Source of the DNA: Clostridia bacterium
Lineage (GTDB): Bacteria > Bacillota > Clostridia > Christensenellales > Borkfalkiaceae
DNA length: 64,000 nt
Assembly (NCBI GenBank): GCA_017522945.1
Contig: JAFWXT010000092.1
Span: 1-64,000, forward strand
Direction: 5' to 3'
In this document: positions 1 to 64,000 of the stretch, piece by piece
Layout of the letters: every line of letters begins with the position of its first letter
Position numbering within the stretch: the first letter of the stretch is position 1
Notes under the pieces: generated by a model
Told to the model about the DNA's origin: nothing
Seen by the model: only the letters and a program-made list of their open reading frames with translations
Database searches by the model: none
Made by a program: the position numbers and the translations under genes

Positions 1-31
1 GATAATTTGTAAAGCAAAATTTTAACTTTTA

Positions 32-40
32 TGTGGATAA
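32..40 (-). promoter_or_regulatory. Single DnaA-box-like 9-mer
   Basis: The minus strand reads TTATCCACA, a perfect match to the classical DnaA box. Only one box is visible, so this is no evidence for an origin inside the window, although the rest of the window is origin-proximal by gene content. An isolated match can also arise by chance in AT-rich DNA. Confidence 0.35.
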
Positions 41-234
41 TCACAAAAAAAATATATATTTTTTTGCGTTTGTATGCTTTATAATCTAAATGAGAAAGAG
101 TGATTATTACAATTTGAGTGTGCAACCATTCTAATAAAACAAAAAAATAGCAAAGAAAAACTTCCTAATTATCGATTTAGTAAAAAATCTAAAAAGAAAA
201 TTAAGAAGTATAATAAAAAATTCAAATAAAAAAA

Positions 235-389
235 GAAAGAAGCGATTGCAATCCTGTTACCAGCGCAAAGTGCTCAGCCGAACTAAATCAGCGAATCTTC
301 TTTCTATTTAGTATTATAAACTAAAGGCAAACAAAAAGTCAACTGTTTTAAGGTTCTAATTTAAACGGAGAATACTCTCCGTTTTTTTA
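235..389 (+). ncRNA. Possible small structured RNA, unassigned
   Basis: Positions 1-632 hold no convincing protein gene. Within them, 235-246 (AGAAAGAAGCGATT-like arm) can pair with the AATCTTCTTTCT arm near 294-306, leaving a CG bulge. Inside lies a short hairpin AGCGC-AAA-GTGCT flanked by CTG and CAG, which also pair. An intrinsic terminator follows at 364-389. Stem, inner hairpin and terminator together suggest a small RNA, but I do not recognise its family. The SRP GGAAGGAAGC core and the tmRNA signatures are absent. A weak TATAAT at 80-85 could be its -10 box. Confidence 0.25.
364..389 (+). terminator. Intrinsic terminator
   Basis: Perfect 8-bp stem AACGGAGA / TCTCCGTT with an ATAC loop, followed by a run of seven T. 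It ends whatever is transcribed from the first 360 bases, possibly the structured RNA. Confidence 0.7.
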
Positions 390-526
390 TTCTCCTTTAA
401 TGATAGTAAATTTAAGTTTAACAATATCAACTTCGTTAAGGTAATTGCGACAAGCAAAAACTTTAGTTTTGTTTAAAAAATAATCTTGGGCAAGAATTTT
501 ATTTAACCTCTTAGCCCACCCTATCG

Positions 527-554
527 TTGACAAATTTGCAAATATTGGTATAAT
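527..554 (+). promoter_or_regulatory. Sigma-A promoter for the aldo/keto reductase
   Basis: Perfect TTGACA at 527-532 and perfect TATAAT at 549-554 with a 16-bp spacer, about 80 bases before the 633 start codon. Confidence 0.7.
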
Positions 555-632
555 TAAATAGTAAACTGCTTACACGTCTTTGTTGCGCCTGCTTGCAAAA
601 AGCCGTTTAACAAAAAACACAGGAGTTATTTT

Positions 633-1748
633 ATGTTTAACGAAGTAAAAAAGAATTTTGGGTTTGGCTGTATGAGATTGCCAATGAATGGCGATGAAGT
701 TAACACAAAAGAATTTTCTTTAATGGTTGATAATTTTATTGAGCAAGGTTTTAATTATTTTGATACGGCGCACGGCTATTTGGATGGAAAAAGCGAATTG
801 GCCCTTAAAGAATGCCTAACTTCACGCTATCCACGCGAAACATATATTTTAACCAATAAGCTAAGCGGTTGGCACTTTGAAAAAGAAGAAGATATTATTC
901 CGCTTTTCAATTCTCAACTAAAAGCGTGTGGGGTTGATTATTTTGACTTTTATCTTATGCACGCTCAAAACGCTCAAAATTTTATAAAATACAAAGAGTG
1001 TAAAGCTTACGAAAAGGCTTTTGAGTTAAAACAACAAGGAAAGGTAAAACACGTTGGCCTCTCTTTCCACGATGCCGCCGAAGTTTTAGACGATATTTTA
1101 ACGCAATACCCCGAAGTTGAAGTTGTTCAAATTCAACTTAACTATCTCGACTGGGAAGACCCAACCATTCAATCAAGAAAATGCTACGAAGTTTGCGCTA
1201 AACACAATAAGCCAGTTATAGTTATGGAACCTGTAAAGGGTGGCAAACTTGCAAACTTTCCAGATGAAGTAAAAAATCTTTTTAATAGTGCAAATAACGG
1301 CTCGCCTGCAAGCTATGCTATTCGTTTTGCCGCAAGCCTTGAAAAGGTGTTTATGGTTCTTTCAGGTATGTCTAATTGCGAGCAAATGAACGATAATCTT
1401 TCTTATATGCGCGAATTTAAACCGCTTGAAAGCGCCGATTACGCACTTATAGACAATGTTATTAAAAAATTAGCCGAATTAAAAGTTATACAATGCACCG
1501 CTTGTAGATACTGCACCGAAAACTGTCCGCAAGGTATTTTAATACCCGATATGTTTGCTTGCTACAACAACAAAAAAGCGTATAACGACTGGAATGCCGA
1601 CCGATACTACGCCGAAACACTTTGCAAAAAAGGTGCAAAAGCAAGTGATTGCATAAAATGTGGAATTTGCGAAAGCGTATGTCCACAAAAACTAAAGGTA
1701 CGCGAACTTTTGGTTGAGGTTGCAAACACCTTTGAAAATAAAGAATAA
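633..1748 (+). CDS. Aldo/keto reductase with C-terminal ferredoxin-type [4Fe-4S] clusters
   Basis: 371 aa, complete. The N-terminal TIM-barrel part starts with GFGCMRLP and has the AKR active-site block FDTAHGY (catalytic Tyr about residue 49), then the TNK lysine region. The last 90 residues carry two cysteine clusters, CTACRYCTENCP and CIKCGICESVCP, typical of a 4Fe-4S ferredoxin domain. This architecture belongs to the common clostridial family of predicted oxidoreductases. Physiological substrates are mostly unknown; the clusters suggest electron transfer between ferredoxin or flavin partners and a carbonyl substrate. AGGAG lies seven bases before the ATG and a strong promoter is upstream, so it looks monocistronic. 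It ends before a bidirectional terminator. Confidence 0.9.
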   Translation: MFNEVKKNFGFGCMRLPMNGDEVNTKEFSLMVDNFIEQGFNYFDTAHGYLDGKSELALKECLTSRYPRETYILTNKLSGWHFEKEEDIIPLFNSQLKACGVDYFDFYLMHAQNAQNFIKYKECKAYEKAFELKQQGKVKHVGLSFHDAAEVLDDILTQYPEVEVVQIQLNYLDWEDPTIQSRKCYEVCAKHNKPVIVMEPVKGGKLANFPDEVKNLFNSANNGSPASYAIRFAASLEKVFMVLSGMSNCEQMNDNLSYMREFKPLESADYALIDNVIKKLAELKVIQCTACRYCTENCPQGILIPDMFACYNNKKAYNDWNADRYYAETLCKKGAKASDCIKCGICESVCPQKLKVRELLVEVANTFENKE

Positions 1749-1870
1749 AGGGCTTTGCTTTTTGTTATTGGCGCAAAACACGTTTATTCCTATAAAGATA
1801 GCCAATATTTATTTACTGCCTTATATCGAATATTAGGGCTTTAAAATAATTTCAATTTGATACAAATATA

Positions 1871-1910
1871 AAAAGTGCCGATATAACTTTGTTATCGGCA
1901 CTTTTGTTTT
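1871..1910. terminator. Bidirectional terminator
   Basis: 13-bp perfect stem AAAAGTGCCGATA / TATCGGCACTTTT with T-rich flanks on both strands, between the convergent aldo/keto reductase (+) and TIGR04076 gene (-). The same stem recurs at 8428-8462. Confidence 0.85.
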
Positions 1911-1912
1911 AT

Positions 1913-2221
1913 TTAGTTTTCTTCAATTCGTTCTAATAAAAAGCTTACGGGACGAAATCCGTCGTTACAAGAGATAAGCGCAGAATAAGGGTTTTTCATC
2001 CATCCATCGTAAAAATTACCGCCACCTTCGGCAAGCTCTTTTACAAAAGAATAAACGCTTTCCCACGCGCTTTTACAAAATCCTTCAGGACAAAGCGCAT
2101 TAACACTTATAAATTCTTTACCTATTTTTATATCGCATGCATGCTCAATGGGGTTTTCATATTTTTCAATTAATTCATGATGCACAACCCTTTTTATAGG
2201 GGTTATTTTTACTTTATACAT
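1913..2221 (-). CDS. TIGR04076-family protein
   Basis: 102 aa. The start MYKVKITPIKRVVHHELIEKY and the later NALCPEGFCKSAWESVY cysteine segment match the TIGR04076 family of small cytosolic proteins of unknown function. The conserved cysteines suggest a metal or redox site; this is inference. The ATG lies inside the last codons of the upstream gene (13-base overlap), with AGGA about eight bases before it, so it is translationally coupled. It is the last gene of the yabP-to-TIGR04076 minus-strand operon and ends at a strong terminator. No enzymatic role can be assigned. Confidence 0.75.
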   Translation of the reverse strand: MYKVKITPIKRVVHHELIEKYENPIEHACDIKIGKEFISVNALCPEGFCKSAWESVYSFVKELAEGGGNFYDGWMKNPYSALISCNDGFRPVSFLLERIEEN

Positions 2222-3051
2222 TTTTTTATTCCTGCAGTTTTTAAAAAGTTTTCGCTATCGTATGGCGGAACGATTATAAAATAATCTACCCCATCAGTAT
2301 TAAAATGCACCTTTACGCAGTTTTTAACGCTAAAAAGCCCCACTGCCGTTATTTGTACACCATAAGGTTTCATTTGTTTATCGCTAATTGGTATATTTTT
2401 ATTCCAATTATTAAAAGTTACAGCCTTTTTTATAATTTCGTAGCCCTTAAAATCACTCTTTTTAATGCCGTAAACGGTAGATAAATCGCCAAGCATTAAA
2501 TATTCGCCCGATGAAAATAAATGAACGGAAGTATTTACGTAATTAAAAGCCTTAACCGCAGGCTTTAATTCACCCTTTTTGTTTTCATAAACACTAAAAA
2601 ATATATCACATTCGCTTGCTTTTTCGGGAATTTGTAAATTTTTTACACACTCGTCGTAAATGCTTTCGCCATTTTTAATGGTATCTAAATATTCTTGGTC
2701 GTTAACCACCTTTTTTTCGCGAATTTTTTTAATAATCAATAATACCGTTCCCGCTAAGGTAAACGCAACGCCAAAAATAAAAATTACTAATCCGTTGTTA
2801 AATGCCACGCTTAAATCACTTTGTTTAGCAAGAGATGCAAAGAAGATAACAAGTAAAAAAAGCCCAATCATTAAAGACAAATACCTAATTATTACCAAAA
2901 AATCAGGCTCTTTAACGCGATTTTCATACTCGCTTACCTTTTCGGTAAAATTCTTTTGCTTTTGCGCTAATTGTTCACTTAATTTACGCACTACGAATTT
3001 TTCACTTTCGCTACTTCCGTTTGTAATATCTACTGCAAAAAGTTCTTTCAT
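2209..3051 (-). CDS. Hypothetical protein with two membrane segments
   Basis: 280 aa, family not recognised. An N-terminal 45-residue helical, charged stretch is followed by two hydrophobic segments (about residues 53-76 and 85-108), a basic KKIREKK stop-transfer and a C-terminal domain of about 170 residues that looks alpha/beta and cytosolic. No signal peptide or catalytic motif is visible. It sits 26 bases after the M50-like peptidase and overlaps the TIGR04076 gene, so it belongs to the same operon. A membrane-tethered accessory of the peptidase is one guess, from proximity only. Confidence 0.7.
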   Translation of the reverse strand: MKELFAVDITNGSSESEKFVVRKLSEQLAQKQKNFTEKVSEYENRVKEPDFLVIIRYLSLMIGLFLLVIFFASLAKQSDLSVAFNNGLVIFIFGVAFTLAGTVLLIIKKIREKKVVNDQEYLDTIKNGESIYDECVKNLQIPEKASECDIFFSVYENKKGELKPAVKAFNYVNTSVHLFSSGEYLMLGDLSTVYGIKKSDFKGYEIIKKAVTFNNWNKNIPISDKQMKPYGVQITAVGLFSVKNCVKVHFNTDGVDYFIIVPPYDSENFLKTAGIKKCIK

Positions 3052-3077
3052 TTTTTTCCTTATATGTAAAACTGCTT

Positions 3078-4109
3078 TTAGTTGTGTTCTTCACTAAACT
3101 GTTTTAAACGCTTTTCATATTCCTTAACGAATTTCGTGCTAGACCTTAGCATTCTTTGGTAACTTTTATCTAAGGTTTGTGCCCAATTTTTGTCGCCGTT
3201 AAATCTTCTATATTCCCGATGAGCCCTAACAGTAGCTATATCGCTGTTAACACCCATAAAAAAGTCTTCTGCCAAATTTTTATTTTGTTCGCTTATATTT
3301 CCGTTTAAGCATTCGCTATAAATAATTTCGGGAAAAATAAGTGCGTATTCTTGGTCGGTAAACTGTAAAATGTTAGCCGATAAGTCGATTAACAGTTCAT
3401 TCGCGCGTTTAAACTTTTCCCTTATTACAAGATGCTTATAGTAATAAATACGGGCAAGAGGCTGAGTTGAATGCTCTAAAATTGAAGGACAAGAAGGAAT
3501 TATACCCTTTGCAATTTGCCTTTCTTGGTGCATAATTTCAACCAAAACGTCGGCATAATCGCTAGAAGAAAAAATCAAATATCCGTCCGAAGTTTTGTCA
3601 AAAGTTAAGCAGTTTACAACCAATAAATAGGTTGCAGGTAAAATTGCCACGCTCACCAAACAAAAAGCAACGGGATTATCAATACAAAGCACAAAAACAA
3701 CGCTTAAAACAACGAATATTAACGAAAAGAGCAATCCACCAAAGGCGGTTGACTGTAATTTTGCTTTAGTCATTTCCCTACAAGGTAAAAACACGCTTTC
3801 GCCCGCATTTTCACCACAAAAAGTAAAAAATTTAACTTTTTTGCTTGGTTTTGTAAAATCTATAGAAAACAACCCAAAATTTACGTAGTTTACCGTTAGC
3901 CCATTTTTCTTTGCAAAGATTAAATGCCCAAGTTCATGCAAAAATAATGCTATAAAATAATTTATTACCACCCCAACAAGCGAACAAAGTATAACAACCC
4001 ATACTTTTGCTTTTAAAAGGTTTATCGCGTATATATCAAAGGCAACCAAAAGACCCAACCAAACTACGATAAGTATTAAATTGATAAAAAAGGTTTTTTT
4101 AGTTTTCAT
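3078..4109 (-). CDS. Site-2-protease-like M50 family membrane metallopeptidase
   Basis: 343 aa. Two hydrophobic segments (about 7-30 and 36-57) lead into HELGH at residues 58-62, the zinc-binding motif of M50 peptidases. Two more membrane segments (about 120-143 and 147-168) precede KTSDG (D175), a plausible third zinc ligand in place of the usual NPxPxLDG. A soluble 165-residue C-terminal domain without recognised motifs follows. In this family, cleavage occurs within or near the membrane on transmembrane substrates. It lies five bases after the ppx-like gene, in the operon headed by yabP-yabQ-divIC; SpoIVFB, the pro-sigma-K protease, is also M50, but the C-terminal domain differs. Substrate unknown. 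Confidence 0.75.
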   Translation of the reverse strand: MKTKKTFFINLILIVVWLGLLVAFDIYAINLLKAKVWVVILCSLVGVVINYFIALFLHELGHLIFAKKNGLTVNYVNFGLFSIDFTKPSKKVKFFTFCGENAGESVFLPCREMTKAKLQSTAFGGLLFSLIFVVLSVVFVLCIDNPVAFCLVSVAILPATYLLVVNCLTFDKTSDGYLIFSSSDYADVLVEIMHQERQIAKGIIPSCPSILEHSTQPLARIYYYKHLVIREKFKRANELLIDLSANILQFTDQEYALIFPEIIYSECLNGNISEQNKNLAEDFFMGVNSDIATVRAHREYRRFNGDKNWAQTLDKSYQRMLRSSTKFVKEYEKRLKQFSEEHN

Positions 4110-4114
4110 AAGCT

Positions 4115-4996
4115 TTATATTTTTCCGTTTTGTTCAAGCCATAAATAATAGCCTTCCAAATTATCATCTTCAGTTAAAATAATTTTAGTTACACAAAGTT
4201 TATTAAGTAACCAGGCAAGAATTAGAGTTCCCGAGTGAATAACGTTAGCGCGCAAGTTATCAATTAAAAATTCTGCCGATATTTGTTTGCTATCCATTGA
4301 ATAAAACTTTTTTGCAAGCTCAAATAAATAATTATTATCAACAACTATTCCGTTAGTCGCCTCGCGATTATAACTTTTAAGCCCGCTTTTAATAAAAGCA
4401 ACGCTATTGGCGCTTCCACCTATGCCGTAAACTTCGCCAATTTCCTTTGGAATTTTATCAAATTCTTTTTCAATTTGTTTAGTTAAAAACTCGTAGGCTA
4501 AAGAAAAATCCTTGCCACACTTATCAGTTAACGAAACAGCTCCAACCTGCATTGAATGTGCGTAAATAACTTTTTCATCAAAAGAGCAAACTACTTCACT
4601 CGATGCCCCGCCAACGTCGATTATACAACCACTTTTCCCCTTTAAAGCACCTAAAACTCCCATTTTACCTTCGTTTTCACCAGATAAAACGTCTAATTTT
4701 TCGCCGTATTTGCTATTGAATTTAGAAATAAAATCTTCTTTATTTTTAGCGTTTCTTACCGCAGCGGTAGCAAATGCAAAAACCTTTGCCTTATGTTCAC
4801 GCGCTAAACTAAATAATAAGTCAAGCCCTTCAAAAGTACGCAAAACAGAAGCTTCGTTCAAACACCCATTTTGTGCGTTTTTTGCAAGTTGAGTGGTTAT
4901 AACCCTTCTTAAAAAAACTTTTCCGTTACAAGAAATGCGTTCTCGAACGGAATTACTGCCTATATCTATAATTGCTATATTTTGATTATTTTTCAT
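4115..4996 (-). CDS. Ppx/GppA-family phosphatase
   Basis: 293 aa. The N-terminal IAIIDIGSNSVR is the phosphate-1 loop of the ASKHA fold, AFATAAVRNAKN is the ATxAxRxAxN family block and IIDVGGASSEVV is the phosphate-2 loop. Length corresponds to the two-lobed core without the extra C-terminal HD domain of long exopolyphosphatases. Expected activity is hydrolysis of polyphosphate or pppGpp. A ppx-like gene next to divIC is common in Clostridia. It lies 67 bases after divIC and five before the M50 peptidase. Confidence 0.88.
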   Translation of the reverse strand: MKNNQNIAIIDIGSNSVRERISCNGKVFLRRVITTQLAKNAQNGCLNEASVLRTFEGLDLLFSLAREHKAKVFAFATAAVRNAKNKEDFISKFNSKYGEKLDVLSGENEGKMGVLGALKGKSGCIIDVGGASSEVVCSFDEKVIYAHSMQVGAVSLTDKCGKDFSLAYEFLTKQIEKEFDKIPKEIGEVYGIGGSANSVAFIKSGLKSYNREATNGIVVDNNYLFELAKKFYSMDSKQISAEFLIDNLRANVIHSGTLILAWLLNKLCVTKIILTEDDNLEGYYLWLEQNGKI

Positions 4997-5063
4997 AACT
5001 TTTAAAGTTTTTAAAACCGTTAACGGTATAAATTAAACGCGACAAAAGAGCGCAACCAATCAT

Positions 5064-5327
5064 TTACTTATCGTTTTCGTATAAGTATCCTAATTCGTTA
5101 GCGCGTTCAGTAATTTTCCATTCGCAAAGCCATAAATCGATACTATCTTGCGTTTGTTCTTTTTGTTCTTCCAAAACGCGAATTTCCGTTTGTAACTGCT
5201 CGATTTTTGCCTTTTTTCCCTTTATCACGCCCATTTGATAAACCATTATGGAAACCAAAATGAAAAGTAGTATTACAGCGGTTGAAGTTATTGCCGCCTG
5301 TATTCTTCTTGCTTTTTCTTCTGTCAT
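5064..5327 (-). CDS. divIC: DivIC/FtsB-type septum formation initiator
   Basis: 87 aa with the typical layout of a short cytosolic N-terminus, one membrane helix (about 13-32), a coiled coil (about 36-62, KIEQLQTEIRVLEEQ) and a short tail containing ITERANELGYLYENDK. Family members form the DivIB-FtsL-DivIC complex of the divisome. The neighbours yabP and yabQ give the classical Bacillus/Clostridium order, which supports the symbol. Its ATG follows a TAA that is out of frame with the overlapping yabQ reading frame; see the note there. Confidence 0.88.
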   Translation of the reverse strand: MTEEKARRIQAAITSTAVILLFILVSIMVYQMGVIKGKKAKIEQLQTEIRVLEEQKEQTQDSIDLWLCEWKITERANELGYLYENDK

Positions 5328-5670
5328 TTAGTTTTTTTCTCCACAGTATAAATGCTTTACTTGCTTTATTATACAACTTTTTTAATAATATTGCAATACT
5401 TTTACCTAATGTTTTTTTATATATATAAAAACCAAGCAAACAAATTATGCCCATATAAGCGCGAAATTCACCCAAAGCATACGCATTTTTTAAAAAAACA
5501 AACGTAATAGTAAGAAAAACAAATTCTAAAAAGGAGCAAATATCTTTTATAACCCTAATTTTAGATAAATAACCCAAAGCAAAAAAGGGCGCGAGAACAA
5601 CGCCCGATAAATAACCGAATGAAAAACAAAGAATAATTTGTATAGGCTGAGTTTGTACTGCAAAAATCAT
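5143..5670 (-). CDS. yabQ: YabQ-like spore cortex membrane protein, reading frame runs into divIC
   Basis: The first 115 residues are strongly hydrophobic with about four membrane segments and sit exactly between yabP (ATGA overlap) and divIC, the position of yabQ. YabQ is a sporulation membrane protein needed for spore cortex synthesis. The frame continues 60 codons into divIC, where the translation (RRKSKKNTGGNNFNRC and onward) looks like a shadow of divIC. At 5332-5338 the coding strand has seven A. With six A the frame would read LWRKN-stop, the TAA abutting the divIC ATG. So this is a genuine long overlap, a homopolymer indel, or slippage. The product is either 175 aa as read or about 116 aa. 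Confidence 0.7.
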   Translation of the reverse strand: MIFAVQTQPIQIILCFSFGYLSGVVLAPFFALGYLSKIRVIKDICSFLEFVFLTITFVFLKNAYALGEFRAYMGIICLLGFYIYKKTLGKSIAILLKKLYNKASKAFILWRKKLNDRRKSKKNTGGNNFNRCNTTFHFGFHNGLSNGRDKGKKGKNRAVTNGNSRFGRTKRTNAR

Positions 5671-5927
5671 TTTAATAATTTTTTAATTAGCGAGCCTTTT
5701 TTATAGCCGTATTTTACTTCCAAAACCACTCCTTCGGCAACAAAGGTTGCATTTTGCTTAGAAAATCCACCCATTTTTAAAGATTGTCCTATTACAGTTA
5801 ATTTTTTATCGTTAAAAAGTAATAATGAAATTTTTTCGTCGGTAACGCTTTCAACATCTCTAACAGCAGTAACGTATATTCTTTTTTGTCCGTCGATTTG
5901 AACGGTATGCAAGTTTTTATCGTCCAT
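5667..5927 (-). CDS. yabP: Sporulation protein YabP
   Basis: 86 aa from the ATG at 5927 (MDDKNLHTVQIDGQ). A GTG at 5942 is in frame, but the AGGTGG ribosome binding site overlaps it and is correctly spaced for 5927. The small beta-rich domain with VTAVRDVESVTDEKISLLLFNDKKLTVIGQSLKM is typical of YabP/YqfC, which takes part in spore coat or cortex formation. It heads the minus-strand operon and overlaps yabQ by ATGA. A sigma-E-like promoter lies at 5962-5989. Confidence 0.82.
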   Translation of the reverse strand: MDDKNLHTVQIDGQKRIYVTAVRDVESVTDEKISLLLFNDKKLTVIGQSLKMGGFSKQNATFVAEGVVLEVKYGYKKGSLIKKLLK

Positions 5928-5961
5928 TTTTTTTGTAACCACCTAAATTAGTAATCAGTTC

Positions 5962-5989
5962 ATTATATGTAAAAAGATGATAAAAATAT
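5962..5989 (-). promoter_or_regulatory. Candidate sigma-E (sporulation) promoter for yabP
   Basis: On the minus strand ATA (5987-5989) is separated by 17 bases from CATATAAT (5962-5969), fitting the sigma-E -10 pattern CATAnnnT. The same segment contains TATAAT, so a vegetative -10 reading is also possible, which would suit divIC and ppx. Confidence 0.45.
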
Positions 5990-6093
5990 AACGAAAAAGA
6001 CAGCTCAAAAGGTATAAAAGCATAAAAAAATGAAAAAAATTGAATGTAAACGGTAAATTTTTGTTAAATAAGCCAAAAAAACAGTTTTTTTCA

Positions 6094-6122
6094 TTTACAA
6101 TAGTTTTAATTTATGTTATAAT
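6094..6122 (+). promoter_or_regulatory. Sigma-A promoter for the CNNM transporter gene
   Basis: TTTACA at 6094-6099 and perfect TATAAT at 6117-6122 with a 17-bp spacer, about 60 bases before the start codon. Confidence 0.75.
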
Positions 6123-6183
6123 GTAAAAACTATTATTTATTTTTTACCCCAATTAAAAAAAAGGGGTGCAAAAGGAGAAAAAA

Positions 6184-7485
6184 ATGGATTCTGACGAACC
6201 TGAACCTGATAGTATTACGCTGTATATAATAATCAGCATAATATTAGTCATTCTATCTGCATTCTTTTCGGCTACCGAAACAGCCTTTTCTGCCGTAAAT
6301 AAAACTCGTTTACGTGTAAGAGTTCAAGAAGGGCAAAAAGGTGCGCAAAACGCTCTTGACCTTGCCGAAAATTTTGACAAATTAGTTTCAACGATTTTAG
6401 TGGGTAACAACATCGTTAACATCACGCTTGCAACCGTTGCTCTTGCAATGTTTGAAAAGTTAATTGAAAACGGCAACCTTGCCGATACAATTTCAACCAT
6501 CGTTACTACCGTTGTTGTTTTAATTTTTGGCGAAATCGTGCCAAAAATGGTTGCTAAAGAAAAAAGCGAAGGTGCTTGTATTTTGCTTTCTTACCCAATA
6601 AAATTCTTTATGTTTATTCTAACCCCGATTACAATAATTTTTTCGGGCTTAAAGGTTTTACTTCGCAAAATATTTAAATTCCAAGGCGAAGAAAAAATTA
6701 CTGAAGAAGAATTATTAACAATCGTTGAAGAAGCTCAAGAAGACGGTGCGCTTGACGAAAGCGAAACAAAACTTATTTCAAGTTCAATCGAATTTGACGA
6801 CGTTTTGGTTGAAGATATTTTAGTTCCACGAGTTGGCGTTATAGCCGTTTCACTCGATATGTCGATGGATGAGATTAAAAAGCTTTTCTTAGAGCATAAC
6901 TTCTCGCGTATGCCTGTTTATAACGGCACTATAGACTCAATCGTTGGAATGATACATAATATTGACTTTTTTGCCGCTTTAGAGCGTGGCGAAACTTCAA
7001 TTAAAAACGTAATCTCACCAACAGCGTATGCAACCGAACACATGAAGATTTCTACGCTACTTAAAAGTATGCAAAAACAAAAGGTGCATATGGCAATCGT
7101 TGTTGATGAATACGGTGGAACGCTTGGTATTGCAACTTTAGAAGATATTTTAGAAGAACTCGTTGGCGAAATTTGGGACGAGCACGACGAAATTATTAAC
7201 TATTTTAACAAAATCGACGACGTTACTTATATGGTTGACGGCAGAGCCGAACTTGATAAGTTCTTCACTCTTTTCGACCTTGAAGGTGACGAAGAAGAGT
7301 TTGAATCTCAAACGGTTAGCGGTTGGGTAATCGAAAAGACAGGAACTTTCCCTAAAAAGTTTGATAGCTTTGATTATAAAAACCTAACCATTATAACCAA
7401 CAAAATTACTCAACGCCGAGTTTTAGACGTTAAAGTAGTTATTAACCCAACTGAAGAAAACGGGGAATCATCAAAAGAAAATTAA
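6184..7485 (+). CDS. CNNM/CorC (hemolysin C-type) membrane protein with CBS pair
   Basis: 433 aa. I place the start at the ATG of MDSDEPEPDS because AAAGGAG ends seven bases before it; the in-frame GTG at 6166 overlaps that site. Order: an N-terminal CNNM (DUF21) domain with about four membrane helices containing FFSATETAFSAVNKTRLR, the EEELLTIVEEAQEDGALDE linker, a CBS pair (residues about 205-330; VPRVGVIAVSLD, HMAIVVDEYGGTLGIATLEDILEELVGEI) and a CorC_HlyC domain. CNNM proteins transport or regulate divalent cations, chiefly Mg2+. Monocistronic with its own promoter and terminator. Confidence 0.93.
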   Translation: MDSDEPEPDSITLYIIISIILVILSAFFSATETAFSAVNKTRLRVRVQEGQKGAQNALDLAENFDKLVSTILVGNNIVNITLATVALAMFEKLIENGNLADTISTIVTTVVVLIFGEIVPKMVAKEKSEGACILLSYPIKFFMFILTPITIIFSGLKVLLRKIFKFQGEEKITEEELLTIVEEAQEDGALDESETKLISSSIEFDDVLVEDILVPRVGVIAVSLDMSMDEIKKLFLEHNFSRMPVYNGTIDSIVGMIHNIDFFAALERGETSIKNVISPTAYATEHMKISTLLKSMQKQKVHMAIVVDEYGGTLGIATLEDILEELVGEIWDEHDEIINYFNKIDDVTYMVDGRAELDKFFTLFDLEGDEEEFESQTVSGWVIEKTGTFPKKFDSFDYKNLTIITNKITQRRVLDVKVVINPTEENGESSKEN

Positions 7486-7494
7486 TTACTAAAG

Positions 7495-7535
7495 AAATAG
7501 CAAGTGGATAATTATGCCCTTGCTATTTATTTTTT
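7495..7535 (+). terminator. Intrinsic terminator of the CNNM gene
   Basis: 10-bp stem AAATAGCAAG / CTTGCTATTT (7495-7504 and 7519-7528) followed by a T-rich tract. Confidence 0.75.
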
Positions 7536-7611
7536 CACTTTACAACACTTATTTTTTTAATAAGACGAATAACGCTTATTTTTTTAAAGCTTAATAAGTA
7601 AAGGAGTATTT

Positions 7612-8400
7612 ATGAAAAAGTTAGGTCTTGCTCTTGGTGCAGGCGGTGCGCGCGGAGTTGCTCACATAGGCTTTTTAAAAGCACTTGAAGATAACGGAAT
7701 AAAACCTTCGTTTATATCGGGCAGTTCAATGGGTTCGGTTGTTGGCGCATGCTACGCAATGGGAATTACACCCGAATATATGATTAAAATAGTTTCTGCT
7801 CTTCGCGCTCGTGATATTTTAGACCTTTCGCCCACAGCATTAAAAAATGGCACGCTGCTTAAAAGCAAAAAGATGGCAGCCCTTCTTTCAAGATATTTGG
7901 GAGATACCGAATTTGAAGATTTACACCTGCCATTTTGTTGCGTTGGCACGGATATAATTAGCGGAGGCAAGGTTGTTTTTAAGCAAGGTAGGGTTGCAAC
8001 CGCAATTCAAGCAAGCTCGTCGATACCACTTGTTTTTGCCCCCGTTGCTTATGAAAATATGCTTATTGCCGACGGCTCACTAGTCGCCCGCGTTCCCGTT
8101 GAAGAAGTAAAAAATATGGGAGCAGAGGTCGTTGTAGCCGTTGACGTTTTAGGTCCTATTAGTGAAATGGATGAAATAAAAAGCATTTTTTCTTACTTTT
8201 TTAGACTAATTGACGTTTACGATAGCCAAGTTAATAAAATGAATCTTGAAAAGCATCCCGCCGATTTTTACTGTGCGCCTGCTATGGGCGATATGAGCCA
8301 GTATAAAATAGATGGCGATAAAATGCGCTTCGCCTACGAAAAGGGTTACGAAAGCGCAATGAAAATTATGGATAGATTAAAACAAAAACTTAATAGCTAA
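7612..8400 (+). CDS. Patatin-like phospholipase
   Basis: 262 aa. GAGGARG (residues 9-15) forms the oxyanion hole, GSSMG (37-41) holds nucleophile Ser39 and ADG (153-155) holds catalytic Asp154, the complete Ser-Asp dyad of the patatin/RssA family. No signal peptide, so an intracellular lipid acyl hydrolase is likely. AAAGGAG lies eight bases before the ATG. It stands alone and converges on miaA across a strong bidirectional terminator. Physiological substrate unknown. Confidence 0.92.
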   Translation: MKKLGLALGAGGARGVAHIGFLKALEDNGIKPSFISGSSMGSVVGACYAMGITPEYMIKIVSALRARDILDLSPTALKNGTLLKSKKMAALLSRYLGDTEFEDLHLPFCCVGTDIISGGKVVFKQGRVATAIQASSSIPLVFAPVAYENMLIADGSLVARVPVEEVKNMGAEVVVAVDVLGPISEMDEIKSIFSYFFRLIDVYDSQVNKMNLEKHPADFYCAPAMGDMSQYKIDGDKMRFAYEKGYESAMKIMDRLKQKLNS

Positions 8401-8427
8401 TGCTATATTTAAATTTAAAAACAAACA

Positions 8428-8465
8428 AAAAGTGCCGATAATGATGTTATATCGGCACTTTTTTT
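8428..8465. terminator. Bidirectional terminator
   Basis: Stem AAAAGTGCCGATA / TATCGGCACTTTT (8428-8440, 8450-8462) with T runs on both sides, between convergent patatin (+) and miaA (-). Stem arms are identical to those at 1871-1905; only the loop differs. Confidence 0.85.
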
Positions 8466-8480
8466 ATTTTATATAATTTT

Positions 8481-9359
8481 TTACTTATTATAAAATTCTT
8501 CGCAAAGTTTGATTGCTTGGGCTTCGTAATCGCCAGTCATATCAAGCCACACGGCGTTTTTTTCTTTTTTAAACCACGTTATTTGGCGTTTTGCAAAATG
8601 GCGAATTTCTTTTAAAAGTTCGGCGCGATAATCTTCGTAAGTATATACCCCTTCTAAATATCTATTAGTATAACGATATTCAAGCCCCAAGCCTTCTAAA
8701 AATGCCGAAGTTGCACCCGCTTTTTTTAGGTTTTCAATTTCTTCAACCATGCCCATTTTTAAGCGTTTATCAAGCCTTTCTTCAATACGCGCATATAAAA
8801 CTTCGCGCGGAAAAACCAACACTAACTGCATAACGTCGTAAAGCGGAACGCTTTGTTTATGTCCAACACCCTTTATGGCCTTTTCAAGCCTTCGAGCTAA
8901 ATGTCGTGGAGAAATACCATCGGGCACATCTTCGCCTAAAGCAACCAACCTTTCTTTAACTTGTTCGTGGGATAAAGCGTTTATTTGCTCGCGAAGGGCT
9001 GGATCATCATCTTCTTCACCCATATTAAAACCTTCGGTAACTGCGCGAGAATATAACCCTGTTCCACCTACTAAAAATGGGCGTTTGCCACGCGCCAATA
9101 TATCGTTAATTGCGTTATAAGCAAGTTTTTGGTATTCAGAAACACAAAAATATCCGTTCGGCTCAACAATATCTAAAAGATGATGCACAGCCATTTGTTG
9201 TTCCTCTTTAGTAACTTTACCAGTACCCAAATCAAGCCCTTTAAAAACTTGACGCGAATCGCACGAAACTATTTCGCCGTTAAAACGGTTGGCTAAAACA
9301 ATACCTAAATCACTTTTGCCCGAAGCGGTTGTTCCAACAACGCTTACCAACTTTTGCAT
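8481..9359 (-). CDS. miaA: tRNA dimethylallyltransferase
   Basis: 292 aa. P-loop GTTASGKS (residues 9-16), SCDSRQVFKGLDLGTGKVT substrate segment, LVGGTGLYSRAVTEG and the C-terminal RQITWFKKE RNA-contact segment are all MiaA hallmarks. It transfers a dimethylallyl group from DMAPP to N6 of A37 in tRNAs reading UNN codons. Length is normal. It is monocistronic on the minus strand, with the lipoprotein terminator upstream and the shared terminator downstream. Confidence 0.95.
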   Translation of the reverse strand: MQKLVSVVGTTASGKSDLGIVLANRFNGEIVSCDSRQVFKGLDLGTGKVTKEEQQMAVHHLLDIVEPNGYFCVSEYQKLAYNAINDILARGKRPFLVGGTGLYSRAVTEGFNMGEEDDDPALREQINALSHEQVKERLVALGEDVPDGISPRHLARRLEKAIKGVGHKQSVPLYDVMQLVLVFPREVLYARIEERLDKRLKMGMVEEIENLKKAGATSAFLEGLGLEYRYTNRYLEGVYTYEDYRAELLKEIRHFAKRQITWFKKEKNAVWLDMTGDYEAQAIKLCEEFYNK

Positions 9360-9375
9360 AAGTATCCCCCATATA

Positions 9376-9416
9376 AAAATCCCCTTGCGTTACGCTAACA
9401 GTAGCAAGGGAATTTT
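9376..9416 (-). terminator. Intrinsic terminator of the 9439 lipoprotein gene
   Basis: On the minus strand AAAATTCCCTTGC pairs with GCAAGGGGATTTT, one mismatch, then a short T run. Confidence 0.7.
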
Positions 9417-9438
9417 AATTGTGTTATAAATTGAAAAA

Positions 9439-10392
9439 TTAACGAGCGCAACCTTGTTTTTCAAGTGAAACGCTAACCTTAATGCTAACTACTGGAATAG
9501 TAATAGCAACGCCATTAGATGCTAATTTTGTTTTTAAAGTAGCTAGTTCTTCACCTGTAATTTCGTTTTCAGGATTGCCATTTAAATAAACGCCCTTAAA
9601 GTAAGTTTCTTCGCCTGCTTCGTTTTCAGCGTAAGTAAAGCAAGTGCCAGCAAGCCATTTATTACCGTCAGCATCAGCAGATAAATCTTCGTTCTTAACA
9701 ACGTCTTGTTCTAAACGATAAACCTTAACTCCTTCTGCAGTTTCTAAATAATCTTTTAATTTTAATGCCTTTTCTAAACTGCTTAAGTATTCAACTGATG
9801 ATTCGTCGGCTTCTGCATTGCCATCATCTGAAAGAAGTTGAGCAAAAACACAATATTCTTGTGAGCTAAAAGGTGCAGATGAAGAAAACGCAACGGTTAA
9901 AGTTGCTTTACCGCTATTATATTTTGAAGTTACGCCGGCAACAGTTGCAAGTTCGTTAGTGCGGTTAAGTAAAATTGAGCCAGCGGTAAGAGATAATTTG
10001 TTACCTGTATAGCCGTTTTTAGAAAATTGACCTGTAATAAAGTTAACGTTTGTATCAATTCTTTCAGATAGTGGATCTTCTTTAGTTAAATCAACTTTGC
10101 GATCACCAAAAGAAAAATAAGATGAAGTTAACGCGCTTACGTCAACGCCTTCGTAATAACCGTTTTTGATAAGATCTTTAACGTGCTTAGTTGTAAAGTC
10201 AGCGAAGTTTAAGTACATTTTAGCATGAAGATCGTAAGTAATTGGTTCGCCTTCAGCGGGTGTTAAACTTACGGTGATTGTAAAACGTTCAATCTTACTG
10301 CCGTTTTCAACTTCTGCAGAGCATGAAGCAAAAGATAATACGCATGCTAAAGAAAGCACAATTGCAATGATTTTTGCTGTAAATTTTTTCAT
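9439..10392 (-). CDS. Lipoprotein of unknown function
   Basis: 317 aa. The N-terminus MKKFTAKIIAIVLSLACVLS leads to lipobox FASC, with lipidated Cys24 predicted. The mature part begins with a segment (about 35-75) resembling a cyclophilin-like start (ITVSLTPAEGEPITYDLHAKMYLNFADFTTKHVKDLIKNGYYEGVD), so a divergent peptidyl-prolyl isomerase fold is possible; the catalytic FHR block is not seen. The rest is beta-rich and unrecognised. Clear AGGA site before the ATG and its own terminator. Confidence 0.75.
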   Translation of the reverse strand: MKKFTAKIIAIVLSLACVLSFASCSAEVENGSKIERFTITVSLTPAEGEPITYDLHAKMYLNFADFTTKHVKDLIKNGYYEGVDVSALTSSYFSFGDRKVDLTKEDPLSERIDTNVNFITGQFSKNGYTGNKLSLTAGSILLNRTNELATVAGVTSKYNSGKATLTVAFSSSAPFSSQEYCVFAQLLSDDGNAEADESSVEYLSSLEKALKLKDYLETAEGVKVYRLEQDVVKNEDLSADADGNKWLAGTCFTYAENEAGEETYFKGVYLNGNPENEITGEELATLKTKLASNGVAITIPVVSIKVSVSLEKQGCAR

Positions 10393-10455
10393 TATGTTCC
10401 TCCGAGGAAAAATATTATTTCTTTATTTATTAAGCGATATACTCGCTTTTAAGTT

Positions 10456-11610
10456 TCAAAGCTGTGCGTTCAACAAATTATCCGTTACGTTTTGCAATTC
10501 TTCAAGCGCTCCACTTTCAATAAGTGCAAAAAATAACCCTATTGCAAGCCCTATGCCTAAAATAACAGCTATCAAAACTCTTAAAGGCGAAATTGGTGAT
10601 TTGCCAGTAACCTTGCCGTTGTTACCGTTCACTAATACTGGAAAATCCTTTTTGTTATACCTATAATTTAAGCGATAAACTGGTAGTAAAACGTATTTAT
10701 ATTTTACCGAATTATGTATTGTTGAGATGTTTAAATAATCAATAACGTCGCAATTATAATAATGCAAAATATCTTGGCGAAGTTGTTTATCAATAACTTC
10801 TTTAGCATCGGTCCAACAATCTTTAATATCGCGCGAATAATGTCTTGCGGTAAATCCCGATAAAAACTTGTTTTCATAAACGCAAAGCGTTTCTTTTTTA
10901 AAGGGTTGAAGCTTATCAAGTTCCTTTTGCGAAATTCCACCGGCTGAAATCGAAACGTCATCGAACAATTTTGCAAAAGTACCTTGAACGTGGTGCCATA
11001 CTATATAGGTTTCGGTTCGTGTTTTACCCTTAGAATCTCTAACCGTGCGAGTTCTACGCTCGCCAAGCCTTCCTTCGTAATCCGAATAAGTATCGCTATC
11101 AAAGGTAAAAAATGGCATATATATACCGTGAAGATTGCTTTCAACTAAATTCTTTTTAAACTTAGTTGGTGCAAAAATGCGCCTTTTTGCCCATTTTTTT
11201 GATAAATCAAGCGCACTTAAATTATCAATTAAAAAAGGATACACAGCGGTTGGTTTTATGCCCGCAAGGTCTTCACGTTTAACAATATGCGTTGTTGAGC
11301 AGTAAGGGCAAATAACCGAAACTTCAACGTTTGAAACGCTGAAATTTGCGCCACAGTTTTCACAACAATACATAGTTGTTTCTTCGTTCCATTTTGGAGC
11401 TTTTTGTAAAGCTTCTTCTAAGCAAAACTCAGCAACGCTTTGATTTTTTTTAAAATCAACCTGTTTACCGCAATGCCCGCATTTTAAGGTTTGAGTTAGT
11501 GGATCAAAACTCATATTTGACCCACACCCCTCGCATTTAATAAACACGCTATCTTTTTTAGGGCTAGAGTTTTCGCTTTCAAATTGATTCACGTTTTTAT
11601 TTTCTTCCAT
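10456..11610 (-). CDS. TFIIB-type double zinc-ribbon membrane protein
   Basis: 384 aa. Two zinc ribbons lie at the N-terminus: CEGCGSNMSF...CGHCG (residues about 26-48) and CENCGANF...CPYC (about 83-105). A middle domain of about 210 residues contains GIYMPFFTFD and a WHHVQG block, and one membrane helix near residues 350-372 is followed by a short tail. The layout matches a family of clostridial zinc-ribbon proteins of unknown role. Topology suggests a tail-anchored protein with ribbons in the cytosol. It precedes the lipoprotein gene by 63 bases on the same strand. Confidence 0.75.
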   Translation of the reverse strand: MEENKNVNQFESENSSPKKDSVFIKCEGCGSNMSFDPLTQTLKCGHCGKQVDFKKNQSVAEFCLEEALQKAPKWNEETTMYCCENCGANFSVSNVEVSVICPYCSTTHIVKREDLAGIKPTAVYPFLIDNLSALDLSKKWAKRRIFAPTKFKKNLVESNLHGIYMPFFTFDSDTYSDYEGRLGERRTRTVRDSKGKTRTETYIVWHHVQGTFAKLFDDVSISAGGISQKELDKLQPFKKETLCVYENKFLSGFTARHYSRDIKDCWTDAKEVIDKQLRQDILHYYNCDVIDYLNISTIHNSVKYKYVLLPVYRLNYRYNKKDFPVLVNGNNGKVTGKSPISPLRVLIAVILGIGLAIGLFFALIESGALEELQNVTDNLLNAQL

Positions 11611-11728
11611 CTTTTCTTCTTTTTAGTGTAAGTTTAATGTTAAATAATATTTAAAAATGATAACTTACCTTTAATCAATAAAATCCTTCGATTGCGCTTC
11701 TCTTCACTCAGGATGACTAAGGGAGCAA

Positions 11729-12115
11729 GGCTTCGCAGTATAAAAATTAAAAGTCTGTTATATTGCAAAATAAGGCTTAGATGCGAGTTAGAGTGGTGAA
11801 ACCGAGTTTTTACCGACGGGCGCGTACTTGTACGTACGTAACCGAGAAAAAACGCAAGGCTTCGCCGTATAAAAATTAAAAGTCTGTTATATTGCAAAAT
11901 AAGGCTTAGATGCGAGTTAGAGTGGTGAAACCGAGTTTTTACCGACGGGCGCGTACTTGTACGTACGTAACCGAGGAAAAACGCAAGGCTTCGCCGTATA
12001 AAAATTAAAAGTTTGTTATATTACAAAATAAGGCTTAGATGCGAGTTAGAGTGGTGAAACCGAGTTTTTACCGACGGGCGCGTACTTATACGTACGTAAC
12101 CGAGGAAAAACGCAA
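11729..12115. repeat. Three tandem 129-bp repeats
   Basis: Units start at 11729, 11858 and 11987, exactly 129 bp each, followed by a broken fourth start at 12116 (GGCTTCGCC). Units differ by only a few substitutions. Each contains CGTAC-TT-GTACG and the palindrome GTACGTAC. On the plus strand each keeps a roughly 30-codon ORF open (11781-11879, 11910-12008, 12039-12131) starting MRVRVVKPSF. Positions 11611-12151 hold no conventional gene; 11690-11720 (CTTCACTCAGGATGAC) resembles a decayed copy of the repeat at 36339. Confidence 0.92.
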
Positions 12116-12151
12116 GGCTTCGCCTCTATAACGAAGTATATAAGGCTTATT

Positions 12152-12349
12152 TTATTCTGATAAATTATTTAACTCTTCTAATAAAGCATCTAAATCAACA
12201 CCGTGAACGCCTACTGCTTGTTCAATAGTTTCCATATGAGCAAGAGCGCAACCTAAACAGTGCATACCGTATTTTTGTAAAATTCTAACTGATTCTGGGT
12301 TGATTTTTACGATATCCATAATAAGAGTATCTTTAGTGATTTTTTCCAT
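12152..12349 (-). CDS. DUF1858-type redox disulfide domain protein
   Basis: 65 aa, a single domain. ITKDTLIMDIVKINPESVRILQKYGMHCLGCA is the DUF1858 signature with the CLGC pair (TIGR03980, hybrid-cluster-protein-associated redox disulfide domain). Function is unproven; a thiol-disulfide or metal-cluster binding role is inferred from the CxxC. AAGGAG precedes the ATG. It lies alone between the 129-bp repeats and the SPFH gene. Confidence 0.88.
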   Translation of the reverse strand: MEKITKDTLIMDIVKINPESVRILQKYGMHCLGCALAHMETIEQAVGVHGVDLDALLEELNNLSE

Positions 12350-12470
12350 AATTATATCTCCTTGAAGCCCAAAGTGGCAAACAATATTATTTACTTTTTT
12401 GCAACGTCATAAACATCGGTTGATTTTAAACAAATTTTATCGATCGTATGTTATGACAAAGCACTATTAA

Positions 12471-13532
12471 TTATAATTTATTACCGCAAGATGCGCAAAA
12501 TTTATCATCAGCTTCTACTTCGTTTCCACATTCGGGGCAAAAACGCTTAACGTTCATTTTTGCGCCACATTCGGGGCAGAATTTAGTTCCCGCTGAAACT
12601 TCTTTTTTACAAGTAGGGCAAATTACGGTTGCTTTTTTAGGCTCTTCTTTTTGTGGCTTACTTTCGCTACCCTTCATTGCATCGCTCATAATAGCGCCAA
12701 CTTGCGCGCCTGCGCCCATGCCAACACCAACGCCCATAAACGCTCCGCCAACACCTGGGTTTTTAGCCGCGCTTCTCATTGCTTCGGCAGCAGAAACCTT
12801 CATCATAGTGTCGGTAGCATCGCCTAAAATACCGTATTTAGAGCGTTCGTCTAAAGCCTTTTCAACTTCTTGTGGAACAGACATATTTTCGATTATAAGT
12901 GTTTGTAAACTTAAACCGATTTCTTTAAACATACTTTGTATTTTAGCCTTAACTATGGTTTGAAATTCCATTGTGTTGCCGGCTAAATCAATAACTGAAA
13001 TTTTACTTTCGCCGATAGCATCTGTAATTCCCGAAACGATCATACCTTTTAGGTACTCTTGAATTGCACTAGTTTCAAAAGAAGAATTAGTGCCGAAAAG
13101 TTGACGCATAAAGGTTGGAGCATCATCAACCTTAAAAGCGTAAGAACCAAAACCGCGAACGCGAATAACCCCAAATTCAGGATCACGCATCATAAATGGG
13201 TTTTGTGTGCCCCATTTCATATTAGTAAATAGTTTGGTGTTAACAAAATATACGTCTAAAGTAATAGGGGTTTCAAATTTATACTTCCAAGAAGCAAGTT
13301 TTGTAAGAATAGGTAGTATTTCGGTTTTTAAATTATATAAACCGGGAGTAAACACGTCGGCAATTTGACCTTTATGTACAAAAATTGCAACTTGCGATTC
13401 CCTTACGGTAAGCGAGCTTTTATCGTTAACTTCTTTACCTGCATTTTTGAAAGGAAATTTATATACCATTCTGTTTGTGGTATCATCCGACCATTCTATA
13501 TTAAGCCTAAATAGATTATCAAAAAGTCCCAT
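12471..13532 (-). CDS. SPFH-domain protein with C-terminal zinc ribbons
   Basis: 353 aa. Residues about 25-240 form an SPFH/Band 7-like domain (SSLTVRESQVAIFVHKGQ, DVFTPGLYNLKT, RGFGSYAFKV). A glycine-rich stretch GVGGAFMGVGVGMGAGAQ follows, then CPTC...CPECG and CPECG...CASCG ribbons. This is the family often annotated as virion core protein or YdjI-like. SPFH proteins make large membrane-associated ring assemblies. There is no transmembrane anchor here. A paralogue lies at 24951-26036. AAGGAG site before ATG. Confidence 0.88.
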   Translation of the reverse strand: MGLFDNLFRLNIEWSDDTTNRMVYKFPFKNAGKEVNDKSSLTVRESQVAIFVHKGQIADVFTPGLYNLKTEILPILTKLASWKYKFETPITLDVYFVNTKLFTNMKWGTQNPFMMRDPEFGVIRVRGFGSYAFKVDDAPTFMRQLFGTNSSFETSAIQEYLKGMIVSGITDAIGESKISVIDLAGNTMEFQTIVKAKIQSMFKEIGLSLQTLIIENMSVPQEVEKALDERSKYGILGDATDTMMKVSAAEAMRSAAKNPGVGGAFMGVGVGMGAGAQVGAIMSDAMKGSESKPQKEEPKKATVICPTCKKEVSAGTKFCPECGAKMNVKRFCPECGNEVEADDKFCASCGNKL

Positions 13533-13703
13533 ATCATACTCCTTTGTGTTAAAAAAAATGTAAAACGCGCATACGCACGCATTATGTTTATATATTATAT
13601 CATCACTTTTATAATTTTACAATCATTTTTTATTAGTTTTTTGCTTTTTGTTTTCGTTTATACTCTATAATCACTTGTTTTTTAGTTTTTTTTAAACAAC
13701 TGC

Positions 13704-14321
13704 CTATTCTTCATCATCGAAGTTGTCGATATCGTCATCAAACTCTTCTATATCGTCATCGAGGTCATCTTCGCAATCATCATCCGCATAATCGATATCT
13801 TCTTTCGTTTCATCTTCATCAATAGGATCTTCTTCATAGTCTTCTATATCGTCATCCTCATCAATCAAATCTTCTTCATCATCTGGAGAGTCGAAGGATA
13901 AAACCACGTCGTTTTGCTTTGGTTTTCTAAATACGATAAAGGTATCGTAAAGATATTCGGTTGCAAAATTTATAATCATATTCATAACAACAACTACCGT
14001 ATCATTCCAACCTATTTGCACTAAAGCGTCGCCCCACCAAGTTGAAAGTGGTGTAAATACTAAATAGTAGCAAGCAACCAAGAACATTGCAAACGGAACG
14101 TTAACCGCGCTTTTAAAAGTAAATTTACGGTTGAAAGTAAAATTCCATAAAACCGAAAGCACAAGCGAAATTACGTAAACCCACCAGTAATATTGTTCGG
14201 GAGTAAACCAAATATCGCAAAGTAGTGCCAAAAGCTCGTAAGAAACTATTTGAATTACACCTGCCGAAATTGAAAAGCCGGTAAATTTTAAAATTTGAAT
14301 AAATCTTTCCTTCTTTGTCAT
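13704..14321 (-). CDS. GtrA-like membrane protein with long acidic tail
   Basis: 205 aa from the ATG preceded by AGAAGGAGAT; an in-frame start seven codons upstream overlaps that site. Four hydrophobic helices (about 8-140) with WNFTFNRKFTFKS and TEYLYDTFIVFRK match GtrA/DPMS-type proteins, which help flip polyprenyl-linked sugars. The last 65 residues are almost entirely Asp and Glu (DDEEDLIDEDDDIEDYEED), an unusual extension for the family. Its 5' neighbour on the strand is the TIR-LRR gene, separated by a 3' dyad. Confidence 0.78.
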   Translation of the reverse strand: MTKKERFIQILKFTGFSISAGVIQIVSYELLALLCDIWFTPEQYYWWVYVISLVLSVLWNFTFNRKFTFKSAVNVPFAMFLVACYYLVFTPLSTWWGDALVQIGWNDTVVVVMNMIINFATEYLYDTFIVFRKPKQNDVVLSFDSPDDEEDLIDEDDDIEDYEEDPIDEDETKEDIDYADDDCEDDLDDDIEEFDDDIDNFDDEE

Positions 14322-14363
14322 TTTTTTATCTCCTTCTAACAATAAAAATTAAAGATTTTTTGT

Positions 14364-14400
14364 AAAAAGTTACGCTATAACGCGATTAACAGCACTTTTA
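14364..14400 (-). terminator. Dyad 3' of the TIR-LRR gene (recurrent family)
   Basis: Minus strand: AAAAGT, then GCT-GTTAATCGCGTTAT-AGC, then ACTTTTT. Core shared with dyads at 17036, 17723, 23446, 24614, 48810, 58171 and 61345. Probably an intrinsic terminator. Confidence 0.5.
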
Positions 14401-14424
14401 TAACACTTTTGTTAGTTGGTATAA

Positions 14425-17004
14425 TTACCACTTTGTAGGCACGCCGTTTACGTAGTGCCAATATTTATCCCTACCTAAAAACGGTTTTTTCTCACTATAC
14501 CAATATACTGGGCGATTTGAATCATTCCAATTTTTATGCCAACCTTGTGGTTGTTTTTTTGCTTTACAATAAATAGTTAGTGAAGTACAACCCCAAAAAC
14601 AACCCCCAAACGCACAATCACCAATCGACATTACGCTACTTGGTATTACAACCGAAGTTAGTGAAGTACAACGATCAAACGCATGATCACCAATCGACGT
14701 TACGCTATCACCAATTTCAACCGAAGTTAGTGAACTACAACCATCAAACGCCCATTTACCAATCGAAGTTACGCTACTTGGTATTGTAAAAAAAGCATCT
14801 TTCTTCCCGTTTGGATATGTAATTAAAAAAGTTTTATTTTTATTATATAAATTGCCATTTAAAGAGCTGTAATGTTCATTTTCTTCACTTACAGTAATTG
14901 AAGTTAGTGAAGTACAACCTTGAAACGCCCAATCACCAATCAAAGTTACACTATCGGGTATTTCAATTGAAGTTAGTGAAGTACAATCCTGAAACGCCCA
15001 ATTACCAATCGAAGTTACGCTATCGGGGATTACAACCGAAGTTAGTGAACTACAACCTTGAAACGCCCGATTACCAATCGAAGTTACGCTATCGGGGATT
15101 ACAACCGAAGTTAGTGAAGTACAATCCCAAAAATAACCCCCAAACGCATAATCACCAATCGAAGTTACGCCAGCAGGGATAGTAAAAGAATTATCCTTTT
15201 TGCCAACAGCATACTTAACTAAAGTTTTGCCATCTTTAGTATATAAATTACCGTTTATAGATTTATAATTTTTATTATTATCATCAACTAAAATATTAGT
15301 AATCGATCTGTAAACGCTAAATGCGTAACCTTGAATTGAAACAACGCTACTTGGTATTTTTACACTCTTTAGTGAACTACAACCATCAAACGCACTATTA
15401 CCAATCGAAGTTACAGGTTTATTATTATATTCATTAGGTATTACAAGTGAAGTTTTGTTTTTGTACTCTTTTTTTACTTCTTCTATAATATAACCCGTTT
15501 CGTTTTCTGTATAAACGAAGCAATCTTTATCTCTAAGTTCTTCAAGTTTGCGCGCTTGTTCTTGCTTTCTTTGTTCTTCAAGCTTGCGCGCTTGTTCTTG
15601 CTTTCTTTGTTCTTCAAGTTTGCGTGCTTGTTCTTGCTTTCTTTGTTCTTCAAGTTTGCGCGCTTGTTCTTGCTTTCTTTGTTCTTCAAGTTTGCGCGCT
15701 TGTTCTTGCTTTCTTTGTTCTTCAAGTTTGCGCGCTTGTTCTTGCTTTCTTTGTTCTTCAAGCTTGCGCGCTTGTTCTTGTTTTCTTTGCTCTTTTTCTT
15801 TCTCGCGTTGTCTTTCTTCGGCTTTTGCAAGAATTTCATCTATATTATAACCGCCGATAAAAGAGCCTTGATTTTTTAAGCGTTCTTCTTGTTCTCTTAA
15901 GCGTTTTTCTTGCTCTTCAAGTTGATTTGCAAGTTTTTTATTTTGTTCTTCAAGTTGGGCGCGAAGTTCTTGTGTTTCATCTGCTTCGGTAGTGCCGTCG
16001 TTAAGTAAATATTCGCCGATGCGTTCAAGAACGCTATCAATATTATAGCAGTATTCTAAACCGCAAAATATTTCGCCAACAATTTTATCGACGGCAACGC
16101 TCTTTGTATCGTCAACACGCCATTGTATTCTTGGTTTTTTGTATTTATAATCAATTTTATCGTAAGAAAGGTTAGCAAATTTTGTTGAAAGCCTTGCTAA
16201 ATCACTCTTTTTTAAATAGGGTAGTTCGTGCTTTATAGCATCGCACTTTAAATTACGCGAGTTTTTAGAAGAAATAAAAACCACCATTTTGCAGTTATCA
16301 ATAGCAGTTTCAAGCGCGCGTTGATAGTTATCCACCGCGCCTGCGCCGTGTTGAAGGTTACGCATAGCAACAAAGCACGAAATGCCTTGTTCTTCTAATG
16401 CGCTAGTTAATTGTTCAACAAGTGGCATATCTGCGCTTGAATATGCAATAAACACTTCGCGTGGGATATTAAGCTCGTAAACACCGTCTTCAACCAACTT
16501 TGCTTGTTCGGCAAAAGCGGTTGTTAGGCGGTTATAGGTTGTTAAATCGCTTTGTTTATATGCCCTTTCAATTAAATTGTTACCGCAAAGCAAATAATCG
16601 GGCTTTAACGATTTAATTAAAAAGTTTATGGCGTGCTCTAAAAGGTCGTAATTTTCTTTAACGTTAATAGAGTTTATAAAGTCGATTGCATCTTGTTCAA
16701 CTTCGCCACAAATTACTTCGTAAAAGTTTGCTAAAAAATCAGTAGGGTAAAGGCTTTTAATATTAGAGCAAATAGGTAAAACTTTGCTATTATCGATATA
16801 TTCTTTGCTAACTTCTTGCCATAAATGACGGCGTAGTGAATTTAACTGCTCTTGCTTTTGTTTTTCTAAAAAGCTGTCAAGAAGCTCTTGTTGTTTTTTT
16901 GCGGTAACTTGCGCATAGGTAGAGCCACAGTTTTCACACTTGCAAATTTCTTCGCTTATTGGCTGTAAACTACCACCACAGTTTTTACAAAACAACTCTT
17001 GCAT
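14425..17004 (-). CDS. Zinc ribbon-TIR-coiled coil-leucine-rich repeat protein
   Basis: 859 aa with no signal peptide or membrane helix, so cytoplasmic. Order: zinc ribbon CKNC/CENC (residues 6-26); helical segment (30-180); TIR domain (about 182-315) with [17 protein letters not shown] and [19 protein letters not shown], where E260 is the candidate NADase glutamate; charged coiled coil (340-490) including seven perfect copies of a 12-residue block [12 protein letters not shown]; BspA-type LRR domain (about 505-830) with [21 protein letters not shown] repeats; short C-terminal tail. TIR domains act as NAD+-cleaving enzymes or scaffolds. The layout resembles sensor-effector immune receptors but lacks an ATPase module. 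Defence is an inference. Confidence 0.88.
14600..15420. repeat. 69-bp LRR-coding repeats inside the TIR-LRR gene
   Basis: About ten imperfect repeats of 23 codons, with near-identical blocks at 14980-15120 coding for SVTSIGN(R/W)AFQ. Similarity is high enough to allow recombination between units. Confidence 0.7.
15536..15790. repeat. Seven 36-bp tandem repeats coding for the coiled coil
   Basis: Seven nearly identical 36-bp units (TTCTTCAAG, then TTTGCGCGCTTGTTCTTGC) code for [12 protein letters not shown]. The multiple of three keeps the frame, so copy-number change would lengthen or shorten the coiled coil without breaking the gene. Only single T/C and C/T differences separate units. Confidence 0.92.
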
Positions 17005-17035
17005 AATTTATCTCCTTCGTTAAAATATTTTCACT

Positions 17036-17070
17036 AAAAACCACGCTATAACACGATTAACAGCACTTTT
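17036..17070 (-). terminator. Dyad 3' of the 17090 DUF6273 gene (recurrent family)
   Basis: Minus strand AAAAGTGCT-GTTAATCGTGTTAT-AGCGTGG-TTTTT. Located between the DUF6273 stop and the TIR-LRR start. Confidence 0.45.
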
Positions 17071-17089
17071 ATATTAGTACAATGAATAT

Positions 17090-17692
17090 TTATTTTAATT
17101 TAATCCACATAGCTGGGCGCACTGCAACGTTATTACTATATGCAATATCACCACGAGTATCTATTATACCTTCACCGTCAACAAGCGCTTCACGACGTTC
17201 ACCCACGCCGGGCGAACGAAGCCACCAAAAACACGCTTTAGTAGCCGTGTTTTGGTAAGCGTTATTTTTTAATGCGTACATAGTTGGCTCGCTTTGTTTG
17301 GATTTATCCGTAGGTAAATATTCTTTTGCTTCCTTTACGCTAAAAACAAATAATTTATCCTCAGTTGTAGTTATAAAACCTAATAATGACTTTTCTTCTT
17401 CAGTTTTAGTTGTTTCAATCATTTCTTTTTCTTCTTGAGTAAAGGCGTTATTATGAAATTCACCGTTTAGCCAAGATCTTAAAGTGCATTTCTTCCAACT
17501 TGTTTTTTCGTATTTTTCATGGTAAGGCTTACAATCAATTCCGAACTTACTAATAACAAGCACCATATTATCATCTTTTTTAACCAACAACCACTCGATA
17601 GGTTCTTTGATTTTAGAATTACACTTAGGATAATTACCAAACTCAATACTATCTCCTCTTTTCATTTTTGCAACTTCTTCTTTTTTTAACAT
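17090..17692 (-). CDS. DUF6273 protein
   Basis: 200 aa. I place the start at the ATG at 17692, nine bases after GGGAG; the GTG two codons upstream is too close to that site. Layout: GDSIEFGNYPK start, PIEWLLVKKDDNMVLVISKFGIDCKPYHEKY, LRSWLNGEFHNNAFTQEEKEMI and a C-terminal WWLRSPGVGERREALVDGEG...VAVRPAMWIKL block. This is the DUF6273 pattern; the WWLRSPG...VRPA ending recalls C-type-lectin-like or formylglycine-enzyme-like folds (inference). No export signal, so cytoplasmic. It lies between a larger paralogue and the TIR-LRR gene. Confidence 0.82.
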   Translation of the reverse strand: MLKKEEVAKMKRGDSIEFGNYPKCNSKIKEPIEWLLVKKDDNMVLVISKFGIDCKPYHEKYEKTSWKKCTLRSWLNGEFHNNAFTQEEKEMIETTKTEEEKSLLGFITTTEDKLFVFSVKEAKEYLPTDKSKQSEPTMYALKNNAYQNTATKACFWWLRSPGVGERREALVDGEGIIDTRGDIAYSNNVAVRPAMWIKLK

Positions 17693-17722
17693 TTTCACAT
17701 TCTCCCGAATTTGTTTTCATCT

Positions 17723-17755
17723 AAAACCACGCTATAACGCGATTAACAGCCCTTT
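17723..17755 (-). terminator. Dyad 3' of the 17811 DUF6273 gene (recurrent family)
   Basis: Minus strand AAAGGGCT-GTTAATCGCGTTAT-AGCGTGG-TTTT, same core as at 14364 and 17036. Confidence 0.45.
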
Positions 17756-17810
17756 GAATTATTTTTTTTATCTAAATTTATAAAGCCTGCTATTAAGTTT
17801 TAACGTTGTA

Positions 17811-18593
17811 TCACTTTACACTTATTTGTAGAACTGGAACAATTCCTTTCACCGACGTTTGAAATGAATAGAAAATAGAGCCGTCTGTATTTCCAATCCA
17901 TGCATAGTTTATAGACGCGTGATAAGGCGAACGAAGCCACCAAGCTCCATTACCATATCTATCCAAGGTGGTAAGTATACCAACACCAGTTGCGCGAGCA
18001 TAGTCGCTGGCTATCCTTTCTCTTACTGAACTTCTTCCTTCATTTTGGTTATCAAGATTACATGCTTCTTGTTTACTTAATAAATAAATTTTATCTTTAG
18101 TATTTTTGCATGCATTTTTATTTGAAGAATGCCCAGTACTTGCTTTAGTGTTGTTTACGGTTGTAACAGCGATTAACTTTTTTTGAATTTCATTAAATGC
18201 AAGATTATAAAACTCAGCGTTAAGCCAAGCCCTAATTTCACTATCCATATAAGTTTGTGGGATAGTGGAAAAAACTCGACCATCAATTATGTTTGTGCAT
18301 AAAACCGATAAAGTTTCACTATCTTTTGAAAGAACTATCCACTTTATGGGCTCAACTTTAAAATAATATTCATTACCTTTAGTTATGATAGTTCCGTTTG
18401 AAAACTTATAATTCGTATTATATGGGGTTGCTACTATTTTTGAATAACATTCGCCGTCGCTACCCAAGTAATAACCATTTTCATTTACAGTATCGGATAC
18501 AACAACATCATCTTCTTTAACTGATTGCGGATAAAAACCAAAATCTATTATCTCGCCTATTTTTACATTTTTTAGGATATCGTTCATTACCAT
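17811..18593 (-). CDS. DUF6273 protein
   Basis: 260 aa. GEIIDFGFYPQSVKEDD start, PIKWIVLSKDSETLSVLCTNIIDGR, IRAWLNAEFYNLAFNEIQKKLI and a C-terminal AWWLRSPYHASINYAWIGNTDG block match DUF6273, paralogous to the gene at 17090. The usual VRPA ending is changed to VPVLQISVK. No signal peptide. Its AAGGAAT site lies in the last codons of rsmA and its ATG is three bases after the rsmA stop, so it is co-transcribed with metG-tatD-rsmA. The function of DUF6273 is unknown. Confidence 0.8.
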   Translation of the reverse strand: MVMNDILKNVKIGEIIDFGFYPQSVKEDDVVVSDTVNENGYYLGSDGECYSKIVATPYNTNYKFSNGTIITKGNEYYFKVEPIKWIVLSKDSETLSVLCTNIIDGRVFSTIPQTYMDSEIRAWLNAEFYNLAFNEIQKKLIAVTTVNNTKASTGHSSNKNACKNTKDKIYLLSKQEACNLDNQNEGRSSVRERIASDYARATGVGILTTLDRYGNGAWWLRSPYHASINYAWIGNTDGSIFYSFQTSVKGIVPVLQISVK

Positions 18594-18596
18594 TTT

Positions 18597-19436
18597 CTAT
18601 TCCTTATAACCTTTTTGCTTAATTACGTTAGATAGTTTTACAAAATCGGCTTCACAAAGTGTTTCGCCACGCGCAAGCAAATCTATTTCACATTCTGTTA
18701 GTAAATTTTCAATTGATGCTTTATCAATTTTAAGCCATTCTCGCAAGTTATTTGCTAGCGTTTTTCTTCGCGATAAAAATGCGTTTCTAACCGTTTCGCG
18801 ATATAAAATTCTATCAACACCTTCAAACTTATTGCGGTTAAAGGTAATTTTTACCACCGCACTATCAACGTTTGGCGCAGGATAAAACATTTTACGCGAA
18901 ACACTTAAAATGCGCTCACTATCTGCAACAACGTTAATACCTGCGGTAATTGCACCGTATTCACTAGTTCCGGCTTTAGCGCAAATTCTATCCGCCACCT
19001 CTTCTTGAACCATAATAACTATGCCCTTACAAAGCTTAGATTCTTCAATAAACTTCATAATTATAGGGGTTGTTATATAGTAAGGTAGATTTGCAACGAG
19101 CATATAAGGCTCGCCAATTCGATTTTCGGTTTCGTGCGTTTTTTCGCGCATAATATCCTTAAAAGTTATGTCGCAATTTTCAATTCCCGCAAGATTTTCG
19201 CCCAAAACGGGGGCTAAGGTTTTATCAATTTCGTAGCCGTAAACGTATTTTGCTCTTTCGCATAAAACCTTAGTTAAAGTTCCTGCACCGCACCCTATTT
19301 CAAGCACGGGGGTAGTTTTGTCAACCCCACTTTTTATAACGATACTTTCAAGCAAATTGCTGTCGCTTAAAAAGTTTTGCCCGTATTTTTTACTAAACTT
19401 AAAATCGTGTTTTTTAAGTAATTCGCCAAGTTTCAT
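18597..19436 (-). CDS. rsmA: 16S rRNA dimethyladenosine transferase
   Basis: 279 aa. KYGQNFLSD start, SAM-binding LEIGCGAGTLT, NLPYYITTPI catalytic motif IV and the FYPAPNVDSAVVKI segment are diagnostic of RsmA/KsgA, which dimethylates A1518 and A1519 of 16S rRNA. The order metG-tatD-rsmA is widespread in Firmicutes near the origin. It lies 13 bases after tatD. Confidence 0.96.
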   Translation of the reverse strand: MKLGELLKKHDFKFSKKYGQNFLSDSNLLESIVIKSGVDKTTPVLEIGCGAGTLTKVLCERAKYVYGYEIDKTLAPVLGENLAGIENCDITFKDIMREKTHETENRIGEPYMLVANLPYYITTPIIMKFIEESKLCKGIVIMVQEEVADRICAKAGTSEYGAITAGINVVADSERILSVSRKMFYPAPNVDSAVVKITFNRNKFEGVDRILYRETVRNAFLSRRKTLANNLREWLKIDKASIENLLTECEIDLLARGETLCEADFVKLSNVIKQKGYKE

Positions 19437-19449
19437 TTATAATTCCTTA

Positions 19450-20223
19450 TTAATTTCCAAGTTGTTCTTCCCCAAAAAATCTAACCGCGTTTTCGGCAAC
19501 TTGTTTTATAAACTTTTGTAAACTAATTTCGTAAATATCCGCCATAGTCTGATAGACTATCGCCACCCTTTTAGGCTCGTTTACCTGCCCACGGTATGGT
19601 ACGGGTGACATATACGGACAGTCGGTTTCGCACATAACACGCTCGATTGGTATATTTTTTATAATATCTTCCTTTTTGGCATTTTTAAAGGTGATTGCCC
19701 CGCCAAAGGCGAAATATCCGCCAAGCTTTAGGTATTCTTTCGCACTTTCAAGACTTTCGGAATAACAATGCATCAAAAAGCCCTTTTTAAGCTTAGGCGC
19801 GTAAACCGAAAGAATATCAAGCATATCTTTGGTTGCTTCGCGCGAATGAATAACTACTGGCAAATCAAGTTCGCAAGCAAGCGTTAACTGCGCTATAAAG
19901 GCACTTTTTTGTTTTTCTTTATTATCTTTACCGTAATGGTAATCAAGCCCGATTTCACCTATTGCAAGGCACTTTTTATGGGCTATAATAGGCTTAAATT
20001 TGGCTATAAGCTCATCGTTTAAAAACTCGCAGTCACTGGGGTGAACACCAACGGTAAAAAACACCTTTTCGTTATTTTCGGCAATTTCTTTACCTAAAAA
20101 AGAGGTTTCTTCATTACAACCAACGGTTATTATCTTACTAACACCGTTCGCTTTAGCACCATTTATAAGTTCGCCTACGTCTTGGTAAATTTTATCGGTT
20201 AAATGCGCGTGAGTATCAATCAT
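19450..20223 (-). CDS. TatD-family metal-dependent hydrolase
   Basis: 257 aa. MIDTHAHLTD provides the first metal ligands, then VGVHPSD, IGEIGLDYHYG, VIHSREA, MHCYSES and METDCPYMSP-like CETDCPYMSP complete the TatD pattern. Members are 3'-5' DNases or deacylases; in this operon position the protein corresponds to B. subtilis YabD. Its ATG shares a base with the metG stop (TAATG), so translation is coupled. Confidence 0.94.
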   Translation of the reverse strand: MIDTHAHLTDKIYQDVGELINGAKANGVSKIITVGCNEETSFLGKEIAENNEKVFFTVGVHPSDCEFLNDELIAKFKPIIAHKKCLAIGEIGLDYHYGKDNKEKQKSAFIAQLTLACELDLPVVIHSREATKDMLDILSVYAPKLKKGFLMHCYSESLESAKEYLKLGGYFAFGGAITFKNAKKEDIIKNIPIERVMCETDCPYMSPVPYRGQVNEPKRVAIVYQTMADIYEISLQKFIKQVAENAVRFFGEEQLGN

Positions 20224-22160
20224 TAGCGAACAATACTTCCTTCAGGCATTTGAGCGTTAGGTTCAACTAAGGTTACAACGCCATCCTTTTCGGCACATAA
20301 AACCATACCTTCGCTTTTAATTCCGCGTAGATTTGCGGGTTTTAAATTGCTTACTAAAATAACCTTTTTACCAACAACTTCTTCAGGCGCGTAATATTTT
20401 GCAATACCGCTTGCAACAGTTCTTGTTTCGTTACCAAGCGAAAGTGTAAGTTTTAAAAGCTTATCGCTCTTTTCAACCTTTTCGCATGCAGTTACTAAAG
20501 CAACCTTTAAACTGATTTTTGCAAAATCTTCAATGCCTATTTCAGGTAGTTTTGGCTCTTCTTTTATAGGTTCTTCTTTAACTTGATATTTTTTAGCAAT
20601 TTCTTCGGCTTGTTTTAAAACTTCATTTGCATCAAGGCGAGCAAAAATAACCTTTGGATCTTCGGTTACCTTAGTTCCGTCTTTATATAAACCGAACTTA
20701 TCAAGGCTATCAAACGCGCGAATTTGCGTATTCAATTCGCTTAAAACTTCTTCGCTAGTTGTAGGCATAAATGAATGTAACAAGCTTGCGCAAATAACTA
20801 TTGTTTCGGTTAGGTTATACATTACTTCTTTAAGACGTGGCATGCTCGCTTCATCTTTTGCAAGCACCCAAGGCGCTGTTTCGTCGATATATTTGTTTGC
20901 TCTTCTTAAAAGTGTAAAGATACATGAAAGCGCGTCGGCAATCTTACATTCATCCATAAGCGCGCTAACCTTCGCGTAGGTTGAACAAGCTAAACCTTTA
21001 AGTTCTTGGTCGAGTTCTTCTTCAACCCCACTTCTTTCAACAATGCCACCAAAATATTTGTTAGTCATTGAAATAGTACGTTTAACAAGGTTTCCGTAAA
21101 CGTTTGCAAGTTCGGCATTGATTTTTTCAGTCATCATACCCCAAGAAACTAAACCGTCGTTATCAAAAGGCATACCGCTTAAAACGTAATATCTAACCGC
21201 ATCTACACCAAAAACGCTTGCTAAATCATCTGCATAAAGTACGTTGCCCTTAGACTTCGACATTTTTCCGCCTTCTTGAAGTAGCCATGGATGACCAAAT
21301 ACTTGTTTAGGTAAAGGCTCACCCATTGCCATTAAAAATATTGGCCAGTAAATCGTGTGGAATCTAATAATATCTTTACCGATAACGTGAACGTCGGCTG
21401 GCCAGTATTTTTTGTATAATTCATCGTGATTACCTTCCAAATCAAAACCTAAACCCGTGATATAGTTGGTAAGCGCATCAAGCCAAACGTAAACAACGTG
21501 TTTATCATCAAAATCTACTGGAATACCCCACTTAAATGAAGTTCTTGAAACGCATAGGTCTTGAAGACCAGGTAATAAAAAGTTGTTCATCATTTCGTTC
21601 TTTCTTGAAACGGGAACAATAAAGTCAGGGTTTGCGTTTATATGATCGATTAGTTTTTGCGCATATTTGCTCATTTTGAAAAAATATGCTTCTTCATTTG
21701 CCTTTTTAACTTCTCTTCCACAGTCGGGACATTTGCCGTCAACTAATTGGCTTTCAGTCCAAAAAGATTCACAAGGGGTGCAGTACCAACCCTCGTAAGA
21801 ACTTTTATAAATATCACCCTGTTCGTAGAATTTTTTAAATATTTTTTGAACTTGCTTTTCGTGGTGTTCGTCGGTTGTTCTTATGAACTTATCATACGAT
21901 ACGTTCATTATATCCCAAATACCTTTTATGGTAGTTGAAACTTCATCAACGTATTGCTTTGGCGTTTTGCCTGCAAGTTTTGCCTTTTCTTCTATTTTTT
22001 GACCGTGCTCGTCTGTTCCGGTTTGAAAGAAAACGTCATACCCTTGCATTCTTTTAAATCTTGCCATACTATCGGCTAAAATGGCTTCGTAAGTGTTGCC
22101 GATGTGTGGTTTTGAGGAAGTGTATGCTATCGCCGTTGTGATGTAGTATTTTTCTTTCAT
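20223..22160 (-). CDS. metG: Methionyl-tRNA synthetase
   Basis: 645 aa from the ATG of MKEKYYITTAIAYTSSKPHIGN, which has AAGGAG eight bases upstream; reading further upstream adds an implausible hydrophobic stretch. HIGH-type PHIGN, zinc ligands CTPCE and CPDCG, KMSKS (GGKMSKSKGN) and the C-terminal OB-fold tRNA-binding domain (about 540-645) are present. Charges tRNA-Met. First gene of metG-tatD-rsmA-DUF6273; no T-box is visible in the short leader. Confidence 0.97.
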   Translation of the reverse strand: MKEKYYITTAIAYTSSKPHIGNTYEAILADSMARFKRMQGYDVFFQTGTDEHGQKIEEKAKLAGKTPKQYVDEVSTTIKGIWDIMNVSYDKFIRTTDEHHEKQVQKIFKKFYEQGDIYKSSYEGWYCTPCESFWTESQLVDGKCPDCGREVKKANEEAYFFKMSKYAQKLIDHINANPDFIVPVSRKNEMMNNFLLPGLQDLCVSRTSFKWGIPVDFDDKHVVYVWLDALTNYITGLGFDLEGNHDELYKKYWPADVHVIGKDIIRFHTIYWPIFLMAMGEPLPKQVFGHPWLLQEGGKMSKSKGNVLYADDLASVFGVDAVRYYVLSGMPFDNDGLVSWGMMTEKINAELANVYGNLVKRTISMTNKYFGGIVERSGVEEELDQELKGLACSTYAKVSALMDECKIADALSCIFTLLRRANKYIDETAPWVLAKDEASMPRLKEVMYNLTETIVICASLLHSFMPTTSEEVLSELNTQIRAFDSLDKFGLYKDGTKVTEDPKVIFARLDANEVLKQAEEIAKKYQVKEEPIKEEPKLPEIGIEDFAKISLKVALVTACEKVEKSDKLLKLTLSLGNETRTVASGIAKYYAPEEVVGKKVILVSNLKPANLRGIKSEGMVLCAEKDGVVTLVEPNAQMPEGSIVR

Positions 22161-22208
22161 AAAAATCTCCTTAAGTAAGCAAATTGCAATTTTTCGTTTA
22201 TTGTATTG

Positions 22209-22237
22209 ATTATACAATAAAAGCAAAAAAATGTAAA
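22209..22237 (-). promoter_or_regulatory. Sigma-A promoter for the metG operon
   Basis: On the minus strand TTTACA (22232-22237), 17-bp spacer, TATAAT (22209-22214), about 50 bases before metG. It overlaps the divergent spmA upstream region. Confidence 0.7.
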
Positions 22238-22239
22238 AC

Positions 22240-22266
22240 ATAAAAAGCGTTTAAAAAGCATATTAT
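22240..22266 (+). promoter_or_regulatory. Candidate sigma-E promoter for spmA
   Basis: ATA (22240-22242), 16-bp spacer, CATATTAT (22259-22266) fits the ATA...CATAnnnT pattern of sigma-E. The -10 ends six bases before the spmA ATG, which implies a leaderless or almost leaderless message. Confidence 0.4.
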
Positions 22267-22272
22267 TGTGAT

Positions 22273-22836
22273 ATGAACGCCATTTTTTTGTTATTTTGCA
22301 CCTTTTCACTAATTTTTTGTATTTTTAAAAGCCCCGAAACTGCTCTTTCGGCTATGCTTGAAGGAGCAAACAAATCAATTTTACTTATTTTTTCGCTTGC
22401 AAGCGTTTATATCGTTTGGATGGGCGTTTATAACTTGCTTGAAAAATCAAACGTTACCAGCAAACTCGCTTTAGGGTTAAAAAAACCTATAAATAAACTA
22501 TTAAAAAATAAAAACGACCAGATTTCTAAATTGCTTTGTATGAATTTTGCTTGCAATCTTTTAGGGCTTGGCGGAATAGCCACCCCACTCGGCATAAATG
22601 CGTGCTATAAAATGCAAGAAGATAACAACTTTTTTGGTGCGGAACTTTTGGTTGTTATAAGCGCAACTTCAATTCAAATTTTGCCTACTTCGGTAATTTC
22701 GATTGCGGTAAGCTTGGGATCTAAAAACGCCTACTCGCTTATTTTTCCTTGTTTTTTATGTACTGTTTTTTCAACACTTTTCGGAGTGGTTTTGTTTTAT
22801 ATTTTTAAGTCTAAAAGGTTGAAAAATAAAAAATGA
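22273..22836 (+). CDS. spmA: Spore maturation protein A
   Basis: 187 aa integral membrane protein with nucleoside-recognition (Gate) domain features: KSILLIFSLASVYIVWMGVYNLLEKS, FACNLLGLGGIATPLGINA and ATSIQILPTSVISI. In Bacillus and Clostridium SpmA and SpmB act together in spore core dehydration. No ribosome binding site precedes the ATG and a sigma-E-like box sits directly upstream. The stop overlaps spmB by ATGA. Confidence 0.92.
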   Translation: MNAIFLLFCTFSLIFCIFKSPETALSAMLEGANKSILLIFSLASVYIVWMGVYNLLEKSNVTSKLALGLKKPINKLLKNKNDQISKLLCMNFACNLLGLGGIATPLGINACYKMQEDNNFFGAELLVVISATSIQILPTSVISIAVSLGSKNAYSLIFPCFLCTVFSTLFGVVLFYIFKSKRLKNKK

Positions 22837-23345
22837 AAATATTTGCTTTTGTTTTACCCTGTTTTGTTTTATTCGCCTTTATTTCGGCTTTTATTAAAAA
22901 AGTTAACATTTATGATGCCTTTATAAGTGGTGTTAACGACGCTATAGCCCTACTTTTATCAATTTTCCCATATATTTGCGCGGTGCTTATAATGAACGAG
23001 CTTGCAATTCAAAGCGGGCTTTGGAATTTACTTTGCAAGCTTTTAAAACCACTATTTTCACTTTTTAAAATTCCACCCGAACTTACAAAACTAATACTTT
23101 TAAAGCCACTTTCAGGAAGTGGTTCGCTTGCAATACTTAGCGATATTTACAAAAACTATGGCGTAGATAGTTATATTTCAAGATGCGCTTCTTGTATTTT
23201 TTCAAGTAGTGAAACTGTTTTTTACATAGGAGCTTTATATTTTTCTAAGTGCAAAAACAAAAAACTAACTACCGCAATTATTACCTGCCTTTTAAGTAAC
23301 TTTGCATCTTGTATTTTTGCTTGTTTTATATGCAGATTTTTATAA
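22833..23345 (+). CDS. spmB: Spore maturation protein B
   Basis: 170 aa membrane protein paralogous to SpmA, with GVNDAIALLLSIFPYICAVLIMNELAIQSGLW, LLKPLSGSGSLAIL and CIFSSSETVFYIGALYF blocks typical of SpmB. It starts inside the spmA stop (ATGA), the usual two-gene unit for spore dehydration and heat resistance. Confidence 0.92.
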   Translation: MKIFAFVLPCFVLFAFISAFIKKVNIYDAFISGVNDAIALLLSIFPYICAVLIMNELAIQSGLWNLLCKLLKPLFSLFKIPPELTKLILLKPLSGSGSLAILSDIYKNYGVDSYISRCASCIFSSSETVFYIGALYFSKCKNKKLTTAIITCLLSNFASCIFACFICRFL

Positions 23346-23373
23346 GCATATTATTAAACAATTTTATACAAAA

Positions 23374-23413
23374 ACGCTTTATTGTTTATAGAATGCAAAA
23401 AAAGCGCTTTTTT
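23374..23413 (+). terminator. Probable terminator after spmB
   Basis: CGCTTT pairs with AAAGCG across a 20-base loop and is followed by CTTTTTT. It is the first of three hairpins stacked in the 370-base gap 23346-23714, which holds no gene. Confidence 0.45.
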
Positions 23414-23445
23414 AAACCTACCTTTATCTTTAATAATTTAGCACT

Positions 23446-23478
23446 AAAGTGCCGTTAATCGCGTTATATAGCCACTTT
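23446..23478 (+). terminator. Dyad of the recurrent TTAATCGCG family, downstream of spmB
   Basis: AAAGTG and CACTTT arms enclose CCGTTAATCGCGTTATATAGC. Same core as the dyads behind the DUF6273 and TIR genes, here in plus orientation. Confidence 0.45.
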
Positions 23479-23558
23479 GCGTAAAACGAATGATTTTAAA
23501 AGGTTATATTTAATATTTAAAAAAGCACGCGTAAAAAAAGTTTACACCTAAATTTGCC

Positions 23559-23592
23559 GTTGGTAATAGATAATTATTACCAACTTTTTTAT
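23559..23592 (+). terminator. Intrinsic terminator
   Basis: Perfect 10-bp stem GTTGGTAATA / TATTACCAAC with loop GATAAT and six T. No gene is seen between it and the previous hairpins, so a short non-coding transcript or a back-up terminator is possible. Confidence 0.75.
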
Positions 23593-23651
23593 GGTTTTGT
23601 TGTTATTCTTTTGGTAATTGCGTTTTAATATAACTTTTTAATTCATTTTAG

Positions 23652-23680
23652 TTGCAAAGTAGTTTAAAAAATAGTATAAT
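23652..23680 (+). promoter_or_regulatory. Sigma-A promoter for the EamA permease
   Basis: TTGCAA (23652-23657), 17-bp spacer, perfect TATAAT (23675-23680), 35 bases before the start codon. Confidence 0.75.
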
Positions 23681-23714
23681 GTTGTAGCTTATTTAACTTA
23701 AACGAGGATGCTTT

Positions 23715-24599
23715 ATGCTATATGAATATTTATATTTAGTTAGTGCCGTTTTTCTTATGTCGGTACTAAGTCTTTTAGGAACGGGCTACAATAAAAAAAA
23801 TGCCGATAAAGAAAATATAACTCCGATTTATAACCTTTTGCTATGCACGGCAGGGTGCATTACCTGGGGTATTATTTATGCCTTTGATTTTAGTTTTGAT
23901 CCTAAGGCCTTGCTATACTCTTTAGGTTTTGGCGTTTGTTACGCAACGGTTATAATTAGCCTTACCAAAGCCCTTTCGGTAGGTCCAACCTCAATCACAG
24001 CGCTCATTCAACAATTATCGCTTATAGGCGCAACGATTTGGGGATTTGCTTTTTGGAATACTTGGGATAGCGCAAAAGCACTCTTAGTTTTGTCGGGACT
24101 TGCGTTAGTAGTTCTTTCTTTGGTTTTAAGTTTATATACCGGCAAAAAGATTGAACAAAAAATTACGCTAAAGTGGTTTGTTTACGTTACTATTTTATTT
24201 GTAGCAAACGCAGGTTGCGCAATTTTTCAAAAAAGCGAACAAATAGCGCTTAACGGTAAACACGGCTCGATGTTTATGTTCTTTGGAGTTATGCTATCTT
24301 CGGTTGTTTGCTTAATTTTCTTTTTAATAAACAAAAAACCTTACCTTCCCGAACTTATAAAATCAAGTTGGGTTTTTCCCCTTGGCGCAGGTATAAGTAG
24401 CGCGATAGGCAATATGTTCGTTGTTTTGCTTGCAACAACGTCGTTATCTCCAAACCTAATTTATCCCGCTATTGCCGTTGGTGGTCTTGCTATTACTTCT
24501 ATAGTTTCGGTTTTCTTATTTAAAGAAAAACTTGCTTGGTGGCAATGGATTGGCGTTGCGGTAGGCGCCGTTGCCGTTACCTTACTTTCAATAAATTAA
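23715..24599 (+). CDS. EamA/DMT-superfamily permease
   Basis: 294 aa with ten hydrophobic helices in two homologous halves, the EamA pattern. The first half ends with LTKALSVGPTSITALIQQLSLIGATIWGF and the second with LATTSLSPNLIYPAIAVGGLAITSIVSVFLFKEKLAWWQWIGVAVG. Such exporters move metabolites or drugs; the substrate cannot be told. GAGGATG site, own promoter, hairpins downstream. Confidence 0.88.
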   Translation: MLYEYLYLVSAVFLMSVLSLLGTGYNKKNADKENITPIYNLLLCTAGCITWGIIYAFDFSFDPKALLYSLGFGVCYATVIISLTKALSVGPTSITALIQQLSLIGATIWGFAFWNTWDSAKALLVLSGLALVVLSLVLSLYTGKKIEQKITLKWFVYVTILFVANAGCAIFQKSEQIALNGKHGSMFMFFGVMLSSVVCLIFFLINKKPYLPELIKSSWVFPLGAGISSAIGNMFVVLLATTSLSPNLIYPAIAVGGLAITSIVSVFLFKEKLAWWQWIGVAVGAVAVTLLSIN

Positions 24600-24613
24600 T
24601 CAAATTTTTATAC

Positions 24614-24650
24614 AAAAATGCCGTTAATCGCGTTATACAGCCACTTTTTT
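24614..24650 (+). terminator. Dyad of the recurrent family after the EamA gene
   Basis: GCCGTTAATCGCGTTATA followed by CAGCCACTTTTTT, 14 bases after the stop codon. The gap 24600-24950 contains this, a second terminator and a promoter but no gene. Confidence 0.5.
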
Positions 24651-24788
24651 AAAATTTAAAAGGTTTTTGGCAGTTTAAAAGTTTATAAAATTTTTCAAGC
24701 AAGAATGGAACGCCTTTTACCACTACTTTTTAAAAAAGTAAGCATAATTTAAAAAATATTTTTTGTTTAAAACTCATTTTTGCAACAT

Positions 24789-24823
24789 AAAAGCCTTGAT
24801 AATCAACTTATCGGGGCTTTTTT
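24789..24823 (+). terminator. Intrinsic terminator
   Basis: AAAAGCC-T-TGATAA pairs with TTATCG-GGGCTTTT around loop TCAAC, then T run. The loop segment TAATCAACTTAT recurs at 58183 and 48821. Confidence 0.75.
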
Positions 24824-24866
24824 GCTCTTTTTTTTGGTACATTTTTAATAATTTGTGGTTTTTTGT

Positions 24867-24895
24867 TTGACTTTTGAATAATATAGTTGTAAAAT
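24867..24895 (+). promoter_or_regulatory. Sigma-A promoter for the SPFH/zinc-ribbon gene
   Basis: TTGACT (24867-24872), 17-bp spacer, TAAAAT (24890-24895), with an AT-rich 55-base leader and AGGAGGG before the ATG. Confidence 0.65.
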
Positions 24896-24950
24896 TAACT
24901 TATAGTTAATTATAAAGTAATTATTTTGTCATATATAGGAGGGTTTAAAA

Positions 24951-26036
24951 ATGGCTGAAAAAGAACTTATACAATACGTTGGCGATAATAACACCTTAGT
25001 ACATAAATTTACCTGCCCCGATTTAAAACCAACCGCAGAACGTATGGTTCACGATTCACAAGAAGCAGTTTTTTATAAAAACGGTCAAGCGCTTGACGTG
25101 TTTCCTGGTGGTATCCACTCTTTAAAACCTGAAAACGTACCATTTTTAAAACGTGTTTTCGGCGCTATTTTCGGTGGACCAAAAACCTTCCCATGTGATA
25201 TTTTCTTTGTAAATAAAGTTTCAGTTCTTGATATAGTTTGGGGAACGGATTCACCTATTCAGCTTGAAGACCCAAAATATCCTATGCTTCTAGGAGTTCG
25301 CGCAAACGGGCAAACAGGATTAAAAATTAAAGATTCTAGCAAGTTTGTTTCAAACGTAGTTGGTCAATTACCTGAAATTAGCATTGAAACTATCCGTCGC
25401 GCAATAAAGGGCATGATGATGAGTTCTATTAAAGAATGTATTGCAATTGCTATTGCCGAACATAAAGTAAGTATTTTAGAAATTTCAACCAAACTTACCG
25501 AACTTTCTAACGCTATTATATCAAAGCTAAACGCAAGAGTTGCCGATTTAGGTATTGAACTTAATCATTTTGCAATCAACTCGATTTCTGCAAGTGAAAG
25601 CGATCTTGAGCAACTTCGCAAAACAAAAGCCGAAATGCTTAAAGGCTTTAGCGAAGCGGATATCGAAGCGTATAAAATTTCAAGAATTAGTGAAGCGCGC
25701 GCAAAAGCACGCGAAACCGAAGGCTACACTTATGCCGACGAACGCAAGTTTGACGTTTTAGAAGAAGCCGCTAAAAACGCTAATGCGCCTGCCTTTGCAG
25801 GAAACGCAGTTAACCAAATGGGCAATCAAACATTAAACGCGCCGGCTTCTAATCCTGCACCAGCGCAAAGCACCGGTAAAACTTGCCCAGAATGTGGCGC
25901 ACAAGTTGCAGATGGCGCTAAATTCTGCATGAACTGTGGCAAACAACTACCAGTTGCTTCGTTCTGCCCAGAATGCGGTAGTAAATGCGCTCCAGGTAGC
26001 AAATTCTGTATGAATTGCGGAACAAAACTTGGCTAA
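24951..26036 (+). CDS. SPFH-domain protein with C-terminal zinc ribbons (paralogue)
   Basis: 361 aa. SPFH-like domain at residues 15-240 (RMVHDSQEAVFYKNGQALDVFPGGIHSLKPENVP), an Ala/Arg-rich helix (SRISEARAKARETEGYTYADERKF), a Pro/Ala/Asn linker, then CPECG...CMNCG twice. Same family as the gene at 12471 but divergent. A strong AGGAGGG site suggests high expression. It is followed 28 bases later by yidD and then a zinc-ribbon/propeller gene, perhaps one transcription unit. Confidence 0.88.
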   Translation: MAEKELIQYVGDNNTLVHKFTCPDLKPTAERMVHDSQEAVFYKNGQALDVFPGGIHSLKPENVPFLKRVFGAIFGGPKTFPCDIFFVNKVSVLDIVWGTDSPIQLEDPKYPMLLGVRANGQTGLKIKDSSKFVSNVVGQLPEISIETIRRAIKGMMMSSIKECIAIAIAEHKVSILEISTKLTELSNAIISKLNARVADLGIELNHFAINSISASESDLEQLRKTKAEMLKGFSEADIEAYKISRISEARAKARETEGYTYADERKFDVLEEAAKNANAPAFAGNAVNQMGNQTLNAPASNPAPAQSTGKTCPECGAQVADGAKFCMNCGKQLPVASFCPECGSKCAPGSKFCMNCGTKLG

Positions 26037-26064
26037 GATAATACGCAAAACTTAAAACAAAAAA

Positions 26065-26442
26065 ATGCGCAAACAAATACGAGAAATTAAAATTATCGAC
26101 CTTATAACTTACGCAATCATACCCGCTATTTTAATCGTTTTGGTTTGGACAATTGGTTTATCATCTTTACCCAAACTTTTAAAATACGAACTTGTTTGGT
26201 GGGTTTACGTAATTTACGGCGTGGTTACTTACTTTTTAACCAAACGGCTTGCAATAGGCTTAGTTCTTTTTTACAAGGCGTTCGCGCCGCTTAGCGTAAG
26301 GTCGGAATGTAGATTTGAGCCAACGTGCTCGACTTATATGATTATGGCTATACAAAAATATGGCTTAATAATCGGTGTAATAAAAGGAATCAAGCGGTTG
26401 CTTAGATGCCGTCCACCAAACGGCGGTATCGACTACCCTTAA
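26065..26442 (+). CDS. yidD: YidD membrane insertion factor with an extra N-terminal membrane module
   Basis: 125 aa. The C-terminal 66 residues are canonical YidD: LVLFYKAFAPLSVRSECRFEPTCSTYM and RLLRCRPPNGGIDYP, with conserved cysteines. YidD assists YidC-dependent insertion of membrane proteins and normally sits between rnpA and yidC as a protein of about 70-80 aa. Here an added 60-residue N-terminus has two membrane helices (about 12-30 and 42-60), and the gene is away from rnpA/yidC. No good ribosome binding site is visible before the ATG. Confidence 0.85.
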   Translation: MRKQIREIKIIDLITYAIIPAILIVLVWTIGLSSLPKLLKYELVWWVYVIYGVVTYFLTKRLAIGLVLFYKAFAPLSVRSECRFEPTCSTYMIMAIQKYGLIIGVIKGIKRLLRCRPPNGGIDYP

Positions 26443-26485
26443 TTTAAATAAAAAGAAATAAATAAATGTTTTTTTGGAGGAAAAA

Positions 26486-29287
26486 ATGGCTAATTTTTTA
26501 ACAGGTCGTTGCCCTAATTGTGACAGCAAGTTAGAATATTCAAGCAATGACAGCGTAGTTGTATGTAATGCTTGTGATAGTTCTATTAGTGTTGCTCAAT
26601 TACAAAGCAACATTGGTGCAAGCGCTGCACCTGCAGCATTCAGTCCTATGATGATGTTAGGTTTTGATAACCCAGAATCAGGCGTTGTTTTCGTTGAAAA
26701 CTTCTTTGAAAACTATGACTGGGCAGATTATCAAGATTCAACTGAAATCAAACTTTACGAAATCAACGAAGTTATTGAAAACAACAAAATCAAAAACGGT
26801 GCTGACGCACACTCTTGGTACTTAGCATTCAAAGGCTTAGCAGTTCCTGTAAGCAAAAAGATTGAAGGTTTAGCATTAAAGACTAAATACATGCACGACC
26901 AATACAATAGCGATGATAATAGCGAAAGCTTTGCTGCATTCGATACTTACCGCAGAGTTGTTGAAGTTTTAGTTGCTCAACAAGGCGCTATTGTTAAAGA
27001 ATTAGAATCAGCTATTAAATACGCTGAAAAATTCAACCTTGCTTCTGATAAATTAGCTGAAATTAAAGCTGAATTAGATGCTTTAAAGGCTCAACTTTCT
27101 GCTTTACACCCAGTTAACGATATCACAGAAATTCCTGAATATCTTGCAGCTCAACACGCAGCTGACGAAAGACTTGAAAAAGAATTTGCTGAAACTAAAG
27201 GTGTTAACGCTCGTTCACTTTACGAAGCAGCAGTTCAAAACTTCAACGCTGGTGGCGAAGCTAAGAGAGCCGCTTTAAGAAGCTTTACTGAAATTCGCGG
27301 TTATGCTGATAGTAACCGTTACATCCAAAGAATTAACCACTATTATAAATATTTTGACGGCGATTTATTCTTCTTCGGCGACAAATATTACTTATTCAGA
27401 AGAGAAGCTGCTCCAGCTCCAACCTTTGACGTTAAGAACTTAGGCAATAACATTAAGGGTAAACTTGGCAAAAAGGATAAAAATGCTGCTCCAGCACCTG
27501 CTCCAGCTCCTGCTGAACAACCAACTGAAGCTGTTAAAACTCTTTCTTTATACGAAGTTGTTGTTGATGAAAAGAGCGGTAAGCCTGTAAAAGCTAACAC
27601 ACCTGTTTTAAGAGGTATTGAACAAGTTATTAAATACTTCAACAACTGCTTATACTTCTTCAACCGTAAAGGTATTTGCAAGTTCGATTTAATTGCTAAA
27701 TCTGAAAGCGTTGTTGATACTGGTAAACTTGCAGACTATAAAGCTGGCGGTAAATATCAAACAAGATTAGTTTTAAACGAAACTCACCTTCTTGTTAAGA
27801 AAAAACTTCAACCAAAGAAAGTAGAAGAAGCTAAGAAAGGTTGCTTATCATTCTTACCATTCGGCAAGAAGCAAGCTCCAGCTCCTGAAAAATCTTTCAA
27901 TAACTACGAATTACTTCTTATTGATTTAATGACTGGTGAAAAGAAAGCTGTTGTTAGTGAATTAGTTGACGTTGCTCTTGCTTATGATAAAGAACTTTTC
28001 TACGTAAAAGCAGAATCATTAATTAAACCAGCACCTGCTAAGAAAGGTTTCTTATCATTCTTACCATTTGGCAAGAAAGAAGAAGCTCCTACTGGTCCAG
28101 AATTCAAAACAGAACTTATGTTCTGCAACTTAAAGACCGGTGCTTGTTCAAAGATTCTTAACGAAGATTGCCAAATCCACAACGTTGTTGACGGTAAGGT
28201 TATTTACACTCATTGGGAACCTGTTAGCCTTAACCAAGATTTATTCGTTTACGATATCGCAAGCGGTGAATCAACTCTTATTGAAAACAACATTTACAGT
28301 TACTTTGACGTTATCGGCGGTAAGGTTTACTACACTATCGGTAATAAGGACTTCCGCCCATTAGTTCGCGCTAACTTCGATGGTTCTGATAGAAAAGAAC
28401 TTATGAGAAACGTTGAACGCGTTATTTCTGCTAAGGGCAACTGGTTATACCTTAAGAAAGGTTCTGGTAGAAACGCTGCTATCGTTAAATTTAACGTAGA
28501 AACTGGCAAACGCGTTATTATTTGTACACAAGTTGATAGAATTCTTCGTGAAACTTCAACTCATATCCACTACGTTGATATTTACAACAACCTACGCGTT
28601 GTTCGTACAGACGGTAAGGAAAATAAACTTATTGCTGAAAACTTTGAAACATTCTTCATCGTTGGCAAAGATTGCATCTACTACGCTCGTAACGAAGCAG
28701 TTGATACAAATGCAAGCGGTTTATCACTTTACGTAATGGATCCAGACGGTAACAACTCAAGAAAGTTAGTATTCAACGTTGAATCTATTTCAGACTACGA
28801 TGAAGAATACTTATACTACAAGAAGGTTGAAAACGTTAGATTCAAAGTTACTAAAGCTATTGGTAAAGGCCAAACTGAAGAATCATTTGAATCTCGTAAG
28901 TTAACAAGCTACTACAAATACAATAAAGAAACTGGCAAGAGCGAAGAAGTATTACTTGTTGGTTGGCCAACTGGTTCATCAACTTACCAAGAAAAGACTG
29001 GTTGCTTAGCTAAGTTCGGTATCGGCAAAACTAAAGAAGTTAAAACTGATAACCAATACGATAGAATGCCAGCTAAATGCAGATTTAAATACAGAGGCTT
29101 AGCTGCTGTAGGCGCTGTAGAAGCTGAACACGCTGCTGAAGAAGAAAAGAAGAACAATCCAGCTCCAGCTGCTCCAAACGCACCAGCTGCTAACAATACT
29201 CCAGCTGCTCAAGGTGGTATTTTAGGCGCTTTAGTTAATATAAAAAATCGCGTTGTTAATTTCTTCAAAAACATTTTTAAGAAATAA
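26486..29287 (+). CDS. Large zinc-ribbon protein with DUF5050-like propeller
   Basis: 933 aa from the ATG five bases after GGAGG; the in-frame TTG at 26474 overlaps that site. N-terminal zinc ribbon CPNC/CNAC (residues 8-30), helical region (about 60-280), then a repeat-rich beta region (about 290-840) with VDGKVIYTHW, GGKVYYTI, FDGSDRKELMR and CIYYARNEAV elements typical of DUF5050-type propellers. Three basic inserts share KKG(C/F)LSFLPFGKK or the related KTGCLAKFGIGK, and Ala/Pro linkers are present. No signal peptide. Codons (GCT, TTA, AAG, GAA) are more biased than in the neighbours, suggesting high expression. Function unknown. Confidence 0.78.
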   Translation: MANFLTGRCPNCDSKLEYSSNDSVVVCNACDSSISVAQLQSNIGASAAPAAFSPMMMLGFDNPESGVVFVENFFENYDWADYQDSTEIKLYEINEVIENNKIKNGADAHSWYLAFKGLAVPVSKKIEGLALKTKYMHDQYNSDDNSESFAAFDTYRRVVEVLVAQQGAIVKELESAIKYAEKFNLASDKLAEIKAELDALKAQLSALHPVNDITEIPEYLAAQHAADERLEKEFAETKGVNARSLYEAAVQNFNAGGEAKRAALRSFTEIRGYADSNRYIQRINHYYKYFDGDLFFFGDKYYLFRREAAPAPTFDVKNLGNNIKGKLGKKDKNAAPAPAPAPAEQPTEAVKTLSLYEVVVDEKSGKPVKANTPVLRGIEQVIKYFNNCLYFFNRKGICKFDLIAKSESVVDTGKLADYKAGGKYQTRLVLNETHLLVKKKLQPKKVEEAKKGCLSFLPFGKKQAPAPEKSFNNYELLLIDLMTGEKKAVVSELVDVALAYDKELFYVKAESLIKPAPAKKGFLSFLPFGKKEEAPTGPEFKTELMFCNLKTGACSKILNEDCQIHNVVDGKVIYTHWEPVSLNQDLFVYDIASGESTLIENNIYSYFDVIGGKVYYTIGNKDFRPLVRANFDGSDRKELMRNVERVISAKGNWLYLKKGSGRNAAIVKFNVETGKRVIICTQVDRILRETSTHIHYVDIYNNLRVVRTDGKENKLIAENFETFFIVGKDCIYYARNEAVDTNASGLSLYVMDPDGNNSRKLVFNVESISDYDEEYLYYKKVENVRFKVTKAIGKGQTEESFESRKLTSYYKYNKETGKSEEVLLVGWPTGSSTYQEKTGCLAKFGIGKTKEVKTDNQYDRMPAKCRFKYRGLAAVGAVEAEHAAEEEKKNNPAPAAPNAPAANNTPAAQGGILGALVNIKNRVVNFFKNIFKK

Positions 29288-29308
29288 TAACTAAAACTAA
29301 ATAGTTTA

Positions 29309-29347
29309 ACGCCGTGAGTAAAATATTGCTCACGGCGTATTTTTTTT
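29309..29347 (+). terminator. Intrinsic terminator of the 26486 gene
   Basis: Perfect 10-bp stem ACGCCGTGAG / CTCACGGCGT (29309-29318, 29329-29338) with a run of T. Confidence 0.88.
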
Positions 29348-29462
29348 ATAATAAATATATATACTTTATTTAATTTTTGCCTTTTTTAAAGGCAAAAAGT
29401 TATTTTTAAGTATAATATTTTTAGCCTTTTAAACTTTCTTTTTTTTTGCGCTATTAAAAGAA

Positions 29463-29491
29463 TGGACTAAAACCACTAATTATGATATAAT
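29463..29491 (+). promoter_or_regulatory. Extended -10 promoter directly before tilS
   Basis: TGGACT (29463-29468), 17-bp spacer ending in TGA, TATAAT (29486-29491). The -10 ends six bases before the tilS ATG, which has no ribosome binding site, implying a leaderless transcript. Confidence 0.6.
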
Positions 29492-29497
29492 TTTTTT

Positions 29498-30820
29498 ATG
29501 TTTGATAAAAATCTTTTTAACAAACAAGAAAGTGTTGCCGTTGCCCTTTCGGGCGGAAAAGACTCGGTTTTTTTATTACACCTTCTTTATACTCACGCAA
29601 ACGAACTTGGTATCACTTTAAAAGCGGTTAACGTTGAGCACGGCATTCGCGGTGAAAATTCATTACGCGATACCGAGTTTGTAAAAAAGCTTTGCGAAAA
29701 GTTTGATATCGAGCTTTTATGTTTTAGCGTAAACACTTTGGCCCACTCAAAAGAAAATGGGTATAGCGAAGAACAATCGGCGCGCATTTTGCGTTACGAA
29801 TGTTTTGAAAAGGCAATCAATAGTGGTTTTTGCAATAAAATAGCCACAGCTCACCATTTAAGCGACAACGCCGAAACGGTTTTATTAAACCTATTTAGGG
29901 GAAGCGCTCTTTCAGGGGTTTCAGGCATTCCTAAAACCGCCTTAAACGGTAAAATAATTCGCCCTATACTAAACACTTCAAAACAAACCATTAACGAATA
30001 TATTGAAAAAAACAATTTACCTTTCGTTACCGACGAAAGCAACGAAATTAGCGAATATTCGCGTAACTTTATAAGAAATTGCGTTATACCTATAATCGAG
30101 CAAAGGTTTGAAGGCGCAACTTGTGCAATCAACCGCTTTTCTTCAATTGCGTATGAAGAAAATAAATTACTTGATAATCTTTCGCAAAAACTAATTGAAG
30201 GCAATAGCGTAATTATTCCTAAAAAAGAAGAATTTGCTCTTTTTAAACGCGCTTGTCTTAGCGTGATTAAATCGATGGGTTTTGAAAAGGATTTTACAAA
30301 AACGCACCTTGATAATATTATCGATTTAACCCAAAAGCAAACGGGAAGAAAAATCAACTTAAAATTTGGGCTTACTGCACATAAAAAATCAAATAGAATT
30401 TTATTTATAAAAAACGAACAAATCGACGAAAATATTTATCAAATAATCTTTGACAAACCCATTGAAACAAGCCATTATATAATCAAGTTAGAAACTGTTA
30501 AAGAAGTTACAAAAAAACAATTAACTGCCAAAGACGCTTTATATATCGACAAAGACAAATTACCACAGAGCGCCGTAATTCGCACCAAAAAAACGGGTGA
30601 TGAAATATTTACTTTTGGCAAAAAGCAAATAACTGTTAAAAAATTTTTTACCGACAAAAAAATAGATAGCACAGTGAACAAACACCTACCGTTAATAGCC
30701 GTTGATAAGGATATTTTGGCTGTTTTAACGGTTGATATTTCACAAAAACTTGCGGTGGATGAAAATACCACTAAAATAATAAAACTTACCGCAGAGAAAA
30801 AAGGAGAGCACCATGTATAA
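29498..30820 (+). CDS. tilS: tRNA(Ile)-lysidine synthetase
   Basis: 440 aa. PP-loop SGGKDS at residues 18-23, NVEHGIRGENSLRDTEFV, TAHHLSDNAETVLLNLFRGS and a C-terminal TilS domain (RTKKTGDEIFTFGKK). Converts C34 of tRNA-Ile2 to lysidine so that it reads AUA. No Shine-Dalgarno precedes the ATG, and a promoter abuts it. No other Met lies near enough to give an intact PP-loop. It overlaps hpt by eight bases; tilS-hpt-(ftsH) is a conserved Firmicute order. Confidence 0.95.
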   Translation: MFDKNLFNKQESVAVALSGGKDSVFLLHLLYTHANELGITLKAVNVEHGIRGENSLRDTEFVKKLCEKFDIELLCFSVNTLAHSKENGYSEEQSARILRYECFEKAINSGFCNKIATAHHLSDNAETVLLNLFRGSALSGVSGIPKTALNGKIIRPILNTSKQTINEYIEKNNLPFVTDESNEISEYSRNFIRNCVIPIIEQRFEGATCAINRFSSIAYEENKLLDNLSQKLIEGNSVIIPKKEEFALFKRACLSVIKSMGFEKDFTKTHLDNIIDLTQKQTGRKINLKFGLTAHKKSNRILFIKNEQIDENIYQIIFDKPIETSHYIIKLETVKEVTKKQLTAKDALYIDKDKLPQSAVIRTKKTGDEIFTFGKKQITVKKFFTDKKIDSTVNKHLPLIAVDKDILAVLTVDISQKLAVDENTTKIIKLTAEKKGEHHV

Positions 30821-31349
30821 CCAACTTGAAAGAATTTTGTTTTCCAAAGAGCAACTTGAAAAACGCGTAAAAGAACTTGGCGCAACACTAAGCAACGACT
30901 ATAAAGATAAAAACCCATTACTTATTTGCATTTTAAAAGGAAGCACGCTTTTTTACGCCGATTTAGTTAGAGCAATGGATATTCATCTTAATTTTGACTT
31001 TATGGCTGTTAGCAGTTACGGCGCAGAAACTCGTTCTTCGGGCGAAGTGAAAATGATAAAAGACCTTGACTGCTCTATCGCCGACCGCCACGTTATAATA
31101 GTTGAAGATATTGTAGATACGGGCTTTACCTTAAAATATTTAACAAAATTATTATGCGCGCGCAAACCTGCATCATTGAAGATATGCACTCTTTTAAACA
31201 AACCAAGTCGCCGTGAAGTTGATTTAACGCCCGACTACGTTGGTTTTGAAGTAGGTAATCACTTCGTTGTTGGTTATGGGCTTGATTACGATGAAAAGTT
31301 TAGAAATTTACCCGAAATAGGCGTTTTAAAAGAGGAAGTTTATAAATAA
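30813..31349 (+). CDS. hpt: Hypoxanthine phosphoribosyltransferase
   Basis: 178 aa. ILKGSTLFYADLVRAM PPi loop, flexible loop SSYGAETRSSG, PRPP motif VIIVEDIVDTGFTL and PDYVGFEVGNHFVVGYGLDY base-binding segment are all present. Salvages hypoxanthine and guanine to IMP and GMP. AAGGAGAG site within the end of tilS; the DHH gene starts one base after its stop. Confidence 0.96.
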   Translation: MYNQLERILFSKEQLEKRVKELGATLSNDYKDKNPLLICILKGSTLFYADLVRAMDIHLNFDFMAVSSYGAETRSSGEVKMIKDLDCSIADRHVIIVEDIVDTGFTLKYLTKLLCARKPASLKICTLLNKPSRREVDLTPDYVGFEVGNHFVVGYGLDYDEKFRNLPEIGVLKEEVYK

Positions 31350-31350
31350 A

Positions 31351-32286
31351 ATGTTTAACGAAATTCTTAAGCAAATTAAAAATCACGATACTATAATAAT
31401 ACACCGCCACTCTAAGCCCGACGGTGACGCTCTTGGCTCGCAAATAGGCTTAAAGCATCTTATTAAGCACAACTTCCCCGATAAAAAAGTATTTGTTGTT
31501 GGAGATATGACCGAGCGCTATTCTTTTATTAACGATTGCGTTATGGATGAAATTGATGATAGCGTATATAACGGCGCACTCGCCTTTGTTTTAGACCTTT
31601 CTGCACCGCATTTGGTAAGCGACGAAAGGTATAAACTTGCCAAAACTACTATACGTTTTGACCACCATCTTTTTATTGAAAAATTTTGCGATATCGAATT
31701 TACCGACAGTAGTTTTGAAAGCTGTGCAGGGCTTATTGCTTACTTTGCAAAAAGCTGTAATCTTTTATTAAACGCGCAAAGCGCAAGCGCGCTATACACA
31801 GGAATGGTTACCGATTCGGGGCGTTTTAGATACGATTCAACTACTTCACGCACCTTTGAAGTTGCATCCTTTTTACTAACAGTTCCTTTTTCTTTAACTG
31901 ACATTTACGTAAACCTTTATGCCGATGATTTCGAGTTTATAAAACTTCGCGCAAGCTTTATTTTAAAAATCAATTTTACCGATAAAAAGGTTGCGTATAT
32001 TTACACTACTAAAGAAGAAATGGCTGAGCTTAATAAAGATAGCTTTACTATTTCGCGCGGAATGGTTAACACAATGTCGGATTTAAAAGGCGTTGATATT
32101 TGGGTTAACTTTACCGAAGCCGACGGTGTTGTTCTTTGCGAAATTCGTTCGTCGAAATACAATATTAATCCTATTGCGGTTAAATACGGCGGTGGCGGGC
32201 ACGCTAAAGCAAGCGGAGCAACCCTACCTGACAAGCAAACCGCTATGGCTTTACTTAACGACTTAAACGACTTAATTGTAGAATAA
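31351..32286 (+). CDS. DHH-family phosphoesterase (NrnA-like), copy 1
   Basis: 311 aa. HRHSKPDGDALGSQIGL (motif I), LDLSAPHLVSD (motif II), FDHH (motif III) and a DHHA1 domain ending in KYGGGGHAKASGATL. NrnA-type enzymes degrade nanoRNA and pAp or linear cyclic-dinucleotide products. It directly follows hpt and has a divergent paralogue at 33243; an inserted nuclease gene and repeats separate the two. Confidence 0.9.
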   Translation: MFNEILKQIKNHDTIIIHRHSKPDGDALGSQIGLKHLIKHNFPDKKVFVVGDMTERYSFINDCVMDEIDDSVYNGALAFVLDLSAPHLVSDERYKLAKTTIRFDHHLFIEKFCDIEFTDSSFESCAGLIAYFAKSCNLLLNAQSASALYTGMVTDSGRFRYDSTTSRTFEVASFLLTVPFSLTDIYVNLYADDFEFIKLRASFILKINFTDKKVAYIYTTKEEMAELNKDSFTISRGMVNTMSDLKGVDIWVNFTEADGVVLCEIRSSKYNINPIAVKYGGGGHAKASGATLPDKQTAMALLNDLNDLIVE

Positions 32287-32295
32287 TAACACAAA

Positions 32296-32418
32296 GGCTC
32301 CTTCTAGGAGGGAGCTGGCGCGTATGCGCCTGAGGGAGGGTGCCATTTACGTGCTTTTAATTCTTTCGCTTTCTCCTTCCACCGCTAAAGCGGTCCCCCT
32401 TCCTCCCGGAGAAAGGCT
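32296..32418 (+). repeat. Fold-back repeat R1
   Basis: About 123 bp, starting GGCTCCTT and ending with CCTTCCTCCCGGAGAAAGGCT; the ends are imperfect inverted copies. Internal CCACCGCTAAAGCGGTCC is a hairpin. The gap 32287-32638 holds only R1, a 40-bp spacer and R2. Confidence 0.88.
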
Positions 32419-32458
32419 TGGAAAATTTTGCTTAGAATTACAATATTAGTATAAAATA

Positions 32459-32581
32459 GGCTCCTTCGGGGAGGGAGCTGGCGTGCAAACGCCTGAGGGA
32501 GAGTGCCATTTACGTGCTTTTAATTTTTTTGCTTTCTCCTTCCACCGCTGAAGCGGTCCCCCTTCCTCCCGGAGGAAGGCT
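32459..32581 (+). repeat. Fold-back repeat R2
   Basis: 123 bp, very similar to R1, same orientation. Bases 32368-32581 (end of R1, spacer and R2) match 35017-35230 at equal length (214 bp), so a compound unit was duplicated. Confidence 0.88.
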
Positions 32582-32638
32582 AATTTATATAAGCAAAATA
32601 CAAAAAATATAGTTAATTAAAAAGGTTTTATATAAATA

Positions 32639-33016
32639 ATGTCGCTTGATTATAATAAAAAAAATATAACACTTGCAAAAAATTTACGTAAGAATGCAAC
32701 GCCTCAAGAGAATCATTTATGGTATGACTTTTTATCAAAATATGATATTAGGTTTCAGCGACAAAAAGCAATAGATAATTTTATTGCAGACTTTTATTGT
32801 CATAAAGCAAAACTTGTTATAGAAATTGACGGTTCGCAACATTATACAGAAAAGGGGAAAAGTCAAGACTTTTTTAGAACCGAGATTTTAGAGGAATATA
32901 ATTTACAAGTTATACGATTTACAAACTTCGATATTGATTCCAACTTTCAGGGCGTATGCGAGTACATCGACAAAGTAGTAAAGCAAAATATTATAAACTA
33001 TAAAAAGCGAATTTAA
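32639..33016 (+). CDS. DUF559/Vsr-like endonuclease-domain protein
   Basis: 125 aa. LRKNATPQENHLWYDFL, FIADFYCHKAKLVIEIDGSQHY and VIRFTNFDI match DUF559, a PD-(D/E)xK-like fold related to very-short-patch repair endonucleases. D51, E62 and D64 with K59/H68 form a plausible active site. There is no clear ribosome binding site (weak AAAGG). It splits the hpt-DHH-DHH-surE run and is bracketed by fold-back repeats R2 (58 bases upstream) and R3 (5 bases downstream), all in one orientation. Probably mobile or a repeat-linked nuclease; biological role unknown. Confidence 0.85.
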   Translation: MSLDYNKKNITLAKNLRKNATPQENHLWYDFLSKYDIRFQRQKAIDNFIADFYCHKAKLVIEIDGSQHYTEKGKSQDFFRTEILEEYNLQVIRFTNFDIDSNFQGVCEYIDKVVKQNIINYKKRI

Positions 33017-33021
33017 GTTAA

Positions 33022-33143
33022 GGCTCCTTCGGGGAGGGAGCTGGCGCGTATGCGACTGAGGGAGAATGCTTTTAAATATAATTTAATCCTTCGCTTTCTC
33101 CTTCCACCGATAAATCGGTCCCCCTTCCTCCCGGAGGAAGGCT
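33022..33143 (+). repeat. Fold-back repeat R3
   Basis: 122 bp, starting five bases after the DUF559 stop. It has the same GGCTCC...GAAGGCT ends as R2, but the centre differs (AATGCTTTTAAATATAATTT) and the hairpin is CCACCGATAAATCGGTCC, a compensated change that keeps pairing. Confidence 0.88.
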
Positions 33144-33242
33144 AAAACGAATAAGCCAATTTATCAAAAATACAACTAATTCAAAAAGTTAAAAAACAAA
33201 AACGGCTTTGTAATAATACCAAAGCCCAAAAAGGTATAAAAT

Positions 33243-34226
33243 ATGAATGAACAAATAATGCAAAGTATTTTGCAAAAAATTAAAGATTACCAAAGTATAA
33301 TGATATTCCGCCATATCCGTATGGATGGCGACTGCACGGGCGCAACAAAGGGCTTTAAGGATATTTTAACCGCAAGCTTTCCTAAAAAGGATATTTATTT
33401 AATTGACCCAAGCCAAAGCAGTGAATTTTTAGCCTTTTTAGGTGGCGATGATGAAGAAGTTAGTGATGAAATTTACGCAAAATCGCTTGCAATCGTTTTA
33501 GATACCGCTTCGCTTGACAGAATATCTAATAAAAAATATGTGCTTTGCAAAGAGATTATAAAAATTGACCACCATATAAATATTACGCCTTATGGCGATA
33601 TTAGTTGGGTTGAAGAAGAACGCTCTTCTACTTGCGAAATGATAACCCACTTTTATCAAACCTTTAAAGATGAACTTAAAATAACTAAAGAGGGTGCTAA
33701 ATATCTTTTCACGGGTATGGTAACAGATTCGGGGCGTTTTAGATACCGCGAAGTTTCGGGCGAAACAATGCGCCTTGCGGCAAGCCTTTTAGATATAGGT
33801 ATCGACACCGACACCCTTTACGCGCACCTTTATATGCAAAGTAAAGAAAGCATGATTTATAAGGGCTATATTTTAAAAAATATGAAGGTAACCGAAAATG
33901 GTGTTGCATACTTTTTCGTATCAAACAAAACACAGGCAAAACTTGGTTTATCGCGCGAAGATGCAAGCGCGGGTGTTTCTGCCCTTGAAAATATTGAAAA
34001 CTGCCTTATTTGGATTGCTTTTATCGAAAACGAAGATAAATCGATTCGCGTGCGTTTGCGCTCACGCTTTATAACCGTTAACGATATAGCCGAAAAATAT
34101 CACGGTGGTGGGCATTCTTGCGCGAGTGGCGCAACCGTTTATAGCAAAAAAGAATTAAAATCTTTAATTAATGATGCAGATGCTAAACTAAAAGAATATA
34201 AAGAAAATAACGAGGGCTGGCTATGA
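33243..34226 (+). CDS. DHH-family phosphoesterase (NrnA-like), copy 2
   Basis: 327 aa. FRHIRMDGDCTGATKGFKD replaces the usual RPDGDAxGS motif I (the Asp-Gly-Asp is kept), LDTASLDRIS is motif II, IDHH motif III, and the protein ends with YHGGGHSCASGATV (DHHA1). It is divergent from copy 1, suggesting an old duplication and different substrates. It overlaps surE by ATGA. Confidence 0.9.
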   Translation: MNEQIMQSILQKIKDYQSIMIFRHIRMDGDCTGATKGFKDILTASFPKKDIYLIDPSQSSEFLAFLGGDDEEVSDEIYAKSLAIVLDTASLDRISNKKYVLCKEIIKIDHHINITPYGDISWVEEERSSTCEMITHFYQTFKDELKITKEGAKYLFTGMVTDSGRFRYREVSGETMRLAASLLDIGIDTDTLYAHLYMQSKESMIYKGYILKNMKVTENGVAYFFVSNKTQAKLGLSREDASAGVSALENIENCLIWIAFIENEDKSIRVRLRSRFITVNDIAEKYHGGGHSCASGATVYSKKELKSLINDADAKLKEYKENNEGWL

Positions 34227-34954
34227 GAATACTTATAACCAATGACGACGGAATTAACGCTCCTGCCCTTAAACCGCTTGCCGAGTGGGCTAAAAAGCAC
34301 GGCGAAGTTACGGTTGTTGCGCCAAAGGTTGAGCAAAGCGGAAAAAGCCACGGCATTGAAATTATAAAGCCTATGGAAATTAACAAGGTTGATTTTATTA
34401 GCGGAGTTGAAGCATACTCGGTTGATTCTACCCCGGCAGATTGCGTAAGATTTGGTATAATTGGGCTTAAACGCGATTACGATTTGGTTATTTCGGGCAT
34501 AAACCGCGGATATAATTTGGGTAAAGACATTGTTTATTCGGGAACTGTTGGCGCAATTTTTGAAGCTAGTGGACTTGGCGTTAAATCGGTAGCACTTTCA
34601 ACTGCTCCCGATAGTTTAGAAAATGCGCTTTCACTTTTAGATGAAGTTTACGAATTTTTTATAACCAATAAATTGCTTGATAAAAACCCAATTTACAACG
34701 TAAACTTGCCAAGTTTAAAATGTAAAGGAATAAAAATAACTAAAACGGGTGGCGGTTATTATTCGGATGATTTTAAAGAGGTTTCGCCAAATATGTTTAT
34801 ACAAGTTGGCAAAATGATTTGGGATGATAAAAAGGATATGAATATTGATACCGATGCCGCAATGCACGGCTACGTATCGATTACCCCCCTTTCGAGCGAA
34901 CGTACTAAAATTGATCTTTATGAACAGTTAAAGATTTTAAACGATAAAATTTAA
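34223..34954 (+). CDS. surE: 5'/3'-nucleotidase SurE
   Basis: 243 aa. MRILITNDDGINAPALKPLAEW is the diagnostic metal-binding start (NDDG); APKVEQSGKSHGI, DSTPADCVRFGI and ISGINRGYNLGKDIVYSGTVGAIFEA complete the SurE pattern. Dephosphorylates nucleoside monophosphates. Coupled to DHH copy 2; the two together could finish degradation of short oligonucleotides to nucleosides. Confidence 0.96.
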   Translation: MRILITNDDGINAPALKPLAEWAKKHGEVTVVAPKVEQSGKSHGIEIIKPMEINKVDFISGVEAYSVDSTPADCVRFGIIGLKRDYDLVISGINRGYNLGKDIVYSGTVGAIFEASGLGVKSVALSTAPDSLENALSLLDEVYEFFITNKLLDKNPIYNVNLPSLKCKGIKITKTGGGYYSDDFKEVSPNMFIQVGKMIWDDKKDMNIDTDAAMHGYVSITPLSSERTKIDLYEQLKILNDKI

Positions 34955-35016
34955 TATTTATATTAACCTATAAATGCGACCTAAAAAAGATCGCATTTTT
35001 ATTTTTGTATATTTTT

Positions 35017-35067
35017 GCTTTCTCCTTCCACCGCTGAAGCGGTCCCCCTTCCTCCCGGAGGACGGCT
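35017..35067 (+). repeat. Partial fold-back repeat R4
   Basis: The 3' half only (GCTTTCTCCTTCCACCGCTG to GGACGGCT), followed by the same 40-bp spacer as between R1 and R2. The gap 34955-35381 contains R4, the spacer, R5 and the Fic promoter. Confidence 0.85.
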
Positions 35068-35107
35068 TGGAAAATTTTGCTTAGATTTACATTATTAGTA
35101 TAAAATA

Positions 35108-35230
35108 GGCTCCTTCGGGGAGGGAGCTGGCGCGTATGCGCCTGAGGGAGAGTGCCATTTACGTGCTTTTATTTTTTTTACTTTCTCCTTCCACCGCTAA
35201 AGCGGTCCCCCTTCCTCCTGGAGGACGGCT
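35108..35230 (+). repeat. Fold-back repeat R5
   Basis: 123 bp, nearly identical to R2 except the middle T-rich stretch and a GGACGGCT end. Forms the right half of the 214-bp duplicated module 35017-35230. Confidence 0.88.
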
Positions 35231-35314
35231 TTTTGTGACACTTCACTAAGGATGACAATACTTTGTATTGATGAACTAATTTAATTTCTAAAATATTAAA
35301 CTTTGTAAAAATTA

Positions 35315-35343
35315 TTGAATAATTTGATTATTTATGATATACT
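35315..35343 (+). promoter_or_regulatory. Promoter for the Fic gene
   Basis: TTGAAT (35315-35320), 17-bp spacer ending TGA, TATACT (35338-35343): an extended -10 promoter 38 bases before the ATG. Confidence 0.6.
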
Positions 35344-35381
35344 ATATCAAGTAATATATTAAAAAGTTAGCAAGGGGCAAA

Positions 35382-36236
35382 ATGATTAAAACTTCTATTA
35401 GATTTTTTAACAATATTCCCGTTCGTTCAGTTTGGGATGAAGAAACTTCTAAATGGTGGCTATGTGCCGTTGATATTATAGAATCTCTTTTGTTAAGCAA
35501 ATCACCGCGAAAATATTGGAATACTTTAAAAAGCAGAAACAATCAGTTGTCCTCAATTTGTAGACAACTGAAACTAACTGCAAAAGACGGCAAAAAATAT
35601 TTAACCGACGTTATTGATGAAGAAGGGTTAAATTTACTTATAGCAATTTTCCCAAGTAAAAAATCTGAGTTGTTTTTAAAATGGATTAAAACAAAGGGAA
35701 CTTCTATCGATGAACAAAGCAAAAACAAAGCTTACGAAATGTTTGAAAACGGAATTATTGGCGATATTGAAGTTGGCACTACAAATGGATTAAAGCAAAT
35801 TCACGCTTATCTTTTTGGTGGTTTATACGATTTCGCTGGTCAAATTAGAAAATTAAATATTTCAAAGGGCGGTTTTGTATTTGCTAGTGTTGCCTTTTTA
35901 GACCAAACGCTTGCAAGCATTGACGCAATGGCTGAAGAAACTATCGAACAAATTGTTAAAAAATACGTTGAAATGAACGTTGCACATCCTTTTATGGAAG
36001 GCAACGGTAGAACAACTAGAATTTGGTTAGACCTTATTTTGAAAAAAAATCTTTCTGTTTGCGTTGATTGGAGTAAAATTGACAAAAACCAATATTTAAA
36101 TGCAATGAAATTAAGCGTTGTTGATTATACGTATATTTTAAATCTTATAAAAAACGCTTTAACCAATAAGATAAACGACCGCGAAGTTTTTATGAAAGGT
36201 ATCGATTATTCATACTATTATGAAGAAGAAAATTAA
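35382..36236 (+). CDS. BRO-N/Fic-domain fusion protein
   Basis: 284 aa. Residues 1-105 resemble a BRO-N/phage antirepressor-type domain (RSVWDEETSKWWLCAVDII, RKYWNTLKSR, AIFPSKKSELFLKWI). Residues 120-270 are a Fic domain with flap LFGGLYDFAGQIR and HPFMEGNGRTTR (202-213), the intact AMPylation motif with His202. Fic enzymes transfer AMP to target hydroxyls. The (S/T)xxxE(G/N) inhibitory helix is not evident and no small antitoxin gene is visible upstream. AAGGGG site and own promoter; bracketed by fold-back repeats. This fits a stand-alone accessory gene. Confidence 0.88.
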   Translation: MIKTSIRFFNNIPVRSVWDEETSKWWLCAVDIIESLLLSKSPRKYWNTLKSRNNQLSSICRQLKLTAKDGKKYLTDVIDEEGLNLLIAIFPSKKSELFLKWIKTKGTSIDEQSKNKAYEMFENGIIGDIEVGTTNGLKQIHAYLFGGLYDFAGQIRKLNISKGGFVFASVAFLDQTLASIDAMAEETIEQIVKKYVEMNVAHPFMEGNGRTTRIWLDLILKKNLSVCVDWSKIDKNQYLNAMKLSVVDYTYILNLIKNALTNKINDREVFMKGIDYSYYYEEEN

Positions 36237-36253
36237 AATTTTATAGCTAATGC

Positions 36254-36285
36254 AAAAGGCTCCTTTTTAAAAGGAGCCTTTTGAT
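36254..36285. terminator. Bidirectional terminator after the Fic gene
   Basis: AAAAGGCTCCTTTT / AAAAGGAGCCTTTT, a 14-bp perfect dyad. Its centre GGCTCCTTT resembles the left end of the fold-back repeats. Confidence 0.8.
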
Positions 36286-36338
36286 TTAATCTTTAGGTTA
36301 TACCTACGCGTTAAAATGTTATCCTTAGTAATAACAAT

Positions 36339-36476
36339 GTCATTCTAAGCGGAGCGTATGCGTAGTCGAAGGATTGAACACTGTCATCCTGAGCAACGTC
36401 GAAGGATCTTGTTCGAGCGAAAGCGAGTTATAACTATAATTCAAGCGAGACCTTTCGACTGATGCTCAAGGTGACA
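36339..36476. repeat. Dispersed intergenic repeat, TGTCATCCTGAGC type
   Basis: TGTCATTCTAAGC at 36339, a second TGTCATCCTGAGC at 36382-36394, and an inverted arm GCTCAAGGTGACA at 36464-36476 (11 of 13 pair). Inside are CGAAGGAT and CCTTTCG, which also pair. Similar GTCATCCTGAG elements are common intergenic repeats in gut bacterial genomes. Decayed pieces occur near 11700 and 35236. Confidence 0.7.
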
Positions 36477-36493
36477 CAAAAACGGTGTATAAC

Positions 36494-36544
36494 GCTTTCT
36501 CCTTCCACCGCTGAAGCGGTCCCCCTTCCTCCCAGAGGACGGCT
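36494..36544 (+). repeat. Partial fold-back repeat R6
   Basis: 3' half only, GCTTTCTCCTTCCACCGCTG to AGGACGGCT, as in R4. It follows directly on the TGTCATCC repeat, so the gap 36237-36640 is a patchwork of repeats. Confidence 0.82.
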
Positions 36545-36570
36545 TTTTTGGGGGGTGGTTTATAAAAGAA

Positions 36571-36605
36571 AAAAAGCAAGTGCGGTTAAGCGCTTGCTTT
36601 TTGGT
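36571..36605 (-). terminator. Terminator of the transporter/nuclease operon
   Basis: Minus strand AAAAAGCAAGCGC pairs with GCACTTGCTTTTT (one GU pair), then a T run. Confidence 0.8.
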
Positions 36606-36640
36606 TTTATTTGTAATAACTTTTAGCTTTTTACAAAATC

Positions 36641-39600
36641 TTAGTAGTAAACAACTTCGATCGCTGTTACTCTAGCTTGACCGTTTGTTGCAGTACCTGT
36701 ATTGCCTACGCCAAAGGTTGTTGTTGTTGCATTAACTGTTACAACTGTTCCGCTAGTAATATTGCTACCATTATGTGTTAAACAGCCACTGTTGTTTACT
36801 ACATATGTAATTTTTACTGATTTAATAGTTTTACCATTAGCTGCACTTATTGTAAGTTCTGCAGATTCAGATTGATATAAACGCCAGTTTGTGCCAGATG
36901 TATAGTATTTACCACTATTGCCGCCACCGTTTACTGTAACACTAATATTATTATCCATTGTCATGGTTGTATATTGTGTACTATTCGCCCAACCATTTGC
37001 ACTAGCATAATTAGCAATTGAAACAGTTATTGTTGTTTCTTGTACGCCAGCTTGCTTTCCACATTCACAAGTACCATTTATAAAATCGTGTTCTGCTGTT
37101 TCAAGCTTAGCGTTACAAATTGAACATACATGCCAGTGATTATCATTATCAGAACCCCAAGTGCTTGAAGCAACACAAGTATGCTTTTCGTTGTCTAATA
37201 ATGTACAACCATCAAATTCAATAGTTGCATAGTAATTTTTAATAGTACCAGTAGCAGTGATTGTATCACCAACAGCAACTGTATCAATACCAGCACCAGC
37301 TAATTTATAGCACTTTACAACATAATCACTATGATTTAAAATCTTAATATCAACAGTAATACTAGTTGCATTTGGTGTATATGCATAGCTAATATTATCA
37401 ACTACACCAACTAAAGTAACTTGATTAGGATAAGTTGTTGTATTATTACTTTTATCAGCAATTGCAAATATGTCAGCTAACAAATCGCCAGTTGCTATAG
37501 TTTCTTTGTGTGATTCATCATTTTCACAAACACGAACGTGTGTATCGCTTTCGCCTGGAACCCATGCTCCATATTTGTGACCTAAAGCTGCACCTTCAGT
37601 GTGACCGCAAACTGAGCAAGTTGATGGATCTTCACAAGTAGCGTCAGCCATAGTGTGACCTAAAGCTTCGCCTTCGGTTGCACCACAAGCACAAGACTTT
37701 GGAGCTGTACAAGTAGCATCGCTCCAAGAGTGAACGTGTTCTTGAGCAATACCACAACCGTTTTGGCAAACGCCTTCAACGTAGTTATGACCTAAAGCTT
37801 CGCCTTCGGTGTGACCACAACCATCTTCTGTACAAGTTGATGGTAATAGACAAGTAGCAGGAGCCATAGTGTGATCAGCTAAAGGAAGTTCTTCTGTGCT
37901 AACTGTTTCGCCACAATCATCACAAGTAACTGTTACAGAACCTTTAACTAAACAAGTAGAATCAACAGTAGTTGTAGTAGTGTTAGCGTGTTCACAAGCA
38001 GGAGCAGATTCTTCAACAAAATCCATTGTAATTAAATTAGCAGGGAATTGTGAAACGCCTGTGTTTGATGCATTGATATATGAAAGCTTTGATGCGCTCA
38101 TTGTATCAAAGTCGTTGTATGTGCCACAGTAGTAAGCTACACCTTCGTGAGTAGTTGCCCAAGCGTTAACTTCTGCATTGTAAGCAAATACGTTTTCGCC
38201 ATTAGCATCAAATCTAAGAGAATCTTTACCATCGCCGTTTAAATAAACATCTAAGTATAACTTAGTTTCGCCATCTAAAATATAGAATTTAAATCCGCCT
38301 TCTACTGCTTCTACATAAACGTCAACTGCTTCAGCTGTGTTTTCGGTAGTTGCTAAGTATCTACCACTTACTACGCCTGTTAAGTATAATGTTTTTCCAA
38401 GCTTTACTTGGTTGAAACCAAACTTATATGCTTGACCTTCAACAGGAGCTGAAACTAATTTAGGAATGTATAAAGTGGTTGGAGCTGCAGAAACTGCAAC
38501 ATCAAAGTTTTTAGTAAGAACAGCATCGCCTAAAGTTAAGGTAGCTGTAAGAGTTATAGTAGTAGCTTCGGCAGGTAAAACAACCCTTAAAGAGTTACCA
38601 TTTACTACTGCACAAGCATTGTTAGATTCCCAAGAAATAGTAATGCCTTCAAATAAAGAAGCTTTAGGTAATGAAACACTACCATTTTCCTTAATTTCTG
38701 TAAAATCAAGTTCTAAAGCATCGGCTTCCATTTCAACCTTGCCTGCATCGTCTAAGTCAGCAGCGGTAATGTAACGGAAGATAGTGGTTGAGAAGCCATC
38801 AACTGTGATAGTAGCTGTTAAGCAAGCTCTTTCCATATTGCCAGGGTTGATAACTAAGTTGCCTTGGTCAATAGCAAAAGATCTTGGTGTACCGATGATG
38901 CGGTAAGAAACTTCGCAACCTTCAAGTTCAGCAGGAAGATTTACGTTTTTAGCAACTGCAACAACTGCTGCATCTAAACCGTTTTCAGCAATAATAGCGT
39001 CGATAGTAGCAACAGCCTTAGCAGCTGTTTTACCAGCGTAAACGGTGCCTTCTGGGTCAGCAGTGCCACCTTTAACAACTGCGCTTGCGCTTAATGGAGC
39101 GATTTGGTGACCTTTGTAGTTACCTAAAATACCTGTTACAGATACTACGTCGCCAACTTGTAAAGAGCTTTGTAAGCCGATAAGAGCTGAACAAGTAGCA
39201 TCGCTTGTTTTATATGCGTATGCGCCTTCGTAATATTTTGAAATAACAACAGGAACGTCAACACCGCCCTTTGTAAGAACGAATAAAGTTTGAGTTCCGC
39301 TTGATAAATCAGGAGTACCTTTAATTTCTTTTACAGTCCAGTTAGTAAGTGATACTAATCTTGATTGATTGTAGTATGCAGATTGTAAGTTACCGATAAT
39401 GTCGTTATCAACAGCGTAAACCTTTTCGCTTACGTTGATAGGAGCAACGTCGGTATCAACAACTAAATTACCACCGGCGTTAGTTTCCATAAGGCCATTG
39501 TAATCGGTGTTAATTGTTTCGGTAACGGTGATGTGAACGCCTGGTTGTAATAATGCTGCGTTTGCATCGTCTGTTTTAACGCGGTATAAGTAGTAACCAG

Positions 39601-40384
39601 CAGTGAAATCATCGTTAACCATATAAAGAGTTACGTTTTTGTATTCATCACTATATACTGTACCGATTGTTACAACATAACCACTCATAACGATACCTAC
39701 ACCGGTGTTAGTGTACCAATAGTCAACTTCTTGTAAAGGTTCTTTTTGTTCAGAAACAGTCATTCTGTAGCTCTTGGTAGTGCTTACGCCGTTGTATGTG
39801 AAAGTAGCGTTAATTTTTACTTGTGGGTTAAGTGATGATGGGTAAACGTAGCAAGTTTTACCGTCTTCACTGATTTCAAGATAGTTTGCATATTCTTCGT
39901 CAACCGACCAAGCGATAGTAGCAGTGTGACCTTTAAATTCGCAAGAAGTATCAAGCGCGAAGTCTTCAACTACGGTGCCGTTGTTGTTAACAAAGTTGTA
40001 AGAACCACTAAAATCGTAAACGCTTAATGGATTAACGTAAACGGTAAAGGTTTTAGAAATTCTTTTAGATTTGAATAAAACTGTAAGGTCAACTGCCGTT
40101 CTTTCGGTAGGTAAACCAACTTTTGCAACGTATTGTCTTTCAATTCCATTTTCTTTGTCTGCTTCTACTTCTGTTAACGTAATTAAATCGCTATTAGAAG
40201 ACCAGGTAGCTTTAAATTCGCCAATTGTGCCTGGAAGAACAAAGTCTTCTGAAATCGTTTGACCATCTTTTTCAAAGATGTACATATCCAATGTTGCTTG
40301 AGGGTCTGTTTTGCTACAAGCTACTAAGCCGAAGCAAGAAAGAGCAAGAACAAGCGATAGGATGACAAGTAGGGTTTTCTTCAT
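36641..40384 (-). CDS. Giant OB-fold lipoprotein with Cys/His repeat region
   Basis: 1247 aa. Signal peptide and lipobox LVAC (Cys23). Order: Ig-like beta repeats (about 30-210); an OB-fold-like segment (about 330-430: TQTLFVLTKGGVDVPVVISKYY, LQVGDVVSVTGILGNYKG) of the type accompanying secreted nucleases; further Ig-like domains (to about 810); a region of GHTEGEALGH/CxxCG repeats (about 810-960); a second OB-fold-like domain (about 975-1070: VTLVGVVDNIS, VGDTITATGTIKNYYATIEFDG); and a C-terminal beta domain ending GTATNGQARVTAIEVVYY. Surface anchored. Nucleic-acid binding is inferred from the OB folds and from the neighbouring nuclease. Last gene of the operon. Confidence 0.8.
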   Translation of the reverse strand: MKKTLLVILSLVLALSCFGLVACSKTDPQATLDMYIFEKDGQTISEDFVLPGTIGEFKATWSSNSDLITLTEVEADKENGIERQYVAKVGLPTERTAVDLTVLFKSKRISKTFTVYVNPLSVYDFSGSYNFVNNNGTVVEDFALDTSCEFKGHTATIAWSVDEEYANYLEISEDGKTCYVYPSSLNPQVKINATFTYNGVSTTKSYRMTVSEQKEPLQEVDYWYTNTGVGIVMSGYVVTIGTVYSDEYKNVTLYMVNDDFTAGYYLYRVKTDDANAALLQPGVHITVTETINTDYNGLMETNAGGNLVVDTDVAPINVSEKVYAVDNDIIGNLQSAYYNQSRLVSLTNWTVKEIKGTPDLSSGTQTLFVLTKGGVDVPVVISKYYEGAYAYKTSDATCSALIGLQSSLQVGDVVSVTGILGNYKGHQIAPLSASAVVKGGTADPEGTVYAGKTAAKAVATIDAIIAENGLDAAVVAVAKNVNLPAELEGCEVSYRIIGTPRSFAIDQGNLVINPGNMERACLTATITVDGFSTTIFRYITAADLDDAGKVEMEADALELDFTEIKENGSVSLPKASLFEGITISWESNNACAVVNGNSLRVVLPAEATTITLTATLTLGDAVLTKNFDVAVSAAPTTLYIPKLVSAPVEGQAYKFGFNQVKLGKTLYLTGVVSGRYLATTENTAEAVDVYVEAVEGGFKFYILDGETKLYLDVYLNGDGKDSLRFDANGENVFAYNAEVNAWATTHEGVAYYCGTYNDFDTMSASKLSYINASNTGVSQFPANLITMDFVEESAPACEHANTTTTTVDSTCLVKGSVTVTCDDCGETVSTEELPLADHTMAPATCLLPSTCTEDGCGHTEGEALGHNYVEGVCQNGCGIAQEHVHSWSDATCTAPKSCACGATEGEALGHTMADATCEDPSTCSVCGHTEGAALGHKYGAWVPGESDTHVRVCENDESHKETIATGDLLADIFAIADKSNNTTTYPNQVTLVGVVDNISYAYTPNATSITVDIKILNHSDYVVKCYKLAGAGIDTVAVGDTITATGTIKNYYATIEFDGCTLLDNEKHTCVASSTWGSDNDNHWHVCSICNAKLETAEHDFINGTCECGKQAGVQETTITVSIANYASANGWANSTQYTTMTMDNNISVTVNGGGNSGKYYTSGTNWRLYQSESAELTISAANGKTIKSVKITYVVNNSGCLTHNGSNITSGTVVTVNATTTTFGVGNTGTATNGQARVTAIEVVYY

Positions 40385-40423
40385 CTTTTTTTTCTCCTTA
40401 AATTAGTTTAAAATAAATTTTAA

Positions 40424-41707
40424 TTATTTGATTTGAATATCGGCAAAATTTAAAATTGTTAATTCGCCTGAATTTTCTTCATACTGATAGCCTTTCACAC
40501 TAAACTGCTTGCCTGCCGTAAATTCGTTTGTATAATTTGCGGGAACTTCAACGCTAAAGGTGAAGCTTTCAACTTCTTCCTTTACGCCGTCTTTCATGCG
40601 TTTTTGAGCCGTTGCTACAATGGTAAGAGTTGTTCCTTCAATCGACGAACTTACTACCGTTGCGTCAGTATAAAGGGTATCACTATATTGAGTAAGGTAA
40701 TTTGTTGATGAATTAAATGTTAAAAGGTAATTTTTTTGAATTGGTGACGTGTGGTCCATTAGGTTAGCACCGTAAATCACGTCATATAAAATACCTGAAA
40801 TTTGATAATTACCGTAATGCATTTGGATTGTACCAACTACACGGTATAAATGCCCTATCTTCATTTTAGATGCTGCACTTGAAGAATATCCCGCATATAC
40901 GTCAATCGCATATCTCGTGCCGTTTTCGTCATAATACTCTGCAACAAAGGTGCGAGTTCCGCTGTTTGAAATTCTTAAATCACAAATACAAGCGGTGAAG
41001 CGAACTTTTGAACCAGCTTCGGTTTCAACGTTGTAATATGCTTCCTCGTTATCAAAAAATTGCTTTAGAGTAATATCTTCGGGGTCGGTAGAGAATAGTG
41101 GGTCGTCAAGATCAGAATAAATACGAAGTTTAATTTTTCTTGCAAACGATTCTGCCTTTGCAAAATAACTGTTATATGGATACTTGTCTGTAGCCATACC
41201 GCCGTTTGAGCTAAAACCATTTTCAACCAATTCTAAATTTAGGCACTTAAAGTCGCTATCTTGTGCGGTTTTATACCATACGTAACCCAAATATCTTGTG
41301 CCATAACTATCCTTTTCGGCACGGGGAGCAGTTGCTTCCAATACGATTTCGGTTGCACTTGATAAACGGGTTTTGGTAAATAATGATGCCGCTTTGCCCC
41401 ATTTTTGCACGTTTCCGGTTGATTCGGGCGTGTCAATTTGGTAATATCTAACGGCTATAATATTGCCTTGTTCTAATCTAAAACGGGTGGTATCACCGTC
41501 GGTATGGGCATCGACTGTTGCTCTGCCTATACCGTCGGTTAAAAATGATTTTCCCTCAAAACTTTTGTTTAATTTTAAACCAGAGGTGATTTCGTTATAA
41601 TATTCGGTATTGTCAGCAACTTTTTCTTTTCCGCCATCGCAGGCAAAGAAAACTAAGCTACTTAACGTTATTAATATTAAAACGATAATCGATAAAATCT
41701 TTTTCAT
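40424..41707 (-). CDS. Thermonuclease (SNase)-like lipoprotein
   Basis: 427 aa. Lipobox FFAC (Cys23). Residues 50-200 form a staphylococcal-nuclease-like domain: ATVDAHTDGDTTRFRL, then VRYYQIDTPES (R87, D92, E95) and DSYGTRYLGYVWY (R138), covering the catalytic Arg/Glu/Arg and Ca2+ ligands, and LVENGFS. The C-terminal half has two OB-like stretches (KVRFTACICDLRIS, HLYRVVGTIQMHYGNYQISGILY; KRMKDGVKEEV...GKQFSVKGYQYE). Predicted to cut extracellular DNA or RNA at the cell surface. It lies 38 bases after the solute-binding protein gene and 39 before the OB-fold lipoprotein gene. Confidence 0.85.
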   Translation of the reverse strand: MKKILSIIVLILITLSSLVFFACDGGKEKVADNTEYYNEITSGLKLNKSFEGKSFLTDGIGRATVDAHTDGDTTRFRLEQGNIIAVRYYQIDTPESTGNVQKWGKAASLFTKTRLSSATEIVLEATAPRAEKDSYGTRYLGYVWYKTAQDSDFKCLNLELVENGFSSNGGMATDKYPYNSYFAKAESFARKIKLRIYSDLDDPLFSTDPEDITLKQFFDNEEAYYNVETEAGSKVRFTACICDLRISNSGTRTFVAEYYDENGTRYAIDVYAGYSSSAASKMKIGHLYRVVGTIQMHYGNYQISGILYDVIYGANLMDHTSPIQKNYLLTFNSSTNYLTQYSDTLYTDATVVSSSIEGTTLTIVATAQKRMKDGVKEEVESFTFSVEVPANYTNEFTAGKQFSVKGYQYEENSGELTILNFADIQIK

Positions 41708-41745
41708 TTTCTTAAATTTCTTTTCTTTATTATTTTTATTTGTTC

Positions 41746-43101
41746 TTATTTACCGCCACAGTTTGTGTATGCGTCAGCTAAAGCTTGTTCTGCGGTCTTT
41801 TCGCCTCTTAATGCGAATACTAATGCTGTTCCAACTTGTTCACGTGCAGTTGAAGAACCAACGAATGCAGGTGAAGTGTAGAATCTTGAGCTTAATTCTC
41901 TTGCAACGTTTGCAGCTTGTGCAGTAAGTGATTCGGTATCAGCAATGTGAGCTGCATAATCTGGAATATCAAATGTTGATAAACGGCAAGGATTGTAACC
42001 AGATGCAATTGAGAATGATGCTTGGAATGTAGGATCTAAAAGTTCCTTCATAAATAACCAAGTCATAAGTTGTTTTTCTTCGCTGTTAGATACGCCGTGA
42101 CCATCCTTAAGCATAACTAGTGATGGACCTTGTGAAATAACTGAGTAATCAACTGAACCGTCTTCTAAAGTTGAACCAGGAATTGGAGCAATACCCCATT
42201 CAAACTTATCGCCTGGGTCTTGGTGAGATGCACCACCAGATGAACCGATACAGTAAACTAAACCGCCATCTTCAACACCCTTTGTGAATAGTGCGCTTGT
42301 GTATGCGCCGTAGTCTTCTTGAGTTGTGATGTAACCTTTGTTATAGTATCCATTAAGTTGTTTTAACCAAGCGGTTGTTTCTGGGTTGTTAAATAAGAAG
42401 TGGTTGCCTTCTGCGCTAGTGTATCCCCAACCGTTTTGTTCACGCATTGTGATGAACCAGTTTGCTTCAGAGTCGTATCCTAAAGGAGTTGCAGTAGGAT
42501 AAGCTTTTACGATAGTTTCGCATTGTGCCCAAAGTTGATCCCAAGTTGTTGCTACTGGAAGATTTAAAGCATCAAGTGCAGTTTTGTTGTAATATAATAA
42601 TTCGGTTGACTTAACAAATGGTAGAGTTAACATAGATTCTGCAGTGTAACCATTAGCTGCATAACCAGCATAGTTAGTTGCATAACCTTCGTTATAGTAA
42701 CCTGGAACGAAGTCTTGAACTTCTGCTGGAGTGTAACCGTGTTCTGCACTTGAAATAAACTGGTTAAGGTCAACTACCTTGCCGGTTTGAATGTATTGTG
42801 CAACGTGGTCTGGATAGCAGTATGCTAAGTCTGGTTGGTTTTGACCTTGGAAATCTGAAACGATTTTTGACTTTACTTCGTCGTAGCCACCTGGTTGAAC
42901 GTGTTCTACCTTCCAACCTGGATGTTCAGCTTCAAATGAAGCAATAGCGTTTGCAGTAACCTTTTGAAGTGCGTCACCTTGTGTTGAGTAGAAGATGATT
43001 GTGTGTTCATAATCAACTGGTTCTTCAGTTTTACCACAAGCAGCCATCGTGCTAAAAAGCATAACTACGAACATTAGAGTTGCTAAAAGTTTGTTTTTCA
43101 T
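41746..43101 (-). CDS. ABC transporter extracellular solute-binding lipoprotein
   Basis: 451 aa. Signal peptide with lipobox MAAC (Cys22), then a family 1 solute-binding fold: HTIIFYSTQGDALQKVTANAIASFEAEHPGWKVEHVQPGGYDEVKSKIVSDF, LAYCYPDHVAQYIQTGKVVDLNQF, and SQGPSLVMLKDG. The family mostly binds oligosaccharides or polyols; phosphorylated ligands such as glycerol-3-phosphate are known. Expression likely exceeds that of the rest of the operon (AAGGAAG site, 124-base leader after the permease gene). Confidence 0.93.
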   Translation of the reverse strand: MKNKLLATLMFVVMLFSTMAACGKTEEPVDYEHTIIFYSTQGDALQKVTANAIASFEAEHPGWKVEHVQPGGYDEVKSKIVSDFQGQNQPDLAYCYPDHVAQYIQTGKVVDLNQFISSAEHGYTPAEVQDFVPGYYNEGYATNYAGYAANGYTAESMLTLPFVKSTELLYYNKTALDALNLPVATTWDQLWAQCETIVKAYPTATPLGYDSEANWFITMREQNGWGYTSAEGNHFLFNNPETTAWLKQLNGYYNKGYITTQEDYGAYTSALFTKGVEDGGLVYCIGSSGGASHQDPGDKFEWGIAPIPGSTLEDGSVDYSVISQGPSLVMLKDGHGVSNSEEKQLMTWLFMKELLDPTFQASFSIASGYNPCRLSTFDIPDYAAHIADTESLTAQAANVARELSSRFYTSPAFVGSSTAREQVGTALVFALRGEKTAEQALADAYTNCGGK

Positions 43102-43225
43102 GTGTTACTTCCTTCCTAAAAAAATTTTTTATTTTTGTTAACGCACTTTCGTGCGATTTAACCTTTAATTGTTTTTCGCGCCTTTACACGCGCGTTATTT
43201 TATAATAAGGATTATATAATAAAGA

Positions 43226-44194
43226 TTAGCCCTTTGTTCCACTCTTTGATACGCCGTGCATAATGTATTTACGGCAGAAGATGAATAATACGAACAATGG
43301 AAGTGATACTATACATACCGCCGCCATTTTTAAAGTGTTAAGAGGTTCGGTTCCGTAGTCACCACCGTAAATCAAACCATCTTTATCGGTAAATCCGCCG
43401 GTAACCCAGTTGGTTATCATTTGCCACTTATCCATATTTACAAGACGAGGCCAAATGTATGAGTTCCACGTTCCTATAAACTTTAAAAGAGTTATTGATA
43501 TTAAGGTTGGTGCTGTTAACGGAACCATTACCTTAATTAAATAGCCCATATCGGAAAGCCCGTCAACCTTTGCCGCCTGATATAGCGAATTTGGTATTTG
43601 CATAAAGTTGTTTCTCATAAGGTAAATATAATATACGCTTACTAAGAAAGGAACTATTAAAACGGTATAAGTATTATCCCAATGAAGTTTTGTTGATATA
43701 GTTAAGTAGTTAGTAATGGTGTACATTTCGCCCGGTATCATCATCGTGCCAAGCATTATTGAGAATAGTAAGTTTTTGCCCTTAAAATCCATTCTTGCTA
43801 ATGCGTATGCCGTGATTATTATTATCACCAAGCCTATTATAGTGGAGGTGAAACCTACTACCAATGTGTTAACTAAAATTTGTGCAAAGCTCGTTCCACT
43901 TGAAGAGCCTTCGGTTTGGTTTAAAACCATTGAATAGTTTTCCCACATTGCCTTTTCTGGAAAGAACGATGAGGTTGGATCGCGGTATTCAGGCTCGCTC
44001 TTTATAGATGATATAAACATCCAAAAGAAGGGTAAAAATGCAAGAATAGCGCAGATTGAAAGAAAGAAATAAACAAAAATATTTTTAATTATTTTTTGTA
44101 TTCTTTGCTTTTTATATTCCTTCTCGATATCGAAAATGGGGTTTTCTTGTGGTAGAGATGAATTTTCAGAAATGTTTTTAATATTATCTTCCAT
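43226..44194 (-). CDS. ABC transporter permease, MalG type
   Basis: 322 aa with six membrane helices. An N-terminal charged 40-residue extension precedes the first helix. The EAA loop SLYQAAKVDGLSDMGYLIKVMVPLTAPTLISI contacts the ATPase, as in CUT1 permeases. Pairs with the 44206 permease. It lies 11 bases after it. Confidence 0.93.
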   Translation of the reverse strand: MEDNIKNISENSSLPQENPIFDIEKEYKKQRIQKIIKNIFVYFFLSICAILAFLPFFWMFISSIKSEPEYRDPTSSFFPEKAMWENYSMVLNQTEGSSSGTSFAQILVNTLVVGFTSTIIGLVIIIITAYALARMDFKGKNLLFSIMLGTMMIPGEMYTITNYLTISTKLHWDNTYTVLIVPFLVSVYYIYLMRNNFMQIPNSLYQAAKVDGLSDMGYLIKVMVPLTAPTLISITLLKFIGTWNSYIWPRLVNMDKWQMITNWVTGGFTDKDGLIYGGDYGTEPLNTLKMAAVCIVSLPLFVLFIFCRKYIMHGVSKSGTKG

Positions 44195-44205
44195 ATTGCA
44201 CCTCC

Positions 44206-45336
44206 TTAGTAGGTTACGCGCTTTTTACTAACGCGTAAGTTGATAGCAGTTATAATCATTATTATTATAAACAATAATAAAGAACCTGCGTATGCGTAAC
44301 CCGTTTGACCGAGTTCTAAGTATTGGTAAATGTAACCTACCATCGTTCCCATATCGTAGTTAGTACCCATATCTGCGCCGAATACACCTACTACTGCCGA
44401 ATATTGTTTCATACCGCCCATAATACCCGTAATCAATAAATAAGATATCATTGGAGAAATTAAAGGAGTGGTTATTTTCCATAATACGGTGCTCTTTGAC
44501 GCCCCGTCAATTTTTGCAGCATCGTAATATTGCTTGTTAACGCTTTGTAACGCGCTGAATAAAATTAAAATTTTAAAAGGTAAGCCAGACCAAACTTCAT
44601 ATACAATCATTATAGAATATTTAGTCCACGGAATATCAACCTTGCCTAAATGCCAAACTAAACTTTCGTTTGTGCTTAAGTTCGTTCCCCTTATCCAGTT
44701 GATTGGGTCAGCACCAAGCCAGCCAAGTAAATCGTTTACTATACCAAGTTGTGCTGTTCCAGCAGCGATTTGACGTGTCGTTCCTATTACTTGGAAGAAA
44801 GTTAAGAAAACCGCACCCATCGCTAACGAGTTGGTTAGGTATGGTAAAAACAATACCGTTTGAAAGGCTTTTTGTAAAGGTTTAATTGAGTTTAAGGCTA
44901 CCGAAATGAATAATGCAATAAATGTTGAAAGTGGAACTGATACGAAGGTTAGTACCATCGTGTTGGTTAAGCATTGCAAAAAGTTTGCTCCGCCCATTCC
45001 CGTGTCACCCTTTAAAACACGAATAAAATTTTCAACCCCCCAGCCGTTATAGGTGCTGGCTAAACCATTGTAATCTTGCTTAAAAGAGTTTACGAACGCA
45101 CTTACGATGGGATAGAAAGTGAATATAACCATTAAAAGCAAAGCGGGTAAAACAAATAACCAGCCTTGTTGAGCACGGAAAAAACGACTTAACTTTTCTT
45201 TGGTTGAAAGTTGTGGAATTGCCTCGCTCGCTTTTTTAGCTACGGGAGAATCCGTATTTTCAGCATCGCTTTCTATAACAACGTTTTGTTCGGTAATATT
45301 TTCATTTTCGGGCAAATTTCTTTTGTCCATAGTCAT
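44206..45336 (-). CDS. ABC transporter permease, MalF/UgpA type
   Basis: 376 aa. A 50-residue hydrophilic N-terminus precedes six membrane helices (first at about residue 53). EAA loop QYYDAAKIDGASKSTVLWKITTPLISPMISY. The segment ELGQTGYAYAGSLLLFIIIMIITAINL is typical of the last helix. Starts one base after the ATPase stop, so translationally coupled. Confidence 0.93.
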   Translation of the reverse strand: MTMDKRNLPENENITEQNVVIESDAENTDSPVAKKASEAIPQLSTKEKLSRFFRAQQGWLFVLPALLLMVIFTFYPIVSAFVNSFKQDYNGLASTYNGWGVENFIRVLKGDTGMGGANFLQCLTNTMVLTFVSVPLSTFIALFISVALNSIKPLQKAFQTVLFLPYLTNSLAMGAVFLTFFQVIGTTRQIAAGTAQLGIVNDLLGWLGADPINWIRGTNLSTNESLVWHLGKVDIPWTKYSIMIVYEVWSGLPFKILILFSALQSVNKQYYDAAKIDGASKSTVLWKITTPLISPMISYLLITGIMGGMKQYSAVVGVFGADMGTNYDMGTMVGYIYQYLELGQTGYAYAGSLLLFIIIMIITAINLRVSKKRVTY

Positions 45337-45337
45337 A

Positions 45338-46414
45338 TTAATAAATCCTCTCTTCAGTTTCTGCGTTAAATAAGAAAACTTTGTTTGGTTTCAAGTTGAA
45401 CTTAAGTTGTTTTGCCTCTTCTGGAAGCGCTATGTCAGAATCGATTATGCTTCTTACTGTATCTTTAGTTGAGTTAGGGTGGGTTGAAACAACCGTTTTA
45501 TCTCTTCCCATAACCTCAATATGATCGGTATTTAAAGTGAACCTGCCGTTCTCATCGTAAATAAAGCCTTCTGGTCTAATACCTACGAATACCGCTTGGT
45601 CTTCAAGTTCGGGCTTTTCTAAAACCACTTCACCGCCAATGATTAGCTTGCCGTTAACGATTTCGCCCTTAAATATATTGATTGGTGGCGTTCCTAAGAA
45701 GTTTGCTACGAACATATTTGATGGATTGTCGTATATCTTTTGAGGCGCACCGACTTGTTGAACAACGCCAAGTTTCATAACTACCATTATATCACAAATG
45801 GACATCGCTTCTTCTTGGTCGTGCGTTACGAATACGGTTGTAATTCCCGTTTCACGTTGGATACGTTTAATTTCTTCACGAGTTTGTAAACGTAATCTTG
45901 CGTCAAGGTTTGAAAGTGGTTCGTCAAGCAATAAAACGTTTGGCATTTTTACAAGTGCACGTGCTATTGCTACACGTTGTTGTTGACCGCCTGAAAGTTG
46001 CGATGGCTTACGCGCCATAAGATCTTCTATTTGAACTAATTTTGCCGCGTCTAAAGCCCTTGCTTTTGCTTCTTCTTTGGGCATTCTCATATTTACTAAA
46101 GGGAACATTATGTTTTGTTCCACCGTCATATGTGGATATAGAGCGTAGTTTTGGAAAACTAAACCTATTCCACGTCTTTCAGGGGCTAAGGTCGTTACGT
46201 CTTGGTCTTCAAATAAAATGTGACCCGACGTTGGGTTTTCTAACCCGGATAACATAAACAACGTGGTTGATTTACCACAACCTGATGGACCTAAAAGACC
46301 AACGAGTTTGCCTGATGGGATTTCAAGACACATATCGTTAACTGCAACTACTTCGTCGCCTTTTTTGCTTCTACTTGGGAAAATTTTCGTTAGATTTTTG
46401 ATTGTAATTTTCAT
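45338..46414 (-). CDS. ABC transporter ATPase, UgpC/MsmX type
   Basis: 358 aa. Walker A GPSGCGKST, Q-loop LVFQNYALYPHMTV, signature LSGGQQQRVAIARAL, Walker B VLLLDEPLSNLDARLR, H-loop FVTHDQEEAM and a C-terminal TOBE/OB regulatory domain. Energises the two permeases encoded next to it. Many Firmicutes share a single MsmX ATPase encoded elsewhere; here the operon carries its own. Confidence 0.95.
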   Translation of the reverse strand: MKITIKNLTKIFPSRSKKGDEVVAVNDMCLEIPSGKLVGLLGPSGCGKSTTLFMLSGLENPTSGHILFEDQDVTTLAPERRGIGLVFQNYALYPHMTVEQNIMFPLVNMRMPKEEAKARALDAAKLVQIEDLMARKPSQLSGGQQQRVAIARALVKMPNVLLLDEPLSNLDARLRLQTREEIKRIQRETGITTVFVTHDQEEAMSICDIMVVMKLGVVQQVGAPQKIYDNPSNMFVANFLGTPPINIFKGEIVNGKLIIGGEVVLEKPELEDQAVFVGIRPEGFIYDENGRFTLNTDHIEVMGRDKTVVSTHPNSTKDTVRSIIDSDIALPEEAKQLKFNLKPNKVFLFNAETEERIY

Positions 46415-46425
46415 TCGCGTTCTTC

Positions 46426-47706
46426 CTATCGCTTTATAATTTTTGCCTCAACGGCTTTTCTATAACCTTCAGCAATGATGGTTGCTGGTATAGATTTTGT
46501 TTCATAAGTTGTTTCTAATTCGGATGGCTGCAAATTGTAAACCCCTGCTTTCATCCTTTGCTTGTCCTTATAACCGTTTACGTAATTAAAGGTAAAAGTT
46601 ACGCTTTCAGTTTCGTTTGCGTAGGTTAGCTTAATCTCTTCAGATTCGCTTACCCCTTCGTTATGTAACGTTATTTCTACTTGGCTATAATAATCAGTTC
46701 CAAAAGTTGATTCGTCAATCTTTGGTTCTTTAGACTTGATTTTTAATACCTTTGTGCCAAACCATTTTATAAACCTTAAAATATATCTCGTGCCTAAAAG
46801 AAAATCACCAAGTACGTAAACACATACGAAATATATTATTATCGTTCTAGTTGCGCGCTTGTCCGCGCTTGATCTTGCTATGCTCGTGTTGCTTTTGGCA
46901 TAGTTTTCGTTTGATAGAAGTTGAGCGTCTAACGCGTTTAATTCAGCGCCCAACGCTTGGTTTTTTTGGTCAAAATCTTCATCTTCCGCGTGAAGGACCG
47001 TATAATCAGCTACTTCGTTATTTTTTTCAATAAAAGCTTCAACGTCATTAAAAAATTGCGTTTTAAACAAATTTTCACTACTAAAAGTTGGATTCGTGGT
47101 TTCAATAGTGCCGTATTCGCTACCATCCGCCATAATAAAGGTTAGAGACAAAATATTCGTAATACCCAAGGACTGCATATCACTATCCGAAAACTCTAAA
47201 AAGAAAAAGTTGTTGGTTAAAAGCGATGATATATTGTCAAAAACTTGGTCGTTGTTAGTGTCGCAATTTAAAAGCTCAAACTCTTTCGCACCGTCTGTTG
47301 TGTTGATAAAAAGTTTGGTTTTGTTTTCGGCGATAGAAGAAACTGCAAATTTATCATCCAACCCAAAAACGAAACCCGCGTAAGACTTGTGCATTTTGTA
47401 TTTTTTTACAACATTTTCTGCACTCGTATCGTCGCCGTATTTATGTTCATATAGGGTTGCGGATTCAAAAATTACAACACTTCCGCCCCTTTCGAAACTT
47501 TTGTATAATACGTATTGCTCGTTGTAGTACCCACCTACCATACCCATTGCTTGGCTGTAATTTCCAGCGTCAAGCGACTGTTGTATGGTGTTTAATGCTT
47601 CCCCATCATACATATAAACGAAGGGTAAAAAAACAGCCAGCATAATGCCCAACGAAAAGGCGAATAAATAGTAAACTATTTTTGCAAACAAACTTCCCTT
47701 TTTCAT
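46426..47706 (-). CDS. Membrane protein of unknown function in the transporter operon
   Basis: 426 aa, family not recognised. One membrane helix at 9-32, an extracytoplasmic domain of about 250 residues (contains GFVFGLDDKFAVSSIAENKTKLFINT and a short coiled stretch near 255-275), a second helix near 285-310 and a C-terminal domain of about 110 residues on the cytosolic side. It lies between the 87-aa gene (3 bases) and the ATPase (11 bases), so co-translated. Possibly a sensor or assembly factor; this is a guess from topology. Confidence 0.72.
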   Translation of the reverse strand: MKKGSLFAKIVYYLFAFSLGIMLAVFLPFVYMYDGEALNTIQQSLDAGNYSQAMGMVGGYYNEQYVLYKSFERGGSVVIFESATLYEHKYGDDTSAENVVKKYKMHKSYAGFVFGLDDKFAVSSIAENKTKLFINTTDGAKEFELLNCDTNNDQVFDNISSLLTNNFFFLEFSDSDMQSLGITNILSLTFIMADGSEYGTIETTNPTFSSENLFKTQFFNDVEAFIEKNNEVADYTVLHAEDEDFDQKNQALGAELNALDAQLLSNENYAKSNTSIARSSADKRATRTIIIYFVCVYVLGDFLLGTRYILRFIKWFGTKVLKIKSKEPKIDESTFGTDYYSQVEITLHNEGVSESEEIKLTYANETESVTFTFNYVNGYKDKQRMKAGVYNLQPSELETTYETKSIPATIIAEGYRKAVEAKIIKR

Positions 47707-47709
47707 AGT

Positions 47710-47973
47710 TTATTTATCGCTAACGTCCTCGTTGTTTGGAGTCGATAAATCAACCGTGTCGTCACTTACGGATTCAGTATCTCTGGCTTTTTTGGCAGCG
47801 TTAAACGCGCTTTCTCTTTCTCTTAAATTATTACGTTGCGTTTCGTATTGTTCTCTTCTAAAAACGGGTATTAAAAAATACACGGCAACTATTACGGCAA
47901 TGATAATACCACAAATTAAAAAGAAATTGCGGTCAACTCTACCTAAACTATTTAATAATAAAGCATTTAGCAT
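47710..47973 (-). CDS. Small membrane protein heading the transporter operon
   Basis: 87 aa. One membrane helix (about 17-37), then a basic and acidic helical tail (RREQYETQRNNLRERESAFNAAKKARD), ending in an Asp/Ser-rich segment. AAGGAG nine bases before the ATG. The real length is supported by its tight spacing to the next gene. No family recognised. Confidence 0.7.
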   Translation of the reverse strand: MLNALLLNSLGRVDRNFFLICGIIIAVIVAVYFLIPVFRREQYETQRNNLRERESAFNAAKKARDTESVSDDTVDLSTPNNEDVSDK

Positions 47974-48809
47974 AACATCATACTCCTTTATGGTAGTCGC
48001 TATATCAATAAAGTTTTGTTTTAGTTTTAACTTTGGTTTTTTAAGTCCTACTTTTATTCAAGCTTTGTTTTTAATGCCCTTTTCTTTCAAAGATCGTTTC
48101 GCTTGTTTTCGTTGTTTTTTGCACGCGCGCGCACCTACGCGAGTCAAATTTATAACACATTTAAATATATGTTTAGATAATTACCGCTACAATGGTTTTA
48201 AATGTAAGCGTGTTCACACTTGCTTTGCGTAAGCCAATTACACAATTTTTTGCCCAAAACTCAATGCTTTTTGTGTGGGCTTAAAAATCTTAACCTTAGC
48301 ATGCGCAATTTTTAAGTTTATACAAACTACAAAACATTTTTTTGTGCACTTTTAACCGTTAAAACGGTAATGCGTTAAGCGTATCTTATTTTTTTTGTTT
48401 TACCTTTGGTAACAACGCTTTTTTATAAAGAATAAAAATTTTCAAAAGTGTTTTTTCTAAAACCAAATCTTGCGCTTTTATTATACCACAAAAATCGACA
48501 AAACGCCACTATTTTACCGCCCTTTATTAATAATTAATAAAATTATTTTCTTACTTGAATTTTTATTCCGCGAAAGTTAGCGAATTTTGTTAAATTTTAA
48601 TTTTTATGGTTAAAAACTCCACGTTTTCAAGATATTATCACACAAAATTTAAAATAAAAAATTTTTTGACACAAAAAAATGCGAAAGCTTCATTTTGTAA
48701 TCGTTTTTAAAATTTTAAAAACAACACTTGCTTTTTAATTTTTTTACCAAGCAATATTTGTGTTAAATTATAAGCAAATCTTACAAAAAAACAGTATTTT
48801 TTATACCAT

Positions 48810-48845
48810 AAAAGCGCGAATAATCAACTTATAGGCTAACTTTTT
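48810..48845. repeat. Dyad of the recurrent family in the 1-kb gene-free gap
   Basis: AAAAGCGCGAATAATCAACT followed by TATAGGCTAACTTTTT shares TAATCAACTTAT with 24801 and 58183. The surrounding 47974-48985 is gene-free, very AT-rich DNA. It contains a CG-alternating patch at 48122-48132 and a weak minus-strand promoter candidate (TTGTAG, 17 bases, TATATT) near 48160-48195, which would give the transporter operon a leader of about 190 bases. Confidence 0.4.
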
Positions 48846-48943
48846 ACTTTTTTAGCAAATACCACTAAACCTTTAAATGGCACAACGAATTAAGCTTGTT
48901 TTAGAAGTTATTTTTAACAAAACAACACTAAAAAATATTACAA

Positions 48944-48985
48944 AAAAAGTTGTAGCGCGCCAAAATTTCGCACTACAACTTTTTA
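48944..48985 (-). terminator. Terminator of the M20 peptidase gene
   Basis: AAAAAGTTGTAG and CTACAACTTTTT form a 12-bp perfect stem with a 17-base loop, directly after the stop codon. Confidence 0.82.
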
Positions 48986-50257
48986 TTATTCGGTTAATTC
49001 TTTAATGGTTTTTTTATAAATTACACACATTCTTTCAATATTTTTTATGGTAATATACTCGTTAGGTTCATGAACAGGCGCGTCTTCACCAGGGAATTCT
49101 GGACCAAACGCCGCACCTATCGGTAATGCTCTCGCATAAGTGCCACCACCGATAGCCATTGCTTCTTCATTACTGCCCGTTTCTTCATTATATACTTTTA
49201 ATAGGGTTTTAATCAAAAAGCTATCCTTACTATTATAAAGTGGTAATTGATGGTTTCCAATCAACGTATAAGGCGCAATTTTTTCACTTGCTTTTTCAAT
49301 AAAATCCGCGGGTAAAGTGCAAGGATATCTAAAGTCAACAATAATATCTAATTTGCCCTCTTTTGCGCTAATTACGTTAGGTGACATTGTTAAAAAGCCA
49401 CTTTCATCGCTAACTTCTTTTAGTTTAAAACAATCATCAAATAATTTTTCGTGCACCGATTTATCAACCATGCCAAGCTCGATCAAATATTTTAAAAGTG
49501 GCGAAATAGCGTTTTTGCCTTTATTAGGCGTTGAGCCGTGTGCAGAAACACCAAAACTTTCAATTTTTTCGCCATTTATTTTTAAACCGTATTTTTCGCA
49601 TAGTTTTTCATCAATTGGAGCTATAGCATAAGCATAGTCGCATACCATATTAGGCATTTCACCGCCACAAATTACAATGCTTTTATCACATTCAAAATGA
49701 AATTGTGGGTGAAAAATACCCTTTTCGGCATAAATTACGGGAAAATTTCCGTCGGGTGAAAATCCAAAATCGGGCATCTTAGCAACCTTTTCATAATGCT
49801 TCATACATGCCCAACCGCTTTCTTCATTACAACCAAGTATAAGTTTTATTGTTTTCTTAGGCTTAAAGCCTTCATCTTTAAGCTCTTTAAGCATATGTAA
49901 CACACAAATAGCGGGACCTTTATCATCTAAAGTTCCGCGCGCATAAATTTTGCCGTCTTCTTCAGTTGGCTCAAAGGGTGGATGCTTCCAATCTTGCAAC
50001 CTTCCCGCCTTAACAACGTCCAAGTGGCACAATATACCCATCGTTTGCTCGTTTTCTTCACCTTTAAAAATAACTTCACCAACGTATCCGTCGTAGTTTA
50101 TCGTTTCAAAACCCATTTCGTTTGCAAGATTTAACGTAAACAATAATGCATCGTTAACATCCTTACCAAAGGGCATACCGGGCAAAGCAGGCGCTTGCAC
50201 ACTTGGAATTGCACACAATTTCATAATATTTTTCTTTATTTCATTAATTTGTTGCAT
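48986..50257 (-). CDS. M20-family dipeptidase (PepV-like)
   Basis: 423 aa. GILCHLDVVKAGRLQDWKHPPFEP, GRGTLDDKGP-like ARGTLDDKGPAICVLHMLKEL, CNEESGWACMKHY and the C-terminal AIGGGTYARALPIGAAFGPEFPG with HEPNEY provide the dinuclear zinc ligands and the PepV/Sapep pattern. Cleaves dipeptides in the cytosol. The lid domain is recognisable (about 185-310). Monocistronic, with its own terminator. Confidence 0.92.
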   Translation of the reverse strand: MQQINEIKKNIMKLCAIPSVQAPALPGMPFGKDVNDALLFTLNLANEMGFETINYDGYVGEVIFKGEENEQTMGILCHLDVVKAGRLQDWKHPPFEPTEEDGKIYARGTLDDKGPAICVLHMLKELKDEGFKPKKTIKLILGCNEESGWACMKHYEKVAKMPDFGFSPDGNFPVIYAEKGIFHPQFHFECDKSIVICGGEMPNMVCDYAYAIAPIDEKLCEKYGLKINGEKIESFGVSAHGSTPNKGKNAISPLLKYLIELGMVDKSVHEKLFDDCFKLKEVSDESGFLTMSPNVISAKEGKLDIIVDFRYPCTLPADFIEKASEKIAPYTLIGNHQLPLYNSKDSFLIKTLLKVYNEETGSNEEAMAIGGGTYARALPIGAAFGPEFPGEDAPVHEPNEYITIKNIERMCVIYKKTIKELTE

Positions 50258-50369
50258 TATTTTACCTCAATTTTTAAAATTCATCTTTATTTATTATACA
50301 CTTTTTTTTAAATGTGGTAAAATATATTAGTAGTATTTTTTTAATTTTGCTTAATTTTTGGAGATTTTT

Positions 50370-51065
50370 ATGCACGAAGGACATAGAGAACGCCTCACAA
50401 CTAAGTTGCTTGAAGGAAGCACCTTGCTTTCTGATCACGAAATTTTAGAAATTTTGTTATTTTACTCAATACCTCGTAAAAACACTAACGAACTCGCTCA
50501 TCGTTTGCTTGATAATTTTGGTTCGCTAAAAAATTGTTTTTACGCAGATCCTTACGCTCTTCAAGCAATCGAAGGGGTTGGACACAAAACTGCTTCATTT
50601 ATTGTAACATTAGGTGAAATATTTAGAAGAGTTGAAGACGATAAACACCCATTTCCAACCATTTTTAGTTACGATAGCTGTAAACAAAACTTAATTGATA
50701 GTTTTAAACATTTTAACGAAGAAAAATTCGTTGCCTTTTTCTTAAACAAGTCGGGTGAAATTATATTAAGAAAGATTTTCTCTTCACACTCAAACAATAT
50801 GGTTAATATTGATATGAGCGAACTTATAACAGGCGTTTTAGCTAAAAGGCCAAACAGTGTAGTAATTTGCCATAATCATTTATCTGGGAACGCACACCCT
50901 TCTCTTTCCGATGACAAGGCAACCGAAAAGATTTATACTGCACTTAGACTAAACAATATTGCTTTAGATGATCATATTATTGTTGCCGGCGATAAAACTT
51001 ATAGTTATAAGGCAAGCGATAAGCTTAAATCAATTGTTGAAAAGATTACTATACTTTTATATTAA
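50370..51065 (+). CDS. radC: RadC/JAB-domain protein
   Basis: 231 aa. Start at the ATG preceded by TTGGAG; the TTG at 50358 overlaps that site. N-terminal UPF0758 helical part with helix-hairpin-helix (LQAIEGVGHKTASF, about 60-75), then a JAB/MPN metalloprotease-like domain with PNSVVICHNHLSGNAHPSLSDD. The usual HNHPSG has Leu in place of Pro. Possibly a DNA-associated protein; the repair role of RadC is disputed. Followed by a 157-base gap with two CGTGAAACA half parS motifs (51094-51102, 51135-51143). Confidence 0.9.
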   Translation: MHEGHRERLTTKLLEGSTLLSDHEILEILLFYSIPRKNTNELAHRLLDNFGSLKNCFYADPYALQAIEGVGHKTASFIVTLGEIFRRVEDDKHPFPTIFSYDSCKQNLIDSFKHFNEEKFVAFFLNKSGEIILRKIFSSHSNNMVNIDMSELITGVLAKRPNSVVICHNHLSGNAHPSLSDDKATEKIYTALRLNNIALDDHIIVAGDKTYSYKASDKLKSIVEKITILLY

Positions 51066-51222
51066 ATCGATAAAATTTGCTTTTGAAAAATATCGTGAAA
51101 CACTGAATTATAAATCTATAGGCGTGTTTTATACCGTGAAACATACTTATACGGTTTTAAATATACCACTTATATTAAAAAATAAATTATACGGCGCACT
51201 TTTGTTGTGACGGGAGGATAAA

Positions 51223-52662
51223 ATGGAAAAAATTAGAACAAGATTTGCCCCTAGCCCTACTGGGTTTATGCATTTAGGGGGCTTACGTACGGCACTTTAT
51301 TGCTATCTTTATTCAAAAAAGCACGGCGGTGATTTTATTTTACGAATTGAAGATACCGACCAAGAACGTTTTGTTGAAGGCGCAGTTGAAGTTATTTATT
51401 CTTCACTAAACGAATCGGGAATTTGCTACGATGAAGGACCTGATAAAGGTGGCGAATTTGGACCTTACGTACAAAGTGAAAGAAAAGCAATTTACCTTGA
51501 ATATGCTAAAAAATTAGTTGAATTAGGCGGTGCATATTACTGTTTTTGTACTAAAGAACGCCTCGAAAGTCTAACCGACGAAAACGGAAATAGAAAGTAT
51601 GATAAACACTGCTTAAAACTTTCAAAAGAAGAAGTTGAAGCGAGAATTGCAGCTGGCGAACCATACGTTATTCGCCAAAATATTCCACTTGAAGGCACTT
51701 CTGTTTATGAAGATATGGTTTTCGGCACTATTTCGGTTGACTATGCCGACCTTGAAGATAATATTCTTATTAAAAGCGATGGATTACCAACCTACAACTT
51801 TGCTAACGTAGTTGACGACCACCTAATGAAAATCTCACACGTTATTCGTGGTACGGAATATTTATCATCTACTCCAAAATACAATTTAATGTATGACACT
51901 TTTGGCTGGGAACGCCCACACTATATTCACTTGCCTATTATAATGAAAGACCAAACACGCAAACTTTCAAAGCGTTATGGGGATGCAAACTTCGATGATT
52001 TTGTAAATAAAGGCTATTTACCAGAGGCAATCGTTAACTATGTTGCACTCTTAGGTTGGTCACCAAAGGAAAACGTTGAAAAAATGACGATGGCTCAAAT
52101 GATTGAACTTTTCTCACTCGACGGCGTTTCAAAAAGCCCATCAATTTTCGACGACGTTAAACTTCGTTGGCTAAACGGTGAATATTTAAAGGAATTATCA
52201 GACGAAGAGTTCTTAAAGGTAGCAACACCATTCTTTAAACAATCAAAGGTTTACGGAAAATACGATTTATTACAACTTTCAGCGCTTTTAAAAACAAGGG
52301 TTGAAATCTTAAGCGAAATACCAGACAAAATTAATTTCTTAGAAGAATTTGGCGAATACGATACTGCTCTTTTCTTCCATAAAAAAATGAAAACCGATGC
52401 AGAACTTGCAAAAACCGTTCTTCCTTGGATTCGCGAAAAGCTTGCTTCTGCCCCATCTTTCGATCACGACACGATACACGATTTGTTGATTGGATTAGCA
52501 ACCGAAAAAGAAATGAAAAACGGTCAAATTCTATGGCCTGCTCGTGTTGCATTATCTGGTAAAGACGTTACGCCCGGTGGTGCAATCGAATTAGCCCTTA
52601 TTTTAGGTAAGGAAGAATGCTTACGTAGAATTGATTTTTCTATTAATTTGTTAAACAAATAA
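51223..52662 (+). CDS. gltX: Glutamyl-tRNA synthetase
   Basis: 479 aa. RTRFAPSPTGFMHLGGLRTAL (HIGH-type), KLSKR (KMSKS-type at KDQTRKLSKRYGD) and a full C-terminal anticodon-binding domain. Charges tRNA-Glu and, in Firmicutes, usually tRNA-Gln for later amidation. GGGAGG site before the ATG. Ends at a strong terminator. Confidence 0.96.
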   Translation: MEKIRTRFAPSPTGFMHLGGLRTALYCYLYSKKHGGDFILRIEDTDQERFVEGAVEVIYSSLNESGICYDEGPDKGGEFGPYVQSERKAIYLEYAKKLVELGGAYYCFCTKERLESLTDENGNRKYDKHCLKLSKEEVEARIAAGEPYVIRQNIPLEGTSVYEDMVFGTISVDYADLEDNILIKSDGLPTYNFANVVDDHLMKISHVIRGTEYLSSTPKYNLMYDTFGWERPHYIHLPIIMKDQTRKLSKRYGDANFDDFVNKGYLPEAIVNYVALLGWSPKENVEKMTMAQMIELFSLDGVSKSPSIFDDVKLRWLNGEYLKELSDEEFLKVATPFFKQSKVYGKYDLLQLSALLKTRVEILSEIPDKINFLEEFGEYDTALFFHKKMKTDAELAKTVLPWIREKLASAPSFDHDTIHDLLIGLATEKEMKNGQILWPARVALSGKDVTPGGAIELALILGKEECLRRIDFSINLLNK

Positions 52663-52680
52663 TTATATAAAAACAATTTT

Positions 52681-52718
52681 AGCCCTTTAGTTGCTGTTGC
52701 AATTAAAGGGCTTTTTTT
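52681..52718 (+). terminator. Terminator of gltX
   Basis: AGCCCTTTA / TAAAGGGCT with an inner TTGC-TGT-TGCAA hairpin, then seven T. Confidence 0.82.
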
Positions 52719-52917
52719 GTGAAACATTTTTATCCAAATTATTGATTATGAGCATATAGCGTGATTTTTTGTGAAATATTTTGCAATTAAAAGAAAAAGT
52801 TGCTTGCTTTTTTGATTATTTTTTTATTTTTTATAGCTCCTTTTATGATTTTAATAAATTTTTTGCCTATTTTTAACTAATTTTAAACAAAATTTAATGT
52901 AGTTTATTGATAATAAG

Positions 52918-53529
52918 TTAGCCTATAAGTCGATTATCAATACTTTCAATCATATTATAAATGCTTTTATCAACACGTTCCTTTTTTAGCTTTTTGTTGC
53001 TAAATTTTACATTTAAAAAGGTTTCAATGCCCATGCTTACGTTTCTTGCCATTTGAAATATACTTGAAAGCCTTATTTGTGGTAATATACCATTTTTAAA
53101 GTCATCTTTTTCGCCAACAACGCCTATTATAGACAAATCGCCAATCATGGGTAAATCTTTATTTACCCCAAGCCCTGGCTTTATCCCAGTTTTTTGCACT
53201 TTTACCCTACCAACGTCCCATTTTTTACCAACGGCTGCATCTACGACCACTACCGTGCTAGTGGGATGCGCTATTTTTACGTATGTTGCCATAAACGGTA
53301 CTTCTTTTGCCGTTATAGGCTCGTTTAAATCGCCATAAACAAACACGTTACCCATATTTACATTTAACAACGTGCCACAAAGTGGAGCTAATGAATCACC
53401 AATATTCCCATCTGTCCCAACAAAAAGAAACACTATACTCTCCGCTTTTTCATCAACGTATTTTTCAAGTGCTTTTGCTATTGATAAATATAAATATTTA
53501 TCTTCCATATAAAAATTTAATTCTTCCAT
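52918..53529 (-). CDS. yyaC: Spore protease-like protein YyaC
   Basis: 203 aa from the ATG of MEELNFYMED; an in-frame TTG lies six codons upstream and a later ATG at 53508 is also possible, and no site decides. VFLFVGTDGNIGDSLAPLCGTLLN, VYGDLNEPITA, VVVDAAVGKKWDVGRVKV and GIKPGLGVNKDLPMIGDLSIIGVV are the YyaC (DUF1256, HybD/GPR-like fold) pattern. The protein is sporulation-associated in Bacillus, where yyaC also lies near parAB. Divergent from the cvpA-like gene. Confidence 0.88.
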   Translation of the reverse strand: MEELNFYMEDKYLYLSIAKALEKYVDEKAESIVFLFVGTDGNIGDSLAPLCGTLLNVNMGNVFVYGDLNEPITAKEVPFMATYVKIAHPTSTVVVVDAAVGKKWDVGRVKVQKTGIKPGLGVNKDLPMIGDLSIIGVVGEKDDFKNGILPQIRLSSIFQMARNVSMGIETFLNVKFSNKKLKKERVDKSIYNMIESIDNRLIG

Positions 53530-53572
53530 AGTTCTAATTTTTACCAAATATAATTTTTTTTAATCATTTTAA

Positions 53573-53601
53573 TTGCAAATTCCTTTTTTTAGTGATATAA
53601 T
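53573..53601 (+). promoter_or_regulatory. Extended -10 promoter for the CvpA-family gene
   Basis: TTGCAA (53573-53578), 17-bp spacer ending TGA, TATAAT (53596-53601). Confidence 0.72.
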
Positions 53602-53682
53602 AGTGATGATGGTAATAAAATAAACTAAAAATTGTTTATTTTTATAAAAATCAATACAAAAGGAGATTATTGGAATACGTTT

Positions 53683-54405
53683 ATGGACACAGCACTAATT
53701 GTCGATCTCGTTTGTTTAGGTTTAATATTAGCTTTTGTAATAATTGGGCTAATGCGAGGCTTTTTTAAACGAGTTTTTAAATTTGCAGTCACAATCGGAG
53801 CACTTTTAATCGCATATTTCTTTTGCGATAACCTGTTAAACTTGTTAGAAAGTCAATTTGGATTATTAACCAAACTAACAGATAAAATCATTGGGTTGGA
53901 CTTATTTAAAATCCCAAGCGAAGTTATTCAAGGTAATTTAAGTGAAAGCATTATAGCAGCAGTTGAATCAATGGGATTACCCGAATTTATTGCCGAAGCT
54001 GCACTAAATTCTGCAGCTTCACTTGAATCAAGCATAGGAAACTCAATTGAAGGTGTTACACTTCACATTTCAACCATTCTTTCAAGATATATTTTAATCG
54101 GCGCAAGCTTCGTTGCATTACATATCGTTTCAAAACTTATCCTTTCAATCGCAGCGGCTATATTAACAAAAATTGTAGAATTACCCGTTATCAATAGCAT
54201 AGATAGGCTTTTAGGCGGAATAATGGGCTTAATTAAAGGCTTTTTAGTTTTAACAATTGTAATTTACTTAATTAGCGTAATTCCAGGCGGAATCTTTGAA
54301 GATTTAAGACAAATGCTTTCAAGCGCAACGTTTGGCGGATTTATGCAAGAACACAACTTATTTGAAGCAATCATTTCTGCTGTTGTTGCAAGATTGCACA
54401 TCTAA
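53683..54405 (+). CDS. CvpA-family membrane protein
   Basis: 240 aa. DLVCLGLILAFVIIGLMRGFFKRVFKFAVTIGALLIAYFF is the CvpA start, and later GGIMGLIKGFLVLTIVIYLISVIP completes four membrane segments. The soluble loop (about 55-120) is longer than usual. CvpA-type proteins are linked to envelope stress and colicin V export. The ATG is 17 bases after the only AGGAG (53661-53665), too far for normal initiation. No alternative in-frame start lies at the right distance, so the start is uncertain. Confidence 0.82.
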   Translation: MDTALIVDLVCLGLILAFVIIGLMRGFFKRVFKFAVTIGALLIAYFFCDNLLNLLESQFGLLTKLTDKIIGLDLFKIPSEVIQGNLSESIIAAVESMGLPEFIAEAALNSAASLESSIGNSIEGVTLHISTILSRYILIGASFVALHIVSKLILSIAAAILTKIVELPVINSIDRLLGGIMGLIKGFLVLTIVIYLISVIPGGIFEDLRQMLSSATFGGFMQEHNLFEAIISAVVARLHI

Positions 54406-54418
54406 AAAAACTTATAAA

Positions 54419-54447
54419 AACGGGCATTTATATGCTCGTTTTTTTTA
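54419..54447 (+). terminator. Terminator of the CvpA-family gene
   Basis: AACGGGCAT / ATGCTCGTT (one GU-type mismatch) with loop TTAT and eight T. Confidence 0.75.
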
Positions 54448-54597
54448 TTAGAAAAACAAACTATTTTATAGCAAAAATAAATGTTTAACAATAAATTTTT
54501 ATGCTTCACAGGGCATTTTTTAAATGTTTTACACAAGTAATTATATATTAACCCTAATAAAATAGCTGTTTCACAATATTAAATTGTATTTTTCTTT

Positions 54598-54617
54598 GTG
54601 AAACACGATTGTTTCAC
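54598..54617. promoter_or_regulatory. Inverted parS half-sites
   Basis: GTGAAAC-ACGATT-GTTTCAC has the two parS arms in swapped order with a six-base spacer. A third arm TGTTTCACAA lies at 54568-54577. They may be decayed or accessory ParB sites. The gap 54406-55214 (809 bases) holds no gene, only the cvpA terminator, these arms, two parS sites and the ftsH promoter. Confidence 0.4.
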
Positions 54618-54751
54618 GTTTTAACCATGAAAATTTAATCGGACAAAGAAAAAACGGTTGTTTAAATAAAGATAAAATGTTAAAAATCCCGCACAAAATC
54701 TATGTTTTTAAAGATTTAAAATTCTTCGTAAAGTAATAAGGGAATGTAAAA

Positions 54752-54767
54752 TGTTTCACGAGAAACA
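54752..54767. promoter_or_regulatory. parS: parS centromere site, 15 of 16 matches
   Basis: TGTTTCACGAGAAACA differs from the bacterial consensus TGTTTCACGTGAAACA at one base. ParB, encoded at 58252, should bind it. Confidence 0.8.
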
Positions 54768-54785
54768 AACTTTTTTGTTATACGC

Positions 54786-54801
54786 AGTTTCACGTGAAAC
54801 A
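54786..54801. promoter_or_regulatory. parS: parS centromere site, 15 of 16 matches
   Basis: AGTTTCACGTGAAACA has the perfect 14-bp core GTTTCACGTGAAAC; only the first base departs from consensus. It lies 34 bp from the previous site. Confidence 0.88.
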
Positions 54802-55087
54802 TAAACTATTATAAATCAAACATAATCAAAAATTACCAAAACAATAGCCTTTTCCCCGTAAAACATTATGTATTTTTTTATATTTCATCGATGTGAAGCG
54901 CACAATCAAACGCTATATAAAAACCGTAAAACGTTTAACTTTAAATACTTAACTATTAAAAATTAAAAGTTAACTGCTTTAGAATTATTTGCAAACAAAT
55001 TACATATACTAATAATTGGCTAAATTAAAACAATTTTATAACACGATAAAAGTTGGCATAATTTACCAAAAATTTACCGCTTTTAAC

Positions 55088-55116
55088 TTGTAAAAATTTG
55101 CAAAATATGCTAAAAT
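55088..55116 (+). promoter_or_regulatory. Sigma-A promoter for ftsH
   Basis: TTGTAA (55088-55093), 17-bp spacer, TAAAAT (55111-55116), about 100 bases before the ATG. Confidence 0.5.
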
Positions 55117-55214
55117 AATAGAGTAATTATATATAATGGATTTTTAGCAGTTATTTTTAAATTACAATTTACGCAAAATACTATAATGGGTGCGCCCATA
55201 TACACGGAGGTTTT

Positions 55215-57260
55215 ATGAAAAAACATGGCAGAGGGCTTGCTTATCTCCTTGTCGGTTTGGTTGTTTTAGGATTGATCGCTTTATTCTTTTTTAGTGACAC
55301 AGCAAAAAACCTATCAACCGATGAGTTTTTCCAAAAGGCAGGCATTGTAATTATTGACGATAATAAGGCAGATAATTTAACAGGCGATACTTATGACGTT
55401 GGTGGTCAACCGATAAAGATTCTATATAATGGTAAAGATGATAACTTTATAATTATTGATAACCGCGATAAAGACTTTAGCAAAATCGTTGTTAGTACGT
55501 ATAATTTGGTTGCATACAACGAAAAGGGTATAGCAACTTACAAAGCAAGTTACCCACGCGACTCTTATTATTCAAAGATGCTTCTTGCGTTACAATCAGT
55601 TGGCGTAGGAGTTAATTATACCGATCCAAACGCAGGTTCACTATTCTCATCGCTAATAGTTCCTATTTTAACGATAGGCGTTGGCATATTAATTTTAGTA
55701 ATATTTATGAGACAAGCGCAAGGTAGTAATAAAAGCGCTATGGACTTTGGTAAAACTAAAGCAAGAGTTAATCAAAACGTTCCCGTTCGTTTTTCAGATG
55801 TAGCGGGTGCTGAAGAAGAAAAACAAGAATTACAAGAAGTTGTTGAATTTTTAAAGAATCCTAAAAAATTCTCATCACTTGGTGCGCGTATTCCAAAGGG
55901 TGTATTATTAGTAGGCCCTCCAGGAACAGGTAAAACGCTATTTGCAAAAGCAGTTGCTGGTGAAGCAAACGTACCATTCTTCTCAATAAGCGGTTCAGAC
56001 TTTGTTGAAATGTTTGTCGGCGTTGGTGCATCAAGAGTTCGCGATTTATTCGCTATGGCAAAAAAATCAATGCCTTGTATTGTGTTCATCGATGAAATCG
56101 ACGCTGTCGGTCGTCAACGTGGCGCAGGTCTTGGCGGCGGTAACGACGAAAGAGAACAAACGCTTAACCAATTACTTGTTCAAATGGACGGTTTTGATTC
56201 TAACGAAGGTATTATCATCATGGCGGCTACAAACCGTGCCGACATATTAGACCCAGCACTTATGAGACCTGGTAGATTCGACCGTCAAGTATATATTAAT
56301 CTTCCAGACGTACGCGGACGTGAAGCAATATTAAAGGTACACTCAAGAAATAAACCTCTTGCTGCAGACGTATCGTTTAAGATTTTAGCAAGAATGACTG
56401 CAGGTTTTTCTGGTGCAGACCTTGCAAACCTATTAAACGAAGCAGCTATTTTGGCTGCGCGTGCAAACAGAAAGGCTATTACTAACGAAGATTTATACGA
56501 AGCTATTGAAAAAGTTGAAATGGGACCAAAGAAGGGTAGCCGACTTGTTACCGAAAGTGATAAGAGAATTACCGCATACCACGAAGCTGGTCACGCAATC
56601 ACTGCAAAACTTTTACCACATTGCGACGAAGTTCACGAAGTAACTATTATTCCACGCGGCAACGCAGCAGGTTATACTTTAACAAGACCTGATAGCGACG
56701 ACCAACACATGAGTAAAAATCAATTACTTGACAGAATGGTTATGACTTTAGGTGGTAGAGCCGCTGAGCAAATAATTATTCAAGACGTAACTACTGGTGC
56801 AAGCCAAGATATTAAACAAGTTTCAAAGATTGCAAGAGCAATGGTTACTTCTTTTGGTATGAGCGACAAAATCGGCCCTGTTGACTACGGTAGTGACGAC
56901 CAAATTTTCGTAGGCCGTGATTATCAAACAAGAACGGTTTATAGTGAATCGCTTGCAACCTTAATTGACGAAGAAGTTGAAATGCTCGTTAAAAACGCTA
57001 TGCAAAAATCGGTTGAACTTTTACAAGCAAACAAAGATAAACTCGATTTAATGGCAAGACTTTTAATTGAAAAAGAAACTATTTACAGTGAAGAAGTTGC
57101 TATGATTATGGAAGGGAAGGATTTTGAAAGCATCGTTGACTTTATGGAAAAGAATGCTGAAAGAATTAAAAACGACCCATTCCGCACAAATGCTAAAAAA
57201 GATTCGCAAATTGATATAACAGAAGCGCTAAATAATTTAGATAAGGATGAAAAGAACTAA
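55215..57260 (+). CDS. ftsH: ATP-dependent zinc metalloprotease FtsH
   Basis: 681 aa. Membrane helix at about 8-26, extracytoplasmic loop, second helix (about 145-163), AAA+ module with Walker A GPPGTGKT (about 236-243), Walker [13 protein letters not shown] and SRH arginines (RPGRFDRQ), then peptidase HEAGH (about 456-460). Degrades misfolded and regulatory membrane proteins. GGAGG site. Near tilS-hpt in many Firmicutes; here about 24 kb away, next to parAB. Confidence 0.97.
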
Positions 57261-57314
57261 TCTTTTTATCTTGCAGTTGCTTAAAAATTTATTATTCTAT
57301 TTATCAAAAAATAA

Positions 57315-57336
57315 GCGCGCCCATTGAAGGGCGCGC
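57315..57336. other. GC-rich hairpin between ftsH and parA
   Basis: GCGCGCCC and GGGCGCGC enclose ATTGAA, a perfect 8-bp GC-only stem in AT-rich DNA. The next T run is 13 bases away, so it is a weak terminator at best; a regulatory or processing hairpin is possible. Confidence 0.5.
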
Positions 57337-57393
57337 AAGTAAAATCTTTTATTTTACAACCCGCGTAAGCAAATAAACTACTTGAGGTGACCT

Positions 57394-58167
57394 ATGGCAA
57401 AAATAATTTCCTTTTCTAACCAAAAAGGTGGGGTTGGAAAGACTTCAACCTGCGTTAACCTTTGTGCTGCTCTTGCATTAAAAGGAAAACGCGTGCTACT
57501 TATCGACATAGACCCACAGGGCAACGCGACCACCGGTTTAGGCTTTTCAAAAAGTGGTTTATCTAACTCGGTTTATAATCTTTTAATTGACGATATAAAC
57601 CCAACCGAAACTGTTCACACAACCAAAATTGAAAATCTATATCTTATTCCTGCAAGCATCGACCTTGCTGGCGCGGAAGTTGAGTTGGTTTACGTTAAAA
57701 ATCGTGAAAAACGCCTAAAAGAAAGGGTTGAATCGCTTATGCCTTTATATGATTACATAATGATAGATTGCCCGCCTTCGCTCGGATTATTAACTATAAA
57801 CGCGCTTACGGCAAGTAATTCTGTTATTATTCCAATACAAAGCGAATACTACGCTCTTGAAGGCTTATCACAACTTATGAACACTATAAAACTTGTTGTT
57901 CAACACCTAAACCCAACACTAAAAATCGATGGTGTAGTGGTTACTATGTACGACGGAAGAGCGCTTATTTCTAAACAAATTTTAGCCGAAATAAATAAGT
58001 TTTTTGGCAAAAAAATGTTTACTACAGTTATACCAAGAAACATTCGCGTATCTGAAGCGCCAAGTCACGGCGTGCCAGTTATGCTTCACGACCCAAGATG
58101 TACAGGAGCAAAGGCTTACCTTTCGTTAGCTGAAGAATTTTTGCTACGCGAAGAAAAAAACAATTAA
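57394..58167 (+). CDS. parA: Chromosome partitioning ATPase ParA/Soj
   Basis: 257 aa. Deviant Walker A KGGVGKTS (residues about 11-18), LLIDIDPQGNATTGLG (A' motif) and DYIMIDCPPSLGLLTINAL (Walker B). No N-terminal DNA-binding extension, as expected for chromosomal Soj. Works with ParB and the parS sites 2.6 kb upstream. Start after GAGGTGACCT. Confidence 0.96.
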   Translation: MAKIISFSNQKGGVGKTSTCVNLCAALALKGKRVLLIDIDPQGNATTGLGFSKSGLSNSVYNLLIDDINPTETVHTTKIENLYLIPASIDLAGAEVELVYVKNREKRLKERVESLMPLYDYIMIDCPPSLGLLTINALTASNSVIIPIQSEYYALEGLSQLMNTIKLVVQHLNPTLKIDGVVVTMYDGRALISKQILAEINKFFGKKMFTTVIPRNIRVSEAPSHGVPVMLHDPRCTGAKAYLSLAEEFLLREEKNN

Positions 58168-58170
58168 ACT

Positions 58171-58206
58171 AAAATAGCCGTTAATCAACTTATAGCCACA
58201 TTTTTT
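58171..58206 (+). terminator. Dyad of the recurrent family between parA and parB
   Basis: AAAATAGCCGTTAATCAACT followed by TATAGCCACATTTTTT, four bases after the parA stop. If it terminates, parB needs read-through or its own promoter. Confidence 0.45.
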
Positions 58207-58251
58207 AATAATTTTTAAACTAAAAAACATATACAAAAAGGAGGAACTAAA

Positions 58252-59157
58252 GTGAAGGTAACCAAAGGTCTTGGTAAAGGGCTATCGGCATTATTTTCCG
58301 AAACAACTGAAGATTATAGCCGTTTTACTTACGATGAAAATAAAATGACTAAAGAGCAAGCGATGGCAGTTTATGAAATCGAACTTGATAAAATTTTTGC
58401 AAACCCAAATCAACCAAGAAAGGTTTTTGATGAAGGCGCACTAAAAGAACTTGCAGATTCAATCTCGATTCACGGCGTAATTACACCTATTGTTTTAAAT
58501 AAAGACGAGAATGGTAATTATATGATTATTGCCGGCGAACGTCGTTTTAGAGCAAGTAAGCTTGCAGGCAAAAGCACTATTCCTGCAATAATTCGCGAAT
58601 ACGACGAGCGTCAAATAAAAGAAATTTCGCTAATTGAAAACTTACAACGCGAAGACTTAAACCCTATTGAAGCCGCAACCGCTATGCAACAACTTATGAA
58701 AGACTATTCAATGACCCAAGAAGAACTTTCAACAAGAATAGGCAAATCAAGATCGGCAGTTGCTAACACTTTAAGACTTTTATCTTTAACAAAAGAAGTT
58801 ATAAAACTTGTTGAAGCCAATAAGCTTTCGGCAGGTCACGCGCGTGCGCTTGTAACTTTACCACAAGAAGTTCAAGAAAGTATAGCTTTTAAAGCCGTTA
58901 AGGACAAGCTTTCGGTTCGCGACGTTGAACAGGCAGTTAAAGATTACTACAACCCACCTGAAAAGAAAAAAAATACGCTAAAACCTATGAGCGTTGAGCT
59001 TAAGGATATGATTAACCGTATGCAACGCGATTTTGGCACAAAAGTTCAAGCTATCGGAAACGATAAAAAGGGTAGAATTTATATCGATTATTATACTCGC
59101 GACGATTTAGATAGAATTATTGAAATTTTAGACCTTATCGAAAAACACAAAAAATAA
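58252..59157 (+). CDS. parB: Chromosome partitioning protein ParB/Spo0J
   Basis: 301 aa with a GTG start six bases after AAAGGAGGAAC. KGLGKGLSALFSE start, Box I/II (IFANPNQPRKVFDEGALKELADSI, IIAGERRFRASKLAG), CTPase-type nucleotide-binding GERRFR, helix-turn-helix (TQEELSTRIGKSRSAVANTLRLL) and a C-terminal dimerisation domain. Loads at parS and spreads as a clamp; also linked to sporulation in Firmicutes. Confidence 0.96.
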   Translation: MKVTKGLGKGLSALFSETTEDYSRFTYDENKMTKEQAMAVYEIELDKIFANPNQPRKVFDEGALKELADSISIHGVITPIVLNKDENGNYMIIAGERRFRASKLAGKSTIPAIIREYDERQIKEISLIENLQREDLNPIEAATAMQQLMKDYSMTQEELSTRIGKSRSAVANTLRLLSLTKEVIKLVEANKLSAGHARALVTLPQEVQESIAFKAVKDKLSVRDVEQAVKDYYNPPEKKKNTLKPMSVELKDMINRMQRDFGTKVQAIGNDKKGRIYIDYYTRDDLDRIIEILDLIEKHKK

Positions 59158-59162
59158 TTTAT

Positions 59163-59190
59163 AAAAAGCGGGTGTCAATCCGCTTTTTTA
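59163..59190 (+). terminator. Terminator of parB
   Basis: AAAAAGCGG / CCGCTTTTT (9 bp) around GTGTCAAT, then T. Confidence 0.82.
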
Positions 59191-59229
59191 GTTTAAGTCA
59201 CACTTTTTTTCTAAATAAGGAATAAACAA

Positions 59230-61260
59230 ATGAAAAACACTTTACGCACAATACTAATATTTCTATTATCTATAATAATACCAATGGCAACCTTTATAGG
59301 TGGTTATTCGATTACAATACTCGACCAAAACAAAAACTTGTTTTCAATAATAGCATTTTCGGTTTTTGCAGTTTTAATAATAGTGGCAGTTGTTAATTTA
59401 ATAGCCTTTTTTAAAACGAGTAAGCAAAAATCTAAAATGAACGTACAACAGCGTTACGATTACACCGTTGAGCGAAAAGAACAAGTAGAGCAAAACTATG
59501 AAAATGAAGAAAAGTTGGTCTATAAATCGATTAAACGCTATAATATCTATCAAATAACCATTGCTTTTATATATTTAGCGTTTATATTTTTGCTAAGCTT
59601 ATCAAAGGCTGAATCGAGCGCCTTAATACCTTTTACTATTATAGGTGTTTTATTATTTATTGGAATATTTAACGCTTATATACCCAGTTTTGACAATAAA
59701 AAGTCGAATGAAGAACACCTTCTTGATAAAAACGATTATCCTAAAATATATGAAATAATCACTACCGCTAGCAAAAAAATCAACCACAAAGGCGAAATTA
59801 AAATGGTTGTTTCGGGCATGGGAATTGCTATTGCTTTGAAAAATAACTGTGTTTACATCAATTTAAAAGCAGAAGAAGTGGCTCTTCTTACCGAAGAAGA
59901 ACTTTTTGCTATTATGATTCACGAATTTGCTCACTATAAAAATGAAGATATTAAAATGCGCGCAATTTATAGCCGTCAGATTAAAAGCTTTGAAAGAAAA
60001 GATAGCATGTTTAGCATTTTATCTCTTTTTACCTGCTATTTCGAGCATACTCTCGTTGAAAAAATTTACACTTACGACCTTTTTTCTTCTCGAAAAATTG
60101 AACGCGAAGCCGACCTACTCGTAAAAGAGTTAGGTTATTCGCAAGATTTTATTAACGCTACCGCTAAAGTTGCTTTGTTTGGTTTGTATAGCGAATATCC
60201 TTGGAAAGAAGTGTGCTTCGACGTTTACGAAAACGATACTCCAGTAACCGATTACGCACTTAGAAATTACAACTGCTTTATTCAAAAAGTGGGGCAATAT
60301 AGCGATAAATGGCACTTTACACTTAAAAATGAGCTACCAGCCCGCACCGATTCTCACCCCACGTTTAAAATGCGAATGCAAGATTTAGAAGTGCAAGATT
60401 ACTTTGTTAATTTTGAAGTTCCAAACGGTAATTATCACTGCGAGCAAACAAAACTATTACAAAAGGCATCTTCGCTTGCTATTGATGCATTTGATGAAAA
60501 GAATAACGATTACAAACGCATTCGCCGCTTTGCATATACCGAAAGAATTGAAGCTATGAAAAAATACGAGCAAGTTGATAGCGAATGGAATAATCTAAGC
60601 GACTCTGAACTTATCGAGTGCGCGCAAGCATATTTATATATTAACGATGAAAAAGCAAAAAGCATATTAACCGAAGTGATTGAACGCTCGGGCTCTTCTT
60701 TTGCTTGCTTTTTACTTGCAAGTTACTATGCGCGTGAATATAATGACGAATGTATCGATTTGTTTAAGCGCTCGGCAGTTGATAGTTCGGCAACTGAAGA
60801 AGCTCTTGCAAGTTTAGCTAAATACGCTTTAAAAACGGGTAATCAAAAACTTATTGATGAATACCGCGAAAGCGTTGTTAAAAAAAGCCAAAGCGCCGAA
60901 GAAGATATACAACAAACCTTTTTTACAAAAGATGGGCTTATCGCGCCAAACGAAAACTACGCAAACGACGTAAGTGAGATTAGAGAAAAACTTTGCGAAT
61001 ACTGGAGCGATGGGGCAGACGGAATATACCTTGCTATACGTGAGACCGAAAATCAAACCACCGTATATTATATTGCGGTGCAAATAGCAAAAAACTTTTC
61101 ACCCGAAAAGGGGCAAAAAGCTTACGAAGAAAGTTGCTATTTTATTAACCGTATGTCTAAAGTGGGTAAGAAATTTTATTTATACTTTATAGGTAAAGAA
61201 TTTAACCATATAAAAAATATGTCTAATACCTGTATTTATAAAAAAGAAAAAAAGAAATAA
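59230..61260 (+). CDS. M48-like membrane metallopeptidase with TPR-like C-terminus
   Basis: 676 aa. Four membrane helices in pairs (about 7-28, 38-61; 107-124, 131-150), then a peptidase domain with HEFAH (231-235) and EREAD (291-295), the zinc ligands of M48. Residues 440-560 look like helical Sel1/TPR repeats (YLYINDEKAKSILTEVIERSG, CFLLASYYAREYNDECIDLFKRSA), followed by a small alpha/beta domain. The family includes HtpX and CAAX proteases. No other copy nearby; substrate unknown. Downstream is a nearly perfect recurrent dyad. Confidence 0.82.
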   Translation: MKNTLRTILIFLLSIIIPMATFIGGYSITILDQNKNLFSIIAFSVFAVLIIVAVVNLIAFFKTSKQKSKMNVQQRYDYTVERKEQVEQNYENEEKLVYKSIKRYNIYQITIAFIYLAFIFLLSLSKAESSALIPFTIIGVLLFIGIFNAYIPSFDNKKSNEEHLLDKNDYPKIYEIITTASKKINHKGEIKMVVSGMGIAIALKNNCVYINLKAEEVALLTEEELFAIMIHEFAHYKNEDIKMRAIYSRQIKSFERKDSMFSILSLFTCYFEHTLVEKIYTYDLFSSRKIEREADLLVKELGYSQDFINATAKVALFGLYSEYPWKEVCFDVYENDTPVTDYALRNYNCFIQKVGQYSDKWHFTLKNELPARTDSHPTFKMRMQDLEVQDYFVNFEVPNGNYHCEQTKLLQKASSLAIDAFDEKNNDYKRIRRFAYTERIEAMKKYEQVDSEWNNLSDSELIECAQAYLYINDEKAKSILTEVIERSGSSFACFLLASYYAREYNDECIDLFKRSAVDSSATEEALASLAKYALKTGNQKLIDEYRESVVKKSQSAEEDIQQTFFTKDGLIAPNENYANDVSEIREKLCEYWSDGADGIYLAIRETENQTTVYYIAVQIAKNFSPEKGQKAYEESCYFINRMSKVGKKFYLYFIGKEFNHIKNMSNTCIYKKEKKK

Positions 61261-61344
61261 TTTACCTTTGTTTATTTCTTTGTTTTGTTAGTTATAATAA
61301 CTTTTTAGTTGCTATTTAAAACAAGAAAAAAGATATAATAAATT

Positions 61345-61384
61345 AAGCCGTATATAGCGTTAATCGCGCTATATACGGCTTTTT
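61345..61384 (+). terminator. Terminator, best copy of the recurrent dyad family
   Basis: Perfect 15-bp arms AAGCCGTATATAGCG and CGCTATATACGGCTT around TTAATCG, then TTTT. The gap 61261-61637 holds this, an imperfect hairpin at 61442-61474 (TACCTTTATA / TATAAAGGGTA) and the PFOR terminator; I see no gene. Confidence 0.85.
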
Positions 61385-61581
61385 AGTGTCTTATGGGGTT
61401 TAGGTTATCGGGCTCTAAATATTCAACACCGTCGGGTGACTACCTTTATAAAGCAATTATAACTATAAAGGGTAATCTTGTCAAGTACTACTCGTAATTT
61501 TGCTTTTTTTGTTGCTATAATCCGCAAATCTAATTTTTATATAGTATAGCATTAAAAAAAATATATTTATCACGGCATAAA

Positions 61582-61612
61582 AAAAGTGTGTGAGTTTAAT
61601 CACACACTTTTG
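61582..61612 (-). terminator. Terminator of PFOR gene
   Basis: AAAAGTGTGTGA / TCACACACTTTT (12-bp perfect stem), with T run on the minus strand. Confidence 0.85.
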
Positions 61613-61637
61613 GTTTATAGACAATTATCGTTAAATA

Positions 61638-64000
61638 TTAGTCTTTTTTAGCTAAGTTTTTATACTTGTTGTATCTTGCTGTGTTTTCTTCTTCTGCTTT
61701 AGCGAATAATTCAGCTGCAAGTTCTGGTTGAGCTTTCTTTAAGCTTGTGTATCTTGTTTCGCCCATTAAGAAATCTTGATAGCTTTCAGTAGGTTCTTTA
61801 CTATCTAAAGTGAAAGGATTACCTTCTACGATGTTTGGATTATATCTGTATAAGTGCCAGTAACCTGCGTCAACAGCTTTCTTTTCTTCTGCTTGAGAAT
61901 TGCTCATATTGATACCATGGTTGATACATGGAGCGTAGCAGATAACAAGTGATGGTCCATCATAGCTTTCAGCTTCAACAATAGCATTTAAGAATTGTTG
62001 TTTGTTAGCGCCCATAGAGCATTGTGCAACGTAAACGTAGCCGTAACTCATAGCCATCATACCAAGGTCTTTCTTCTTAACTCTCTTACCGCCGGCAGCG
62101 AACTTAGCAACCGAACCAGTAGGTGTTGACTTAGAAGCTTGACCACCAGTATTTGAGTAAACTTCGGTATCAAGAACTAAAACGTTAACGTCAACGTTCA
62201 TAGCAAGAACGTGGTCTAAACCGCCGTAACCGATATCGTATGCCCAACCGTCACCGCCGATAATCCAAATAGATTTTTTAACTAAGCAATCAGTTTGAGT
62301 TTCGATATCTTTTAAGATTGATTTAATTTCGCCACGAGTGTTCTTAATAGCTGCTGGAAGTTCAGTAATAATAACCTTAGCAATTTCTTTGCTCTTTTCT
62401 GCACTATTTCTATTTGCTAACCATTCAGCAAAAGCTTTTTTAATCTTGCCTTTAGCACCTTTTTCAAGAGCTAATTCGATAGCAGAAGCAAGTTTATCAC
62501 GTCTTTGAGCGTAAGCTAAGTGGAAGCCGTAACCGTGTTCAGCATTATCTTCGAATAATGAGTTAGCCCATGCAGGACCTTTGCCTTCAGCGTTCTTAGT
62601 GTAAGGACAAGTAGGTGCGCTACCGCCGTAAATTGAAGAACAACCTGTTGCGTTACTGATAAGCATTCTATCGCCGAATAATTGAGTGATTACTTTAATA
62701 TATGGAGTTTCACCACAACCTGCGCATGCGCCAGAGAATTCAAATAAAGGTTTGCTAAATTGGCTACCTTTAACTGAAGTTTTCTTGAATGCAGAAGTAT
62801 CTACTTCAGGAAGTTGTTCACTAAATTCATAGTTAGGAATTTCGCCAGCGCAAACTTTATCAAAAGCAACCATTGTAAGAGCTTTTTCCTTTGCAGGACA
62901 TACGTTAGCACAAACGCCACAACCCATACAGTCAAGTGGTGAAACTTGCATTCTGTATTCATACCCCTTTAAGCCGATAGCAGGTTTAGTTACGTAACCT
63001 TCTGGCTTTTCAGCGCCTACTTCGTTAAGTGCAGGTCTGATACAAGCGTGTGGACAAACGAATGAACATTGGTTACATTGAATACATTTTGTTGCATCCC
63101 AAACTGGTAATTTAATTGCAACGCCACGTTTTTCAAATTGAGTAGTGCCTGTAGGAACAGTTCCGTCTGGATTGAAGGTAGATGCAGGAAGATTGTCACC
63201 TTCAAGAGAAAGAATTGGGTGAAGAACGTTTCTAAAGTATTCGTTATTTGCAATTTCTAAAGCAGCTGCGCCTTCAGTTGTATTTGCCCATTCTTCAGGA
63301 ATAGCGATTTCAACTAATTCAGAAGTAGCTTTATCAATAGCTGCATAGTTCATATTAACAACTGCGTCACCCTTCTTGCCGTAACTCTTCTTAACTGCGG
63401 CTTTCATATATTCTTCAGCTTCTGCGTATGGCATAATGCTATCGTTAATATAGAAGAATGCTGCTTGCATGATTGCGTTTGTTCTGTTACCTAAACCAAT
63501 TTCGCCTGCAATCTTGATAGCGTCGATATTGTAAACTTTAGCGTGTTTTTGAGCAAGCATACGCTTCATTGAAGCAGGTAAGTGTTTACCAAGTTCTTCA
63601 GTTGTATTCCATGAAGAGTTAAGTAAGAATTTACCGCCTTCTTTTAAGTCCTTAACCATATCGTAACGTAAAACGTATGATGGGTTATGACAAGCAACGA
63701 AGTCTGCAGCGTCGATTAGGTATGGTGATTGAATTGGAGTTTTACCAAATCTTAAGTGTGATACAGTAATACCGCCAGATTTCTTTGAATCGTAGAAGAA
63801 GTAACCTTGAGCATACATATCAGTATGGTCGCCGATAATCTTAATTGAGTTCTTGTTAGCACCAACCGTACCGTCTGAACCTAAACCGTAGAACTTACAG
63901 CTAATAGTACCTGCAGGAGCAGCGTCATATTTTTGACTGAAATCAAGTGAAGTGTTAGTAATATCGTCATAAATACCAACTGTGAAGTGATTCTTTGGTT
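61638..64000 (-). CDS. nifJ: Pyruvate:ferredoxin (flavodoxin) oxidoreductase, 5' end beyond the window
   Basis: About 787 residues visible and the frame is open to 64000, so the N-terminal third (of roughly 1170-1200) is missing. In order: domain III start GLGSDGTVGANKNSIKIIG, DAADFVACHNPSYVLRYD, two 4Fe-4S clusters (CIQCNQCSFVCPHACIRPAL and CMGCGVCANVCPAKEKAL), CAGCGETPYIKVITQLFG, TPP-binding GGDGWAYDIGYGGLDHVLA and TEVYSNTGGQASKSTPTG. Oxidises pyruvate to acetyl-CoA and CO2 with reduction of ferredoxin, the key step of anaerobic pyruvate use. Codon choice suggests high expression. Confidence 0.97.
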   Translation of the reverse strand, partial: PKNHFTVGIYDDITNTSLDFSQKYDAAPAGTISCKFYGLGSDGTVGANKNSIKIIGDHTDMYAQGYFFYDSKKSGGITVSHLRFGKTPIQSPYLIDAADFVACHNPSYVLRYDMVKDLKEGGKFLLNSSWNTTEELGKHLPASMKRMLAQKHAKVYNIDAIKIAGEIGLGNRTNAIMQAAFFYINDSIMPYAEAEEYMKAAVKKSYGKKGDAVVNMNYAAIDKATSELVEIAIPEEWANTTEGAAALEIANNEYFRNVLHPILSLEGDNLPASTFNPDGTVPTGTTQFEKRGVAIKLPVWDATKCIQCNQCSFVCPHACIRPALNEVGAEKPEGYVTKPAIGLKGYEYRMQVSPLDCMGCGVCANVCPAKEKALTMVAFDKVCAGEIPNYEFSEQLPEVDTSAFKKTSVKGSQFSKPLFEFSGACAGCGETPYIKVITQLFGDRMLISNATGCSSIYGGSAPTCPYTKNAEGKGPAWANSLFEDNAEHGYGFHLAYAQRRDKLASAIELALEKGAKGKIKKAFAEWLANRNSAEKSKEIAKVIITELPAAIKNTRGEIKSILKDIETQTDCLVKKSIWIIGGDGWAYDIGYGGLDHVLAMNVDVNVLVLDTEVYSNTGGQASKSTPTGSVAKFAAGGKRVKKKDLGMMAMSYGYVYVAQCSMGANKQQFLNAIVEAESYDGPSLVICYAPCINHGINMSNSQAEEKKAVDAGYWHLYRYNPNIVEGNPFTLDSKEPTESYQDFLMGETRYTSLKKAQPELAAELFAKAEEENTARYNKYKNLAKKD

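Follow-up and report, generated by a model that had tools for sequence, protein, structure and literature searches.

The locus and its repeats

The window (the whole 64-kb stretch of DNA analysed) contains an hpt-DHH-DHH-surE operon that is interrupted by a gene for a 125-aa DUF559 protein (PF04480, E=3e-27). Three repeats of ~124 bp each, R1-R3, surround this operon-splitting gene, all on the + strand. Both the gene order and the shared orientation agree with the initial annotation, which also correctly placed R1 and R2 upstream and R3 downstream of the gene, although R3 begins about 4, not five, bases after the stop codon. Its inventory of R1-R3 stands but overlooked a further full copy (35107-35231), half copies and a 229-bp duplication. 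The features of the locus are as follows.

30813-31349, hpt gene
31351-32286, first DHH/DHHA1 gene
32287-33242 (strand not applicable), 956-bp block between the two DHH genes, which abut in sister species G013
32295-32419, + strand, R1, inverted doublet of two ~50-nt units (32295-32341, +; 32370-32418, -)
32458-32582, + strand, R2, doublet 56 bp 5' of the DUF559 gene (units 32458-32504, +; 32533-32581, -)
32639-33016, + strand, DUF559 gene, 125 aa, predicted EDxHD/Vsr-like nuclease fold (PF04480 E=3e-27; AlphaFold pLDDT 88; best PDB matches 3hrl and I-Bth0305I 3r3p)
33020-33144, + strand, R3, doublet ~4 bp 3' of the DUF559 stop codon (units 33021-33067, +; 33095-33143, -)
33243-34226, second DHH/DHHA1 gene
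34223-34954, SurE gene
35013-35069, + strand, half doublet that, with a 45-bp linker and 35107-35231, forms a copy of the R1-linker-R2 block
35107-35231, + strand, additional complete doublet, 5' of a Fic gene
36493-36545, + strand, half doublet (one unit)

The duplicated block, at ~35000-35231, is a 229-bp, 92% identical copy of the 3' half of R1, the 45-bp linker and R2. The Fic/DOC gene, which carries a BRO-N domain (35382-36236), is also bracketed, by the doublet at 35107-35231 and the half doublet at 36493-36545. A second repeat type (GTCATTCTAAGCGGAGCG.., GTCATCCTGAGCAACGTCGAAGGATCTT) occupies 36340-36475, directly before that half doublet, and GTCATTCTGAGCG repeats resembling it also lie near the DUF559 loci L013 and L028.

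The first half of R1-R3 reads, on the + strand, AGGCTCCTTC-GGGGAGGGAGC and then a second hairpin (GGCGCGTATGCGCC, TGAGGGAG), followed by an AT-rich spacer; the second half is an inverted, non-identical counterpart (CTCCTTCC, ACCGCTGAAGCGGT, CCCCTTCCTCCCGGAGGAAGGCT). Each repeat is a REPIN-like doublet of two related units in inverted orientation. The unit measures ~50 nt and comprises an outer hairpin, an inner hairpin and GAGGGA, with the consensus AGCCTCC...GAGGGAG. The ends are imperfect inverted repeats and the inner hairpin carries compensated bases (ACCGCTAAAGCGGT in R1, ACCGATAAATCGGT in R3), both as first noted. In a covariance model of 26 related units with 12 pairs, 10 of the 12 change on both sides (0/500 shuffles), and the covariation score is 0.43 versus 0.20 in shuffles. 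This model finds ten strong matches in the 64-kb window (32.8-52.6 bits), all within 32295-36544. Folded as DNA, single repeat copies are moderately better than shuffles (z -0.3 to -2.8), and an Rfam search of the repeats matched no known family.

The nuclease

The AlphaFold model of the window protein (pLDDT 88) matches a Neisseria gonorrhoeae structure (3hrl), the catalytic domain of I-Bth0305I (3r3p; E=4e-4, TMt 0.80) and mitoribosomal proteins, and more weakly Vsr. The predicted fold is that of the homing endonuclease I-Bth0305I and Vsr, unlike RAYT. Residues E24, D51, E62 and D64 are invariant and H68 nearly so, a pattern that fits a predicted active nuclease of the EDxHD/PD-(D/E)XK type. 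Previous work assigned DUF559 to the EDxHD homing family (PMC9403480) and listed YcjD as PD-(D/E)XK (PMC1189080). The neighbours of the window gene are DHH genes, with no methylase among them.

Insertion into compact operons

In sister species G013, whose second DHH protein is 71% identical to that of the window, the two DHH genes abut (TAATTATG) with neither repeat nor DUF559. By this comparison with one sister species, the 956-bp block of nuclease gene and doublets is probably an insertion into a compact operon, the direction being deduced from operon compactness. Likewise, genome G099 carries a DUF559 gene and one unit between ylxM and ffh, where sister species at 91-93% identity (G168, G155) have about 35 bp and no unit. 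Insertion polymorphism is also seen at a topoisomerase/gyrase gene junction in genus g10, where DUF559 is present in 9 of 40 species while another 10 have just 9-49 bp; DUF559 orientation is uniform there, so a single old insertion followed by losses is possible at this junction. Escherichia coli ycjD was considered as another occupied/empty pair and rejected: the gene occurs in about 3362 of 5426 genomes, and strains that lack it carry an efflux operon at the site (eef; PMC12817139), which is therefore not a clean empty site.

Association of DUF559 genes with repeat units

The association was assessed at 80 DUF559 loci from public genomes, nearly all Clostridia and mostly MAG contigs, across which unit distribution partly tracks host relatedness. 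Among the 77 loci with a complete, testable gene, a sequence profile of the unit placed a unit within 300 bp of DUF559 in 72, and in 60 of the 64 loci not used for model building; the enrichment within 300 bp that the initial annotation had proposed to look for is thereby present, since the same was true of only 8% of control ORFs of 80-200 aa and 6% of longer ones in the same loci. Unit density was 2.14/kb within 500 bp of DUF559 versus 0.056/kb beyond 2 kb, a 38-fold difference. A convergent unit pair enclosed 35% of DUF559 genes, compared with 0.2-0.4% of control ORFs. Furthermore, a model-free comparison of left and right 350-bp flanks gave scores of at least 32 at 56% of 90 DUF559 loci versus 2.3% of 3892 shifted windows.

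Within the window's family, units lie no more than 1.5 kb from each of the 24 standalone DUF559 genes (E <= 0.1), so the genes of relatives are not consistently free of repeats. Nor are repeats equally abundant without the gene: units occur in 24 of 25 family genomes with standalone DUF559 versus 34 of 126 without (Fisher p about 5e-11, indicative only since these genomes are kin). In the same family, neither the two Vsr genes nor the three DUF559 matches that were weak or fused have units. The two Vsr-like genes (L035, L038) had come up as weak DUF559 matches in DUF559-poor genomes and were set aside; the Vsr gene at L035 directly adjoins a dcm-type methyltransferase.

The association has exceptions in both directions. 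The sequence profile found no unit in 5 of the 77 loci and found units on one side only in some, and G054, a family genome with DUF559, gave no unit match in a genome-wide scan. At L014 (in G054) and L011, DUF559 is flanked by different GC-rich palindromes (CCCTCCCCCTCGCTGTGCGAGGGGGAGGG; CGCCTCCCCCCTTTTG..), which receive only weak scores from the unit model and represent further unit families. Conversely, DUF559 was not detected in family genomes G101, G107, G116, G122 and G131 despite 38-39 or more units; these genomes may have a different mobiliser, may have lost the gene recently or may have gaps in their assemblies.

Element architecture

The commonest layout is a unit, the DUF559 gene and an inverted unit (~450 bp in all). 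Convergent unit pairs are bimodal: gene-less pairs have gaps of 1-77 nt and gene-bearing pairs gaps of 340-382 nt, mostly 347-349, with a few at 474-528. Every 340-530-nt insert between convergent units is one DUF559 gene, including pairs of 349-355 nt that were initially scored as gene-less (L094, L068 and a second copy in L056; at L094 and L068 the positions coincide with a DUF559 match). No transposase was found inside unit pairs, and DUF559 is the only gene between ends 340-530 nt apart. Two convergent pairs (gaps of 153 and 885) lack a complete DUF559 gene.

The two ends of gene-bearing pairs differ consistently: the one 5' of the gene has GCCTCC..GGAGGTGGC or GGGGGACCGC, the one 3' of it GGCTCC..GGAGCTGTC. 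The gene-less R1-R3 carry the same two end types around a ~40-nt spacer (~125 bp). A MITE-type deletion origin of the spacers in gene-less doublets was considered and found no support: they do not resemble the DUF559 gene, and the gene-less doublets are therefore not simple deletion derivatives. In the window's subclade (75-80% identical proteins), a complete doublet overlaps or follows the DUF559 stop codon. The layout of the window, with the gene between complete doublets, is a minority form; the gene more commonly lies inside a doublet. Tandem arrays also occur beside DUF559, with six units in a row at L074 (10345-10638), and several doublets lie around two DUF559 genes at L056 (5659-10495).

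Mobility

A within-genome duplicate is present in MAG SIG675, in which two loci on different contigs (L041, L042) share a DUF559-doublet segment of 659 bp at 97% identity with an identical DUF559 gene; outside this segment, blastn over about 2.6 kb found no similarity beyond 42 bp next to its 3' end. Similar unit-gene-unit sandwiches have different left neighbours at L072, L083, L085, L101, L105 and L117. A right neighbour of about 100 bp or more is common to L072, L083, L084, L085, L097, L101 and L039, most of which differ on the left, as if a larger segment had moved or a site were preferred; at L072 it leads to an apparent reverse-strand helix-turn-helix gene. The flanks of insertions are AT-rich. 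The target duplications that the initial annotation had suggested seeking were not detected, with no excess of direct flank matches (2.45 versus 2.26 +/- 0.12 for shuffled partners).

Beyond Clostridia

Plasmid and phage records yielded 17 standalone or near-standalone DUF559 loci, 11 of which reached a flank similarity of at least 34 (shifted controls 2.6%); at one of the 11, L134, the match is purely AT-rich. Four Deinococcus loci have inverted flanks scoring 41-115, and two Sphingomonas, one Qipengyuania and one Azospirillum locus score 52-55; repeats at Picosynechococcus DUF559 are mostly in direct orientation (60, 155). In Deinococcus, DUF559 lies within paa or hpa operons and has long inverted flanks (L130, L135, L227, L228). 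In Sphingomonas it separates sufB from sufC and, elsewhere, transhydrogenase subunits from each other. The unit model, although built from Firmicutes, matches DNA adjoining DUF559 in Sinorhizobium (32.9 bits), Sphingomonas (30.8) and Deinococcus (25.6). Flank architecture was negative or weak at L127, L129, L131 and L133, and likewise at L132, where an array lies to one side, and at L231, whose units are confined to one side.

In E. coli, an inverted GC-rich repeat lies 3' of ycjD, a 39-nt, 90% copy of the gene's own 3' end lies downstream (L137, 2074-2218), and DNA similar to the 3' flank recurs within genomes (median of 13 sites). At L046, a 3'-end fragment of DUF559 is duplicated downstream; it spans 43 aa and shares 65% identity with the window protein. 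On Synechocystis and Pseudanabaena plasmids (L127, L128), DUF559 domains occur in BREX-like defence neighbourhoods, without repeat architecture at L127; this is a distinct use of the domain.

Interpretation

A tiny nuclease gene next to or within paired fold-back repeats, recurring in nearly all gut-Clostridia genomes examined and in several other phyla, points to a minimal DNA element that spreads itself and is of a kind not described before. Our preferred reading, to which we give a probability of roughly 60%, is that DUF559 and its flanking fold-back units form a minimal mobile element working like REPIN/RAYT. The inverted doublet would mark the element ends, which in the commonest form would enclose only the nuclease gene (left unit, ATG-DUF559, right unit); gene-less doublets of the R1-R3 type (left unit, ~40-nt spacer, right unit) would be mobilised in trans by the nuclease, and in the window's subclade the gene would travel with a complete doublet alongside. 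The EDxHD nuclease may recognise the hairpin-folded unit in single-stranded or cruciform DNA and nick at the element ends, after which host repair or replication could place a copy between genes at AT-rich positions, leaving no target duplication. The data show the architecture of the element, its covariation, the association with DUF559, a duplicate within one genome and recurrent insertion; that the nuclease moves the doublets is what we infer. The odds seem evenly balanced for the wider proposal that a hitherto unrecognised class of minimal mobile DNA, present in at least four bacterial phyla, depends on standalone DUF559 proteins as its only mobilising enzymes; these would move their own gene and gene-less two-hairpin doublets with no known transposase or recombinase, in convergence with REPIN/RAYT.

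The REPtron-like reading first offered for this locus is strongly supported as anatomy and association, because units are not equally abundant where DUF559 is lacking and the DUF559 genes of relatives are not unit-free. As a mechanism it is less secure, in that DUF559 is unrelated to RAYT, that target duplication was not found and that units persist where no DUF559 was detected. No earlier description linking DUF559 to repeats or mobility was found in the literature searched, which covered few subscription journals.

Alternatively, a free-standing homing endonuclease may cut the spacer of pre-existing gene-less doublets, with repair from the unit-gene-unit form inserting the gene while doublets spread otherwise. 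This ectopic homing is the main rival and could explain why the nearest characterised fold is that of I-Bth0305I, why gene-bearing and gene-less doublets have common ends, why spacers are not derived from the gene, and why the gene so often lies exactly between left and right units. We nevertheless consider it unlikely, since the empty orthologous sites (G013 at DHH-DHH; G168 and G155 at ylxM-ffh; none at strain level) are wholly without units, the gene of the window's subclade lies beside rather than inside a doublet, and the origin of the doublets would be left unexplained.

DUF559 genes could instead be passengers that accumulate with the repeats in the same permissive intergenic sites, the repeats being terminators or moved by an unrelated transposase. 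Units in the 34 of 126 family genomes without DUF559 and the repeated occupation of some target junctions would be expected under this explanation, which is already hard to reconcile with the enrichment (94% for DUF559 versus 8% for other short ORFs in the same loci). The fixed unit-gene-unit geometry with its 347-349-nt gaps, the recurrence of the association in Deinococcota, Cyanobacteriota and Pseudomonadota, and unit pairs that contain no transposase also make it improbable. A defence or toxin-like module, whose nuclease would serve to protect or restrict DNA with the repeats as its regulatory or protection sites, seems more improbable still: the BREX-like plasmid loci and the weak PADLOC matches to restriction-enzyme and Dpd models that point towards it involve fused genes or genes in other contexts, whereas the standalone, unit-linked genes stand by themselves within housekeeping operons (suf, paa, hpa, DHH, ffh) and have no partner genes. 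Least credible is a Vsr-type mismatch repair gene with chance repeats, a reading that the Vsr-like fold would allow and that is already contradicted by Vsr genes of the same family without units, one of two beside a dcm-type methyltransferase, and by the window gene having no methylase neighbour.

Significance and comparison with known systems

The reading of DUF559 and its units as a minimal mobile element provides a testable role for a large family that includes E. coli YcjD and the N. gonorrhoeae structure 3hrl, and a likely agent for the fold-back repeats (GGCTCCCT..GGGAGC) that abound in gut Clostridia. The association also helps annotation: the repeats account for interrupted operons and mark standalone DUF559 genes as mobile, in contrast to genes for repair or restriction.

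Among known systems, MITEs resemble the element in that a short gene-less form shares ends with a gene-bearing one and has inverted terminal repeats; unlike MITEs and insertion sequences, it shows no target duplication, its spacer is unrelated to the gene, and it has no DDE or other known transposase. The window gene differs from Vsr genes such as that at L035 in having no dcm-type methyltransferase beside it. E. coli YcjD belongs to the same family (PF04480) and its gene has an inverted GC-rich repeat downstream, although the literature found draws no link to repeats or mobility. EDxHD homing endonucleases (I-Bth0305I, PDB 3r3p) share the predicted fold, the conserved E24, D51 and H68 and the EDxHD assignment (PMC9403480); however, there is no intron, intein or fixed allelic target here, but many unrelated intergenic sites and fold-back ends.

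The closest likeness in organisation is to REPIN/RAYT (PMC3116915, PMC2817692): palindromic units form inverted doublets around a short spacer, and these are scattered through intergenic DNA; the units cluster around one small nuclease gene and are linked to it in cis; and hairpins show compensatory changes, with target duplication not found. In contrast, the enzyme here is DUF559 (EDxHD/PD-(D/E)XK fold by prediction, PF04480 only) and not a Y1 HUH transposase, the unit has two hairpins and a GAGGGA tail with the gene often within the doublet, and the GTAG/CGTC tag (PMC3733652) is absent from the end of the unit consensus. With an unrelated enzyme and no RAYT tag, the element does not belong to REPIN/RAYT. 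If the nuclease does move the doublets, it would represent a second, non-homologous solution to the REPIN/RAYT problem, achieved with an enzyme of ~120 residues.
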